A DNA stretch of 54,888 nucleotides, from positions 1 to 54,888 of the IMG/VR virus record IMGVR_UViG_3300027848_000027. The stretch is one strand, 5' to 3'. Position 1 is the first letter of the stretch. Each line of letters begins with the position of its first letter. The position numbers were made by a program, and so were the translations under genes. The stretch is from a virus. The notes beneath the pieces were generated by a model. That model was not told the origin of the DNA, searched no databases, and worked only from the letters and a program-made list of their open reading frames with translations. This document shows positions 1-54,888 of this stretch, piece after piece.

Positions 1-1902
1 GGTTATGACGAATTAGTTTACTCTGCAGACGATGGAGGATTTGATTATTCAGGAGCACCAATTGCTGCATCTTCATTAATTGACACATTATCATATTGCA
101 AGCCTGCTGATACTACTTTAGTATTCACAGCAGTTACTGCTAACACTATTGCTGAATCTACATTTTTAGCTGGAACTGGAATTGCACTAGGAGAAACTAG
201 AGTAATTACAGGAGGTACTAACGTATATATTATCGGAATGGAAGATTCTAAAGTATACGATGCGTATTCTAAAGGATTTATTAGAAATGGTGATATCATC
301 AATGATGGTACAAACCAATATTATTTAAAAGTAGAATATGAATTAACTGTAACGGTTGGTTCTAACGACTTGAAATATATAAAAGTATTCGCTTATTCTG
401 ATATCTCATTAATCAACCAAATAGATATTAATTTCTATACAAATGGTTCTAATGAGTACATTCAAGTTGAACCACTTAAATCTGGTGAATTCAAAAGAAT
501 ATTTGATTTAACCGACACAAACTTCTTCACTGATTACTCAGTATCACAACCTAACGTTGTTATGTTGGGAATAAATACTGCAATTCCTGCTAATAAAGCA
601 ACAGTTGATGAATTTATTAAGGTAAATCATTATATTAAAGGTAAAGTTGTTGGAGATACAAGAGATAGACTATTGAAGATTATCTCAGTAACGTCTTCTC
701 AACAATTATCACCTGCTAGATTGGAATATGTTATTACTACAATGGCACCAACAGTTGATGAAATTAGCGGAATTGATGCTACTGGTAATACACTTCAAGT
801 TTTAAAAGGAATTTCAAACTTCGCTGGAGAACTTAGAGGACAATACTTAAAAGGATTCAAAGTGAGAGATGCTTTATTACCTAACTCAACTGCTGCAAGA
901 CAAAATGAGATATTAAGTTACTTATTTGATTATACATCTATTCCTCAAGCATTAGCTGGAAAAGAAGTAATTGATTTCAGATACGTTGTAGATACATACG
1001 AGGGAGAAGTTTCTTCTGCTAGTAAGTACTACCTATCTAAACTTTGTGCACTACATGGTCAATCTATGGCCTTACTTAATGCACCTTCAATTAAGCAATT
1101 TGAAAAATCAGTAGATCCTAGCTTTATCGATACGACTAACAAGTTGATCGCAGCTAGACATATTGCAACTGGAGGAGATTTAGATTTAAATCCTAGCTTC
1201 ACGTTTAAATTCGCAGAAGAAGATGTAAATGGATCTCCATTGGCATCGTACTCGATGTTCAACTTCCCTAACTTAATTATAAGAAATGGAAATAGAAATA
1301 TCTCAGTACCACCCGCGGCATACATCTCTAACTTGTATGTTAGAAAGTTTAAAAATGGTCAACCATTCTTAATCGTAGCTGGTGGAAAAAGAGGAGTTAT
1401 TACTGATCCAGAATTAGTTGGAGTAGAATATGAACTTACTGACGAAGATAGAGCATATTTAGAGCCAATTGGACATAATTTGATAGTTAAGAGAAGAGGA
1501 TTTGGAACATTGTTATTCTCGAATAACACAGCTTACCAAAGAATTAACTCAGCACTTAACAATGCTCACGTTAGAGATAACCTTTCTACAATCGAAAGAG
1601 ATTTAGCTAGGATCTTATTCAACTTCTTGTTTGATTTTAACGATGAAATTACAAGACTAAGAGTTAAGACGATAGTTGAAAACTATTTAGATGCGGTAGT
1701 TAGTGCAAGAGGATTAAGCTCATACGCGGTTACATTCGATAAGAGTAATAATAACCAAGAGGTAATCGAAAACAACGCAGCAATAATTGATGTTGAAGTT
1801 GATTTCCCAAGAGGAATCCACAAATTTATTAATAGAATTACTATTACTAGAGTTGGAGGAGGATTAAGTTCAGAATCTACTGGATTTACACCAAGCTTCT
1901 AA
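1..1902 (+). CDS. Tail sheath protein (T4 gp18-like), 5' end outside window
   Basis: The frame is open from base 1, so the gene is 5'-truncated by the window edge; 633 residues remain. The sheath is the contractile outer tube of a myovirus tail. The C-terminal 250 residues have the phage sheath pattern: a VPPAAYISN segment, a conserved RRGFGTLLFSNN stretch, a helical region (residues near 520-560 of the visible part) and a final strand with DVEVDFPRGIHKFINRITI, matching the order in T4 gp18. A hairpin terminator follows 49 bases after the stop. Bases 1-90 reappear in inverted orientation at 47266-47355, with a further partial copy at 47227-47269. Family assignment is confident; the gene-start position is unknown. 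Confidence 0.85.
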   Translation, partial: GYDELVYSADDGGFDYSGAPIAASSLIDTLSYCKPADTTLVFTAVTANTIAESTFLAGTGIALGETRVITGGTNVYIIGMEDSKVYDAYSKGFIRNGDIINDGTNQYYLKVEYELTVTVGSNDLKYIKVFAYSDISLINQIDINFYTNGSNEYIQVEPLKSGEFKRIFDLTDTNFFTDYSVSQPNVVMLGINTAIPANKATVDEFIKVNHYIKGKVVGDTRDRLLKIISVTSSQQLSPARLEYVITTMAPTVDEISGIDATGNTLQVLKGISNFAGELRGQYLKGFKVRDALLPNSTAARQNEILSYLFDYTSIPQALAGKEVIDFRYVVDTYEGEVSSASKYYLSKLCALHGQSMALLNAPSIKQFEKSVDPSFIDTTNKLIAARHIATGGDLDLNPSFTFKFAEEDVNGSPLASYSMFNFPNLIIRNGNRNISVPPAAYISNLYVRKFKNGQPFLIVAGGKRGVITDPELVGVEYELTDEDRAYLEPIGHNLIVKRRGFGTLLFSNNTAYQRINSALNNAHVRDNLSTIERDLARILFNFLFDFNDEITRLRVKTIVENYLDAVVSARGLSSYAVTFDKSNNNQEVIENNAAIIDVEVDFPRGIHKFINRITITRVGGGLSSESTGFTPSF

Positions 1903-1950
1903 TTCCTTATTTTCCCTGAGGAAACTCAAAGATTAAGGTTCAGAAATAAG

Positions 1951-1978
1951 AAAAGCCCAATCGAAAGATTGGGCTTTT
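1951..1978 (+). terminator. Hairpin terminator after tail sheath gene
   Basis: A perfect 12-bp stem (AAAAGCCCAATC / GATTGGGCTTTT) with a GAAA tetraloop is followed by TTAATT. It lies 49 bases past the sheath stop codon. The A/T flanks on both sides could let it work in both directions, between the convergent sheath and GroES genes. Confidence 0.85.
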
Positions 1979-2105
1979 TAATTATAAGAGGCTTATGGTG
2001 GTTCCCGCGGATAGCCATTACCATACTAACTATCTTCGAGTGTATTTCTACACTATTCTATTTTATTCACGTGGACATTACTCCTCAACCTTTTTCGCAT
2101 TATAA
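1979..2105. other. Intergenic spacer, no recognised feature
   Basis: This 127-base stretch lies between the sheath terminator and the convergent GroES gene. I see no tRNA fold, promoter motif or convincing small ORF in it. Confidence 0.4.
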
Positions 2106-2405
2106 TTATTCGTATTCATCAAGCTCAATATCCTCGATGTTGTCAATTATTGCCATGATTTCATTTGACATAATCATGTAGTGTTTCTCACCTTTGAATT
2201 TAAGTTCTGCTCCAGCGAATCTGTTGCATAACACTAAGTCTCCAGGTTTTACTGCCATTTCATTGTGATGTGTTCCATCGCCACAGGCAATAACAGTTCC
2301 AATGTTTGGTCTCTTGACTGCCTTTTCAGGAAGCATGATCCCACTGTTGGTTTTTGTTTCTTTTTCGTTTGGTTTTATTAAAACTCTCTCGTATAACGGT
2401 TTCAT
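2106..2405 (-). CDS. groES: GroES-type co-chaperonin
   Basis: This 99-residue protein has the length and layout of bacterial GroES (Cpn10), the heptameric lid of the GroEL chamber. Visible are the N-terminal strand KPLYERVLIKP, a mobile loop (about residues 14-35) with the GroEL-binding GIMLP motif, the IGTVIACGDG strand, KPGDLVL, and a C-terminal strand. T4 instead uses the divergent gp31, so this looks like a canonical GroES. Its start overlaps the stop of the upstream exonuclease gene (ATATGA), suggesting co-transcription and coupled translation. A matching GroEL lies at 15373-16971, about 13 kb away on the same strand. The C-terminus carries an acidic extension (EDIELDEYE). Confidence 0.92.
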   Translation of the reverse strand: MKPLYERVLIKPNEKETKTNSGIMLPEKAVKRPNIGTVIACGDGTHHNEMAVKPGDLVLCNRFAGAELKFKGEKHYMIMSNEIMAIIDNIEDIELDEYE

Positions 2406-3544
2406 ATAATTGAAGGGTTATTTTTTAAATTAGTAAATTTTTTAAAGTTAAATTTTGTAAACTCAGATTGTATAATACTGGACTTGAGACTATCTTGGAT
2501 CACACTAGGGAACAACTTACTCGACAGTCTAATGATTCTAGTATTAAACATGAAGTGTCTCCTAATGTCCTTCAATTGATCAATGTCACGTACCTTATTA
2601 ATGATGCTAATGTTTTTAACTACAAAATTGATAAAGGTTTCATCTAATGAATCTAATAGGTCAATCGATTTTGTTCCGAACTCAATTGATATGATTTCAA
2701 TCAATTTATTTGCCTTATTAGGTGTCATGTTGTCCATCTTAGGAATATTATCCTTTTTGTCTCCTCTAAATATCTTAGTGAAAACATCCAAAACTGGATC
2801 AATTATATACTCAACATACTCTTTCTCTTTAAGAGCTTCAATAACTTGAGTAATCGTTCCAGTTGCAACATGCGATTCATTCAATGAAAAGAAGTTATCT
2901 TCTTCATCATCTGCAAAATCTGGATTTAATTCAGCAGGTAAACACAACTTCTTATGTGGTCTCCGTTGTTTTGGATAAATTACAATTACGTTTTTACCAG
3001 AGCAATACGTCAATTGAGAGATGTCTCCATCTACTGTGTAAACCATTACGTCAGTATTTAGAATCTCACATAAATATGCGATTATATCATCTCCTTCAGT
3101 TCCCTGTATTTTGTAGTAATTTACTCCTGTCTCTTTAACAATGATCGGTGCGATCTCGTTTTGAAAGTAGTCAAAGAACAAATATATTTTATTGTCCCTT
3201 TTTCTATTTCCTTTATATATGAATTCATCAGGCGATGCCGATGATTCTCCCGAGGATCCACTATCGAAGAATTTTTGAATAAAATCCTTTCTCCAGCTTT
3301 TAGAATCAAATGCTAAATGCACCCGATCGATTTTTTTACCGACGGGTGCAATTAGTGAGTAGAAATAATTTAAACAGAAATTTCTAAACTGTAACTTAGC
3401 CTGGTCCTTTAAAATAAATTCACCCTCATTTAAGATGTCTTCAACATAATATTGAGCTCCGATAGTTTTATCTCTAAACGCTATGTTTATCGATACACTA
3501 GCTGCTACATTCAAATAAGCATTACCATCTATTACAAAGTCCAT
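2402..3544 (-). CDS. rnh: 5'-3' exonuclease / RNase H of the FEN family (T4 Rnh-like)
   Basis: This 380-residue flap/5'-nuclease family protein would remove RNA primers during lagging-strand synthesis. Metal-binding acidic motifs appear in family order: D6 (FVIDGNAY), D80 in VHLAFDSKSWRKDF, EGDD at 150-153, VDGD at 171-174 and RGDKKDNIP at 260-268 (the helix-hairpin-helix entry). T4 Rnh has about 305 residues; the extra length here includes an inserted low-complexity loop (GSSGESSAS near 96-104) and an acidic loop near 211-216. In T4, rnh is also close to gene 32, so the order Rnh, small protein, gp32 is conserved synteny. The gene overlaps groES at its 3' end. Confidence 0.85.
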   Translation of the reverse strand: MDFVIDGNAYLNVAASVSINIAFRDKTIGAQYYVEDILNEGEFILKDQAKLQFRNFCLNYFYSLIAPVGKKIDRVHLAFDSKSWRKDFIQKFFDSGSSGESSASPDEFIYKGNRKRDNKIYLFFDYFQNEIAPIIVKETGVNYYKIQGTEGDDIIAYLCEILNTDVMVYTVDGDISQLTYCSGKNVIVIYPKQRRPHKKLCLPAELNPDFADDEEDNFFSLNESHVATGTITQVIEALKEKEYVEYIIDPVLDVFTKIFRGDKKDNIPKMDNMTPNKANKLIEIISIEFGTKSIDLLDSLDETFINFVVKNISIINKVRDIDQLKDIRRHFMFNTRIIRLSSKLFPSVIQDSLKSSIIQSEFTKFNFKKFTNLKNNPSII

Positions 3545-3554
3545 ACTGTTTCAT

Positions 3555-3884
3555 TTATGAATTAGACTCTTGTGATTCAGTAGGTTCAGTAGCAGATTTT
3601 GCTTGAGTTGAACTTCTTTTAATAGTTTTAATTGCTTTTGCAACTAATTCAGACTCATCTAGGTTATATAAACCTTTAGCTTGAGCGTAGTTAGCAGACG
3701 CAATAAGAACGAACATCGCTTGATTGATGTCTAATTTAGACAAAAAGTTCTCGTAATCTTCGTCGTTTGTATAGGAAATAGTTCCTAATAAAACATTCTT
3801 TTGTGCTTCAGCTTCTGTAGCCGGTGCAACCGAAGCTGCTTTTTCAGTAGCAGTTTCTACTACTTTGTCTTTTTTTGTTTTCAT
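3555..3884 (-). CDS. Small protein between gp32-like and Rnh-like genes, unknown
   Basis: I start this 109-residue protein at MKTKKDKVVET, 22 bases after the gp32-like stop; a longer frame to 3956 would overlap gp32 by 50 bases and has an implausible N-terminus. The first 40 residues are lysine/alanine/glutamate-rich and probably disordered. The core (about 45-90) looks helical (DYENFLSKLDINQAMFVLIASANYAQAKG). The tail is S/T/E-rich. By position it matches the T4 rnh-dsbA-33-59-32 cluster, but it has no LDFL clamp motif at its end, so I do not call it gp33. Function unknown. Confidence 0.7.
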   Translation of the reverse strand: MKTKKDKVVETATEKAASVAPATEAEAQKNVLLGTISYTNDEDYENFLSKLDINQAMFVLIASANYAQAKGLYNLDESELVAKAIKTIKRSSTQAKSATEPTESQESNS

Positions 3885-3906
3885 AATTAAATGATTATTT
3901 TTATTA

Positions 3907-4932
3907 TTACATTTCTTCAAATAGTGAGTCGTACTCATCTTTCTCACTAGATGCATTATATTTTGCTACTGGCTCCAATGGAGATTCAATAGACCCTTCT
4001 GATTTTGATTCAAACTCAATAGGTTCATCAATTATATCAGCAGAAGGTGAAGATACTACAGGTGATACAGATAATTTTGCAAGAATTGCATTTTTCATCT
4101 TTTCATCTTTAGTTCTTTCAAGTACCTGATCTAATACTGGGCGTGGTTGAATTAAAGATACGATGTTTTCAACAACTTTATTGAATTGATCATCTGTCCA
4201 TTCTCTGTGTAAATAATCATCTAATACTGGAGTATTCTTTTTCAAGAACTCTTGTACTAACTTAACTGATTTCTCAGAATTTTCTGTAACGACAGAAGTA
4301 TCTCCGATCTTAAATACGAAAGGTGTGATATCATCCATGAATTTACATTTTGTCCAATCTCTAAAGACTTTAGTCTTCTTACCAACTACACATAAGAAAT
4401 CTTTTCCTTGTAAAAGGTGATAAGGATTTACTGATGCTGCCGTTTCAATTAAATCACTTTCTTCTGGACTAATTTGTCCTTCAATAAGTTGATTAATTTG
4501 AGATGAGAACTTGAAGAACTTAATAGTTCCTTCCAATTCTGGACGCTGTGGATCTTTCTTAATATAGACTGGCGACATATTCGTGTGCCATCTAGAGAAA
4601 GCGTCTTTTAATTTTTTGTGTAATTCTGGTTCCTCTTTTTCAAAGCCTCTGATTACGCTTTCGATATCCCAAAGGATAGAAGGCTGTCCAACATTAGATG
4701 GGCAATCTACAAAAACTGCTTCTTTTGTTAGTGGGTTATAAAACTTGGCAGAGTACTTCGTATACTTGCTCTTAGTTTTATCGCTAATGTACGGTAAAAA
4801 TCTGAAAACAGATTGATATTTTCCATTAAATGCATTTGGATCAGGATTGTAAATGTTCTCATCCGTCTTTCGTTCGTACGATGTCGCTTTAGGTTTAAAG
4901 TTGTCATCTGGTAAATCAAAAAAGTCACTCAT
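3907..4932 (-). CDS. 32: Single-stranded DNA-binding protein (T4 gp32-like)
   Basis: This 341-residue protein resembles T4 gp32, which coats ssDNA during replication and recombination. Matching blocks are an early SVFRFLPYIS strand (T4 has AVIRFLPS), a KKDPQRPELEGTIKFFKF segment (T4 has VKDPAAPENEGKVFKYRF), then the OB-fold remainder with CKFMDDITPFVFKIG. It ends in an acidic S/E/D tail (EKDEYDSLFEEM) like the T4 protein-interaction tail. The T4 zinc ligands (H-C-CxxC) are not visible: only an isolated CPSNVG lies in that region, so the zinc site appears lost. A GTATAAT motif sits 37 bases upstream. Confidence 0.8.
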   Translation of the reverse strand: MSDFFDLPDDNFKPKATSYERKTDENIYNPDPNAFNGKYQSVFRFLPYISDKTKSKYTKYSAKFYNPLTKEAVFVDCPSNVGQPSILWDIESVIRGFEKEEPELHKKLKDAFSRWHTNMSPVYIKKDPQRPELEGTIKFFKFSSQINQLIEGQISPEESDLIETAASVNPYHLLQGKDFLCVVGKKTKVFRDWTKCKFMDDITPFVFKIGDTSVVTENSEKSVKLVQEFLKKNTPVLDDYLHREWTDDQFNKVVENIVSLIQPRPVLDQVLERTKDEKMKNAILAKLSVSPVVSSPSADIIDEPIEFESKSEGSIESPLEPVAKYNASSEKDEYDSLFEEM

Positions 4933-4968
4933 AATTAATTATTATTTTTATTGTATTTTATTATAGAT

Positions 4969-4975
4969 ATTATAC
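4969..4975 (-). promoter_or_regulatory. GTATAAT promoter-like motif, gp32-like gene
   Basis: GTATAAT on the minus strand begins about 43 bases upstream of the gp32-like start. The same heptamer precedes five other non-structural minus-strand genes in the window, so I read it as a -10-like element of an early or middle class. Confidence 0.5.
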
Positions 4976-5008
4976 TTATTTGTTGGTATAAGTTTCACAA
5001 TTTTGTAA

Positions 5009-5036
5009 AAAAGGACAACTTTGGAGCTGTCCTTTT
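5009..5036 (-). terminator. Hairpin terminator after Hc1-like gene
   Basis: AAAAGGACA and TGTCCTTTT form a 9-bp stem around a 10-base loop. On the minus strand the stem is followed by TTTTTACAAAATTG. It lies 22 bases past the stop of the Hc1-like gene and before the gp32 promoter motif, insulating the two genes. Confidence 0.75.
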
Positions 5037-5057
5037 GTTTATTCTGTTAAGTCTGGA

Positions 5058-5321
5058 TTACTTTCCAGATATTTCTTCTCTAAGATCTCTTGCACTATCT
5101 TTGATAGTTGCCATTGTCTTAGCGTTTGTTGGATTGTGGATCGCTTTTCTGATCTCTTGAAGACCTTTTCTTAAACGTCCTCCAGCAGATTTTACGCCTT
5201 TGTCGTAGAACTTATCTACGTCACCATTTGCTTCCATTTCAGCTATCTGATTATCGATATCGCCAAATACTGAAACTTTAGCTGCTTCTACTGTTGCTTT
5301 AAATTGTTCAAAACTATTCAT
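5058..5321 (-). CDS. Histone H1/Hc1-like DNA-binding protein
   Basis: This 87-residue protein contains the pattern of the Hc1 family found in Chlamydiae and many Bacteroidota: DKFYDKGVKSAGGRLRKGLQE followed by a basic-then-charged C-terminal helix (ARDLREEISGK). Bacteroidota members have the form …KFxEKGNKAAGTRxRKGMQEL…. Such proteins bind DNA non-specifically, so a role in compacting phage or host DNA is a reasonable inference. It is a single-gene unit with a GTATAAT motif 20 bases upstream and its own terminator downstream. It has no signal peptide. Confidence 0.65.
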   Translation of the reverse strand: MNSFEQFKATVEAAKVSVFGDIDNQIAEMEANGDVDKFYDKGVKSAGGRLRKGLQEIRKAIHNPTNAKTMATIKDSARDLREEISGK

Positions 5322-5340
5322 ATTTATTATATTTTAGTAT

Positions 5341-5347
5341 ATTATAC
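5341..5347 (-). promoter_or_regulatory. GTATAAT promoter-like motif, Hc1-like gene
   Basis: GTATAAT on the minus strand ends 19 bases before the ATG of the Hc1-like gene. That spacing suits a -10 element with a very short leader. Confidence 0.5.
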
Positions 5348-5366
5348 TAGGGAATAAATATTGGTT

Positions 5367-6119
5367 TTAAATAGAATCAACTATTTTGTTCACTACGGGA
5401 TTGTTTGTGTCTATTAATGCATCTGGATAATTCTCTAGGGCATGTGTTAACCATACACTGAATACTTCTTCATATTCAGATTTTGATAATTTACCATCTG
5501 TTACGAATGGCATTAAATATTTGTCAAATAGATCATCTAGATTAGATCCCTCTACCTTACTTCTTTCGTACATTCCTATAACCATTGATTCTATTTCATC
5601 AGGTAACATGAAGTATTTGTAACTCGTGTTTGCGCCTGATCTATCAGTTCCTGAACTAGGTCTAACATTGAATGGATCTCTATTCCATCCGATTTGATCT
5701 GTGTGATTTACCTCGTGGGCAATTATATCAGTCAATTTAAATTCTAATTCTTTATATAATTCAGGCTCTCTATTAGGATTAATTATGAGTGTCAATATTA
5801 TTTCAGGAATTATTAAATCTGTTTTATTAATATGAGTGTTTGCATCTAGTGCAAACCCATATTTTTTAAAGTTTATTTCTTCCCATTGAAGTTCCTTAAA
5901 ATGAGAATCTGTATTAAAATCAGGGAAATCGGTCTTCTTTACTTGAATTACTAGATCAAATGAATTATCATCTTTATATTCAAGTTCACGTATCTCAATA
6001 TATGAGTCATCTGATGGTTCAGCATTTTTAATGACATATATAGCATCTGCGGCATATCCAACGCTTGGAATGTCGATTTCACTACTTTCATTTATATAGT
6101 CATTAAATCCCCTTAACAT
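5367..6119 (-). CDS. Putative zinc metallopeptidase (HExxH) with capsid-targeting-like N-terminus
   Basis: This 250-residue protein has HEVNH at 135-139 inside the helix LTDIIAHEVNHTDQ, the zincin catalytic signature (two zinc-binding His plus general-base Glu). No signal peptide or membrane segment is visible. The N-terminus MLRGFNDYINESSEID resembles three other proteins in this window and T4 internal-protein targeting sequences, so it may be packaged in the head and delivered with the DNA (inference). Its ATG overlaps the upstream stop (TAATG), coupling it to the gene at 6119-6610, which has a late-type promoter motif. The third zinc ligand and substrate cannot be identified by eye. Confidence 0.6.
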   Translation of the reverse strand: MLRGFNDYINESSEIDIPSVGYAADAIYVIKNAEPSDDSYIEIRELEYKDDNSFDLVIQVKKTDFPDFNTDSHFKELQWEEINFKKYGFALDANTHINKTDLIIPEIILTLIINPNREPELYKELEFKLTDIIAHEVNHTDQIGWNRDPFNVRPSSGTDRSGANTSYKYFMLPDEIESMVIGMYERSKVEGSNLDDLFDKYLMPFVTDGKLSKSEYEEVFSVWLTHALENYPDALIDTNNPVVNKIVDSI

Positions 6120-6610
6120 TATTTAGTGTTTATGAATGTTACTTCAACTGAGTCAGTCATTGGTACTTTATCACCGGGTGAAAATATAACCTCGGTGTCC
6201 TGAGTTCGTTTTCCTTCCATACCTGTAGTAATTGCATGCTTGAATTTTTCTATGAATTCTTTATCATCTGGAGTAACTGAGTCTTTGATACCTGCGATAT
6301 AATCAAATATAGCTATTCGTTTTACATCTATTGCGTTCTTAGATAATTTAGTAGAATCAGTGCTAACTGCCTTATCTATCCATTTTTCAAGATTTTCTTT
6401 TCGTATTACATATGTTGCATAGCGCTTAGAAGTACTTCCGTCAGGATATGTGTAATCTGTTCCCTTTCCTCCTTCTTCTATAAATAGTACAGAATATATT
6501 GGTTCAACCGGTGCAGCAGCTTGCTGCGCTCCATCGACTTGCATTTCTCCCATGTCTTGTTCCGCAATATAATTAGAAAAGTATTTTAAGTGTTTTAAGT
6601 TCTTTGGCAT
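6119..6610 (-). CDS. Unknown late protein with capsid-targeting-like N-terminus
   Basis: I place the start at MPKNLKHLKYF because an upstream in-frame ATG (6637) lies inside the late-promoter-like motif ATGATAAATAATAAAAA. The resulting 163-residue protein has an N-terminus with FSNYIAEQDMGE, a short A/P/Q-rich linker, then a compact domain of about 125 residues with alternating strands and helices (IYSVLFIEEGG … EVTFINTK). No family is recognised. It is co-transcribed with the HExxH protein (TAATG overlap). A terminator of the preceding reductase gene lies immediately upstream, so this two-gene unit is separately expressed. Confidence 0.65.
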   Translation of the reverse strand: MPKNLKHLKYFSNYIAEQDMGEMQVDGAQQAAAPVEPIYSVLFIEEGGKGTDYTYPDGSTSKRYATYVIRKENLEKWIDKAVSTDSTKLSKNAIDVKRIAIFDYIAGIKDSVTPDDKEFIEKFKHAITTGMEGKRTQDTEVIFSPGDKVPMTDSVEVTFINTK

Positions 6611-6620
6611 CTTAAATTCT

Positions 6621-6637
6621 TTTTTATTATTTATCAT
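6621..6637 (-). promoter_or_regulatory. Late-promoter-like motif GATAAATAATA
   Basis: The minus strand reads ATGATAAATAATAAAAA, close to the T4 late promoter TATAAATA. It starts two bases after a terminator stem and lies just upstream of the 6119-6610 gene. Confidence 0.55.
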
Positions 6638-6638
6638 A

Positions 6639-6665
6639 AGAAAGCCCTCGATTTGAGGGCTTTCT
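6639..6665 (-). terminator. Hairpin terminator after ribonucleotide reductase
   Basis: A perfect 11-bp stem (AGAAAGCCCTC / GAGGGCTTTCT) with a 5-base loop lies about 65 bases past the reductase stop on the minus strand. It separates the reductase unit from the late-type unit that follows. Confidence 0.85.
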
Positions 6666-6666
6666 A

Positions 6667-6729
6667 TTATTTACATTTCCAAATAAACTCTTTATAGTAG
6701 AGTAATGTTATCCAATCGTCACGTCTCAT
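6667..6729 (-). CDS. Possible 20-residue microprotein after nrdJ
   Basis: An ATG one base past the reductase stop opens a 20-codon frame (begins MRRDDWITLLYY, ends TAA) that finishes just before the terminator. Its position inside the transcription unit and its non-random composition (aromatic and charged) make translation possible. At this length it could easily be chance. Confidence 0.25.
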   Translation of the reverse strand: MRRDDWITLLYYKEFIWKCK

Positions 6730-6730
6730 G

Positions 6731-9325
6731 TTATCCACATTTTGAATTTCCACAACTCATACATGTTAAACATCCTTCCTTGTATTCAAGAGATTCAGAT
6801 CCACATTCATCGCATGTTTTACCAGATTGAACTGTTCCATCTTTGATATACTTTTTGATCATTCGTTTAACTCCTGATTTCCAAGTACTAATGAATTCTC
6901 CATCTAGATTTAAACTGTCAAGTAAATCAATCACATACGGAAGAGGCATCCCATGTCTTAATATTGCAGATATAGTTTTAGCCATATCATGATATTTATC
7001 ATCAAATGCGTGATTTAAACTAGGAATTCTTATATCGTTTCCGTTTTTATCAGAGTATATAAAGTCGTAATTAGACTTGCCGTCTTTTCCTTTTGTTCTT
7101 TTAATTGTCCCAGTCTCAACATATGATGGAATTGGAAAGTTATCATTATTACCGGTGAATATCTCGTAAGGTTTTCCATCAAGTTCTCCAACAAATCCAA
7201 TCCACTTTTCTCCCTTATTCATAAAGGTTAGAACAGATGTGTCTATTGATTTTGGTCTCTTAGGAGCGTGTGATTCTTTAAATAAATCAGTTTGTTCTTT
7301 TTCTTCTTTAGAAATTAGAACTCCAGATCTTGATCCGTCTCTATATATCGTACATCCTTTACATCCATGTTTCCAAGCAGTGATATATACATCATTTACT
7401 AATGATTCATCTACATCCTCAGGAAGATTTACAGTTACTGAGATAGAATGATCTACCCATTTCTGAATAGCTCCTTGCATCTTAACTTTCTCTACCCAAT
7501 CAACATCATTTGCCATCGCTTTATGATATGGTGATTTTTCTATCAACATATTTATAGTTTCATCGCTTAAGGCTTCTAATATTTTAGTATCGATAGTCAT
7601 ATTATTACTATCTGGTAAATATTTGAATCCTTCAATTTCAATCCATGTTTTAAATGCATGGTGAAATACGTTATATTCTTCCCAGTGATCTCCAACCTCA
7701 TCAATAAATACGGCGTTTGAATTTACATCATTTGGATTTACTTTCTTACGTCTTCTGTAAGATACCATAAATGCAGGTTCAATTCCAGAAGACGTTTGAG
7801 CCATTAGTGAAACAGTTCCAGTTGGAGCAATTGTAAGTAGAGCGATGTTACGTCTACCATATTTCATTAAATCAGCATATAATTCACGATCTGCTTCTTT
7901 GATTCTATTTAAGAAAGGATGATCTTGTTCTCTTGCCGGATCCCATATATTAAATGCTCCACGTTCTCTTGCAAGAATATTAGAAGATCTAAATACTTCT
8001 AATGCATATACTTTATGTACGTTCTCTGCGAATTTAGTAGCATTTGGCGTTCCGTATGTTAATCCTAACGCAGCTAACATATCTCCTTCTGCAGTAATTC
8101 CTACTCCGGTTCTTCTACCTTCCTTACATTTCTTTTGGATTCTAGTCCATAATTCAATCTCAACTCTCTTAGTTATTTGAGCTTCAGGATCCTGTTTTAA
8201 TTTAGAAAGTATTCCATTAATTTTTTCTACTTCTAAATCAACGATGTCATCCATCATTCTTAAAGCATATTTTGCATGCTCTTTAAATAATTCAAAGTTG
8301 AATGTTGCATTTTTAGTAAACGGATTTTCAACATATGATAATAAGTTCACCGCTAATAATCTACATGAATCATCTGGGCATAGTGGAATTTCTCCACATG
8401 GATTAGTAGAAACAGTTTTATATCCTAGATCAGCATATCGATCAGGTAAAGATTCTCGAATAATTTGATCCCAGAATAAAACACCAGGTTCTGCTGCTTT
8501 CCAGTTATTTGCTATAATTTTATTCCAGATTCTATGTGCATCTACTTCTTTAGTAACCGATGGAGTATCTGAATATACTGGCCATTGTTGTGTATACTTA
8601 CCGTCTCCAGTAACAGCTCTCATGAAATCATCATGTGCTTTTATTGATATATTTGCTCCAGTAACTTTAGTTCCATCTAATTTAGCATCAATGAATGCCT
8701 CAGAGTCAGGATGCTTTATTGACATTGAAAGCATAAGTGCTCCTCTTCTTCCGTCTTGTGCAACTTCTCTAGTTGAATTTGAATATCGTTCCATGAAAGG
8801 AACAACACCGGTAGAAGTCAATGCTGAGTTATTAACTCTACTTCCCTTTGGTCTTATTGCTTCAAGTGTATGACCGACTCCACCTCTACGTTTCATTAAC
8901 TGAACCTGTTCTTGGTCAGTATTCATAATTGCTCCGTAAGAATCAGAAGGACTATTATGTCCGATTACGAAACAATTTGAAAGTGATACAGTTTGGAAAT
9001 CATTCCCTATACCACTCATTGGAGATCCCTGTGGTATAATATACTTGAAATCTTTTATAAGTGATAGGATGAGCTCGTATGACATTGGATTATCATATTT
9101 ATGTTCAATTCTAGATATCTCGGATGCGATTCTTACATGCATATCATCTGGTGTAGATTCGTAGATATTTCCGTATGAATCTTTAAGAGCATACTTATTA
9201 ACCCATACATCAGCAGCTAATGTATCTCCTTTGAAATATTTTATAGATGCAGCGACTGCATCTTCTCTCGTATAAATTTTTAATTCTTTTTTAGCGTTAA
9301 GCGTAGCTTCCATTGTTGTACTCAT
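6731..9325 (-). CDS. nrdJ: Adenosylcobalamin-dependent (class II) ribonucleotide reductase
   Basis: This 864-residue enzyme reduces ribonucleotides to deoxyribonucleotides using a B12-generated radical. Visible are the first redox cysteine (SLSNCFV, about C118), the GGVGH segment at 148-152, the catalytic NPCGE motif (N308, C310, E312) followed by PLCPDDSCRLLAVNL, an APTGTVSLMAQTSSGIEP radical-barrel segment, and a C-terminal zinc-ribbon-like tail (CDEC … CLTC … C) typical of NrdJ. Length and tail fit class II, not class I (no NrdB-like gene nearby) or class III. The host must supply cobalamin. dUTPase lies 5 bases upstream in the same operon, giving a dNTP/dTTP supply unit. Confidence 0.93.
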   Translation of the reverse strand: MSTTMEATLNAKKELKIYTREDAVAASIKYFKGDTLAADVWVNKYALKDSYGNIYESTPDDMHVRIASEISRIEHKYDNPMSYELILSLIKDFKYIIPQGSPMSGIGNDFQTVSLSNCFVIGHNSPSDSYGAIMNTDQEQVQLMKRRGGVGHTLEAIRPKGSRVNNSALTSTGVVPFMERYSNSTREVAQDGRRGALMLSMSIKHPDSEAFIDAKLDGTKVTGANISIKAHDDFMRAVTGDGKYTQQWPVYSDTPSVTKEVDAHRIWNKIIANNWKAAEPGVLFWDQIIRESLPDRYADLGYKTVSTNPCGEIPLCPDDSCRLLAVNLLSYVENPFTKNATFNFELFKEHAKYALRMMDDIVDLEVEKINGILSKLKQDPEAQITKRVEIELWTRIQKKCKEGRRTGVGITAEGDMLAALGLTYGTPNATKFAENVHKVYALEVFRSSNILARERGAFNIWDPAREQDHPFLNRIKEADRELYADLMKYGRRNIALLTIAPTGTVSLMAQTSSGIEPAFMVSYRRRKKVNPNDVNSNAVFIDEVGDHWEEYNVFHHAFKTWIEIEGFKYLPDSNNMTIDTKILEALSDETINMLIEKSPYHKAMANDVDWVEKVKMQGAIQKWVDHSISVTVNLPEDVDESLVNDVYITAWKHGCKGCTIYRDGSRSGVLISKEEKEQTDLFKESHAPKRPKSIDTSVLTFMNKGEKWIGFVGELDGKPYEIFTGNNDNFPIPSYVETGTIKRTKGKDGKSNYDFIYSDKNGNDIRIPSLNHAFDDKYHDMAKTISAILRHGMPLPYVIDLLDSLNLDGEFISTWKSGVKRMIKKYIKDGTVQSGKTCDECGSESLEYKEGCLTCMSCGNSKCG

Positions 9326-9330
9326 TTTTT

Positions 9331-9774
9331 TTATTTTGTTCCAGTAGATCCGAATCCGCCGGATCCGCGTTTAGTTACTAAATCTCCAAACATTTCATCC
9401 TCAGAATCTGCCTCTTCAACTTCAACGTAATTTACAGGTAAGCATAATACTTGAACTATTTTGTCACCTGGATTTATTCCCTGTGATACATCTCCCACGT
9501 TTTTAAGGTCTATATGGATTTCACCAGTATAATCTTCATCGATTACACATGCTCCAACCATTAAACTTTTCTTTGCTGCTATTCCAGATTTATTCATTGC
9601 AACTAATGCATATCCATGAGGAACTCTTGCCTTTATACCAGCTGGTATAAAGGCAGATTGTCCAGGTTCTAGAACTATTGCAGATTGGTCGTTAGGAACG
9701 AACAAATCAATTCCAGCAGAACCTTCAGTTCCCCTAACTGGCATTTTTACATCTCTTATTCTTAAGATTTTCAT
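9331..9774 (-). CDS. dut: dUTP diphosphatase (trimeric dUTPase)
   Basis: This 147-residue protein carries the five dUTPase motifs in order: SAGIDLF (motif 1), NKSGIAAKKSLMVGA (motif 2), VIDEDYTGEIHIDL (motif 3), GDKIVQVLCLP (motif 4) and the C-terminal RGSGGFGSTG arm (motif 5). It hydrolyses dUTP to dUMP, preventing uracil incorporation and feeding dTMP synthesis. A short acidic insertion (VEVEEADSEDEMFGD) precedes motif 5. It is followed after 5 bases by nrdJ. The codons for IPAGIK lie within a perfect 28-bp palindrome at 9628-9655. Confidence 0.95.
   Translation of the reverse strand: MKILRIRDVKMPVRGTEGSAGIDLFVPNDQSAIVLEPGQSAFIPAGIKARVPHGYALVAMNKSGIAAKKSLMVGACVIDEDYTGEIHIDLKNVGDVSQGINPGDKIVQVLCLPVNYVEVEEADSEDEMFGDLVTKRGSGGFGSTGTK
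9628..9655. repeat. Perfect 28-bp palindrome inside dut
   Basis: The 14 bases TGCCTTTATACCAG are followed directly by their exact reverse complement, with no loop (centre between 9641 and 9642). The site lies in the coding sequence for residues SAFIPAGIKA. It could be a dimer-binding site, a cruciform or a coding coincidence. Confidence 0.8.
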
Positions 9775-9907
9775 ATTTGTTATTGTGTTTTACGGTTTTT
9801 ACGAGACTGAGCTGTCGCCGGCAGATATGTCCTTAATTTATGTTATTGTATGTGAAGTTTGTTAGTTAAAGTTTCATGTTCAAATTTATTTATATCGTAA
9901 AATAAAA
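9775..9907. other. Spacer between S1-domain and dut genes
   Basis: This 133-base spacer contains a short GC-richer patch (around 9805-9826, with GCCGGC) in otherwise AT-rich sequence. I could not fold it into a convincing terminator or RNA gene. No GTATAAT motif is present. Confidence 0.35.
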
Positions 9908-11092
9908 TTATTCAGACTCTACAAATTCGAACTTTAGATTTTTGTTGATTGGATCAACTTTTGAAACTTTTACCATCGGATAATCACTTAAATTTCTTTC
10001 AAGATCCGTTCTTCGCATCGTTACGTTATATGATTCTCCGTCAATATAAATACTTATTGAATTATTAGATGAATCAACTTCATATTGAAAAGTTTTTCCT
10101 TCTGTTCTAGATCTTAGATCATCCCATCTTCTCTTTTCAGAATCAATTGTGTCTGGATCAAGCGTTAATACAATACGATATTGAGTACCTGTCTTAGTAA
10201 CGTTTTTGATATATACATCGATCTCATCTCCGGCTTTTAAAGTTGATGATATTTCATCATAGTTTTCAAATTCAGATGAGTGTATTAATCCAGTATAATA
10301 TCCATCAATCTCTACGAATACTCCGAACTGCAGAGGCCTGTTAGTTAATGTTCCAGTATATTTACTTCCGAATTTTAATTCAGAAACCATAAGTGGCATT
10401 GATTTTTGAATATATTTCTTATATGATAAGATGAATAGATCATTTGATTTATCGTAATTATCAACCATTACGTTTATGGTTGATCCTAATAATTTAGAGA
10501 AATCTCTAATTACATTAGCACCAGCGTGTGAACCTGGGATAAAACATTCGACTGTATCTTTGTACATTGCGACATATCCTCCCTTGATTAATTTCTTGAT
10601 TTTAACTTCGAACCATGTTTTATTAGAAAAGTGAGAATCTAATTCTTTTGTATAGTTAATGGATATACATCTCTTTTGAGATCCAACATAACTTCCACTT
10701 CTATCTGTTTTAACTATCATAACGTTAAAGTTGGTGTTGTCTCCTTTTGCTAGATCATCGATTGATGAAGCGTATTCATTGAATGGTATTAAAATTTCAA
10801 CTGATGAATTTACTTCAGATGCTTTGATATGTTTCTCATCAAATGATATTTGATTAGCTTTAACATCATATATGTTTCCAATCGTTAGATCTTTACAGGC
10901 ATGTAGACTTGAACAAGTTGCTAACTCATATGCTTTCATTTTATCATATAGCTCTTGAGCATATGGCGCTTGACAATATATTTTTATATTGGCGTTAGCA
11001 TCTTCAGCAGTTACCTTTACACGAGTATTATATTTACCTGTGTTTGCAAAGATATCTTCTACGTCAGCTGTGTTATTTTGATTGTTATCCAT
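9908..11092 (-). CDS. S1-domain RNA-binding protein (ribosomal protein S1-like)
   Basis: This 394-residue protein contains at least two S1 OB-fold repeats. One lies around residues 155-230 (WFEVKIKKLIKGGYVAMYKD…ECFIPGSHAG…). A clearer one lies around 243-310 (GSKYTGTLTNRPLQFGVFVEIDGYYTGLIHSSEF … LKAGDEIDVYIKNV). S1 domains bind single-stranded RNA. The N-terminal 140 residues have no recognised domain. Because phage genes here lack Shine-Dalgarno sequences, a role in recruiting phage mRNA to ribosomes is attractive but inferred; mRNA stability or nuclease control are alternatives. A GTATAAT motif lies 20 bases upstream, so it is grouped with the non-late genes. Confidence 0.75.
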   Translation of the reverse strand: MDNNQNNTADVEDIFANTGKYNTRVKVTAEDANANIKIYCQAPYAQELYDKMKAYELATCSSLHACKDLTIGNIYDVKANQISFDEKHIKASEVNSSVEILIPFNEYASSIDDLAKGDNTNFNVMIVKTDRSGSYVGSQKRCISINYTKELDSHFSNKTWFEVKIKKLIKGGYVAMYKDTVECFIPGSHAGANVIRDFSKLLGSTINVMVDNYDKSNDLFILSYKKYIQKSMPLMVSELKFGSKYTGTLTNRPLQFGVFVEIDGYYTGLIHSSEFENYDEISSTLKAGDEIDVYIKNVTKTGTQYRIVLTLDPDTIDSEKRRWDDLRSRTEGKTFQYEVDSSNNSISIYIDGESYNVTMRRTDLERNLSDYPMVKVSKVDPINKNLKFEFVESE

Positions 11093-11112
11093 ATTATTAT
11101 TTTTTATATAAA

Positions 11113-11119
11113 ATTATAC
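11113..11119 (-). promoter_or_regulatory. GTATAAT promoter-like motif, S1-domain gene
   Basis: GTATAAT on the minus strand ends 20 bases before the ATG of the S1-domain gene, the same spacing as at the Hc1-like gene. Confidence 0.5.
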
Positions 11120-11149
11120 CGTCGTGAAATTCTTTAGTTTTCATTTTTT

Positions 11150-14100
11150 TTACAAATATGATCTAAAAAATCCTACTTGATCTGCTCCAGTTTTTATAAA
11201 CTCATCTAGAAACACTAAAAACAGTATATTTTTCAAAGTTAGTCTTTCCCATGGTGGTATATCATCTGCGCTTAAAATTGGGTGAATTGCTTTAATTGTA
11301 TCTAGTGAATTTGCTACTCCTGCTCCAGCGACCATTAGTCCAGCGACTGGATTATTTACAATAGGAAGAAGTGCAGACTTTAAAGTAGTTGATGCAACTT
11401 TTATTGCATCCTCGTTTATTACAAATTGAGATTTTGATTTAGTAATTGAGAATTTTAATTGTCCCTTCGCTATGAATAGTGATTTAGCAACCGGTCCAAA
11501 CGGAGGGAAATTGAATACTGTGTTTTCTAATACGTTAAGATTTAAACCCTTTGCCGTTTTAATTAGTGGAGAATTTATAACTGCATAATAGGGTTTAAGT
11601 ACATCAATAATTGTGTCTGACATAGATTCTATGAATTTCTTCATGAATGCTTTAATATCATTCTGACTAGCGTATATAAAATCAGTGTCTAGATTTTGAG
11701 AATTTTTAGACAATATATTATTTTGTAAATATTCTTCTAATCCCTTTCTAATAATTGATTTAACTATTGATAAATTTAAAGAAGTTTGTTTCTTAAGTTG
11801 TTGATTTCCTAAAATAGAAGGAAAATTAGCCTGTGGCATCGATAAAGCTCCAAGTATTCCACTAAACATATCAATTCCAGCCTTTAAGTTTAATGACGGC
11901 TTAGGGATTGATATTGTATCTGGAACTGATAACTTTATAATGTTCAATAGTCCAAGTCTAATATCCCTTTGGTAAATATTTGATTTTCCTCCGAATATTC
12001 CTCGTAATTGAGATTCTGGCATATTTGAAATAATATCCTTAACTAGTGCAGTTGCAGTATCGATTGCAGCAGCAACCAATGGAGGGAATGGAAAACCTAA
12101 TGAGAATGTTTCTCTTGGACAACATTTAGCAAATGGATCAATTGATATATTTGCTCCGGCAAGAGACGATATAATAGCAGGAGTCATTGATAAAGTTTGT
12201 TTAACTCTATCCGAATCCATTTTTTTACTTAATTCACTCTGTGTATCATTTAATTTCTTATTCGCTTCGTTTCGTTTATCAATACTTTTATCCTTTGATG
12301 CGTCTACTTTATCCTTAGCTGCTCTAAGTTTTCCTCCAGCGACACTAGCATCAGTTGGGACTCCGCCTTTGCCCTTTACTTTATCAGCTAATTTATCGAG
12401 AGCTATTTTCATATGCTCTCTTATCTGATCAATATTTTCACTTATGTTTATATTACTGGATGGAATTGCTGCCTCTATTTCAGCTTTATATTTTGCGATA
12501 TTAACACTAAACATATTTTTAACAGTAGCTGCCTGGTTCGATACGAACTCTTTATCATTGCTACTTGATAATTCAATAGCTTTGTCTTTACCTGCATCAG
12601 TAGCATCCGGTTTAGGATCCAATTTATCAGTTTCCTTTGGAAGTAATTCAGTTGGAAAAGTTATTTTATCGAAATAATCTAGTAAATCATTTATATATGC
12701 AAATATTTTGTCATCTATATTAAGTCCATCAGATTTAAGATTCTCATTTATTTCTTTAACTTTTGCTGACTCTCCATTTTCCATTGCAACTAGTTTTTCC
12801 CGTTTGAGATCAGCAATTCTAGTATATGCTAGTTCCTTAAGTTTATTAATTCTATTAGTCTGTGGTTTTCCAAGATCATCCATTGTCTTAAATAGCTTCT
12901 TTTTGATGTTTTCAACCATATCAATTGCGGTTTCTCCTTTATCAGCAGCTTCTGCCATTTTAGTAGATTCAGGCTTATGTTTATCTACTGCGTGTTTTTT
13001 AATGTTAGATATTTCCTTTTTAGCTTTATGTATTCTAACTGAATCTCCATCCGCAATTGCGTCATTTAATTTCTGTTGTAATATAGAAATTCTACTAGAT
13101 TCCTTAGTGTTTAATAATTTATTTGGATCTAGTGTTGGAACTTTAATCATATCCAATTTTGATTGAACAGATAATGGTATTTGAATTAATGGCTTTATTA
13201 ATTCATCATCGCTATCAGACCCAAACTTTTTAGATGATCCTCTTACCGTAATCAAATGTTGCTTATATCCAGATGCAGATAAGAAAAATACTACAGGGGA
13301 TATGAATACACCGTTCACATTTAAAAATGTTACGACAACTCCTAATGGAGTAGATATCGCGATAAGTGGAATCCATATCTGTGGTAATGGTATCTTAATT
13401 AGAGTAGCAGGAGTCGGTATAACTAATCCAACTGGCCAATATCTAAAAGTAGTTGGATTATTTGCTATTGGTAATAGACCCTGTATAGTTGCAAGTTTTG
13501 CAAATTCCTTCCAGTAACATAATTGACTAAAATTAGGGAGAGTTGGATCTATTCCACTTAGGCTTTCAAAAAATGGATCACTTCCTAATATGTCTTTTAC
13601 ATCAGAACATGCGTCTTCTTCTGGTGGAATATTTCCAAAACACTTTTCACTCTTCTGTTTAAGTAATGCTTTTATTTTCTCAGCAGTTGGTAAATCCTCT
13701 AGTATGACTTCTATTCGATTTATTTCTTCATCTAATTCTGCAATCCTTTGAGTAAAAACTAAATTTGCATTATTAATGGATTGGATTGCAGTTTGAGATC
13801 CATCATACATCCCAGTACCAACGGTTTTAGTACTCCCATCGGGATTTATAACAGTCATATTTCCTGATTTATTGAATAAATTTACTCTACCAATTGATAG
13901 TAACAACTCAACATCATATCTTGCTATTAATTCAAGTTCACCCTTCACAGAAGCTAATTCTCTTTTTACAATATCTGATCGTATTTGTTTACTTCTAGCT
14001 TTGAATCCTTCATCGAATTCTTTATAGAAATTTTGAAGACGATCTAAATCACTTATAAAATAAGTTTCACCAGCTTCTTTTTTAGTTTGAACGCTTTGTC

Positions 14101-15301
14101 CTTCTAATATAGGATCAAGTAATTTAATATCTGACGATAAACCTCGCTCTTCTAATGTAAAAAAGTTATTAATTGGATCTTGTAGTTTATTATAATATCC
14201 TGTGTATAATGAGCCTTGTGATGTAAAGTTTGCATTAGCAGCAATGTTTGATATATTATAACCTGGCCCGTCATTAAAGAAACTATGTTTAAACAGTAAT
14301 GGGCTATTTTTAATTAGATAATCTTCTTTATATATTGATTTATCTCCAGTATTAACATCGAATTTTTCTTTGTCAATTTGCATAACAAATAATTCTTGAA
14401 ATTTTATCTCGAATCCAACTAGTGGATTTGATATAACATCAGTATATGGACCAACTGGTGTCTTAATGTCTAATCTAATGTATTCTGAGTATCTTTTTAA
14501 ATTTTCGTTTATTGATCGTATTTTAGAACTGGATATTGCTGTTTCAATTTCATATACCAAAGCTGCTCTTTGAGAAACGTCAGGATCTGATATATTAGCA
14601 TATCCATTAATTGTTCCATTTGTCATCAATGGGTATTTAGCCTCAGTCGTGGATCTTAATTGTTCTTGATTATCAAATTTAGTTTTATCTTCTGATATTA
14701 TACCATTAATCCTTTCGATTTCATTCTTAGCTGCAGTTATTACTTCATTATTAGTAACAGTAAGTGAGTGTTGATAATCTATACGAGATTGTTGATTAGG
14801 AATTAATACTTTATTGTGATAATCTATACGGTCTCGTAGTCTCTTAAGTTCAGCAAGTATAGGTTGAAATTCTCCGAGTATTACTGCCATTCTACTAGAT
14901 CTCTCAGCATAGTAATATTCCAAAGGCGTTATATTCTCCTTGAATTCCTCTAGTCTTGTAAATAATATATTGTGAGCAGTGTGTTTATCTAGTTTCTCTT
15001 TGATTTCAGCATTTACCTCGGCTACTGATTCTAAACATTCTTCTCCACTGAATATTTCCTTTGTATTATCTTGAACTGTAATTGGAGACTGATCTATACT
15101 ATCAGCTGGTGATCCATTATCACGACATGATATGTCTTCTAAATTCGAGACGAACGGAACAATAGATGAAACTCCATCGCATTGAGATGCCTTTAATAAT
15201 TGATTAAGTTGTTCTTCTGTAAAATTACTATTAACTTCATCAATTGACAGTCCGGTTATTACAGCTATTTCATTTATAAGTTGATCTAAGATTGATGCCA
15301 C
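11150..15301 (-). CDS. Very large probable virion protein with hydrophobic segments and coiled coils
   Basis: This 1383-residue protein starts at GTG (no ATG fits; GTG GCA TCA ATC). It is mostly helical. Long charged, probably coiled-coil stretches lie near residues 130-240 and 700-1000 (K/E/D-rich, with SKDKSIDKRNEANKKLND). A central hydrophobic stretch (about 600-680; VGLVIPTPATLIKIPLP and FLNVNGVFISPVVFFLS) and several later hydrophobic patches could insert in membrane. No catalytic motif is seen. A late-promoter-like motif lies directly upstream, after the GroEL terminator, so it is probably a virion component such as an ejected or tail-core protein. A tape-measure role is possible but not shown. 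Confidence 0.6.
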   Translation of the reverse strand: MASILDQLINEIAVITGLSIDEVNSNFTEEQLNQLLKASQCDGVSSIVPFVSNLEDISCRDNGSPADSIDQSPITVQDNTKEIFSGEECLESVAEVNAEIKEKLDKHTAHNILFTRLEEFKENITPLEYYYAERSSRMAVILGEFQPILAELKRLRDRIDYHNKVLIPNQQSRIDYQHSLTVTNNEVITAAKNEIERINGIISEDKTKFDNQEQLRSTTEAKYPLMTNGTINGYANISDPDVSQRAALVYEIETAISSSKIRSINENLKRYSEYIRLDIKTPVGPYTDVISNPLVGFEIKFQELFVMQIDKEKFDVNTGDKSIYKEDYLIKNSPLLFKHSFFNDGPGYNISNIAANANFTSQGSLYTGYYNKLQDPINNFFTLEERGLSSDIKLLDPILEGQSVQTKKEAGETYFISDLDRLQNFYKEFDEGFKARSKQIRSDIVKRELASVKGELELIARYDVELLLSIGRVNLFNKSGNMTVINPDGSTKTVGTGMYDGSQTAIQSINNANLVFTQRIAELDEEINRIEVILEDLPTAEKIKALLKQKSEKCFGNIPPEEDACSDVKDILGSDPFFESLSGIDPTLPNFSQLCYWKEFAKLATIQGLLPIANNPTTFRYWPVGLVIPTPATLIKIPLPQIWIPLIAISTPLGVVVTFLNVNGVFISPVVFFLSASGYKQHLITVRGSSKKFGSDSDDELIKPLIQIPLSVQSKLDMIKVPTLDPNKLLNTKESSRISILQQKLNDAIADGDSVRIHKAKKEISNIKKHAVDKHKPESTKMAEAADKGETAIDMVENIKKKLFKTMDDLGKPQTNRINKLKELAYTRIADLKREKLVAMENGESAKVKEINENLKSDGLNIDDKIFAYINDLLDYFDKITFPTELLPKETDKLDPKPDATDAGKDKAIELSSSNDKEFVSNQAATVKNMFSVNIAKYKAEIEAAIPSSNINISENIDQIREHMKIALDKLADKVKGKGGVPTDASVAGGKLRAAKDKVDASKDKSIDKRNEANKKLNDTQSELSKKMDSDRVKQTLSMTPAIISSLAGANISIDPFAKCCPRETFSLGFPFPPLVAAAIDTATALVKDIISNMPESQLRGIFGGKSNIYQRDIRLGLLNIIKLSVPDTISIPKPSLNLKAGIDMFSGILGALSMPQANFPSILGNQQLKKQTSLNLSIVKSIIRKGLEEYLQNNILSKNSQNLDTDFIYASQNDIKAFMKKFIESMSDTIIDVLKPYYAVINSPLIKTAKGLNLNVLENTVFNFPPFGPVAKSLFIAKGQLKFSITKSKSQFVINEDAIKVASTTLKSALLPIVNNPVAGLMVAGAGVANSLDTIKAIHPILSADDIPPWERLTLKNILFLVFLDEFIKTGADQVGFFRSYL

Positions 15302-15302
15302 T

Positions 15303-15323
15303 CTTTATTCTTATTTATTTAAA
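15303..15323 (-). promoter_or_regulatory. Late-promoter-like motif before 1383-residue virion gene
   Basis: The minus strand reads TTTAAATAAATAAGAATAAA immediately before the GTG start and immediately after the GroEL terminator hairpin. The arrangement copies the one at 6621-6665. Confidence 0.5.
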
Positions 15324-15327
15324 CACA

Positions 15328-15349
15328 AAAGCCCTCTAATGAGGGCTTT
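15328..15349 (-). terminator. Hairpin terminator after groEL
   Basis: AAAGCCCTC and GAGGGCTTT form a perfect 9-bp stem around a TAAT loop, followed on the minus strand by TTGTGTTT. It lies 24 bases past the GroEL stop codon. Confidence 0.8.
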
Positions 15350-15372
15350 GTTTTGAGAAAAGGTAAAGAAGA

Positions 15373-16983
<1,611 letters not shown>

Positions 16984-16990
16984 TTAGTTT

Positions 16991-16997
16991 ATTATAC
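16991..16997 (-). promoter_or_regulatory. GTATAAT promoter-like motif, groEL
   Basis: GTATAAT on the minus strand ends 19 bases before the groEL ATG, the same spacing as at the other members of this motif class. Confidence 0.5.
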
Positions 16998-17017
16998 AAG
17001 CGTTATGGATAAAAGTT

Positions 17018-17818
17018 TTACATTACGAAATTATTTTTCTCAAGGAATTCTCGTAATCTATCTCTTAAATCTAATGTTTTGTATAATTTCGGTTTATCTG
17101 GTCCTATCCATACGAGGAATCCACCTTTAGTTCCAAACCCATGTTCTTCTAACATTAGTCGATACATACTGATTTGGATTGAATATCCATTTAGATTATT
17201 ATCCCATAAATCTTCAAATGGATAAAGTAGTTTTTGTCGACGCCCGTCTTTATGATCATCATCCGTAAATTTTTTATTGGTCTTCCAATCTCCTACATAG
17301 AAATACGGATCTAAATAAAATAATACATCTAGTGTTCCAGCAATTCCCCATTTACGAGAAAATATTCTAAGCTCTTGATGTTTTGCTTCTAATTTATAGA
17401 GACGTTCCGCGTGGATCTGTTTAAATTTTTGAATTCTATCATATATTCTTTCTTCCCATGTTCCCATTGGATCATGATCTCCCATTGCTCCAACAAAATC
17501 GAGTTCTGGATAAAATGGTTCCTTTCCATTATAATAGTCTTCGATCCATTCATGAACGAATGTACCTAGGTCAGTTCCTTCTTTTGCAGTCGCTGCCCAT
17601 TCTTCGAGAATGGCTTCACGTGTTGTCTGTCTAGATTTAGCAACATATCCTGCTATCCTATGAGAATCAAATGGTTTTTTAAACTGACTTATAAAACCAG
17701 AAACCGATTCAAATAGTTGAACCGGTTTCCCTGTTTCTGGATTGATGTATGTATATTGATGTGCATCAGGATCGAACTTAAAATTTGGATCCTTGAAGTA
17801 ATCTAATTTATCAATCAT
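17018..17818 (-). CDS. PD-(D/E)XK nuclease of the Cas4/RecB type
   Basis: This 266-residue protein has the ordered catalytic elements of RecB-like nucleases: H89 in GTFVHEWIEDYY, E149 in the KHQELRIF helix, D164 in GIAGTLDVLFY, D177-x-K179 in YVGDWKTNKK, and the QISMYRLMLEEHG helix that follows motif QxxxY. No cysteine cluster is visible, so no iron-sulphur centre is predicted. Such enzymes trim DNA ends during phage recombination and replication. It overlaps the end of the upstream small gene (17811-18080) and sits with a DEDD exonuclease in one DNA-processing operon. Confidence 0.75.
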   Translation of the reverse strand: MIDKLDYFKDPNFKFDPDAHQYTYINPETGKPVQLFESVSGFISQFKKPFDSHRIAGYVAKSRQTTREAILEEWAATAKEGTDLGTFVHEWIEDYYNGKEPFYPELDFVGAMGDHDPMGTWEERIYDRIQKFKQIHAERLYKLEAKHQELRIFSRKWGIAGTLDVLFYLDPYFYVGDWKTNKKFTDDDHKDGRRQKLLYPFEDLWDNNLNGYSIQISMYRLMLEEHGFGTKGGFLVWIGPDKPKLYKTLDLRDRLREFLEKNNFVM

Positions 17819-18080
17819 CTACATTGGATTTTATTTTAAAATGTATTACTTTTTCATTTGATCCCTTTACTTCTTTAATTGTACCCTTACATGTTTTAGA
17901 TCCATATGATTGAGCCTCTACTAGAAGCTTAACTTTATCTTTTAATAACTTAAGTGATGAGTCATTATTACTTCCTGAATACTCAAACGTTGTATGATCA
18001 GTTACTATACATTCACCTACGCTAAGTAATTGATCCGCCGTATATGTTGCAATTCTTGATGTTCTTCCGATTTGTCTCAT
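17811..18080 (-). CDS. Small protein of the nuclease operon, unknown
   Basis: I start this 89-residue protein at MRQIGRTSRIATYTADQLL, one base after the upstream exonuclease stop; a frame starting earlier would overlap that gene by 26 bases. Predicted strands alternate with short loops (VGECIVTDHTTFEYSG, KTCKGTIKEVKG, KVIHFKIKSN), suggesting a small beta-rich fold. It overlaps the nuclease gene downstream by 8 bases. Its position between two nucleases suggests a DNA-processing accessory, but no family is recognised. Confidence 0.6.
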   Translation of the reverse strand: MRQIGRTSRIATYTADQLLSVGECIVTDHTTFEYSGSNNDSSLKLLKDKVKLLVEAQSYGSKTCKGTIKEVKGSNEKVIHFKIKSNVDD

Positions 18081-18081
18081 A

Positions 18082-18822
18082 TTATACAATTTGACTTTCA
18101 AACCCATCTAGTTGGTTAAGTCCTGACATTTTTAATAGAGCCTGAGCTAATGCAAATACGTCTTTTTCGCAATACTTAGCAATTCGTGCATATTCTTGAT
18201 TGTTCCAGAATACTCCACTGACTTCTTCTCCTCGAATATCGTCCTTTGGAGAGTCTAAACCTAGTGCGGTCATTACTAATTCAAGAGAAGCGGTTCCTTC
18301 TTGCCATGCTCCAAATCCCCATACATCAGATGTATCAATGAATGGCATTTCCCAAGGTTTTTTATCATGTACCATTAAGTATGGTGGAAGTTTAAATCCA
18401 TTTATTAATAGTCGCTTGCACATAACTGGAACGTCAAATCTCTTGATGTTATGTCCAGTCATTTTGAATTTATCAAATTTTCTTGCAACATTGTCAATAC
18501 CTTCAAGTACTGCAATTTCATCATTTCCATAGTATGACTTAAGAACCATTGACGGTTCAAGTCCTTCAAATGAAAGTCTTCCAAATGAAGCGCATACAAT
18601 TCTGTTAAATTCAGGAGATAACGCAGCCTTGTCATCATATAATTCGCAATCTGATTTTTCTCCATTATCTTCTGGCCATCTACTTCTTAAATAGTCACAT
18701 CGTTTAGACCACAATTTAGCCATTCTAGGTTTGGCTGTTTCTAATGAGTCTAGGTTTTCGTATTCTGATGCTGTTTCTAAATCAAAGAATAGCATTCCTT
18801 TTAGTTCGTCTTGTGTATACAT
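18082..18822 (-). CDS. DEDD-type 3'-5' exonuclease (DNA polymerase B exonuclease-like)
   Basis: This 246-residue protein carries RNase H-fold DEDDy exonuclease motifs: ExoI FFDLET (D14, E16), ExoII GHNIKRFDVP (about 138-147) and ExoIII YARIAKYCEKDV near the C-terminus (Tyr, Asp). There is no polymerase domain, so it is a free-standing exonuclease resembling the predicted PolB-like 3'-5' exonuclease family. It probably acts in repair or degradation alongside the RecB-like nuclease encoded two genes downstream. Confidence 0.75.
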   Translation of the reverse strand: MYTQDELKGMLFFDLETASEYENLDSLETAKPRMAKLWSKRCDYLRSRWPEDNGEKSDCELYDDKAALSPEFNRIVCASFGRLSFEGLEPSMVLKSYYGNDEIAVLEGIDNVARKFDKFKMTGHNIKRFDVPVMCKRLLINGFKLPPYLMVHDKKPWEMPFIDTSDVWGFGAWQEGTASLELVMTALGLDSPKDDIRGEEVSGVFWNNQEYARIAKYCEKDVFALAQALLKMSGLNQLDGFESQIV

Positions 18823-18837
18823 TATTTTATTTTATTT

Positions 18838-19095
18838 TTAAGTGATTATATCAAACGTACATGACCCATCATCTAAATCGACATTTGGATTATAATTATT
18901 TGCCATAATATCAGTACATCCCTCGACTGCGAATTCAGTAGTGTAAGGAACGAATTCTACACCAATTGGGGTATAGTTATCTTTTTCAGTTCCAATGAAT
19001 GATTTATATAGCCATCCACCAGGAACACGCTTGACTTTATTATAGCGGTCAAGTTCTAATTCTTCATGTAGTGCTAATGTATAAATAGTTGCCAT
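18838..19095 (-). CDS. Small protein ending in a GCTD…DDGSC motif
   Basis: This 85-residue protein has an N-terminal part (about 1-55) of unknown fold containing YNKVKRVPGGWLYKSFIG. Its C-terminal part has one copy of the GCTD…NYNP…DDGSC motif (residues about 59-79), which is common as tandem repeats in secreted proteins of marine Bacteroidota. The two cysteines probably form a disulphide or metal site. There is no signal peptide, which is odd for this motif and suggests a virion or cytosolic role. The neighbouring nucleotide-sugar dehydrogenase lies 1 base upstream, so they share a transcript. Confidence 0.6.
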   Translation of the reverse strand: MATIYTLALHEELELDRYNKVKRVPGGWLYKSFIGTEKDNYTPIGVEFVPYTTEFAVEGCTDIMANNYNPNVDLDDGSCTFDIIT

Positions 19096-19096
19096 A

Positions 19097-20011
19097 TTAA
19101 TCTGGTGTGTTTTCTAATTCTGGTCTATTTGAAACAGCTCGTCCTTCCATTTTCTCCCAGTCTTTATTTTGACGAACAATCATGTTTGTAACGTGGGCTC
19201 CGGTAATAGTTGGAAGTCCTAGTCCCATTTTTTGTGCGATGTGTAAAATTGCATTAATGTCTTTTGGAAAACAGTGTCCTCCAAATCCTCTATCTCCATC
19301 TGGACCGGGTACACTATAGTGCGATTTTCCGATTCTTGGATCATGCATTGTAGCTTCAATAACATCATCATATTTAATATCTAATTTCTCACATAAAGAA
19401 TAGATATCATTGAAGAAACTAACTTTAGTTGCTAGAAATAAATTTGTAGCATATTTAGTCATTTCAGCTTCCTTTGAATTGATGATTATTAATTCAGCAT
19501 TCGGAAGTCCATATTGAAATATTTCTCGGATTGGTTCTACATATTCTAAATAGTCTATTCCAAGAACAACGCGAGTTTGATTCTCAAAATCCGAAATAGC
19601 ATTTGCTTCAGTTAGGAATTCAGGGCTGAATGTTACTCCAACTAATGGAGATAATCCGTTTAATGTTTCAGTAGTTCCAGGTGGAACAGTTGATTTTATA
19701 ATCGTGATTACTTTCTTGTTTTGGAATTCTGCTTCCTTTGCTATGTCTTCAATGACTGACTCTACGATTCTAAGATCGCATTCTCCGTCTTCAAACATTG
19801 GAGTTGGAACACATACAAATATAACCTCGCAATTCTCAACTAATATTGCCATTGTTAATGGATCCTGATCTAGAGATTGATCTGTTATTATAGATTTAGT
19901 TGAATCCTTGTCGTATGCATAAACTGGGAACGTTTTACTTAATTCAGTCATTACTGCTGTTCCTACGAAACCTTGACCTATGCACCCGACATTTATATTT
20001 TTATTTTTCAT
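19097..20011 (-). CDS. Short UDP-glucose/GDP-mannose dehydrogenase family protein
   Basis: This 304-residue protein has the NAD-binding GQGFVG loop (12-17), VPTPMFEDG (68-76), STVPPGTTETL (107-117), FSPEFLTEANA (128-138), the K186 region (KEAEMTKYATN) and the catalytic cysteine loop GGHCFPKD (C247). These enzymes oxidise a nucleotide sugar twice to a uronic acid. Usual members have about 430 residues; here the C-terminal nucleotide-sugar-binding domain is absent or reduced to a tail, so activity could be altered. A role in modifying host surface sugars or glycosylating virion or DNA is inferred. The gene for a homing endonuclease lies 4 bases upstream. Confidence 0.8.
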   Translation of the reverse strand: MKNKNINVGCIGQGFVGTAVMTELSKTFPVYAYDKDSTKSIITDQSLDQDPLTMAILVENCEVIFVCVPTPMFEDGECDLRIVESVIEDIAKEAEFQNKKVITIIKSTVPPGTTETLNGLSPLVGVTFSPEFLTEANAISDFENQTRVVLGIDYLEYVEPIREIFQYGLPNAELIIINSKEAEMTKYATNLFLATKVSFFNDIYSLCEKLDIKYDDVIEATMHDPRIGKSHYSVPGPDGDRGFGGHCFPKDINAILHIAQKMGLGLPTITGAHVTNMIVRQNKDWEKMEGRAVSNRPELENTPD

Positions 20012-20015
20012 ATTT

Positions 20016-20777
20016 TTATTTTAACGTTTTTAACCATTTTCTATAATTAGAAAAAATAGAAGCATCTTGTTGATGCCATTTATATTTAAACTTACTAGTT
20101 TTACAATATTGTACTAGCGCATCAAATTTACTATTAGCATTGATATCCCACCCTTTAACTTCTTCAATATATATTGAACCGTCTGTATATTCAACAATGA
20201 AATCAGGTACATAGTTCTTAATTATATTATCAATTTTATACTCTATTTTAATATTATGGTTTTTTGTCCATTTTATTATATATGGGTCATTATCCATTTG
20301 AATCATTCTAAATAGTTCAAGTTTAGAATCATATGACTCCTCGTTATTTGACTTAATACTTATATGAGTGCCATTATTGTGGTGCCAAGATTGAATTTCA
20401 CCAGTTGACATTTTAGATGCTCGCGTATTACTCATTTTGTTTTTAGATTCAATTCTATGTCTCTTACCATAGAATGGATTATTTTCTCCATGTATATCTC
20501 TTCCAATTTTAGCCTTAGATTCAATACTATGTTTCTTACCATAGAATGAGTTATTTACACCAGACCTATCTTGTTTTGAAATAGATTCATAGTACTTGTC
20601 AGATTTTATTGACATTTTTTTTCTAGTTTCATCTGTGAATCTCATACCTTGAGTTGGAGATGTTCTAATATTAGGATCTAACTTTTTTAATTCTTCAATT
20701 GTAGTATTATGATTTTTTGCGTGCCTAGAATTTATATAGCTATATTCCTTTTTACATATTGGACATAATGTTTTCAT
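20016..20777 (-). CDS. Freestanding homing endonuclease with zinc finger, NUMOD3 repeats and PD-(D/E)XK domain
   Basis: This 253-residue protein is modular. An N-terminal C2H2-type finger uses C5, C8, H19 and H23. NUMOD3-like DNA-binding repeats follow (NNSFYGKKHSIESKAKIG and NNPFYGKRHRIESKNKMS, about 75-118). A C-terminal nuclease domain has E in SKLELFRMI, D in NYVPDFIVEY and ExK in IYIEEVKGW, similar to very-short-patch/TnsA-like nucleases. Such genes spread by cutting cognate sites in relatives and copying in by repair. It has its own late-promoter-like motif, as several T4 homing genes do. It separates the dehydrogenase from genes upstream and is more AT-rich than its neighbours, consistent with insertion. 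Confidence 0.8.
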   Translation of the reverse strand: MKTLCPICKKEYSYINSRHAKNHNTTIEELKKLDPNIRTSPTQGMRFTDETRKKMSIKSDKYYESISKQDRSGVNNSFYGKKHSIESKAKIGRDIHGENNPFYGKRHRIESKNKMSNTRASKMSTGEIQSWHHNNGTHISIKSNNEESYDSKLELFRMIQMDNDPYIIKWTKNHNIKIEYKIDNIIKNYVPDFIVEYTDGSIYIEEVKGWDINANSKFDALVQYCKTSKFKYKWHQQDASIFSNYRKWLKTLK

Positions 20778-20782
20778 ATTTA

Positions 20783-20803
20783 GATATTTCTTATTATTTA
20801 TCT
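20783..20803 (-). promoter_or_regulatory. Late-promoter-like motif before homing endonuclease
   Basis: The minus strand reads AGATAAATAATAAGAAATA, ending just before the ATG region of the endonuclease gene. It matches the GATAAATAATA motif seen before virion genes. Confidence 0.5.
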
Positions 20804-20828
20804 AAATTCTTGTTCTATTATTCCAATG

Positions 20829-21347
20829 TTAACAGAATTCACTAGACGAAGATACTCTAAGTCCATCAACTAATCTATCTTCATATTCAGGTCTAGCCGA
20901 CCATGGACGTTCCTTACCTTTTTTATCGTATTGTTCTTTGTAGTATTTCTCACCTACATGATATCCATCAGGTTGTCCCCATTCTAGAGCCATTGTAATA
21001 AATTCTTCTACTTCTATTTCATCTCCATATTCATTGACTATCCTACCGGATCTTATGAATTCAAGAAGCTCCTCTTTATTTTTGTAGAATTTATCATCAT
21101 TGAAATTCCAACAAAACACCCATCCGGAACTTCGTTTACCGACATGAATATTTGTCTTATTTATGAATTCATCCCATGGAGATATTTTAGAGTCCCATTC
21201 ATTAGTTGTATCAGGGTCGTCTATGTTTCTAAATCCATTTTCTACCATGTTTGCTCTCATGTCGATGTCCTCTACTCGTTCTTGTAAAACTCCCTTTCGG
21301 TGTTTCATTTCCTTTACAGTCGGTATTCTATAATAGTTAGTTGACAT
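20829..21347 (-). CDS. Phage protein of the MSTNYY…HVGKRSSGWVF type, unknown function
   Basis: This 172-residue protein begins MSTNYYRIP and has HVGKRSSGWVFCWNF around residues 68-82. Small phage proteins with an N-terminal M(S/G)TNYY and a central HIGK(S/R)S(S/G)GW core recur in many unrelated phages, where their function is unknown. The rest is charged (KEMKHRKGVLQERVEDID, YHVGEKYYKEQYDKKGKERPW). No catalytic motif is clear. It lies 3 bases after the membrane-protein gene on the same strand. Confidence 0.6.
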   Translation of the reverse strand: MSTNYYRIPTVKEMKHRKGVLQERVEDIDMRANMVENGFRNIDDPDTTNEWDSKISPWDEFINKTNIHVGKRSSGWVFCWNFNDDKFYKNKEELLEFIRSGRIVNEYGDEIEVEEFITMALEWGQPDGYHVGEKYYKEQYDKKGKERPWSARPEYEDRLVDGLRVSSSSEFC

Positions 21348-21350
21348 TGT

Positions 21351-21776
21351 TTATAGTTTTAGGCCACATGTACATCTGCAGCGATTTGTGTTTTTAAATT
21401 CTGACCATACATCTTTTCCTTCATGTATTTCGTAATGTCCATCATTCCATCTTAGAATTCCAACAGGTGGATGCTTTACAACATGTGCATCTGAAGTAGC
21501 TCTTAACCATTTTTCAATTCTCATTGATATCTTGGCTCCAGTAACAGATCCAATCATTGTTCCAATTGCATATGGAATAAACAGAGACCAACTCATATCC
21601 GCTAGAATAAGTTCTCTAAATGTAAGGAACCATATTGTGTTTGAAAAGAATGAAGCGATCAAATGATACTTCATATTATTTCTGTTTCGAGATCTCGAAA
21701 CAATCGAGAAACTAATATTCTGTGCAAATGATAATGCAAATATTGTACTAATTGCTATAATATAAGTAAATTCCAT
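21351..21776 (-). CDS. Membrane protein with cysteine-rich tail
   Basis: This 141-residue protein has about three hydrophobic helices: residues 4-22 (YIIAISTIFALSFAQNISF), 38-58 (LIASFFSNTIWFLTFRELIL) and 63-82 (WSLFIPYAIGTMIGSVTGA). A hydrophilic tail of about 55 residues ends RCRCTCGLKL, with three cysteines close together. The tail could bind metal or anchor to a partner. I do not recognise the family; size and topology would also allow a holin-like role, but nothing specific supports that. It overlaps the upstream gene by 22 bases. Confidence 0.6.
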   Translation of the reverse strand: MEFTYIIAISTIFALSFAQNISFSIVSRSRNRNNMKYHLIASFFSNTIWFLTFRELILADMSWSLFIPYAIGTMIGSVTGAKISMRIEKWLRATSDAHVVKHPPVGILRWNDGHYEIHEGKDVWSEFKNTNRCRCTCGLKL

Positions 21777-22054
21777 GGTTGTTTAATTTTAGGTGAGCAT
21801 CCAAGATGTATTGTTATTTCAAACATTCTTTTCTTATATCCTTTTATTTTTAATTCATTTCCTATATCATTTATTATATTAGACATGACCTTCTCTTCTA
21901 TTTCATAATCCATGAATGGGATATCTTTTTCTCCTCGTTCATTTAATGTAGCGTTAGACACTAGTTCATCGAAGTCTCCTGATGGAGTAGATGCCTTGAA
22001 TAATCTACGATAACATTCAAGAATTGCCTCTTCCTCTCGTTTAGTTGCTCTCAC
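21755..22054 (-). CDS. Small protein between membrane protein and phosphoesterase, unknown
   Basis: I prefer a GTG start (reading VRATKREEEAILECYRRLF), which overlaps the upstream phosphoesterase stop by 14 bases, over an ATG at 22108, which overlaps it by 68. The 99-residue product is mostly helical and charged, with an MDYEIEEKVMSNIINDIGNELKIKGYKK segment that I do not recognise (residues about 47-75). It overlaps the membrane-protein gene downstream by 22 bases. Function unknown. Confidence 0.55.
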   Translation of the reverse strand: MRATKREEEAILECYRRLFKASTPSGDFDELVSNATLNERGEKDIPFMDYEIEEKVMSNIINDIGNELKIKGYKKRMFEITIHLGCSPKIKQPWNLLIL

Positions 22055-22622
22055 TTTTACGTTTCTTTTTAAGTTCCCAAATGAACTTGTTTCTAAATTC
22101 TTTATCATCCCATCCTGGAATAAGTTCTTCTATCGTTTTAGGAGTGTAATCGATTTGTTCCATTGATACGCATATGTATCTAGGATCTTTTTTCTTAAAC
22201 CATCGTCCTAACAATCCATGAGTTTCACAATTATATTCATGAATATGACCATGTATATTATATGGAATTCTGTACTTTAGTTCACGTGGATGGATAGGAG
22301 CATGTGTTAGAAAGATCCCTTTGTACTTTATCATTCCACCTATAGATTCTACATGCTTTAGCAATTCGTGACAGTGGCGAAGCATATCATGATTTCCACC
22401 AATAACACGCTTAATGCCATTTAATCTATCTAAGTATCGGTACCCTGAAATCTTTTCCATTGTTATATCACCTAATATATAGGTGATATCTTGTTTTCCA
22501 ACAACACTATTCCACTTAGATACGATATACTCATCGTGCTCTTCCGCTGAAATAAATCCTCTCTTTTTTGCCATGTTTTCATGTTCAAAGTGAGGATCTG
22601 CACAAATTCTTACTATACTCAT
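22041..22622 (-). CDS. Calcineurin-like metallophosphoesterase
   Basis: This 193-residue protein shows the whole metal-binding signature: D9-x-H11 (ICADPHFEH), GD at 51-52 (YILGDITM), GNHD at 76-79, H107 in THAPIHP and HGHIH at 124-128. The family hydrolyses phosphomonoesters or diesters, including 2',3'-cyclic and RNA/DNA ends; substrate cannot be set by sequence. Its start overlaps the stop of the Thg1-like gene (ATGA), which hints that the two act on one substrate, perhaps tRNA ends. The pairing is inference. Confidence 0.85.
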   Translation of the reverse strand: MSIVRICADPHFEHENMAKKRGFISAEEHDEYIVSKWNSVVGKQDITYILGDITMEKISGYRYLDRLNGIKRVIGGNHDMLRHCHELLKHVESIGGMIKYKGIFLTHAPIHPRELKYRIPYNIHGHIHEYNCETHGLLGRWFKKKDPRYICVSMEQIDYTPKTIEELIPGWDDKEFRNKFIWELKKKRKSESN

Positions 22623-23419
22623 ACTACGTCGTCAGTTTCCAATTCATATACAATCTTAGGAATAATTGACGAGAATTTTTCTCTATCTTTAGTGATCCAA
22701 ATTGCACCATCTGTTACCCATCTAGTTCTAGTTGAAATGCCTCCATCAAATACAACATCAGTTCCTTTCATATGAACTGGATTTTCTATATCATATTGTT
22801 CTTTGATACACATTCTACCTCTTTTGAATCCTACAGGTAGATCATTCCAGTTGACTCCTTTCTCTATGCACATGTCTTGCATTTGACTTGTATTTACACC
22901 ATGTAATTCTATATGAGGATGTAGAGACTGAGCAGTCATTGAAATAGAATTTCTAACTGCATCATTTTGTCTCCATACAAAATAGTTCTCAACTTCAATA
23001 GGGTCCGGAATTGTAAATACTCTAGCATCGAAAAATGCAATAGATTCAGTTAATTTTCGATCTCTCATCGCTTCATTGAAATATGCAGTACACATTGATG
23101 CAACTACACTTGCAATCTTTTGAATTGATCCATCGAAAAATGCACTAGTTGAGGTTTTTTCAAAATCAGTTAATAATAAACTGATTTCATCAGATTGAAT
23201 ATATGCAAGTTTTACTCCTTGAACATTCTCACATAATTTCTGGGCAGCTTGATCCATGCACCACATTAAATCTAGATCATATGGACGTTTCATTCCTCTT
23301 GTAAAAGTATGGAATGCTTTACCGTCTAATCTTATGATAGTGTAAGTTCTTCTAGGAAGAAGATATTTTGTACGTACCTCATACTGCGATTTCATTCTAT
23401 CTCCTAATGAGTCTTTCAT
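22619..23419 (-). CDS. tRNA(His) guanylyltransferase (Thg1)-like protein
   Basis: This 266-residue protein matches the Thg1 family, which adds nucleotides to tRNA 5' ends in the 3'-to-5' direction. Visible are the palm metal site IIRLDGKAFHTFTRG (D32), YIQSDEISLLL (D77, E78), and the family-typical FDARVFTIPDPIEVENYFVWRQNDAVRNSISMTAQS (about 130-164, HINxLYN region altered). Bacterial Thg1-like proteins repair 5'-truncated tRNAs rather than adding G-1 to tRNA-His. In a phage it could repair tRNA cut or damaged by host defence. A GTATAAT motif lies 21 bases upstream, and the phosphoesterase overlaps its end. Confidence 0.88.
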   Translation of the reverse strand: MKDSLGDRMKSQYEVRTKYLLPRRTYTIIRLDGKAFHTFTRGMKRPYDLDLMWCMDQAAQKLCENVQGVKLAYIQSDEISLLLTDFEKTSTSAFFDGSIQKIASVVASMCTAYFNEAMRDRKLTESIAFFDARVFTIPDPIEVENYFVWRQNDAVRNSISMTAQSLHPHIELHGVNTSQMQDMCIEKGVNWNDLPVGFKRGRMCIKEQYDIENPVHMKGTDVVFDGGISTRTRWVTDGAIWITKDREKFSSIIPKIVYELETDDVV

Positions 23420-23440
23420 ATCAATTCAATTTATACAGAA

Positions 23441-23447
23441 ATTATAC
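23441..23447 (-). promoter_or_regulatory. GTATAAT promoter-like motif, Thg1-like gene
   Basis: GTATAAT on the minus strand ends 21 bases before the Thg1-like ATG. A TGTAAAA element occurs roughly 20 bases further upstream, as at groEL. Confidence 0.5.
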
Positions 23448-23477
23448 TACACTTATATTAATTTTTACATTTGATCT

Positions 23478-23497
23478 CTAAATAAATAAATAAAAAT
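23478..23497 (+). promoter_or_regulatory. Late-promoter-like motif before 225-residue gene
   Basis: CTAAATAAATAAATAAAAAT lies 10 bases before the ATG at 23508, matching the AATAAATAA class upstream of virion genes. Confidence 0.5.
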
Positions 23498-23507
23498 ACT
23501 AAGACAC

Positions 23508-24185
23508 ATGTCAAATGTTTATAATTTCAATGAATGGTCTGCTAGAATTAACGAGCAAGCGGAAGATGGTAGTAAAACAGCAACAGGTAATATTGCAGTA
23601 TTCTTAATGGGATCGCAACAATATCCTACTCAGAAAGCATTAAGTAGATCATCTGTATTATATGATGTGAAAAAAGGGAAAGATGAAGCGGTTGTAATGT
23701 TTTATAAAGAAGTACCTGGACAGTCTCGCACGGTAAATGCGGTAGATTTTGTACATGGTAAAAATAACACATCTCTTACTGGAAACATATTAATGGGTAT
23801 AGAAAATACTCAAAATCCAAGATATATTGCGATTGGGAATTTAGTAACCGGTCCAGTTAAATCTAGAACAGTTGGAGCAAAAACGCTCGTAGTTTTTACA
23901 TTAAGAGGTGAAGATGCAAATACAGCAATTGCAAATGTTCAATCGTCTACTAGTATACCAAATACGATGATTGATTTTGTTAAATTATTAGTTAACAAAT
24001 TAAGTTATGTAGAAGGTCAATATGATGAGGTAGTTATTAAACAATTAACAGCAAAGGCAATAGAAAGTAAGTTTGTAAATAATGATCTCGATGAAAAACA
24101 AAAAATGAATTATTCAGCTAGATCAAATGAGGAGATAAAAAGCTCATTAGATATTAAATCTATAATGATACAGAATAAAGGATAA
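23508..24185 (+). CDS. Unknown late protein with capsid-targeting-like N-terminus
   Basis: This 225-residue protein begins MSNVYNFNEWSARINEQAEDG, which resembles the N-termini of the proteins at 6119-6610, 5367-6119 and 51384-51584. The body has alternating strands (GNIAVFLMGSQQYP, KTLVVFTLRGED) and a helical C-terminal third (DFVKLLVNKLSYVEGQYDEVVIKQLTAKAIES). No family is recognised. A late-type motif lies directly upstream. It is an isolated plus-strand gene between two minus-strand blocks, closed by a strong hairpin. Capsid packaging is inferred from the N-terminus only. Confidence 0.65.
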   Translation: MSNVYNFNEWSARINEQAEDGSKTATGNIAVFLMGSQQYPTQKALSRSSVLYDVKKGKDEAVVMFYKEVPGQSRTVNAVDFVHGKNNTSLTGNILMGIENTQNPRYIAIGNLVTGPVKSRTVGAKTLVVFTLRGEDANTAIANVQSSTSIPNTMIDFVKLLVNKLSYVEGQYDEVVIKQLTAKAIESKFVNNDLDEKQKMNYSARSNEEIKSSLDIKSIMIQNKG

Positions 24186-24193
24186 TTGATATG

Positions 24194-24228
24194 AATATAT
24201 GAGTAATCTAAATGATTACTCATATATT
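24194..24228. terminator. 15-bp hairpin between convergent genes
   Basis: AATATATGAGTAATC pairs perfectly with GATTACTCATATATT around a TAAAT loop. It lies 8 bases past the plus-strand stop and overlaps the last codons and stop of the convergent gene at 24216. It has A/T-rich flanks on both sides, so it probably ends transcription from both directions. Confidence 0.75.
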
Positions 24229-24719
24229 ATATTATCACTGATACTTCCTATATTTTGAAATTCATTTGAATCATTAAAATTATCATACCAAATACATATC
24301 CATCTGATACATTCCCCAGTATTAATATCATATATTCTTAAATCTTCTGATCCATATCCAAATCCTTCATATACTATTCTATATTTAGTGGAATCACTAT
24401 ATATTTCAGAGTTTACATTATCTTCAATCCATTTCCAGAATGGTAATTCTAGATTATTTTGGATGTTGTGAACTATTAATAATTCTATTCTTGGATTAAT
24501 TTTACCATATTTATATTTAGATGTATTATCTGAAAATATTAATTCAAGTAATCCTATTGTAGATAAATCATTGTCGCCACTTTTATGTTTTAGATAGATT
24601 CCTGAATTAGAACTGATTTCATTTAATGTTATTTCATCAATTAGAGAATCAACATTCTGAGAGTATGTTATATTTGATGTTAATAATATTAATATCGATG
24701 CAATAATTAAATTTTTCAT
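24216..24719 (-). CDS. Secreted protein with flavobacterial-type signal peptide
   Basis: This 167-residue protein starts with a signal peptide (MKNLIIASILILLTSNITYSQN), cleaved probably before Q/N near residue 21. The mature part is acidic, with a GFGYGSEDLRIYDINTGECIRWICIWYDN stretch containing two cysteines and several aromatics. I do not recognise the domain. It lies directly downstream of the LemA/TPM pair on the same strand, so it may be a third exported component of that envelope cluster. Confidence 0.65.
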   Translation of the reverse strand: MKNLIIASILILLTSNITYSQNVDSLIDEITLNEISSNSGIYLKHKSGDNDLSTIGLLELIFSDNTSKYKYGKINPRIELLIVHNIQNNLELPFWKWIEDNVNSEIYSDSTKYRIVYEGFGYGSEDLRIYDINTGECIRWICIWYDNFNDSNEFQNIGSISDNIIYE

Positions 24720-24778
24720 TTTGGATGTTTTAATTGGTTACATATTTAATATACTACATATTTACATCCAATTAAAAT

Positions 24779-26440
24779 TTACCAACTTCCTGAAGATCCT
24801 CCACCTCCTGAAGATCCTCCTCCAAATCCTCCAAATGATGATCCTCCACCGAAGCTACTTCCTGACGAATATGATGACGATGAATATGAATTTCTACGTT
24901 GACGTGCTCTTCTTTCTTCCTCTTCCTTTTTTCTTTTCTTTCTACGTCTTTCGTCTTCCACGTCTTGGACGTCTTGCTCTGCTCTATTTTTAGCACTAGT
25001 AAGTGCATATAGAAGAGATACTAATAGGGCACCGGATACTAATATATTTCCCTTTGAATAATCTGGAGAATATTTTAAGATTGCTTCTTCTGCCTTTTTA
25101 GCTTTCGACTTAGTTGATGATTCAACATCTGAATGATTCATTGCGGAATTCATAGATTTGATTCGATCCGCAATCTTAGGAAATTCACTTTGAATATTTG
25201 ATTTAACACTTTCAAACTCATATAGATGATTCTTATGCTTACTCAATGTTCTACTTGCAGCCTCAATTGATGTTTGACATGCATCATATTCTGCATCAAG
25301 TAGTCTTATTTTAGAAATTTCCAAGTTAGCATCTATTTCCTCTGCATGTTTCTCAGCAAGAGATAAATACTTAAGGACAGAATCTCGATAGAATGGAATA
25401 GAATATTCATGATTCATGTTATACACAATGAATTTTTCCATATCAGCATTAATTGATGTAATGTCTCCTTTTGAAATATTAGCTTTTGAAAATCTAGTAA
25501 TCTTATCTAATCTTTCGTATTCATCGATATATTGAGAAATTTTTGAGAGTTCATACTCACATTGGTCACTGATAATACTTCTTATATTCTGAACAGCTTC
25601 TAACGTTAATGGTTCGTTAGTTAATAATGTAAGTTGAATTTGTTTTAATGTACGATGCATTTCACTAAAATCTCTAGTTTTATCAAGTGATACTAGTTTA
25701 GATAATCTATTTTTAAAATTCTCAACCTTTGATTTATTAGACTCATCAATTTCATTAATTTTAAAAGCAAGTTCTTCAGCTTCTCTTATTAGTCGTTTAT
25801 GACGTCTTACTGAATATCCAATAACTATTGCGATGGTTAAAATAAGTCCCAGTACCATTAATACATCAAGAGTAGTCGACCATGCTTGTGCTCTCCATTC
25901 TGCATCCTTAGCTGCTTGAATTTCAGCGGCAGCTTTTTCATCGGCTGCTATCTGATCTCGTTCAGCCCATGAGTTAGTCCCGAGTTTATTTATGAATGTA
26001 GTTATTAGTGGATCTATTCCGCCGTAGTAGTCATTTTCTTTGAAGTGTTCTGGGAGTACATGTTCTGCTTCTACTTTAGTATAACCATCGGATAGCCATT
26101 TTTCTAGTCCATATCCAACTTCAGTTCTCCACTTTCTTTCGTTTGGGGCAACTAGTAACATTAATCCATCATTTCGTTCGCTACTTCCGATTCCCCATTG
26201 ATTAAATAGATCGTTGGTAAATCCTTCGACGTCTCGACTATTTAATGATTTAACTGTTACAACTGCTATTTGAATTTCAGTTGACTTTTCAAAATCTGAT
26301 ATCTTTTTATTTAGATCAGCCTCCTGTTTATCACTTAATACATTAGCAAAATCGTTTACGTAATTATGGTAATGTAGTTTGTCCTGAGCAAATGTTAATG
26401 TTGATACAAAAACAATAGCAATTAATAATAAATTTTTCAT
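24779..26440 (-). CDS. TPM-domain membrane protein (YgcG/Psb32 family) with coiled-coil insert
   Basis: This 553-residue exported protein has a signal peptide ending TFA|QD (about 18), then a TPM domain (about 25-150; YVNDFANVLSDKQEADLNKKI … NDGLMLLVAPNERKWRTEVGYGLEKWLSDG). A transmembrane helix follows (191-212), then about 250 residues of helical coiled coil, a second hydrophobic helix (near 468-488), a basic R/K-rich run and a Ser/Gly tail (FGGGSSGGGG) typical of the family. TPM proteins often pair with LemA, as here: its ATG overlaps the LemA stop (TAATG). The function of TPM domains in bacteria is poorly known; the long coiled coil is unusual. An envelope-acting phage protein is inferred. 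Confidence 0.85.
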   Translation of the reverse strand: MKNLLLIAIVFVSTLTFAQDKLHYHNYVNDFANVLSDKQEADLNKKISDFEKSTEIQIAVVTVKSLNSRDVEGFTNDLFNQWGIGSSERNDGLMLLVAPNERKWRTEVGYGLEKWLSDGYTKVEAEHVLPEHFKENDYYGGIDPLITTFINKLGTNSWAERDQIAADEKAAAEIQAAKDAEWRAQAWSTTLDVLMVLGLILTIAIVIGYSVRRHKRLIREAEELAFKINEIDESNKSKVENFKNRLSKLVSLDKTRDFSEMHRTLKQIQLTLLTNEPLTLEAVQNIRSIISDQCEYELSKISQYIDEYERLDKITRFSKANISKGDITSINADMEKFIVYNMNHEYSIPFYRDSVLKYLSLAEKHAEEIDANLEISKIRLLDAEYDACQTSIEAASRTLSKHKNHLYEFESVKSNIQSEFPKIADRIKSMNSAMNHSDVESSTKSKAKKAEEAILKYSPDYSKGNILVSGALLVSLLYALTSAKNRAEQDVQDVEDERRRKKRKKEEEERRARQRRNSYSSSSYSSGSSFGGGSSFGGFGGGSSGGGGSSGSW

Positions 26441-27033
26441 TAGTCGAATTTAATAGTTGGTGCGACGTCTGCTCCTTCGTTCATTTGGAAGTATTCACGT
26501 TTTTCAAATCCGAATTGACCAGACCAGAATTTCCCTAATACTCCAAGTAATTTCTTATTATAGGTTTTTACGACTTTATTAAACTTTTGACGTTCAACTG
26601 TGATCCTATTTTCAGATCCAGATATATCGGCCTGTAGTGAAAGAAATAAATCATTTGCTTTTAGATCAGGATAATTTTCAGTAATCATCATTAATTTTCC
26701 AAGAGCATTTGTAAGATCTCCTTGTGCATTTGAATATGCAGCTAATTGTTCAGCTGTACAATTCGAAGGATCAATTGTGATTTGTGTTGCTTTTGCTCTA
26801 GCTTCAATAACATCAGTTAGAGTTTTGTTTTCGTGGTTAATGTAACCTTGAGTGGTTGCAACTAATTGTGGGATTAAATCTGAACGTCTTTGATAAACGT
26901 TTTCAACTTGTCCCCATGCTTCGTCTACGTCCTCTTCGGCGTATGACATTCCGTTGTATCGGGCACATCCGTTCATTCCTCCAAAGAGTAATAAAGCTCC
27001 GATTACAATTAATACAATGTTACTTTTTTTCAT
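26440..27033 (-). CDS. lemA: LemA family membrane protein
   Basis: This 197-residue protein has one N-terminal transmembrane helix or lipoprotein-like signal (VLIVIGALLLFGGMNGCARYNG, Cys near 23), then the LemA four-helix pattern: DEAWGQVENVYQRRSDLIPQLVATTQGYINHE, TLTDVIEARAKA, and NRITVERQKFNKVVKTYNKKL. The size is usual for the family. In bacteria LemA is commonly next to a TPM or M48 peptidase gene; here it precedes a TPM gene with TAATG coupling. A GTATAAT motif lies about 54 bases upstream. It is likely host-derived and unusual in a phage. Confidence 0.9.
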   Translation of the reverse strand: MKKSNIVLIVIGALLLFGGMNGCARYNGMSYAEEDVDEAWGQVENVYQRRSDLIPQLVATTQGYINHENKTLTDVIEARAKATQITIDPSNCTAEQLAAYSNAQGDLTNALGKLMMITENYPDLKANDLFLSLQADISGSENRITVERQKFNKVVKTYNKKLLGVLGKFWSGQFGFEKREYFQMNEGADVAPTIKFD

Positions 27034-27086
27034 TTGTTTGGTTTTAGTGAATTTAATTGTTTTTCCTTATGGTATTGCTATAATTC

Positions 27087-27093
27087 ATTATAC
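27087..27093 (-). promoter_or_regulatory. GTATAAT promoter-like motif, LemA-TPM operon
   Basis: GTATAAT on the minus strand lies about 53 bases upstream of the LemA ATG, a longer leader than at the other motif copies. Confidence 0.45.
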
Positions 27094-27190
27094 CCTAAAT
27101 AATCCTCAAATTTCTTATAATATGAAGTTCCACAATATGGTACCCTTAGACTACTTCTTACATCCTTTAATCTTGCTATGATTTTCTTTT

Positions 27191-27454
27191 TCATAACTCA
27201 TCTATTTTTCTAAGAACTCGGTGCCATGCAATTGGGGTACACATCTGAATCTCCCCACCTCCGTTTTCATCAACTTCTCCATCTTCTTCCCATACTTTAA
27301 TTACTTCATCAACAACTGCTTGTAGTTTGGCTTTATCCTCTTCAATTCTAGTTTTAAGAGTATTCATTATTTCCACTGCCTTAGCGTCTAAAAAACTAGA
27401 ACCCCAGTTTATTTTACTAAATAAGTAATCGATGTCTTCTCTGATGTTTGTCAT
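27191..27454 (-). CDS. Small acidic protein, unknown
   Basis: This 87-residue protein (MTNIREDIDYLFSKINWGSSFLDAKAVEIMN…) is helical and acidic, with a low-complexity EDGEVDENGGGE turn near residues 55-66 and IAWHRVLRKIDEL at the end. No domain is recognised. Its start overlaps the stop of a 38-residue frame upstream (TAATG), the same coupling used by several real gene pairs here. It has no signal peptide, so it probably does not share the envelope role of its neighbours. Confidence 0.6.
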   Translation of the reverse strand: MTNIREDIDYLFSKINWGSSFLDAKAVEIMNTLKTRIEEDKAKLQAVVDEVIKVWEEDGEVDENGGGEIQMCTPIAWHRVLRKIDEL

Positions 27455-27570
27455 TACTTTAAATTTTTAAGTTTCTCTTCCAGTTCCTTATCGGCTCTAT
27501 CTCGGATTAAATTGATGAATGTTTCTTTTGATTGTCCAGTATATGGACAATCTTTTAATTTATAAATCAA
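27454..27570 (-). CDS. 38-residue protein with TTG start, coupled to next gene
   Basis: A frame with TTG start (an in-frame TAA lies two codons upstream) encodes a 38-residue peptide with a DCPYTGQSKETFINLIRDRA core and a charged helical tail. Its TAA overlaps the ATG of the downstream gene (TAATG). The coupling and protein-like composition support a real gene; the TTG start lowers certainty. Confidence 0.5.
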   Translation of the reverse strand: MIYKLKDCPYTGQSKETFINLIRDRADKELEEKLKNLK

Positions 27571-27833
27571 GTATACTTAAGAAAACCTTCGAATTTCAAT
27601 TGGGAAATTTTTGGGTGTCTCACTATGCGCGATCTAATGTACTATATAGTAAATCTTTATACTAAAGTAAGGATAAAGAAAAGATAAAGAATATACTTAG
27701 TAATATCCCACCCTCCTACCCTATTTCTACTATGATATTTCAAAAGGTTTTAAAAAAAAGAATAAATAATAGATATAGTTGAAACTTTATTTATATATTA
27801 AGGTATAACTTATTATAAAATCATCCACTATGA
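27571..27833. promoter_or_regulatory. Divergent intergenic region with late-type motif
   Basis: This 263-base region separates minus-strand and plus-strand units. For the plus strand it holds GAATAAATAATAGATAT at 27760-27776, a late-type motif 57 bases before the resolvase ATG. It also contains a 12-bp palindrome TACTATATAGTA (27640-27651) and purine-rich repeats (GGATAAAGAAAAGATAAAG, 27673-27691). No RNA gene or further ORF is seen. Confidence 0.45.
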
Positions 27834-28505
27834 ATGACAATAATTTCTATCGACTTTTCAATTCTTTATCCTGGTGTATGTATATGCACTGATTTTAAAG
27901 AATACCAATGGATTTCAATTGTCAATTCTAATATTACAAAGAAACATAGATCTAATTTAGATGATCTTGTTTTAAAATATCCTTCAATACATATATCGTA
28001 CACTGAGTCTAAAAGACGCAAAGATGAACAATATCATGTTACAGAAAGGATAAAACTCCACAATTACTTAGAGGCTACAAATCTTTTAATTTCTCAATTA
28101 GAAAATGTAGTTGATAAAACAGACGACCTTCTTATATCTATCGAAGGTATCTCATTCGGATCTAAAGGTAATGCTTTAGTCGACATCGCTCAAGCTACTG
28201 GTATTATTAAAAATAAATTGGTCGACACCTTTCTTAACGGAGATGTAAGTCGATTCTTTGTTTTTAGCCCAGGAGAACTTAAAAATGCGATCGGCTGTAA
28301 AGGCAATGCACCGAAGGGAGATATATTCGACGCATTTAAAGAAGAACCACTTTTAGATTCTGTCAAAGGATCCGACCTTCATAAAGCAGTCTTAGAAGAA
28401 GACTGGATGACTACAAATAAAGGTGACATTGTCTCTCCTATTATGGATATGATTGATGCGTATTTAGGTGTAGTTAAGATACACAATATACTTAATCAAA
28501 AATAA
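27834..28505 (+). CDS. RuvC-like Holliday-junction resolvase
   Basis: This 223-residue protein has the RNase H-fold acidic set of RuvC-like resolvases: D7 in IISIDFSILYPGVCI, E104 in ISIEGISFGSKGN, and D205/D208 in SPIMDMIDAYLGV, plus a basic/aromatic ELKNAIGCKGNAPKGDIFDAF segment before the last motif. These enzymes cut branched DNA during recombination and packaging. T4 uses the unrelated gp49 for this, so the phage has a different solution. An alternative ATG 4 bases upstream is in another frame. The late sigma factor gene follows after 10 bases. Confidence 0.75.
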   Translation: MTIISIDFSILYPGVCICTDFKEYQWISIVNSNITKKHRSNLDDLVLKYPSIHISYTESKRRKDEQYHVTERIKLHNYLEATNLLISQLENVVDKTDDLLISIEGISFGSKGNALVDIAQATGIIKNKLVDTFLNGDVSRFFVFSPGELKNAIGCKGNAPKGDIFDAFKEEPLLDSVKGSDLHKAVLEEDWMTTNKGDIVSPIMDMIDAYLGVVKIHNILNQK

Positions 28506-28515
28506 TACAATATGG

Positions 28516-28929
28516 ATGGAAACTCAACCGAGAACAAGAAAGAAAAGAGGTGACAAGCATTATGTAAATAATAAAGAATTTACAGCTGATATCATCGCAT
28601 GTAAAGGAACAGATGAATTATCTAACTTTGCAGTATCATGTTTTGTAGCATTAGCAAACAGAGCAGTAAATAAAATGTATTATGAAGACTATAGAGACAG
28701 AGAAGACTGTATTCAGTCAGCTCTATTAGACTGTCTTAAGTACTGGAGAGGATTCGACCCAGCAAAAGCAGAAATACCTAACGCATTCGCATATTTTACT
28801 CAAGTATGTAAAAATGGATATGCAAAACAGTGGAAAGCAATACATAAGAAAACTGGATTACAAGACGATGAACCATTAGATTTTATCTCCTTAAGTACTA
28901 CAGGTGATGGAGCTATTTACAGCATCTAA
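28516..28929 (+). CDS. 55: Late-transcription sigma factor (T4 gp55-like)
   Basis: This 137-residue protein aligns by eye with T4 gp55, which directs RNA polymerase to late promoters. Shared blocks are HYVNNKEFTADIIACK (T4 YVNNKELLQAIIDWK), a helix ending in a F-D-x-x-K segment (GFDPAKAEIPNAFAYFTQVCKNGY; T4 [22 protein letters not shown]), and DDEPLDFISL (T4 DDSPSLDFLYE), the sliding-clamp-binding end. The protein is about 50 residues shorter than gp55, having lost most of the region between the last two blocks. It lies directly before the large structural operon. The late-type ATAAATAA motifs in this window are its probable targets. Confidence 0.88.
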   Translation: METQPRTRKKRGDKHYVNNKEFTADIIACKGTDELSNFAVSCFVALANRAVNKMYYEDYRDREDCIQSALLDCLKYWRGFDPAKAEIPNAFAYFTQVCKNGYAKQWKAIHKKTGLQDDEPLDFISLSTTGDGAIYSI

Positions 28930-28946
28930 TGATAAATAATATAAAC
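28930..28946 (+). promoter_or_regulatory. Late-promoter-like motif before first structural gene
   Basis: TGATAAATAATATAAAC overlaps the sigma-factor stop and lies 15 bases upstream of the next ATG. It matches the GATAAATAATA class. Confidence 0.55.
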
Positions 28947-28960
28947 AGAAGCATTTATAC

Positions 28961-31900
28961 ATGGTAGTTCAAAATCTTAATTTCTTTGATAAGTTCGGTA
29001 AAAACATGAATCTTGACTGGAACACAGATAAGTCATGTTGGGAAGGAATTATCTATTTCCCTGAAATATCGACATTCATATACGATAATGAAAATCTATT
29101 CATATTAGAGGACGATAGTGGTGATTATAAATTTCCTGTAATAGATCCAGGAACTGCTATTAGATTTGAATGGCTAAACAATGATATAACGGAAGAACTT
29201 ATCATGTATGAAGTTGAAAAAGATTACGATTTAAATAATTACTTCATAAATAAAAAAGACGTAGTTCAGGTATCATATGATGATTTAATACCGGCATCCG
29301 GAGGATCATCTATTGATATAAAATTACCTTTACAAATCAATATCGCATTTAATCCAACTGAGGAAGTTAAATATGAGCGTACGTTATGTATGTTTATATT
29401 AGATCAAGACACTAATGAAAAAACCAAGATCGCTGAGATCTCATTTTATGGTGAAGGAGTTGAAGAAGATGAACGATTTGGAGTATGGGCTAGAAACTTT
29501 GGAATTAAATTTAATAAAGAAGATGCTAATATTCTAAAGGACTATGATATTAAAGAAGCATATCCAGACTGGACTCAGTTAAATATGGCACGTAAAAATC
29601 TTCTAGTTAATAAAGAACAAGTATATCCATATATTGGAACATATAAAGGTCTTAATAATTTCATAAATCTATTAGGATATAAAGACGTACTTGGAATTAA
29701 AGAATACTGGACTAATCTTAATAAGAAGTCCCCATATTACAATAAACAATTTATGGTCGATATTACTGATTACTTAGATGACGGTAAAATAGACGAGATG
29801 AATATCTTAGATAAGAATAAGAAAATCAAACATGGAAAGCAATTTAGAAAAACAGAATGTTTAGCTCTAGTTTATCAATTTACTAAAGCGACTGATGTTT
29901 ACGACGACGATGGAATTCCAGAAGTTGTTGAAACTACTGATTTTACAGTAGACGAGATTTTCTATAAATTAAACAAGCTTAGAGATAAAGCTGAAAATGA
30001 ATTTCTTCCTATCAATGTAAAAATTAAGGATATTATCGGAGAGTTTATATACTTTCAAAAGATTACTATTAAATTCTGGCCGGATGATTCAAAAATAACT
30101 GACTTTAATTTAAATGAATTCTCTGAATTACAATGTTATCCAGATGAAAATGTTGACTTTAAAATCAGATCCCTTGTTCCATTATTAAGAAAGGAACATC
30201 CAAAGGGTGCTACATTCGGACACGTTATATTTAATGACGGTACTCATAATCCATATGAACAGAGTCAGAAATACGCTCCTTCTAAGATTCCAGACATGGT
30301 TGAATACATAAAGGATTTCTATAATAAAACCCAGGATATGCAATTTCCAGATATCGGAAAGAGATTACTATGGGAAGAAGGTGATGATCCTGAAATGATA
30401 ATTGGTGCAGCATGTATATTTAACATATATAATGAGAAATTTACATTTGAAACTTTCAAAGGAGTTACGTTTGCCGATCTTGGTTCAATGGGATCATACG
30501 ACCCACATTATACATTAGAGAATTTAGATTTCAAGAACTTCTACGAAATTACATGGAGAATTACAAAAGACGCTCCTAATCTATATTCATTTGAATATAG
30601 AGGAAAAATAGAGGATTTATGGCAACTACCTCACTTCTTACCATATCATGGTAAATATAGACTAACTGTTGAGTTGCATGATTTCTACGGAAATTCAAAT
30701 GCATATAGTAAATTTGTAACAGTTCAAAGTGATCAAGTTGCTCATATCGTAGGAGTTACTAGACTGGAAGACAAATTCAACTATCGACTAGATAATCTAG
30801 ATAATATACAATTGAAAGATTTTGGAACAAGTCCTAACTATTTTCCAAAGGTTACGGTTCTAGATAATGAATCAGCTATAAGCGATGTAGATATTGATAA
30901 GCAATTGTTACAATACGCATGGTATTATAAGAACAGATATGGAATGGGTCAAAATATGTACGACGTTGAAATATTCAATCCCGTAATTAATGCATATATT
31001 CCATATAAAGATCCTTCACAAGATCATCCTAAGAAATTATACTGGGGATTAGGTGAAAATAACGAACCTGTTAAATTACAAGATTTCAAAGATATGACAA
31101 TGAAGTCACTATTCTTCATGAGATTATCTGACTTAATATACGTAGATGATTTCAATGCAGGATTTTATCTAAGAAATCCAACTCCTGGAAAGGTTATTCA
31201 AATCTCATTGTTTAGTCCGTATGTAATTCCATCATTCACTGATCTTAATGATTTAATAACTCAATTAAATGATAGTGATCATCCTGGAATTCAATTATTT
31301 AATTATGAGATAATAAACGGTAGAAAATCAGATGATCAATACATAATTCATGCACAGGCTGAATTCTTAAGTAAAGAAATGTATCACATATTAATGGACG
31401 ATGGAATAAACTCAGGAAGTCCAAGTACTAGTCCTCGCACGTCTAGTCCAGGATCTGGATTATCGGACGTTGATAAATATACATTCTTTCTACCTCGTGA
31501 GATTTACTCAAAGAGATTAATGGAATATTTAAAATCTACATATCCTATATTAGATGATGAGACTATGTTCTTATTTGCTAAAACATCAGATATAATAAGC
31601 GGAGCGGTACAAGATCCTAGCTTCTGGGTAGATAAAGAATATTGGAAATTTGAGAATGATAAACAAATCGGATATTTACCAACTATAATGGATCAAAATT
31701 CATTTAACATTAATGATATTAAAGTACATGAAGATTCATTTAGTATTCCAGAAAACACGCCGGTGTTCCTAAGTGTTAATAACATAGATGGAAAGCTAGA
31801 ATATATCTGGACATTAACTAATCTTGATACTCTCGAGGAAGTTAAAGTTAGATCAGTTCCGTTTTTCGCATGGAAATTCAAAGATTTAGGAAAGTTTACG

Positions 31901-32041
31901 ATTCATGTTGAGATTCATGATAATCAAGGTAACATTTATATGAATGAAATCAATCAAATGATAAACGTGTTACCAAAAGAACAGTATATAAAAAGTATAG
32001 AGACAAGATTGAATAGAAGAAAGCATAATCTCCTAAAGTAA
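28961..32041 (+). CDS. Large tail/baseplate structural protein
   Basis: This 1026-residue protein has an Ig-like beta-rich N-terminal region (about 60-160). A segment around residues 205-260 (LLVNKEQVYPYIGTYKGLNNFINLLGY) resembles the helical part of phage tail protein I-type baseplate components. At least two PKD/Ig-like modules follow (about 520-600, GKYRLTVELHDFYGNS; and about 925-1000, GKFTIHVEIHDNQGN). A Ser/Pro/Gly linker (GSPSTSPRTSSPGSG) lies near 830. No enzyme motif is seen. As first gene of a six-gene late block it is probably baseplate; the precise T4 counterpart cannot be named. Confidence 0.6.
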   Translation: MVVQNLNFFDKFGKNMNLDWNTDKSCWEGIIYFPEISTFIYDNENLFILEDDSGDYKFPVIDPGTAIRFEWLNNDITEELIMYEVEKDYDLNNYFINKKDVVQVSYDDLIPASGGSSIDIKLPLQINIAFNPTEEVKYERTLCMFILDQDTNEKTKIAEISFYGEGVEEDERFGVWARNFGIKFNKEDANILKDYDIKEAYPDWTQLNMARKNLLVNKEQVYPYIGTYKGLNNFINLLGYKDVLGIKEYWTNLNKKSPYYNKQFMVDITDYLDDGKIDEMNILDKNKKIKHGKQFRKTECLALVYQFTKATDVYDDDGIPEVVETTDFTVDEIFYKLNKLRDKAENEFLPINVKIKDIIGEFIYFQKITIKFWPDDSKITDFNLNEFSELQCYPDENVDFKIRSLVPLLRKEHPKGATFGHVIFNDGTHNPYEQSQKYAPSKIPDMVEYIKDFYNKTQDMQFPDIGKRLLWEEGDDPEMIIGAACIFNIYNEKFTFETFKGVTFADLGSMGSYDPHYTLENLDFKNFYEITWRITKDAPNLYSFEYRGKIEDLWQLPHFLPYHGKYRLTVELHDFYGNSNAYSKFVTVQSDQVAHIVGVTRLEDKFNYRLDNLDNIQLKDFGTSPNYFPKVTVLDNESAISDVDIDKQLLQYAWYYKNRYGMGQNMYDVEIFNPVINAYIPYKDPSQDHPKKLYWGLGENNEPVKLQDFKDMTMKSLFFMRLSDLIYVDDFNAGFYLRNPTPGKVIQISLFSPYVIPSFTDLNDLITQLNDSDHPGIQLFNYEIINGRKSDDQYIIHAQAEFLSKEMYHILMDDGINSGSPSTSPRTSSPGSGLSDVDKYTFFLPREIYSKRLMEYLKSTYPILDDETMFLFAKTSDIISGAVQDPSFWVDKEYWKFENDKQIGYLPTIMDQNSFNINDIKVHEDSFSIPENTPVFLSVNNIDGKLEYIWTLTNLDTLEEVKVRSVPFFAWKFKDLGKFTIHVEIHDNQGNIYMNEINQMINVLPKEQYIKSIETRLNRRKHNLLK

Positions 32042-32052
32042 TTTAATCAAAT

Positions 32053-32070
32053 CGATAAATAAAATAAAAT
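32053..32070 (+). promoter_or_regulatory. Late-promoter-like motif between structural genes
   Basis: CGATAAATAAAATAAAAT lies 12 bases before the ATG at 32083, allowing extra transcription of the downstream tail genes. Confidence 0.5.
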
Positions 32071-32082
32071 AATTCTATTAAA

Positions 32083-33057
32083 ATGGCATTTACACCAATA
32101 GATCTACCGATTCAAGAGATGTTACAATCAGATTTCATAGTTGATTTGGCACAAATTCATAATTCAAACGTACTTCTATTGAAGGACAAATTAGAAGATG
32201 TGATCAATCATTTTGAATTTGATACAAATACACTTTCAATCGGAATAGACAACCCAATTAACAGCATCAGGACTCAGAATATTATCATTCAAGATGGAGG
32301 ATTTATATTCCAAACTGGAATCCCAAATCAAATAATCGCAAGATTGTCTAAGAATGGATCTAATGAGTCAGTTTTAAATGTGGATCACATAACTGTTGAT
32401 TCTGACATTGCCGCTGATATTATTAGCATTAATGATTTAGTAGTTAATAACTCTACTACATTAGCAGGTCCTGTTGAAATAGCAGATTCATTAAATTTCA
32501 ATGGATCACTAATTGAATCTAAGGAATCCGTTTCAGTATTAGTTAAGAAAGTAGCATCAGCTGCGGTTGGAACAATCACTTTAACTAACACTTCTAATAA
32601 GCATATTTATGTAACACTCTCAGCTGAGACAAATGTTGGTCCAACTAGAGTATGGGATGGAGCTGCTTTTGTAGGAGTATTAACTGATATCATTTTAAAT
32701 ATTGATTTTGATGCTACCAATCCTCCTGCTGAAAATACATCATTCACTATACACATAGTAGACGTTGTTGAAAATTCAGGAAATGTAAGTATTATCTCAA
32801 ATATCAATGCTGAAGGTACTCCACCACCTGTATCAATTGCAGCTGGTGTAAATCAAAGCACTACTGGTACTATTATCATGCATCATGATTTAGTTGCAGA
32901 AGGACGAAAATTAGCAGTAAACCACGGTATAAATGCTATGTTCCTTTCTCAAGCACTATTGAAATACGGACACAACGCTACATTCAATTATATAATTGAT
33001 AATACTTCTAACGATAGACTATTGATAACATCAATGGTAGGATTAGAAATTTACTAA
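32083..33057 (+). CDS. Probable tail-associated structural protein
   Basis: This 324-residue protein has a helical N-terminus (about 1-45; MAFTPIDLPIQEMLQSDFIVDLAQIHNSNVLLLKDKL). A fibre-like beta-repeat region follows (INSIRTQNIIIQDGGFIFQTG, then VDHITVDSDIAADIISINDLVVNNSTT), then a C-terminal domain rich in short strands. The pattern suits a trimeric tail or baseplate spike component. The next gene begins with a similar AVTPLLKPIQ opening, so both may dock to the same site. No family is recognised. Confidence 0.55.
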   Translation: MAFTPIDLPIQEMLQSDFIVDLAQIHNSNVLLLKDKLEDVINHFEFDTNTLSIGIDNPINSIRTQNIIIQDGGFIFQTGIPNQIIARLSKNGSNESVLNVDHITVDSDIAADIISINDLVVNNSTTLAGPVEIADSLNFNGSLIESKESVSVLVKKVASAAVGTITLTNTSNKHIYVTLSAETNVGPTRVWDGAAFVGVLTDIILNIDFDATNPPAENTSFTIHIVDVVENSGNVSIISNINAEGTPPPVSIAAGVNQSTTGTIIMHHDLVAEGRKLAVNHGINAMFLSQALLKYGHNATFNYIIDNTSNDRLLITSMVGLEIY

Positions 33058-33074
33058 AATAATAACTAATAGAA

Positions 33075-35171
33075 ATGGCCGTTACACCATTATTAAAACC
33101 AATTCAGAATAAGAAGGGAATATTATATACCTTTCAAAGTGCCTTAGAAGACATAGATCTAAAGGTTGCTAATGGTGAGAACAATGTTAGATATTCGAAG
33201 TTCGCATTACTTAGAATTCCAGAATTCGGAACGCCAGATTCATTAGCAACAGATAATAAATTTCAATTTTTAGCACAAGGAGAATCTACTATACTTGAAG
33301 GAGTTAACACAGATCAAAATATTAACCTAGCTCAAAGTTTCCAAAGTTATGCACTTAATATGGAAACATTGCTAATCAGTAGACCTCAATATATGAGAGA
33401 GGCTGAAAGAACCGTATCTGAAAGAGTATTTTGGAAATGGTTAAAGGAAGCAGGTGGTATACGATTCAGAGACGCTAATGCAATTGAAAAGAATGTAGAT
33501 ATTCTAGAATCAGAAAAAAGATTCGTAGAGGAAGCTACTGCAACTAGCACATACAATAGAGTAGTTCAATATGTAGGAGATATCGATGTTGTTAATTCTG
33601 TTAAATCTCCTGAAAATTCATATACTGAAATTTATATTCATGTTCCTACTAATGTAGGTAGCACAACTCATGTATTATTTGAGTCTATTAAGGATGATAA
33701 CTATTATCCTAATATGACTATTGCAAATAATGCTAAGAACCCACTAGATATCGAATATTTATCAGGTAGACATTATTTTGAAACACATCCATTTGGATTA
33801 AATATCAAAGCATATTATGATTTAGATGATGCGAGTGTATATAGTGAAGTATCAGATACATACGGAGGAATACCAGTTCCTGGAAATTGGTTTAATCAAA
33901 CCATAAATAATGCCTATTATACGGATAATGTAGATGGAGAATTTAACGTGGCAGATACAGATTGGATTACTAAACAATCCGGTGTAACGTCAGTTGAGTA
34001 TGCTAGAACTAAACTTGATGGAATCTCTTTAGATTTTAATCTAGATAATTATAAACTAGCTGCAGAAAATCCAGATATTAAAGTATTTTCTCAATTCAAT
34101 GATTATATCGCAAATAAAGATTTTCAATTTAATGCTATCCTAGTTTATTATGATACATTTGATGCAAATGATTTAGATGCAGATGGAAATCCTAATTCAT
34201 TTACGACTAACTTATATGGAGTTATGTTTTTAGATAAAATAGAACAAGCTGGATTAGAATTCCAAATTCCATTTATTACTAAATATAAACCAGATCCACT
34301 TAATAAAGTAAACGGCACAGCTTACTCTTATAAAATGAATCTTAAATTAGATACGTCAGTTGAGAACGTATTAGTTGAAAAATCTATAAACGATTATTCA
34401 ACGTTCTCAATGGATTTATTCACTGATGTATTAACTGAATTTAAAAGAATCCAAACTCGACTTAATGATAAGTTATTTGAGATTGAAGGATTAACTCAAG
34501 AAGTAAGAGATTTAAAAGATTTAATGATTAATTCTGAGGATATTAATGAGCTTAATTTGAGAATATCAAATTTAGAAACATCAATTGTTGAAAACCAAGC
34601 GATATTTAATAACACTGGTGAATTAATGAGAATGATAGAGAATGTAAACGATAAAGTAGTTGACATTACAAACGGAGATGCGAACATCGAAGTTACTTAT
34701 AATACTGATGTTCTTAAAGCAGGGGACGGAATGGTTCTAGATAAGAGAACTCCAAATCGTGTTAAGTTAGAGAATACGAATCAGGATTATAATATATCAA
34801 ATACATCAATTATCAGTATTTTTGATAATAACGTAATTGAGCTTGGAAAATATGCAAATTATATCAGACATGAAAATAATGACAACGTAATCATATTGAT
34901 TCGTGATTTAGAAATATTCATAGACGATTCTAAAATTCCATGGAAAAAGGGTCAAACTTTGAGACTTGTAATAGAAGATGAAATCAATCCTGATGTATAT
35001 GATATCAAGATAAAAACTGATGCTATTAATAAAGCAGGTAACGGAGTATTTGGAACAACAATCGATGTATTCAATGATCTAGATTTCACACCATCTGGAA
35101 ACATGCCAATTTTTGAGATCATCTGTATTAATGCAGAAACTTTACAATTTAAAATAGACAAAATACGATAA
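33075..35171 (+). CDS. Probable baseplate/tail structural protein
   Basis: This 698-residue protein starts MAVTPLLKPIQNKKGILYTFQSALEDID and is acidic and beta-rich over its first 450 residues. A coiled coil follows at about 455-535 (EFKRIQTRLNDKLFEIEGLTQEVRDLKDLM … LNLRISNLETSIVEN), then a C-terminal beta domain of about 150 residues ending MPIFEIICINAETLQFKIDKIR. Coiled coil followed by a C-terminal beta domain is a usual layout for trimeric virion attachment proteins. The next gene starts 4 bases after the stop. Confidence 0.6.
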   Translation: MAVTPLLKPIQNKKGILYTFQSALEDIDLKVANGENNVRYSKFALLRIPEFGTPDSLATDNKFQFLAQGESTILEGVNTDQNINLAQSFQSYALNMETLLISRPQYMREAERTVSERVFWKWLKEAGGIRFRDANAIEKNVDILESEKRFVEEATATSTYNRVVQYVGDIDVVNSVKSPENSYTEIYIHVPTNVGSTTHVLFESIKDDNYYPNMTIANNAKNPLDIEYLSGRHYFETHPFGLNIKAYYDLDDASVYSEVSDTYGGIPVPGNWFNQTINNAYYTDNVDGEFNVADTDWITKQSGVTSVEYARTKLDGISLDFNLDNYKLAAENPDIKVFSQFNDYIANKDFQFNAILVYYDTFDANDLDADGNPNSFTTNLYGVMFLDKIEQAGLEFQIPFITKYKPDPLNKVNGTAYSYKMNLKLDTSVENVLVEKSINDYSTFSMDLFTDVLTEFKRIQTRLNDKLFEIEGLTQEVRDLKDLMINSEDINELNLRISNLETSIVENQAIFNNTGELMRMIENVNDKVVDITNGDANIEVTYNTDVLKAGDGMVLDKRTPNRVKLENTNQDYNISNTSIISIFDNNVIELGKYANYIRHENNDNVIILIRDLEIFIDDSKIPWKKGQTLRLVIEDEINPDVYDIKIKTDAINKAGNGVFGTTIDVFNDLDFTPSGNMPIFEIICINAETLQFKIDKIR

Positions 35172-35175
35172 TATA

Positions 35176-38100
35176 ATGAGTAATACTAAACACACAATAG
35201 ATCAATTACTTAGTAGACTAGTTGTCGATGTAGATAATATGAATGCGTTCATATATAGTCTACAAACAATGTTAGACTCTAAGTCTGAGAATGTAACCAT
35301 CACACAGACTCTTGGCGACGGTACAACTAAGGAAATAAGTGTACCTTCATTTGGGTATATGAAAAGTAAGATCGATAATGTAACTATGAACTTTGAAACT
35401 TTGCTTTCAGCGAATAATGATGTTATTGGTATCAAATCTGCAAACGGAGATGTTAGAAAATTTGAACTTAAGAAAGTATCTAAACTTATTCAAGAGTTAG
35501 AAGAAGTAGCTAATACAAGTGTGGCCATTCCTACTTCTTTCGGAGTAAAGAATAACTGGTTTTTCGAATCATTCTTAAACCCATTATTATTTGTTAGCAT
35601 TGATGTTCAGTCTATATTAACGGATGATATTGATCAATTTCAAGTTAAGAGATTAATTATTAATTCTATCGACGATGATCAAATTGAATTCTTCAGCACT
35701 AATTATCTAAACAATAACACTATTGATTTAGACGAAGCGATATCTACTCTTGAAGAACAAGGTATTGACGTTTTTGAAGATGATAATATAGTTCAAATGG
35801 CAACCGCTGTTAATAGATTCAAAGGATCATTCGATTGTCTTAGAATAATGGAGGAAGATGTTGATCAAGTAATTATTGCAACTGGAAAAACTGTAACTAT
35901 AAACAGACGAAGATATAAATTAAGCACATTAAAATATACAGACGTATTAGATGATATCCAAAATACTAGAATGCTAGCAGAGGGAGACGTTCTAATAACA
36001 GATTTAGATTCAGAATACAGAGTGTTGTCAGTTAATAAAACAGATACCGAAGTAGTTCTTGAGAGAATATTTGGAATTGAGCCAATTACTATTGGAGCCG
36101 ATATTTTAAGAATTAAACCCGTAAGATATAGAGCTCCTGAACTTCATGTAAATGTAGGATTCAATGAAAGAGCAATCATATTCATTAAGCCAGTTAGTAA
36201 AGCTCAAAATTTAACAATTGATGAGTATTCTAATGGATTCGGAGTTTATTCAAATGATTTAACTATTACATTAGAAGATGAAAGCGAATCTACTTTAGAA
36301 AGTTACTATAATAATTTCGTTGCAGATTTTGGAATGATATTATTAAGTGCAGCTAAAGAAAAGAAAATTCCAGCAATCGTTGCAGTTGGCCCGGATGCTC
36401 CAATTGTAGATGCATCTAATTTCAAAGTAGTTCAAATTGATACTCATATTAAAGAGGACGAGGATGAAGTTGAAATTCAAAATCAAGTAGCAGAAAAAGA
36501 GAACCTAAAGGTACGAGTAAAAGAGAATTTAAAACAAATTGATGATCTTAAAGCTCAATTGAATGATACTGATAAATCTCAATCTGAGAAAAACAGAATT
36601 GATAAGAAGATCTCATCGTCTATTAAACAGAAAGCAACGCTTCAATCTCAATTAAGTTCTACAGTTAGAGACTTAACTACTAAATTAAGTACTACTCCTG
36701 CGTTTAATAGATCAGCTAAATATAAAGTAAGAGGATTCTGGCCGATGCCTGAACCTAAGGATAGTAAATTCGGATCACAGGCGGTTGTTCAATTTAAAAT
36801 TAGATATCGATACTTATCTAAGAAGGGAACTGCGCCTAATGCAACTCAAAGTCGTATTAAACAAGCGGATGATACGGATTCAATAGCATTATTTTCTCCT
36901 TGGACTGAGATACTTACTAAATCTAGAACAAAGAAATTAAATGAAACTACTGGATTGTACGAATGGTCAACTGAAGATTTATCTTCCGCTGAATCAGTAA
37001 ATCCTAATCAATTAGATCTTTCAATCAGAAAGGGAGAAACTCTTGAGTTTCAAATTAAATCACTATCTGAAGCAGGATGGCCAGATAACGCAGTTGAATC
37101 TGATTGGTCAATCCCAGTTCAAATACCTTTCCCTGAAGAAATTCAATCTTCTGAGGAAGCTAGTGTTATTTCACAAAGATTATTTGCTGAGGAAGCTAGA
37201 TTAGATTTTGAAGATGAATTAACTTCTCGTGGACTAGATCTACACTTAGGAAGTCAATTTACAACAGGTGAAAGATTCTTTGCACATCAATCTAAGGATA
37301 TTGCCTCAGGATTTTTTACAACCGAAGGAAACATCATAGATTTATTTGAGAAAATTAAAACTCTTGAATTAACAGTTGAATCTTTAGAACAAGCACTTGC
37401 TCTTGATACTGGTATTATTAAAGTATCGGTAGTTGATGATCAAGGTAACGTATCCGAAATTAAAAACGGAGACACCCTTACTCTTTTTGCAGGATATTAC
37501 AGAGATCAAATTAAAGATACTTCTGGAACATCAGTTGTATATAATGATGGTAGAATCATAACCAAACAATATTCTATCTCTATTGAAAACACATCTGCGA
37601 CTAAGTTGGAATTAATTACCCTTCTGAAAGGAGGAATCGAGCAACCAGTATTGGATTCTAATACGGTTGCAAATCCAGATTCAGATTATCACGTAAACAG
37701 AAGATATGATTTAGTACCAATGTCTATTAATTCAGCAGTTGATGCTGATTCTAGAGAATATTACATTCACCCGGCTGGATTCCAGTCACAACAGGTAAAT
37801 AGTCAATTTGTGCATTCTAGATTTAAGAATTACGGATTATCTACTGATATGTATGATTATTACCCACTTGGAGGATTATCATGGGCTACTGGTTCTAATA
37901 ACCAATCAATAACTGCATATGACGGTCAAACAATTGGATCAAAAATAGTTCCATTAAATGGAAATGTTTACGTTCCATTTAGACCAGGAGAAAGTAACAA
38001 TGCTGTTATTCCACATGGTGGAACAAATGCTGACGTATGGATTGGAACTACAAACCTATCTGCGGTTCCACAAGGATTTGGTTATATTACTGAATTCAGT

Positions 38101-38766
38101 ATTCATAAAGATCATCCAGATTTACAGGGACTTTCTGCAGGACTTGATGTAAGTGCACCTGCTTCGTTTGTAAATCGTCAAGATTTATTCGGACCATATG
38201 TTGCCGGAACAAATCAAGAGTATTTACCATTTGCACATGCTCCATTTATTGAAACATCAGTTAATGAACAAACTGGAGTTCTAGGAAACAAGTACAATAT
38301 TCAAGCAAATAGAGAAACTGCATCTGAAGCAACCTCTGCAGCTACATCTAACAATAATGATTTCCCTATTAAATTAGGATTCGCACCGAATGACGAATAC
38401 TTAATAGGTAAATATACATGCGGATCATACTTATATATGTTCCCTAATGACTATAAAGATATATCAGTTGAAGGTAATCACCCTACTCTATCGTCTAAAT
38501 CTATTACTAATGGATCTAATAATGCGTTAAACATTCCAGTTCTATTTCAATATAGATGTTCAGATAAATTATCTTTTATCGGAGGATTTAGAACCAGTGA
38601 GACATTAAAGAATATAAAATATTCAAAGAAGATCGGAATTGACATTTTCATTAAAGATGCGGTACCATTTTCTTTTGATATTGAAGTATCGACTCAATAT
38701 AAAAAGGAAACAACTCTAGATTCACCAATTGTACCATCTAGAGGAGCTGTTCCAGTAACATTCTAA
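35176..38766 (+). CDS. Large tail structural protein with coiled coil and FnIII-like module
   Basis: This 1196-residue protein is a long modular virion protein. A K/E/Q-rich coiled coil lies at about 425-510 (IQNQVAEKENLKVRVKEN … KATLQSQLSSTVRDL). A fibronectin-III-like module follows (about 515-655; KYKVRGFWPMPEP … QFKIRYRYLSKKG … LEFQIKSLSEAGWPDNAVESDWS), as found in tail-tip proteins. The C-terminal 450 residues are beta-rich with an N/G/S-rich central part. It ends 3 bases before the next gene. No enzymatic motif is visible; role in tail tip, baseplate or fibre attachment is inferred from context. Confidence 0.6.
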   Translation: MSNTKHTIDQLLSRLVVDVDNMNAFIYSLQTMLDSKSENVTITQTLGDGTTKEISVPSFGYMKSKIDNVTMNFETLLSANNDVIGIKSANGDVRKFELKKVSKLIQELEEVANTSVAIPTSFGVKNNWFFESFLNPLLFVSIDVQSILTDDIDQFQVKRLIINSIDDDQIEFFSTNYLNNNTIDLDEAISTLEEQGIDVFEDDNIVQMATAVNRFKGSFDCLRIMEEDVDQVIIATGKTVTINRRRYKLSTLKYTDVLDDIQNTRMLAEGDVLITDLDSEYRVLSVNKTDTEVVLERIFGIEPITIGADILRIKPVRYRAPELHVNVGFNERAIIFIKPVSKAQNLTIDEYSNGFGVYSNDLTITLEDESESTLESYYNNFVADFGMILLSAAKEKKIPAIVAVGPDAPIVDASNFKVVQIDTHIKEDEDEVEIQNQVAEKENLKVRVKENLKQIDDLKAQLNDTDKSQSEKNRIDKKISSSIKQKATLQSQLSSTVRDLTTKLSTTPAFNRSAKYKVRGFWPMPEPKDSKFGSQAVVQFKIRYRYLSKKGTAPNATQSRIKQADDTDSIALFSPWTEILTKSRTKKLNETTGLYEWSTEDLSSAESVNPNQLDLSIRKGETLEFQIKSLSEAGWPDNAVESDWSIPVQIPFPEEIQSSEEASVISQRLFAEEARLDFEDELTSRGLDLHLGSQFTTGERFFAHQSKDIASGFFTTEGNIIDLFEKIKTLELTVESLEQALALDTGIIKVSVVDDQGNVSEIKNGDTLTLFAGYYRDQIKDTSGTSVVYNDGRIITKQYSISIENTSATKLELITLLKGGIEQPVLDSNTVANPDSDYHVNRRYDLVPMSINSAVDADSREYYIHPAGFQSQQVNSQFVHSRFKNYGLSTDMYDYYPLGGLSWATGSNNQSITAYDGQTIGSKIVPLNGNVYVPFRPGESNNAVIPHGGTNADVWIGTTNLSAVPQGFGYITEFSIHKDHPDLQGLSAGLDVSAPASFVNRQDLFGPYVAGTNQEYLPFAHAPFIETSVNEQTGVLGNKYNIQANRETASEATSAATSNNNDFPIKLGFAPNDEYLIGKYTCGSYLYMFPNDYKDISVEGNHPTLSSKSITNGSNNALNIPVLFQYRCSDKLSFIGGFRTSETLKNIKYSKKIGIDIFIKDAVPFSFDIEVSTQYKKETTLDSPIVPSRGAVPVTF

Positions 38767-38769
38767 TAA

Positions 38770-41700
38770 ATGGCAAAAACTATAGATTTTCAACAAATAC
38801 TACAAGATGAAGCAAGCTTCCAATTAGTACGTACAAATCCTAAGCTTACTGGTAATGTAAAGTTAACAGTTGATTCAAACGATAAAATGTGGTTGAATTC
38901 AATTGATGTGAATGAAGAATTATCAAAGGCACTTTATAAAAGATTTGCCATTGATCCTACTAAATCTCTTCCTGGAAACATGTTCACATTTTTCGACAAT
39001 GGAACTACTCCTAGTGAGATCGTATTTCAAATGAGCGAATCATTTGATTCTACTAAAACTTCTACTGACTATAAAGATCAATATGATTTTGATCATTATT
39101 TCAGTGGAGTTAACTATTTACCGAGCCGCCGATATGACGAGAAATTATCATACTTCGCTCCGATTTATCTAAGAGAAGACGTACCTGAATATTTTGTAAT
39201 ATTTAAGATTGAAGATCCTTTGAATAGTCCAATTGATCAAATGACTGCTACTTATCCATATGATAAGGAGAATTATATTAAAGAACTATTCAAGAAATCT
39301 ACTATTATTAAAACATTTGATTTACGTAAAACAACTGAAGTTGGAAAATTTCTACGTAAACACGTAAATAGCCTAAAGTATAATCCACTGGAGGTTTCAT
39401 ATGACGAAAATACACTAACTCTATTTACCGGAATATTATACGATTCTGGAGTATTTGGACAAAGGGGAGAAAACCTATATGACTTTTATAAAAAGGCTAA
39501 CCCACTTAAAGCATTCGAAGAATTCATAACTCTTGGATTCGAAAGAAATGGAGTTATTTTTCCAAACATACTTAATATGGAATTCATATTTGATGATGAA
39601 ACATCTGAAATATATGACTTTAATAGATATGTTGGAATGTATGTAAACGCAATAGAATTATCTAAATTTGATGTTGACCTAGATCGAGGATTTGGAGAAA
39701 GAGGAAACTGGGAAAATACACCTAGGTTTAGAAGAGAATATTTTGAATACGAAGATGTAAATCTAGATCAAGCTAATCCTAATGGGGTTATCGTTCCTAT
39801 AACTAACTTAGATTTATATCTATCTGATTTTAAGAACATATTCACTGACAAAGATAATATGTTCTTCAACTATATAACAGACAGATTTGAAAATTTACAT
39901 CTTCCAATCTTAGATGATCCTTATGATATTGATTATGAGGAAGGAAATGAACTTAAGAGTGGTAAGATTAGAATATCTAATACTAACCTAGAATTAGGAG
40001 ACATGTTCGGTCCAGGTAAATCGTTCCTACAAGATAAAGGAGTAGTTGACGGAGATCAAGGATTCTCATATGCATATATCAAGATTGAAACTATGAAGCA
40101 TCTTGATTCATTTAAATTATATCATCCGCATGGAACTAGAACTGATTCAAATGGAAGATATGAATTGATAGAAGGAGCTTCTAATTTCGCATCATTTACT
40201 TCACCTACCGACTCATATTATTTTCACGATATAGATAATGTAAACAGTAATGATACATTCTATTTTAATATAGATGGAACTAAACTTGAAATTGCTAAAT
40301 CTTTAACTGGTTGTATTAATAACATCAGACGTGGAAGCATTAAAGCCTATGCGTTTAATGAATATGTATTTATAAAGTGTAATGTTGCCGGTAATTATGA
40401 TGCGATGTATTCACTGTCATTTGATTCACAATATTTAGATTTTACTGGAGTTACTATAAATGACGTAACTGGAACTAACTTGACTTCTATAATCAATTTT
40501 GAAGGTGGAAGTACAACATCTGGAAATAGATTAATAATAGACTACACTCAGTTTGAGAAAATTAAAACTAGACTCGATGACGTTCTAGTTAAGACTACGA
40601 ATGGATGGTCTAAAATTGATAAAATATCTAGATTTATAGATCCAATCCAAGATAAAAATATAAGTACATTTGAAAATAGAAATGATGCTATCGCAGAATT
40701 CTTTGGAAAAATGTCAATTGCTTTAAAATTAAAAGATTCGCCTAAGTTAGAATCTGGTGATTTTACAATGAAACTTAAGCACCGTCCTGCATTTGGACTT
40801 TTATCATTCTTCCCAATTAAAGATTTCGACTTTGATTTCTATTCTTCGGAATATTTAAATTTTCCACAGGTTGATTTATACGAACACTATCACATACCAC
40901 CATTAATGAAAGAAATTTATAATGGTTTCACATATGATATCTACGGAAACGGAGAGATTGATATAAATGGAGTTACGGCGATTGCACCAGGTCAATATAT
41001 TGTTCCTAGTGGAACAGATGGACCATATGAATATACAGTAATATCTGGAGATGTTATTGTTGAGGCTCGTGGAGATCAAGGATCATCTACTGGGTATTGG
41101 AATGCAGTCGATGATGCAAATGAAGAATTAACAGAATTTCCCGGATTCTTCCTACTTAAAGACCCAGATCGCGTTATTCCTGAAATTACATCTGGTAATC
41201 CTGGGTTTGATTTATATAACAGAAGAGACAAGTACTTAAATGGTATTGCTTCATCTGAGTATGATTTCTACAAAGAAAATACATCTAAAGATTTCGCACT
41301 GAGATCTAAGATACTTCCATATATTACAAAATGGGTTTACCCTGATGGATTAGACTGTAGAAGCAATCCATATAGATTGAATACTGAATTAGTTTTTGGA
41401 TTTAACAATTTTTCACCGGATCATGAAGATGCAACACAGAATCCATCTAATTTTACGCACGAATGGTTCTACATAGAATCTAAGTTTAGATATAACGATG
41501 ATGAGCACATAGTTAAGTTAAACAACTCTTATTTTCCTGAGCCATTTGATTTAACTAAAGCACTAACTGAAAGTGGATATTTCATCGATTACTTTACATA
41601 TACCCCTACTTATTTAAGTAAAGAGGTTGGCCAAACACAAACTCGTTATTCTCCTATACGTAAAAACAATCTAGGAATATACGAGACATTCTTTAAGGGA

Positions 41701-43809
41701 TTTAAGATACGGTTTAAAGATTACATAGATGCCGATAATTTGAATGAAGCAGGTAAGCCTGAATTTAATTTTAATTCTAATAAGTACGATGGATATAAAT
41801 TCACAACTCTTCTTAAACCAATTAAGGAAAATATTAATGATGCATCTGCTCCTATTAGATACCGATTCATAGAACATGAAGAATTTAAATTTGTGATCTT
41901 ATTAATTGAATTAAATATTGGATCAAGTGAATCTATTGACGAATATTGGTCAACTGAGTCAATTGTTGATCCATATTCAGGAGTATCTAATATCCCAACT
42001 GTGTCAACTATATCACCTACTCCTTCTGAACCAATATGCTATTTAGATTCTATTCCAGGAAGTGATGAAATTGCATACAACTCAATAAATGGAGATTATA
42101 GAATAAGCTTTGAAGATATTAATGGGCTTGAAATTTCAAACATGACTCATACTTTATTGTATGCCCTTAAACATAAGAAATTTAATCAACTTGGTGATAA
42201 TTTCTCAAATATCAAGCTTAGTAGTAAATTATGGTTAAGTGCAAGTGGAGTACTTGGAGCATTTAATAGTGATTATGAAATAGATGCTATTAAAAACGTA
42301 AGCATTTCAAATTATCCTTCTAATATAAGTGAAGAGATACATTTTCCAGGAGATGATACATTCATAATAGGATATGATACAGTCATTTTTCAAGATCAAT
42401 TTATCGATGTTATTAACGGACTATCTCCAGTTGGAATAAGTAATTTTATTTCATCTACTCGTGATACAGTATCGTATGTAGATATTTCAGCAATTGGAGG
42501 ATATTCATATGGATTATCAGATAATACTGGTACTCTATTAACATATTTACCATCAGGTATAAGTGAATCACAAGTATCTGCAAATTATGTATTTAAAATA
42601 ATGAAAGGTGGAGAATTATACTTCGAGACATTATTTGAAAAATTATCATTTGGTAAATTTAAAGAAATCACTAATGAGTTAAATCCATTCGTTGAATATG
42701 AAACATATTCTTATAACGGAACAGTATTAACTTCTAAGACTTCTAAGTGGTACACTGAAATACCTAATAGCTCATACGTAGAAAAAGTAGATGCAATAAT
42801 TACTCAGATCGATGATGATAAGCCATCTAATCTAGCATTTAAAAGTGTTGTAGGATTTAGATATGAAAGATCAGCATTAGATAATAGATATGAGATTAAT
42901 AGATACGATGGAGGATTCGTTCCACTATTTAAAGATGTATTCACGTTTAACTCTAAATTTAATTTCGACAAAAATGATATTAATTCATTAGATTTAAGTA
43001 ACACTAGATTTAATATAAATATAGACAGTTTCTTAAAGTTATCAAATTTTAGCCATATTAAAATAGCAAAAACTAAGATTCTAGATCTTGAATCTGATGC
43101 AGAATATGAGCCACGATATGAAATAGCAAATGAGATTGCAATTGGAAGATCCGACTATGACCTATTCAATTCAAACTGGGACTTTGGATTCCACCATAGA
43201 TATCAAAATAAAAAGAGTAAGATTCCAGTTTCTGGAACTCTTAGAATCGAGGAGGATTATTCATTCATAGCTAAGATTATAAACCTTAGAACTAATATTG
43301 AATTGGAAAAATATGATATCGTTAAAGTTAATGAAGTGAATAATGTGAATCTTGATAATTATCAAATTGTATATCAAGACGGAGATACTACAATCAGTGG
43401 AAAAATTAATGTGAAAAATGCTCTAATCTCATACCTATTACAAGATGGGATAGCTGCTAAATTCAATGAGTACCTAATTGCACATCCTGACTATATTGGA
43501 AACTTTGAAACTATCGAAGATTATGTTAAGGAATACATAAACCTTAATATCATTAAGCTGTATGAGATTATAGAGGTAGAGTTTTATACAAAAGAGGATA
43601 AAACACTAGATGAAAAATCATTACTTTCTAATCAAAACGCAATTGAGTTTAAAACACTAGATGATTCTGAACGCTTTGAACAGGGATATAAACTGAACCG
43701 AAACATGAAGATAAATAAACTTGATAGATTTACACTGGGTTTTGAATTTGCGAAAGCAATTAACAGTGGAACACTAGTAAGTCCTAAAATAAAAATTAAA
43801 TTTATATAA
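38770..43809 (+). CDS. Giant (1679-residue) virion structural protein
   Basis: This is the largest gene in the window. The protein begins MAKTIDFQQILQDEASFQLVRTNPKLTGNVKL and is acidic, aromatic-rich (many Y, F, D) and evenly mixed strand/loop throughout, without coiled coils, transmembrane helices or catalytic motifs I can identify. Residues about 95-150 (YDFDHYFSGVNYLPSRRYDEKLSYFAPIYLRED) look like a compact domain. Its size and place between tail proteins suggest a baseplate hub/wedge or long tail-fibre component. It is not a canonical coiled-coil tape measure. Four bases separate it from the fibre gene downstream. Confidence 0.55.
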   Translation: MAKTIDFQQILQDEASFQLVRTNPKLTGNVKLTVDSNDKMWLNSIDVNEELSKALYKRFAIDPTKSLPGNMFTFFDNGTTPSEIVFQMSESFDSTKTSTDYKDQYDFDHYFSGVNYLPSRRYDEKLSYFAPIYLREDVPEYFVIFKIEDPLNSPIDQMTATYPYDKENYIKELFKKSTIIKTFDLRKTTEVGKFLRKHVNSLKYNPLEVSYDENTLTLFTGILYDSGVFGQRGENLYDFYKKANPLKAFEEFITLGFERNGVIFPNILNMEFIFDDETSEIYDFNRYVGMYVNAIELSKFDVDLDRGFGERGNWENTPRFRREYFEYEDVNLDQANPNGVIVPITNLDLYLSDFKNIFTDKDNMFFNYITDRFENLHLPILDDPYDIDYEEGNELKSGKIRISNTNLELGDMFGPGKSFLQDKGVVDGDQGFSYAYIKIETMKHLDSFKLYHPHGTRTDSNGRYELIEGASNFASFTSPTDSYYFHDIDNVNSNDTFYFNIDGTKLEIAKSLTGCINNIRRGSIKAYAFNEYVFIKCNVAGNYDAMYSLSFDSQYLDFTGVTINDVTGTNLTSIINFEGGSTTSGNRLIIDYTQFEKIKTRLDDVLVKTTNGWSKIDKISRFIDPIQDKNISTFENRNDAIAEFFGKMSIALKLKDSPKLESGDFTMKLKHRPAFGLLSFFPIKDFDFDFYSSEYLNFPQVDLYEHYHIPPLMKEIYNGFTYDIYGNGEIDINGVTAIAPGQYIVPSGTDGPYEYTVISGDVIVEARGDQGSSTGYWNAVDDANEELTEFPGFFLLKDPDRVIPEITSGNPGFDLYNRRDKYLNGIASSEYDFYKENTSKDFALRSKILPYITKWVYPDGLDCRSNPYRLNTELVFGFNNFSPDHEDATQNPSNFTHEWFYIESKFRYNDDEHIVKLNNSYFPEPFDLTKALTESGYFIDYFTYTPTYLSKEVGQTQTRYSPIRKNNLGIYETFFKGFKIRFKDYIDADNLNEAGKPEFNFNSNKYDGYKFTTLLKPIKENINDASAPIRYRFIEHEEFKFVILLIELNIGSSESIDEYWSTESIVDPYSGVSNIPTVSTISPTPSEPICYLDSIPGSDEIAYNSINGDYRISFEDINGLEISNMTHTLLYALKHKKFNQLGDNFSNIKLSSKLWLSASGVLGAFNSDYEIDAIKNVSISNYPSNISEEIHFPGDDTFIIGYDTVIFQDQFIDVINGLSPVGISNFISSTRDTVSYVDISAIGGYSYGLSDNTGTLLTYLPSGISESQVSANYVFKIMKGGELYFETLFEKLSFGKFKEITNELNPFVEYETYSYNGTVLTSKTSKWYTEIPNSSYVEKVDAIITQIDDDKPSNLAFKSVVGFRYERSALDNRYEINRYDGGFVPLFKDVFTFNSKFNFDKNDINSLDLSNTRFNINIDSFLKLSNFSHIKIAKTKILDLESDAEYEPRYEIANEIAIGRSDYDLFNSNWDFGFHHRYQNKKSKIPVSGTLRIEEDYSFIAKIINLRTNIELEKYDIVKVNEVNNVNLDNYQIVYQDGDTTISGKINVKNALISYLLQDGIAAKFNEYLIAHPDYIGNFETIEDYVKEYINLNIIKLYEIIEVEFYTKEDKTLDEKSLLSNQNAIEFKTLDDSERFEQGYKLNRNMKINKLDRFTLGFEFAKAINSGTLVSPKIKIKFI

Positions 43810-43813
43810 CAAT

Positions 43814-46800
43814 ATGCCAGTAAGAATAAATTTAAAGGAGCTTTTTGGAAGCGACTCACAGACTATAACAGTAGACAAATTAAATTTCAACTTTAATAAA
43901 CTATTGGAACTTGGAATTGGACTCGAAGGAGTCAAAGGAGTAACAGGTGGAACCGGTTCAATTGGTCCATCTGGTATAAAAGGAGACCAGGGAGATAAGG
44001 GAAATCAATGGTTCGTTGGAACATCAGATCCAAACGCAACAACTTTCCCTGGATTAATGGATGAAGATTTCTACGTTCTATCTGATAACAGTCAAATCTG
44101 GCAATATGACGAGTTAACTAATACGTGGAATATTATCGTTGATTTAGGTGGAATAGTAAATAACTACTTAAATACTGCAGGGACTACATTCGTAAGAGGA
44201 TTTGGAGAAGGATCTCCACAGGATTCACGATATATCATGTTCCCAAATAGAGGTAATTCAATAACTGACCAGCAGGGAGATAAAATAGGAGCTGGAGTAA
44301 CTGACAATGATATATTAATGTTAAGTAACTTTAATGAGACACTTCAAGGCTTAGTATTAGACATAGATAATGATTTATCAGATACTGATAAATATTATAC
44401 AGCTATTCAAAAGATCTATGTAGATAGATCAAATTCAATAGATAAAAGATATCACCTTGAATTAGGATCACTAAATGATGTAGGATCAACAGGTTCTCCG
44501 TTTGAATTATCAACACTTAATCAGAATTTAAAACTTAGACATGAATATAAAAATGGAATATTCAACGGAGTATTCTCATTGACTAAATTAGAATCAGCAC
44601 CAATCGGTGGTATTCTACATAATGGGTTATTTGATTTTCAATTTGCTAAATTTAACGCATCAGGTCCAACTGTTCAAAGGGAAGGATTTGTTCAAATGGG
44701 ATCTAGATATTCACACCTAGCAATGGGAAGATCGTATGTTGAATTTGATGGAATTAACTTCAATGTATCAGGAGTTGGAAATGGTGGTATCGGTATTGGT
44801 GAAAACTTCAATAATGTACTTCCACATATAAATGGAAATAGTTATCTAGTTCTTAAAACTGACGATACCGGAGTAAATGGAATAATGTTAGATACTGATG
44901 TTTACCAAGACAATGGAAACATCGAACAATTAGGAACAGGACCCGTATCTGTAAACACAGCTATTGGATCTGGTATTGCTAATTCAGCACTTGGAAATCT
45001 TACATATGGATTAAATGGAATTGCTATATCTGGAAACAGAGTAATACAGGCTGGCGGATCTACATCAATCGCATATCCTGCAACTAATTTAAATGATGCA
45101 GGGTTCGAAGGTTATATGTTCGTTAGCGATATAAACAATTCTAATTCTCCAATTAATGTATCAAGTCAATTATTCACAGGTAAAAGTGCTGATATTTCAG
45201 GAATAATACCAGTTGGGGCTGCAATTAGCGATATTGCAGTAAATGGAGAGTTACTATACCTAATCACTAATCAACAATCGGGTGTTCAAAATGATATAAC
45301 CGTTGGATCAAACGTATATAATAGAACTAATTTTCAAATCGTAAGATTTGATACAGATGTAGCATCTGACTTTACCTCAGTATTCCAGACTAGAATAACT
45401 AGTTTAGACGGAGCACATAGAATAAAACTAAATGGAGGTAGAGCAATTGTAGCAACTAATCACCTTAGAAGTTGGGGAAATCCTGCTGAAAACGCAATAA
45501 ATTCTCAATATGAACATGATGGATATATAACTTCTGTTAATATAACCAATGAGCAAACACCGATCGTTGTAGCATCTAAGAATACAGATAGAATGCACCA
45601 CCTTGATCTAGAAGTGGCTAATAATAAAGCATATACTATATCTATAGAATTTAATCCACCAGTTGGAGTAAATCACCCAGGATTCGGCGTTTCAGTTAGA
45701 TCATTTGATTTAGATAATGCAATTGGAACTGAATCATCATATAATATCGTTGCACCTAATACGGTAAACATTAATAATGCTAATCATAATAACTTAACAT
45801 CTATTAATAAGTTTGGTGCGATAGCTGTATCTGGAGATATTATCTGGGCAGTTCATAAAAACATATTATATACTTTAAAACAAGATTCGGTATCTGGATC
45901 ATTTACACCACTTAATATTTTAGCATATAATATTGATGATAATATCAGAGCGATGGATATTGAAGTAGTTGGAGAATCAATATATGTACTATGTGCATCT
46001 GGTAATCCAACGATGGCATACTCTCCTACTAATACACATATTGTTAAAATTAATAAACGCGAAGTATCTAGTCCGGTTATCATTAGTAAGACAGATATTA
46101 ACGAACCTTCATCTTCTAGATTAATAATAGAAGGGAACAATATATATGTTAATAAGACAAATGGAAATACTGGATATTTAATACCTATTGAGATCGATGG
46201 ATTTAAATCAGATGCTATAAAAATAGGATCAATTAAATCAACATGTGCAAATATAACTAATGATTTAAAGGTTGGTAATAACCTTAATGTCGGTCAATCA
46301 GTTAATGTAGGAAAAGGTGGAATTAAAGCAATTGGTCCAATTGCATCTGGAATAGTACTTACTAATTTATCTGGTATCAATAAGACAATTACTGAATTAA
46401 ATCTAAATCCATTTAGTTTACAAGTAAGTGGTAATATGTTAATGCATAATACTCACGTTACCGGAACTACAAAACTTCACTTTAACTCTACTGCCTCTTC
46501 TAGAAAAACTGAGGTGATAAATTTATCTCCGAATGGCAGCCTAATGTTTAAAGCTACTCCTAATTATATTACTGAAAATAATCCAGCAGATTTAGCAACG
46601 CTAAGTATTATTGGAGGAGGAACGAATGGCATTTATATGTATACGCCAGATTCTACTACAGTTGATTTAGTTGGCGATATAAAAATTAGACCGGGTGATA
46701 CTACTATACCACTAGATTTTCCAATAGCAGGTCAACCACCATATTACAAAGAAGGAGTTATTGTACTTGAAAGACGAGTACAAATGGTAAATTCATTAGA

Positions 46801-47311
46801 GATTGGAATAGGTGGAAATTTTGCTAATACATTTAATCTTGGTACGCTATGGATGAGACGTACTGAAAGTTCAGGAAACTGGGCATCTGGTACATATAAT
46901 ACAAATATTGCACAATTATCTAAACCATATGATAGAATTATACGGTTTCAAGCAAGTGGAGTAGGTGGTACTCCTCCTGGTAAATTAATGGTATGGATGG
47001 AAAATACACCAGGATCGGGGAGCATGACAATTGCAGGTCTAACAGGTGGATGGCACCTTACTAAAAAGATGATGTTTGATTCAGACATGGTGGAACAAAT
47101 AATAATACCATCATGTCACAGATTCTATATAGAAGTAGGTTTGGGTATTTCAAATGGATGGACTAATAATTTTAAAATAAGTCAATATCGGTTTGGAAAA
47201 CTAGATGGAGGATGTAATGGAGCAGGTAATGTGTCAATTAATGAAGATGCAGCAATTGTTGCTCCTGAAGTGTCAATTAATGAAGATGCAGCAATTGTTG
47301 CTCCTGAATAA
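43814..47311 (+). CDS. Tail fibre protein with collagen-like segment and chimeric C-terminus
   Basis: This 1165-residue protein starts with a docking-like domain (MPVRINLKELFGSDSQTITVDKLNFNFNKL). A short collagen-like Gly-x-y run follows (about 37-60; GLEGVKGVTGG, GPSGIKGDQGDKGNQ), then beta-rich repeats resembling a propeller or shaft (400-800) and a distal domain (TRRTESS…FGKLDGGCNG). Its last residues do not look native: from about 1139 on they are VSINEDAAIVAPE twice, encoded by the antisense strand of an inverted tail-sheath fragment containing a 39-bp tandem duplication. The ancestral C-terminus is therefore replaced or truncated. Receptor binding is the likely role. Confidence 0.7.
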   Translation: MPVRINLKELFGSDSQTITVDKLNFNFNKLLELGIGLEGVKGVTGGTGSIGPSGIKGDQGDKGNQWFVGTSDPNATTFPGLMDEDFYVLSDNSQIWQYDELTNTWNIIVDLGGIVNNYLNTAGTTFVRGFGEGSPQDSRYIMFPNRGNSITDQQGDKIGAGVTDNDILMLSNFNETLQGLVLDIDNDLSDTDKYYTAIQKIYVDRSNSIDKRYHLELGSLNDVGSTGSPFELSTLNQNLKLRHEYKNGIFNGVFSLTKLESAPIGGILHNGLFDFQFAKFNASGPTVQREGFVQMGSRYSHLAMGRSYVEFDGINFNVSGVGNGGIGIGENFNNVLPHINGNSYLVLKTDDTGVNGIMLDTDVYQDNGNIEQLGTGPVSVNTAIGSGIANSALGNLTYGLNGIAISGNRVIQAGGSTSIAYPATNLNDAGFEGYMFVSDINNSNSPINVSSQLFTGKSADISGIIPVGAAISDIAVNGELLYLITNQQSGVQNDITVGSNVYNRTNFQIVRFDTDVASDFTSVFQTRITSLDGAHRIKLNGGRAIVATNHLRSWGNPAENAINSQYEHDGYITSVNITNEQTPIVVASKNTDRMHHLDLEVANNKAYTISIEFNPPVGVNHPGFGVSVRSFDLDNAIGTESSYNIVAPNTVNINNANHNNLTSINKFGAIAVSGDIIWAVHKNILYTLKQDSVSGSFTPLNILAYNIDDNIRAMDIEVVGESIYVLCASGNPTMAYSPTNTHIVKINKREVSSPVIISKTDINEPSSSRLIIEGNNIYVNKTNGNTGYLIPIEIDGFKSDAIKIGSIKSTCANITNDLKVGNNLNVGQSVNVGKGGIKAIGPIASGIVLTNLSGINKTITELNLNPFSLQVSGNMLMHNTHVTGTTKLHFNSTASSRKTEVINLSPNGSLMFKATPNYITENNPADLATLSIIGGGTNGIYMYTPDSTTVDLVGDIKIRPGDTTIPLDFPIAGQPPYYKEGVIVLERRVQMVNSLEIGIGGNFANTFNLGTLWMRRTESSGNWASGTYNTNIAQLSKPYDRIIRFQASGVGGTPPGKLMVWMENTPGSGSMTIAGLTGGWHLTKKMMFDSDMVEQIIIPSCHRFYIEVGLGISNGWTNNFKISQYRFGKLDGGCNGAGNVSINEDAAIVAPEVSINEDAAIVAPE

Positions 47312-47508
47312 TCAAATCCTCCATCGTCTGCAGAGTAAACTAATTCGTCATAACCATGTCCAACAATATCAATTCTATGCGTATCTACTTCAATATCATT
47401 AAATGCCGTATTCTCAAGATCCATAAGATCTAATTTATCAGCATCGATAGCACACATTATTCCAGTTGTTGGGAATGACCTATTAACTAATCTAGAGAAT
47501 CTAGTATA
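47227..47508 (-). pseudogene. Inverted partial copy of the tail sheath gene
   Basis: The reverse complement of 47266-47355 matches bases 1-90 of the window (inside the sheath gene) with one difference (C58 to A, Pro to Thr). Homology at the fibre side ends at 47227. On the other side, the minus strand stays open in the sheath frame back to about 47508 (…FSRLVNRSFPTTGIMCAIDADKLD…), presumably sheath sequence that lies upstream of the window start. The fragment has no start of its own in sheath context and would encode about 90 sheath residues. It overlaps the fibre C-terminus. It could be a real duplication-inversion or a chimeric read/assembly join. Confidence 0.85.
47231..47308 (+). repeat. 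Tandem duplication of 39 bp at fibre C-terminus
   Basis: Two identical 39-bp copies (47231-47269 and 47270-47308) lie within the inverted sheath fragment. Each encodes VSINEDAAIVAPE in the fibre frame. Both carry the base that differs from the sheath copy at base 58, so duplication followed the divergence. Confidence 0.9.
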
Positions 47509-47531
47509 TCAATAATCATTAGCTAAGTTAT

Positions 47532-48335
47532 TTAAATTAAAGATTTCATCGTGAATGGTAATACTCGTTCCTGATTCAGGAGAGTATATAATTCTGATAG
47601 AATCCCAGGTTCGAACTTAACACCCTTTGTAATTCCTTTACTAAACGTTAATGTTGACGAGACAGCTGATGCTAATTTATCATTGTCCATTTCCTCATTC
47701 ATAACTACGAATAATACATTCTGCTCTGGCTCCATTGTTAATAGATCAGGGTTACCACTCTCTACTACGGCGTCATGTATTGCATTTTCTCGTATTTCAT
47801 CAAGGGTTATCGTAATCACATGAGTTAATTTATGGCCAAACTTATATCTTCTATCCATTTTAAGCTTCCATATATCATAGTCCATATCTCCTTTCTTATT
47901 TAGAATGATAAATATTTCTCGTTCCCTATGTAGACCTGGATTTTTGAAATGTGATTCAGTACATTCTAATAGATCTAACATTGAATCTAAATAATCCAAC
48001 ATTAGTCCAGTCAATAAGTAATTAGCACTTTTGAATATCTCTACTAGATCTTCTGGCATTTGATATAATTTTCTTAAATGATCTCGTATCACCATCAATT
48101 TAGGGTCGTTCCATATAGGAGTCATGTTAAAATTAAACATACTTCCCTCTACTGCCAAATTATTAAGATTTAGTGCATGGAATAGTATTTCGTAGAAACT
48201 TGACGTATCTCCATCATCTAGTCTTTTTCTATATTTTTGATTTGCGGCAAGTAGAATATACTTAGAATATTCTGGATCAATTCCATGATTTCCTTTAGTT
48301 ATCCATATCGGATCTAATATGTGTGAATTACTCAT
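47532..48335 (-). CDS. Protein of unknown function, isolated minus-strand gene
   Basis: This 267-residue protein (MSNSHILDPIWITKGNHGIDPEYSKYILLAANQKYRKRL…) appears mixed alpha/beta. A helical N-terminal half (about 20-130) is followed by strands and helices (REREIFIILNKKGDMDYDIWKLKMDRRYKFGHKLTHVITITLDEI, ~135-185; NVLFVVMNEE, ~207). I recognise no family and see no signal peptide. It is the only minus-strand gene inside the tail block and shares a divergent late-promoter region with the next gene, so it is likely a late gene too. Confidence 0.6.
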   Translation of the reverse strand: MSNSHILDPIWITKGNHGIDPEYSKYILLAANQKYRKRLDDGDTSSFYEILFHALNLNNLAVEGSMFNFNMTPIWNDPKLMVIRDHLRKLYQMPEDLVEIFKSANYLLTGLMLDYLDSMLDLLECTESHFKNPGLHREREIFIILNKKGDMDYDIWKLKMDRRYKFGHKLTHVITITLDEIRENAIHDAVVESGNPDLLTMEPEQNVLFVVMNEEMDNDKLASAVSSTLTFSKGITKGVKFEPGILSELYTLLNQERVLPFTMKSLI

Positions 48336-48344
48336 TTTAAAAAA

Positions 48345-48368
48345 TTATGCTTTTTTATTATTTATTCT
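48345..48368 (-). promoter_or_regulatory. Late-promoter-like motif, left arm of divergent pair
   Basis: The minus strand reads AGAATAAATAATAAAAAAGC followed by ATAA, 10 bases before the ATG at 48335. It mirrors the plus-strand copy at 48403-48426 almost base for base. Confidence 0.6.
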
Positions 48369-48402
48369 ACCGAATAAACACGGTTCAGTTTACCAAAATA
48401 TT

Positions 48403-48426
48403 ATGAATAAATAATAAAAAGCATAA
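48403..48426 (+). promoter_or_regulatory. Late-promoter-like motif, right arm of divergent pair
   Basis: The plus strand reads ATGAATAAATAATAAAAAGC followed by ATAA, 12 bases before the ATG at 48438. Together with the left arm it forms an inverted repeat of about 22 bp with a 35-base spacer, so two divergent genes share one duplicated control element. Confidence 0.6.
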
Positions 48427-48437
48427 AATTCAACCAG

Positions 48438-50588
48438 ATGGCTAATATAACGCTTAAACTATTAATAAATCCAGAAAAAAATTCTTTAACATTTAGTAGA
48501 AATTATAGAATTTTCTCAACAGTTGACCCAGTTAAAAATATTACTGGATTTACTGATATGGTTGAAGACTTGATCTTAAGCTCACCAAGTACTGTAGATT
48601 TAAATAAATTAAAAAGATACTTTAGATATTCTAGAAATAAACTAGATTGGTCATTATGGTATGATGTTGAACCTGGTAATTTAGGAGAAGCTGATGATAT
48701 TATACTTGAGGAAAAACAAGACTTTTATTTTGAGATAAAGTATGAATATGACGATGGTACTAAAAATGAAATTGGATCAGTAATTGAAATCAATGAAATT
48801 AAGCTAAGATTTGCAGACGCAAGTGGTGTAGCAAATACATATGCTCCTGTTGTAATTAGCTCAGATGAATTTAATAACTCGTTAATTTTAAATGATGAAC
48901 CTGGTTTTAAACCATACCAAGTTGATAGTGCACTTGGAATGTTTAAAGAACTTTCATTTTATACCAATAAGATGTTTGGACATGAAGTTGTCTATTTCAG
49001 AACACTTCCAGAATCAGATAGTGGAGATTTTATATTCAAAGAATGGACTCTATTTAAAAACGTAGATCGTAAAGCAATTAAAGTTCTCGTTCCAAAGAAT
49101 GCATTTCCAAGTAACGATCCTAAATATACAGAATATGGACTTGATTTTCAAGCTCCATTTGAGATACACATAGATCATAGATATTTTCAATCTGAGTTCG
49201 GAAAAGGATCTCACCCTAGACACAGGGATTTTTTATATTTTCCACTACTAAATAGAATGTATGAGATTGCAGGAACTTATCTACATAGAGGATTTATGAT
49301 GGAACAAACATATTGGAAAGTTAATCTACAAAAATATAATCCTAATGTTGATATGCTATTAACTGATGATTCTAGGACATTCTTAGATAACGTTATTCAG
49401 TCAGCTGATGAACTATTTAGTGACGTAGTTGAAGATGATACAAAGGATGCTACAATGCCTCAACAATATAATACGATCAGTAATAGATTTGATCCGTCTA
49501 GAAGTGCAATACATCCAGACTTAAGAATCAGACCTTTGAAATATAATTTCAATCATTCTAGTCTAATTGAGAATTACTACGACTTAAGTGCTATTGTTTC
49601 ACAGGTATCAACTTTCGAGATCACTCAGGATGTTGTTCCTACTAGAACAAGTATCAATGTTGAAACTCTGCCACATATCAATGGCGGGATCCCTAGGGAC
49701 TATGATGTGATATTAGCATATCAGGATTCTGGACCATATAAATATTGGAAAAACAACGCTCTTATTACAACTGATAAGAATGTATCTGGTATTGATTCAA
49801 AATACATAAGAGTTAGAGGTCCTATTGATTCTATACCGAATCATGATGAGTATCCTGACGCTGGTCGCTATGTTAGAATTGAAGCATATAAGGATCTTTC
49901 ATTCACTAAGCAACGAAACATTATGCATGGAGTAGATACAAATGGAAAGGACGTAGTGAATTTTAAAATAAGAGAAGCATCAATCATTTATAATGCAGTT
50001 CCAATATTTGATAAAGATACTAATTGTAATATATCATATACGTCAATGTTCAACTTAAATAGTGGAAGTGACGTAGTTCAGTTTATAAATGGATATGATA
50101 ATGAATCATCAAAGGGTATTAGGATATCTGGGGAATTTATCAAGTATACTGGAAACACTGATCTTGGTGACTTTACAATCAATATTTTATTAAATGATAA
50201 TCCCAAGACGTTTACAATTAATAATTTTAAAAGTGGACAGTGGTACTCAGTTGTAGTATCTGCATCTAATGAATTCAAACAATGTGGAGTATACATTTAT
50301 TCAATATTAGAAGACGTCGCAGATTTGTCAAATCATACCGATTTTGTAAAAGTGTTCGAGAACATATCATCTATTCCAGAATTAGAATTTAATTTAACTG
50401 GAGAAAATTATTACATTCCATCTTCTAATATGTGGATATCAAATATTAGATTGTTTAAAACTATGATACGTGAAGAAGAACACGATTTTATATTAAGCCA
50501 ACAATATTTAAAGGATGAATCTAAATTATTGATAATTGATAATTGTAAACAACAGGTTAATCTTCCTTATATTGCTAAAAATAGATAA
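48438..50588 (+). CDS. Large tail-associated structural protein
   Basis: This 716-residue protein has an N-terminal region with beta strands (ITLKLLINPEKNSLTFSRNYRIF), a middle domain (about 150-330; FKPYQVDSALGMFKELSFYTNKMFG … RHRDFLYFPLLNRMYEIAGTYLHRGFMMEQTYWKVNLQ) and a C-terminal jelly-roll-like part (about 515-700; SYTSMFNLNSGSDVVQF … GQWYSVVVSASNEFKQCGVYIYSI) resembling laminin-G/concanavalin-like sandwiches. The last could bind sugars. It sits upstream of the gp15-like and tube-fold genes, so a neck or baseplate location is plausible. No T4 counterpart can be named. Confidence 0.6.
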   Translation: MANITLKLLINPEKNSLTFSRNYRIFSTVDPVKNITGFTDMVEDLILSSPSTVDLNKLKRYFRYSRNKLDWSLWYDVEPGNLGEADDIILEEKQDFYFEIKYEYDDGTKNEIGSVIEINEIKLRFADASGVANTYAPVVISSDEFNNSLILNDEPGFKPYQVDSALGMFKELSFYTNKMFGHEVVYFRTLPESDSGDFIFKEWTLFKNVDRKAIKVLVPKNAFPSNDPKYTEYGLDFQAPFEIHIDHRYFQSEFGKGSHPRHRDFLYFPLLNRMYEIAGTYLHRGFMMEQTYWKVNLQKYNPNVDMLLTDDSRTFLDNVIQSADELFSDVVEDDTKDATMPQQYNTISNRFDPSRSAIHPDLRIRPLKYNFNHSSLIENYYDLSAIVSQVSTFEITQDVVPTRTSINVETLPHINGGIPRDYDVILAYQDSGPYKYWKNNALITTDKNVSGIDSKYIRVRGPIDSIPNHDEYPDAGRYVRIEAYKDLSFTKQRNIMHGVDTNGKDVVNFKIREASIIYNAVPIFDKDTNCNISYTSMFNLNSGSDVVQFINGYDNESSKGIRISGEFIKYTGNTDLGDFTINILLNDNPKTFTINNFKSGQWYSVVVSASNEFKQCGVYIYSILEDVADLSNHTDFVKVFENISSIPELEFNLTGENYYIPSSNMWISNIRLFKTMIREEEHDFILSQQYLKDESKLLIIDNCKQQVNLPYIAKNR

Positions 50589-50598
50589 ATAAGTATAT

Positions 50599-51384
50599 AT
50601 GCAACATTCAGATCACAATAATATAGATAATAAGAATACACAAGATATATTTTTAAGAAATGCGTCAATTGCAGTACTTGATAAATTAAATCGAAAGGTT
50701 ATAATTGATTTGGTCAGAAATGGAGTATTGGAGAAGCATGAAATTCCATTCCTATATAACAATGCAGGTACTGGTGGATTTATGCAAGACTTCTTTGTTG
50801 ATTTACCAAGTGATTGTAAATGTCCACATGCCGAGAGTCATTATGAAATGCTTCCTAGGGGAATCGTTACATTAAATAATTTTGCAATTAAAAGTGGAGA
50901 CATAACTAATCCATTTGTAAGAGGATCATTTAAACAAGAAGCAATATCGCAAACTAATGGAGAAAAGGTAATGAAAGCTTACTCGGCAAGATTGAGAACT
51001 TTACCAATGGATCTAGCATTTGAAATTAAAATTAAAAGTGATAATCTAAATAAAACATTTAAAATAGTAGAAAAGATTTTCGACTTTTATTATAAAAATG
51101 AAGTCGTTTATTTTCAATACAGAGGAATTAGAATACCTGGACAAATAAGATTTCCAGAGACGATGACTCATGATAAGAAATACAATTTCACGTATGATAC
51201 TGATCAGAATATAACTACGACATTTAATATTGAGTTCGAGACATATTACCCATCATTTGATGATTCATCTACTATGTATAAAGGTAATAAAATAGATCAA
51301 TTCAATATATCTAAAAAAATAGAAGGAAGTGGAACTACAATATCTGATGCATTTATTGATAGAGATGCTCCTGAAGTAGAATAA
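50599..51384 (+). CDS. Probable tail completion/sheath stabiliser protein (T4 gp15-like)
   Basis: This 261-residue protein follows the T4 gp15 pattern block by block: VIIDLVRNGVLEKHEIPFLYN (T4 IQIKRQLESGDKFIRVPITYA), EMLPRGIVTLNNFAI (T4 ETILPRINLHLVDFSY), MDLAFEIKIKSDNLNKTFKI VEKIFDFYYKN (T4 MIYELSIFTRYEDDMFQIVEQILPYF), and TFNIEFETYYP (T4 SLTFEVNGWMYP). gp15 caps the finished tail and joins it to the head. A possible late motif (AGATAAATAAG) lies only 5 bases before the ATG. Its TAA overlaps the next ATG. Alignment was by eye; length agrees with gp15 (272 residues). Confidence 0.65.
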   Translation: MQHSDHNNIDNKNTQDIFLRNASIAVLDKLNRKVIIDLVRNGVLEKHEIPFLYNNAGTGGFMQDFFVDLPSDCKCPHAESHYEMLPRGIVTLNNFAIKSGDITNPFVRGSFKQEAISQTNGEKVMKAYSARLRTLPMDLAFEIKIKSDNLNKTFKIVEKIFDFYYKNEVVYFQYRGIRIPGQIRFPETMTHDKKYNFTYDTDQNITTTFNIEFETYYPSFDDSSTMYKGNKIDQFNISKKIEGSGTTISDAFIDRDAPEVE

Positions 51385-51584
51385 TGGAACAATATATAAA
51401 AACATTTGTACAATATATTAATGAGGATGTTAAAACTGGAGTTAATCATGAAGGCGAGATGTGGAACGTTTATACAAATGTAGGAGGTAGATCTAAACTA
51501 ATTAAAACTTGCGCAGATCGAAAAGAAGCTAGATTATTTTGGAATAATTACAAAGCATCATTGAAAAAATCTAAAACTAAATAA
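51384..51584 (+). CDS. Small late protein with capsid-targeting-like N-terminus
   Basis: This 66-residue basic protein begins MEQYIKTFVQYINEDVKTGV, sharing the F-x-x-Y-I-N-E signature with proteins encoded at 5367-6119, 6119-6610 and 23508-24185. The remaining 45 residues (EGEMWNVYTNVGGRSKLIKTCADRKEARLFWNNYKASLKKSKTK) form a small strand-helix unit with a lysine-rich end suited to binding nucleic acid. It is translationally coupled on both sides (TAATG with the gp15-like gene and with the tube-fold gene). Confidence 0.65.
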   Translation: MEQYIKTFVQYINEDVKTGVNHEGEMWNVYTNVGGRSKLIKTCADRKEARLFWNNYKASLKKSKTK

Positions 51585-52141
51585 TGTTATTAAACGCTAG
51601 AAATAATGGATTTGTTGTCTTATTTCCACCTGATTTTTTTGGTGATGAGATTAAAGAGAAGTATAAGAAATATTACCAAAGTCTAATATTACCATATGAT
51701 ACGATTGAGGAATTTATGACATCGACCGTTCAACAGATAGATTTTCCAGGATGGGATATTCCAATTGTTTCTCAAACTAGAACACTCGGTAAGCAACAAG
51801 GATATAAGGCGCCTACTCCGATTGAAGATGTATTCAAAAGAGAATTTACAATCACGTTTAAAATGACAGACGCATTCCTGAACTATTTTATATTCCTAGA
51901 TAATGCAATAGATTATTTAAGTCACATAGATCATAATAACCTAAAAAACGCGTTTGGTCCAATTAGAATGGCAATGTTAAACAATGAAGGATATATGGTA
52001 TCATCCATCCTATTTAATAAACCTTTACTAACGGGACAAGATGGAATTAAATTCTCATATAGTTCAGTAACTCCTGATTTCAGAACATTTACTGCTAAGT
52101 TTGAATACTTAGATTTTGATCTAGATATAGATTTTGATTAA
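51584..52141 (+). CDS. Tail-tube-fold protein (gp19/gp54-like)
   Basis: This 185-residue protein has the features of T4 tail-tube-fold proteins: an early FMTSTVQQIDFPGWDIPIVSQ strand pair (T4 gp19 has CKATALPAGIVEKIPV), a following KREFTITFKMTDAFLNYFIFLDNAI segment (T4 RTFDDWTVTVMNDEAHDARQKFVDW), and a C-terminal TFTAKFEYLDFDLDID strand. It may be the tube protein itself or a tube-initiation protein such as gp48/gp54; the extra N-terminus (FVVLFPPDFFGDEIKEKYKKYY) favours the latter. Its stop overlaps the convergent stop of the next gene (shared TTAA). Confidence 0.5.
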   Translation: MLLNARNNGFVVLFPPDFFGDEIKEKYKKYYQSLILPYDTIEEFMTSTVQQIDFPGWDIPIVSQTRTLGKQQGYKAPTPIEDVFKREFTITFKMTDAFLNYFIFLDNAIDYLSHIDHNNLKNAFGPIRMAMLNNEGYMVSSILFNKPLLTGQDGIKFSYSSVTPDFRTFTAKFEYLDFDLDIDFD

Positions 52142-52680
52142 TCTTTATTTATGTTACCGTGAAGGTTTTTATCTTCTAATTCTTTAAGAGCAAGTTTCTT
52201 TTCCCATGATCCTATTGCATGTCGCTTTTGTCTGAATGCCCAGTTTAACGCGTTGCTTAATTGGTGACCTCTATTAAACATGAAAATCTTATAATATTCT
52301 AAAAATCCAACAGATGCTGATATCGTAGTTTGCTTATTGCCGAATGAAGTTTTTTCCTCCATCGCTATTGCATCCTCTAACCATTCTCCCCATACATTTC
52401 CAAGCTCATCATATCGTTCTGCGAATCCTAAATATATCACATCTCCTAAGAATGCATATGTTCCGTCTATTACTCTCCACCATATTTTAAAAAACACTTT
52501 CCAATCCCTTTCTTTAAATGGCATATAAAATGAATATAATATCGTATATGGTATTCCAAATACAATAACCGGAGTGAATACTATTGCTGATCCAATTGTC
52601 GTAATTACTCCATATCTAAATTCCTTAGATACAAGTAATCCTAATAATACAAATGCTGATATTCCTATAATCCATCCCAT
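52138..52680 (-). CDS. Membrane protein, unknown
   Basis: This 180-residue protein has two adjacent N-terminal hydrophobic helices (residues 2-18, GWIIGISAFVLLGLLVS; 27-52, VITTIGSAIVFTPVIVFGIPYTILYS) and a soluble remainder of about 120 residues (WWRVIDGTYAFLGDVIYLGFAERYDELG … FRQKRHAIGSWEKKL). The soluble part is on one side of the inner membrane. No holin, spanin or exclusion family is recognised. The stop codon overlaps that of the convergent tube-fold gene. Confidence 0.55.
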   Translation of the reverse strand: MGWIIGISAFVLLGLLVSKEFRYGVITTIGSAIVFTPVIVFGIPYTILYSFYMPFKERDWKVFFKIWWRVIDGTYAFLGDVIYLGFAERYDELGNVWGEWLEDAIAMEEKTSFGNKQTTISASVGFLEYYKIFMFNRGHQLSNALNWAFRQKRHAIGSWEKKLALKELEDKNLHGNINKD

Positions 52681-52741
52681 GTTAAAATATTATTGTATAT
52701 TACCTTTACTTTTTCTCTATATCACTTATTAAGTTGAATAA

Positions 52742-54253
52742 TTATATTTCGATAAACCACGCAGTTATGTTAGGACTAGGTATTCCCGTACCATTACAAT
52801 AGAACGAAATTTTATCTCCTGCATTGATCAGTATATTTAATCCTGATGCGAATCCACTATCGGATGAAAATATTGATAGGGATCCGGCATTCACTCCATT
52901 TATATGAACCTCAGCATCCCATGTTTCTACTCCGTCACAACTAGCACTAATATCAGTTATTTCACATTTGAATGTAGCAATATAAGGAGACGTATTAGTA
53001 AATACGTTACCGACTCCTATTAAATATATATTAGTCGTATTGTTATTATTTCCAGCAGACCACGTCCATGTTTTACGCGGAACAGGATGAACGAGCGGAG
53101 AAGATACCCATAATCCAGAAGATCCTGCATATATTAGTATGTCTCCATCGTTTGGTGTATCTGCATCAACATCTGATAATTCACTAAGTAACATAATAAT
53201 ATCAACTGTTACATACTTATCGGGTGATTCAATAATTGAGAATTTCTCACTAAAATCTAAATGTTCAATATCTGCATCTCCAACTACTATTCCATTTGAT
53301 AATATATCATATAATGTTCCTGGATTAGATGGACCACCGGTTGATGATATTGTAATATCACTTGCTAGAGTTCCGCCATTATCTACAATTGAAATTGTCG
53401 TATTTGCTCCTTCTATAAAATTTAGTATTCCTCTTGTTGATATTAGAGAACCTGCTTTCTTAACTTTAATAGGCGGTGATACTGCGTTCGCTTCTAGTGT
53501 ATTTGCAATATCATCATATGTCCAATCTATAGTTGCAGTATTCTGAATGAGAGCCGATACTCTATCATCTACTCTTTCATTTGTAAAATATAAATTTGAT
53601 CCTTCTGATAAGTTAGTTGTTGAAAATGGAGTTAGTGAAATATTTCCAGTTAATGTATTAGCCGGATCGTTATATGTCCAAGTTAAACCCGTACCATTTT
53701 TAATAAGTACCGCAACTCGATCATCGATTACTTCTGTTGTAAAATATTTATTAGTTGCACCTTCAATAAGATCATCCGTATTAAACGGAGATAAAGAAAT
53801 AGTAGGAGTTAATGTGTTTGCCGGATCGTTATACGACCATGATATTCCTGTACCATTCTGTATTAAACTCGACACTCTGTCGTCAACTCTTTCGTTAGTA
53901 TAATATAGACTAATACCTTCAGCTAAGTTAGTTGTAGAGAATGGAGCAAGTGACACATTTCCAATTAAGGTATTTGCAATATCATTATATGTCCAAGTTA
54001 AACCCGTACCATTTAATATCAAAGACGATACGCGATCGTCAACTCTTTCGTTTGTGAAATATAAATTTGAACCCTCGGTTACTCCATCGGTTGTGATGGC
54101 TAATGTTTCTGGATCTGCCCACGTTACGTTACCAACACCGTCCGTTACCATTACGAATCCATATGATCCATCTGATGTTGGCAGAGTATATGAATTAGCT
54201 ATTTCTAGGAATCCTTTGACTGATAAGTTTGTATATGTCTTAGTTATTTTCAC
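52742..54253 (-). CDS. Fibre/virion protein built from four ~52-residue repeats
   Basis: This 503-residue protein starts at GTG (GTG AAA ATA ACT). After a short N-terminus with VMVTDGVGNVTWADP, four tandem repeats (about 58-258) of the form EGxNLYFTNERVDDRVSxLIxNGTGLTWTYND, then ANTLxxxxSLxPF, follow. Repeats of this NLYFTNERVDDRV type are known in phage virion fibre proteins. A beta-rich region (about 270-400) leads to a C-terminal domain (KTWTWSAGNNNNTTNIYLIG … FYCNGTGIPSPNITAWFIEI) resembling a compact attachment or decoration domain. A fibre for tail or head is likely; the N-terminal partner cannot be named. Confidence 0.7.
   Translation of the reverse strand: MKITKTYTNLSVKGFLEIANSYTLPTSDGSYGFVMVTDGVGNVTWADPETLAITTDGVTEGSNLYFTNERVDDRVSSLILNGTGLTWTYNDIANTLIGNVSLAPFSTTNLAEGISLYYTNERVDDRVSSLIQNGTGISWSYNDPANTLTPTISLSPFNTDDLIEGATNKYFTTEVIDDRVAVLIKNGTGLTWTYNDPANTLTGNISLTPFSTTNLSEGSNLYFTNERVDDRVSALIQNTATIDWTYDDIANTLEANAVSPPIKVKKAGSLISTRGILNFIEGANTTISIVDNGGTLASDITISSTGGPSNPGTLYDILSNGIVVGDADIEHLDFSEKFSIIESPDKYVTVDIIMLLSELSDVDADTPNDGDILIYAGSSGLWVSSPLVHPVPRKTWTWSAGNNNNTTNIYLIGVGNVFTNTSPYIATFKCEITDISASCDGVETWDAEVHINGVNAGSLSIFSSDSGFASGLNILINAGDKISFYCNGTGIPSPNITAWFIEI
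53480..54082 (-). repeat. Four coding repeats in fibre gene
   Basis: About 156-bp units encode YFTNERVDDRVSSLI-type blocks; the third diverges (YFTTEVIDDRVAVLI) and the fourth is shortened and lacks the NGTG turn. The nucleotide sequences have diverged, so the repeats are old, not a fresh duplication. Confidence 0.8.
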
Positions 54254-54274
54254 AAATCTAATATTTAATTTTTA

Positions 54275-54550
54275 TTAATCAATTGTATCTACTATTATTT
54301 GATCAATTACATCATGTGAAATAGCTGCAACTGGTTCTTTAATATCAAGTGTTAATATTGTAGATTTAGCGGATGCTTTAATAGCTGTAATATTAGCAGA
54401 TTCTGGTAAATCAGAATTCATCCACTCATACATACATCCATTTTCATCTAATACCGATATTACCCAATAACTATGTATTCTGTCTACTTTAAATGATTCA
54501 CATCTTGTGAATTTGCAAGAATTTGCCTGTTTTGCCGTGAATTTAGCCAT
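54275..54550 (-). CDS. Small protein upstream of fibre gene, unknown
   Basis: This 91-residue protein (MAKFTAKQANSCKFTRCESFKVDRIHSYWVISVLDENGCMYEWMN…) has strands in its first half with three cysteines and a second half with A/I/S/T-rich strand-helix alternation. No domain is recognised. A late-type motif lies just upstream, and the fibre gene starts 21 bases downstream, so it may be a fibre partner or chaperone. Confidence 0.55.
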   Translation of the reverse strand: MAKFTAKQANSCKFTRCESFKVDRIHSYWVISVLDENGCMYEWMNSDLPESANITAIKASAKSTILTLDIKEPVAAISHDVIDQIIVDTID

Positions 54551-54560
54551 TATATCATCG

Positions 54561-54580
54561 TTATTTTATTTATTTATTTA
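54561..54580 (-). promoter_or_regulatory. Late-promoter-like motif before 91-residue gene
   Basis: The minus strand reads TAAATAAATAAATAAAATAA, 10 bases before the ATG at 54550. It would drive the small gene and the repeat fibre gene. Confidence 0.5.
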
Positions 54581-54588
54581 CAATAATA

Positions 54589-54699
54589 TTAGTATTGCAC
54601 AGTTTGCATATAGTAAGTAGTATCATTGAAATATCCATTCGTAGTTGGAGTAACTACACGTGGCGTAAATGTTGCGCCAATTCCCAGTCCATCATTACC
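54589..54699 (-). pseudogene. Start-less 36-codon remnant, fibre-like
   Basis: A frame open on the minus strand from just after a TGA (54700-54702) to TAA at 54589 encodes 36 residues (GNDGLGIGATFTPRVVTP … TTYYMQTVQY) with virion-protein-like composition but no start codon. It lies directly after the stop of the partial gene at 54705, in another frame. No single insertion would join them, so it could be a relic of an exchanged C-terminus or chance. Confidence 0.3.
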
Positions 54700-54704
54700 T
54701 CATT

Positions 54705-54888
54705 TTATAATTCTAACCAAGTATTATCAGGTTGGAATCTTATGATTACACCACCTGCAGGGTCAGATATATTATGTCCTATTAATCTTACAACTTCACC
54801 TGCAGTGGTTGGAGCGACTTCTGTAACATCTCCAGCATTACCAGCACCACTTGTTTGAATATATAATGGTTTTCCAGGGGATGCTGAT
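54705..54888 (-). CDS. C-terminal end of a virion/fibre protein, 5' part outside window
   Basis: The minus strand is open from the window edge to TAA at 54705-54707 and encodes 60 residues ending GGVIIRFQPDNTWLEL. Composition is G/T/A-rich with short strands (PGKPLYIQTSGAGNAGDVTE, VVRLIGHNI), like the C-terminal domain of a phage fibre or decoration protein. The gene's start lies beyond base 54888. Confidence 0.6.
   Translation of the reverse strand, partial: SASPGKPLYIQTSGAGNAGDVTEVAPTTAGEVVRLIGHNISDPAGGVIIRFQPDNTWLEL

Follow-up and report, generated by a model that had tools for sequence, protein, structure and literature searches.

An inverted copy of an internal tail-sheath segment at the 3' end of a tail-fibre gene in an IMG/VR virus record

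The tail-fibre gene in the window, by which we mean the whole stretch of DNA analysed here (54,888 nucleotides), ends inside a 270-base insert, nearly all of which is a reverse copy from the middle of the tail-sheath gene. We consider it likely that the insert is real and that one templated insertion, of recent date, produced it in this phage genome. If genuine, it would offer a clean natural case of templated insertion in a large T4-like phage, in which the source, the target and the empty site can each be identified, and would show antisense sequence rebuilding the end of a gene in a single step. General understanding is unchanged by it; an ordinary, recent and near-neutral insertion is most likely, not a new kind of system. 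The features concerned are listed in Table 1.

Table 1. Positions of the insert, its parts and the genes around it (window coordinates)
Feature	Position	Strand	Remarks
Whole virus record IMGVR_UViG_3300027848_000027	54,888 b		classed linear
Tail-sheath gene, 3' two thirds	1..1902	+	633 codons; 5' end off contig; PHROG tail sheath E 3e-55
Tail-fibre gene	43814..47311	+	1165 codons; ORF; PHROG tail-fibre matches
Inverted copy of internal sheath-gene segment	47227..47494	-	open in sheath frame
Insertion, 270 bases	47231-47500 (equivalently 47228-47497)	.	AAT/AAT on flanks
Perfect tandem duplication, 39 bases	47231-47269 + 47270-47308	.	repeat family D3; inside insert
Right junction	47495..47515	+	GAG, then probable old fibre end AAT CTA GTA TAT CAA TAA (N-LVYQ*), fibre frame
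Convergent neighbour gene	47532..48335	-	267 aa; intact

The inserted segment and its source in the sheath gene

Self-BLAST aligned window bases 1-86 with the reverse complement of 47270-47355 at a single mismatch in 86 (98.8%, E 1e-36), and bases 59-90 with 47258-47227 as a 100% inverted match. Bases 1-90, which are the overlap between the contig's sheath fragment and the insert, match twice because the inserted copy carries the 39-base tandem duplication. A preliminary description of this DNA had reported that bases 1-90 recur in inverted form as one block at 47266-47355; the inverted recurrence was confirmed, and the single block gave way to two matches once the duplication, which had been missed, was recognized. 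The view that the copy reflects either a recent event or an artefact was upheld. The one difference in 86 positions is at base 58 (in sheath sense), which is A in both tandem copies and C in the window's sheath. Positions 47270-47494 have 80-83% DNA identity to the sheath of the relatives L003 and L004. Homology to the relatives' sheath gene stops at about 47494, and the sheath reading frame, previously followed to about 47508, takes in the junction and old fibre sequence over its last part.

The full sheath open frames of relatives comprise about 990 codons, of which the copied segment corresponds to about codons 311-387, numbers that are arithmetic from open-frame lengths and good to a few codons. 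The segment is thus internal to the sheath gene, and the contig begins inside that gene, so that window bases 1-90 do not represent the beginning of the sheath gene, contrary to the first description. The source sheath is kept at window 1-90 for the overlapping part; the remaining source lies off the contig and is present once in the relatives' sheaths. The visible sheath fragment of the contig is uninterrupted. By protein match, the sheath segment occurred exactly once each in 27 of 28 relatives and not in the remaining record, by which the possibility of an insert conserved in relatives was rejected. When the copy was inspected for residue decay, an unusual Ser (RSFPTTG) was found also in several relatives, and the codon containing base 58 was variable.

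The first 57 bases of the contig are identical to the insert copy and base 58 differs. It is therefore very probable that the repeat caused the contig to end at base 1, as had been suspected earlier; a graph assembler using a word of 57 bases would leave 57 identical bases followed by a difference at a fork. Since the contig starts at the fork point of the repeat, both copies were probably present in the assembly graph and reads of both would have existed. The assembled path includes the insert, and insert-bearing molecules were therefore probably not rare. A single repeat can in this way end a viral contig.

The end of the fibre gene and the site in relatives

The last 26 codons of the fibre gene and its stop (47231-47311) lie within the insert and encode GN, then VSINEDAAIVAPE twice, then the stop. 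The preliminary description was correct that the antisense strand of the sheath encodes the final residues of the fibre protein. Only the last codons were replaced, the gene losing about 4 residues (LVYQ) and gaining 26. The neighbour that converges on the fibre gene shares, over its residues 1-267, protein identities of 80%, 79% and 68% with the relatives L081, L082 and L084, respectively. Because the sheath fragment is uninterrupted and the neighbour intact, only the fibre gene received sequence, and the proposal that two essential tail genes had exchanged sequence could not be upheld. A reciprocal exchange or a 47-kb inversion was ruled out by a relative that is collinear on both sides. The AlphaFold model of the last 333 fibre residues had a mean pLDDT of 31, too poor to use, and a promoter and terminator scan gave nothing beyond chance, with no terminator signal and no promoter excess.

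The collinear relative is the 138.6-kb IMG/VR record IMGVR_UViG_3300026097_000011, which has about 80% DNA identity to the window and matches its order to the left and to the right of the insert. Position 79970 of this record is the counterpart of window base 1, and the alignment runs beyond 54 kb, with local gene-content differences mainly at 18-28 kb. BLAST alignment to it is interrupted between 47229 and 47529, two points separated by about 30 bases in the relative, and the alignment to L081 breaks in a similar manner. The insert is absent from both relatives with an alignable junction (L082 and L081), and in both of them the fibre stop adjoins the stop of the convergent neighbour. Their fibres end in short tails beginning GNL, namely GNLPIPIGPISGI in L082 and GNLPLAL in L081. 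The comparison with the sheath and fibre genes of relatives, which had been proposed as a check, thus places the source inside the sheath gene and finds no insert in L082 and L081.

When 270 bases are taken out of the window sequence between the AAT triplets, a fibre ending GNLVYQ* results, like the GNL tails of the relatives. We infer from this an empty site in which GGTAAT would be joined directly to CTAGTATATC. Going by the reading frame, 47498-47515 would be the old end of the fibre gene; the frame-0 translation past the insert reads ...ENLVYQ*. At the left junction, both the fibre (GGTAAT) and the complementary strand of the sheath (TAATGTG) contain TAAT. On the right, GAG separates CTAATCTA, with which the sheath copy ends, from AATCTAGTATATC, and a short imperfect repeat there would mark where copying came back to the fibre. 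The shared sequence amounts to about 4 bases on the left and, on the predicted empty site, at most 7 on the right.

Exact searches of IMG/VR returned no record with the predicted empty site and no match to the junctions, the fibre flank or the source segment. A search with the 3' part of the fibre gene recovered one relative, already known, and none in genome contigs; phage records matched neither the DNA of 46000-49500 nor the fibre protein. The window has no other such inverted pair, and near-identical inverted pairs of at least 40 bases between separate sites were absent from about 1.4 Mb of related-virus loci, a set made up of loci of at most about 22 kb, in which distant pairs within one genome are mostly missed. 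The event appears to be private to this record, because no comparable pairs are present in the relatives' loci and the sheath segment is single in 27 relatives. With no comparable inverted copies in 1.4 Mb, it is a rare kind of event in this virus group. As a separate observation on fibre ends, the gene that converges on the neighbour in L084, near 6681, has a different C-terminus (charged and coiled-coil-like by eye) from the window fibre; judging from this C-terminus, the 3' part of the fibre gene seems to be exchanged between relatives.

Origin of the insert

A templated insertion could have proceeded as follows. The event would start while the 3' end of the fibre gene was being replicated or a break there repaired, and a 3' DNA end ...GGTAAT would pair with TAAT on the opposite sheath strand, the template being either the sheath 47 kb away or the one carried by a sister genome within that cell. 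Synthesis would then copy about 229 bases of sheath, one slip giving the 39-base duplication, before it came back to the fibre close to TAATCTA and left a short imperfect 9-base repeat. As the outcome, the last 4 residues of the fibre (LVYQ) would be replaced by 26 antisense-coded ones, while the sheath and the neighbour would stay unbroken as far as the contig shows. A template-switching polymerase or templated break repair is suggested because of the short shared sequences, the 39-base slip and the fact that the copy comes back to where it left. The contig is 95% coding, and the insert, lying between two convergent stops, occupies a dispensable place where it may well be near-neutral. The base-58 difference, present in both tandem copies, would not be expected for a freshly copied molecule of the same clone; it suggests either another variant or time elapsed after the insertion, a strain mixture in the metagenome also being possible. 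Some observations weigh against a templated insertion. Neither the junctions, nor the predicted empty site, nor the species recur in any other record, comparable inverted copies are lacking in the 1.4 Mb of relatives' loci, and the GAG filler leaves the right junction partly unexplained. Moreover, recombination between the arms of an inverted repeat of about 230 bases, 47 kb from each other, could flip the segment and disrupt the sheath gene, so that low stability would be expected.

An amplification chimera, in which phi29 polymerase (multiple-displacement amplification, MDA) or PCR switched templates in the tube and the genome itself has no insert, is a less likely alternative. In the study of Lasken and Stockwell 2007 (PMC1855051), 85% of MDA chimeras were inverted, with 2-21 complementary bases at most junctions, and the inverted segment with short complementarity at a junction is typical of them; the restriction of the insert to one record, in a group otherwise without such repeats, also fits. 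However, 337 of 406 inverted chimeras in that study joined segments less than 10 kb apart, and MDA chimeras are described as a single join of two segments with an intervening deletion (PMC1855051), whereas the insert lies 47 kb from its source and its molecule leaves and returns to the same site, giving two junctions there. Further points against a chimera are the base-58 difference between the insert and the contig's sheath, which a strain mixture could explain as well, the position of the insert in one of the few harmless places of a densely coding contig, and the fact that the assembler kept its path. An assembly misjoin, with no real molecule carrying the junctions, is very improbable. The contig does end inside the repeat, where the assembler must have struggled, but the bases shared at the two junctions are far below the usual assembly word length, so that a graph assembler needs reads across the junctions, and an alternative pairing at a collapsed repeat would need a 47-kb inversion that breaks the sheath, contrary to the collinear relative. 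We also give little credence to selection of the insert, either as a functional new fibre tip from overprinted antisense or as a trans-acting antisense RNA that tunes sheath production. The extreme fibre end is variable among relatives, and in a read-through transcript of the fibre gene, about 230 bases would be able to pair with sheath mRNA; against this stand the occurrence in one record only, the scan without terminator signal or promoter excess, and a predicted structure that is uninformative.

As a templated insertion, the event resembles class 2 templated sequence insertions (TSI) and MMBIR-type events in being a short copy of a distant locus of the same genome without mobile-element hallmarks, and probably in its microhomology and few filler bases. 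Class 2 TSI have microhomology or short filler at their junctions and no target-site duplication of at least 5 bp, and several papers describe templated insertions of similar anatomy in human cells (PMC5110952; PMC2621351, PMC8421209). In the window, the distant source keeps its own copy over the overlapping part, and the site is empty in L082 and L081; the left junction has TAAT and the right one GAG filler plus AAT/AAT, as read against the predicted empty site. Unlike the events in human cells, among which class 2 is partly RNA/cDNA patches, the insert is in a phage and its mechanism is deduced from one allele. The variable repeats of diversity-generating retroelements are likewise copied repeats at the 3' end of tail-fibre genes. 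The insert shares this placement but is without adenine-specific differences, and its source is a structural gene 47 kb away; with one mismatch in 86 between the copies, not many adenine differences, such a retroelement was rejected. No reverse transcriptase was found among the 18 window proteins scanned, many smaller ORFs lying outside the scan and the contig being a fragment.

The proteins of the window, including a tail sheath, a ribonucleotide reductase, GroEL, a single-strand binding protein and a T4-type neck protein that scored just below the Pfam cut-off, point to a large T4-like myovirus, and the record is probably a fragment. The sheath has only distant similarity, among annotated phages, to the sheaths of phages of Flavobacterium and Tenacibaculum and of uncultured huge phages, and a host among the Bacteroidota is a guess from this similarity. 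A GroEL-type chaperonin and a TPM-domain protein are encoded at 15373-16971 and 24779-26440. Between 18000 and 27600 there are many small gene-content differences from the collinear relative, the alignment being nearly continuous elsewhere. Just past the sheath gene, at 1951-1978, a 28-base inverted repeat (86%) followed by T's is a possible terminator. Two diverged tandem copies of 258 nt, 72% identical and 315 apart, lie at 53495-54067 inside the minus-strand ORF 52742-54253, whose best PHROG match is a structural protein; these repeats cross-match in the relative likewise.
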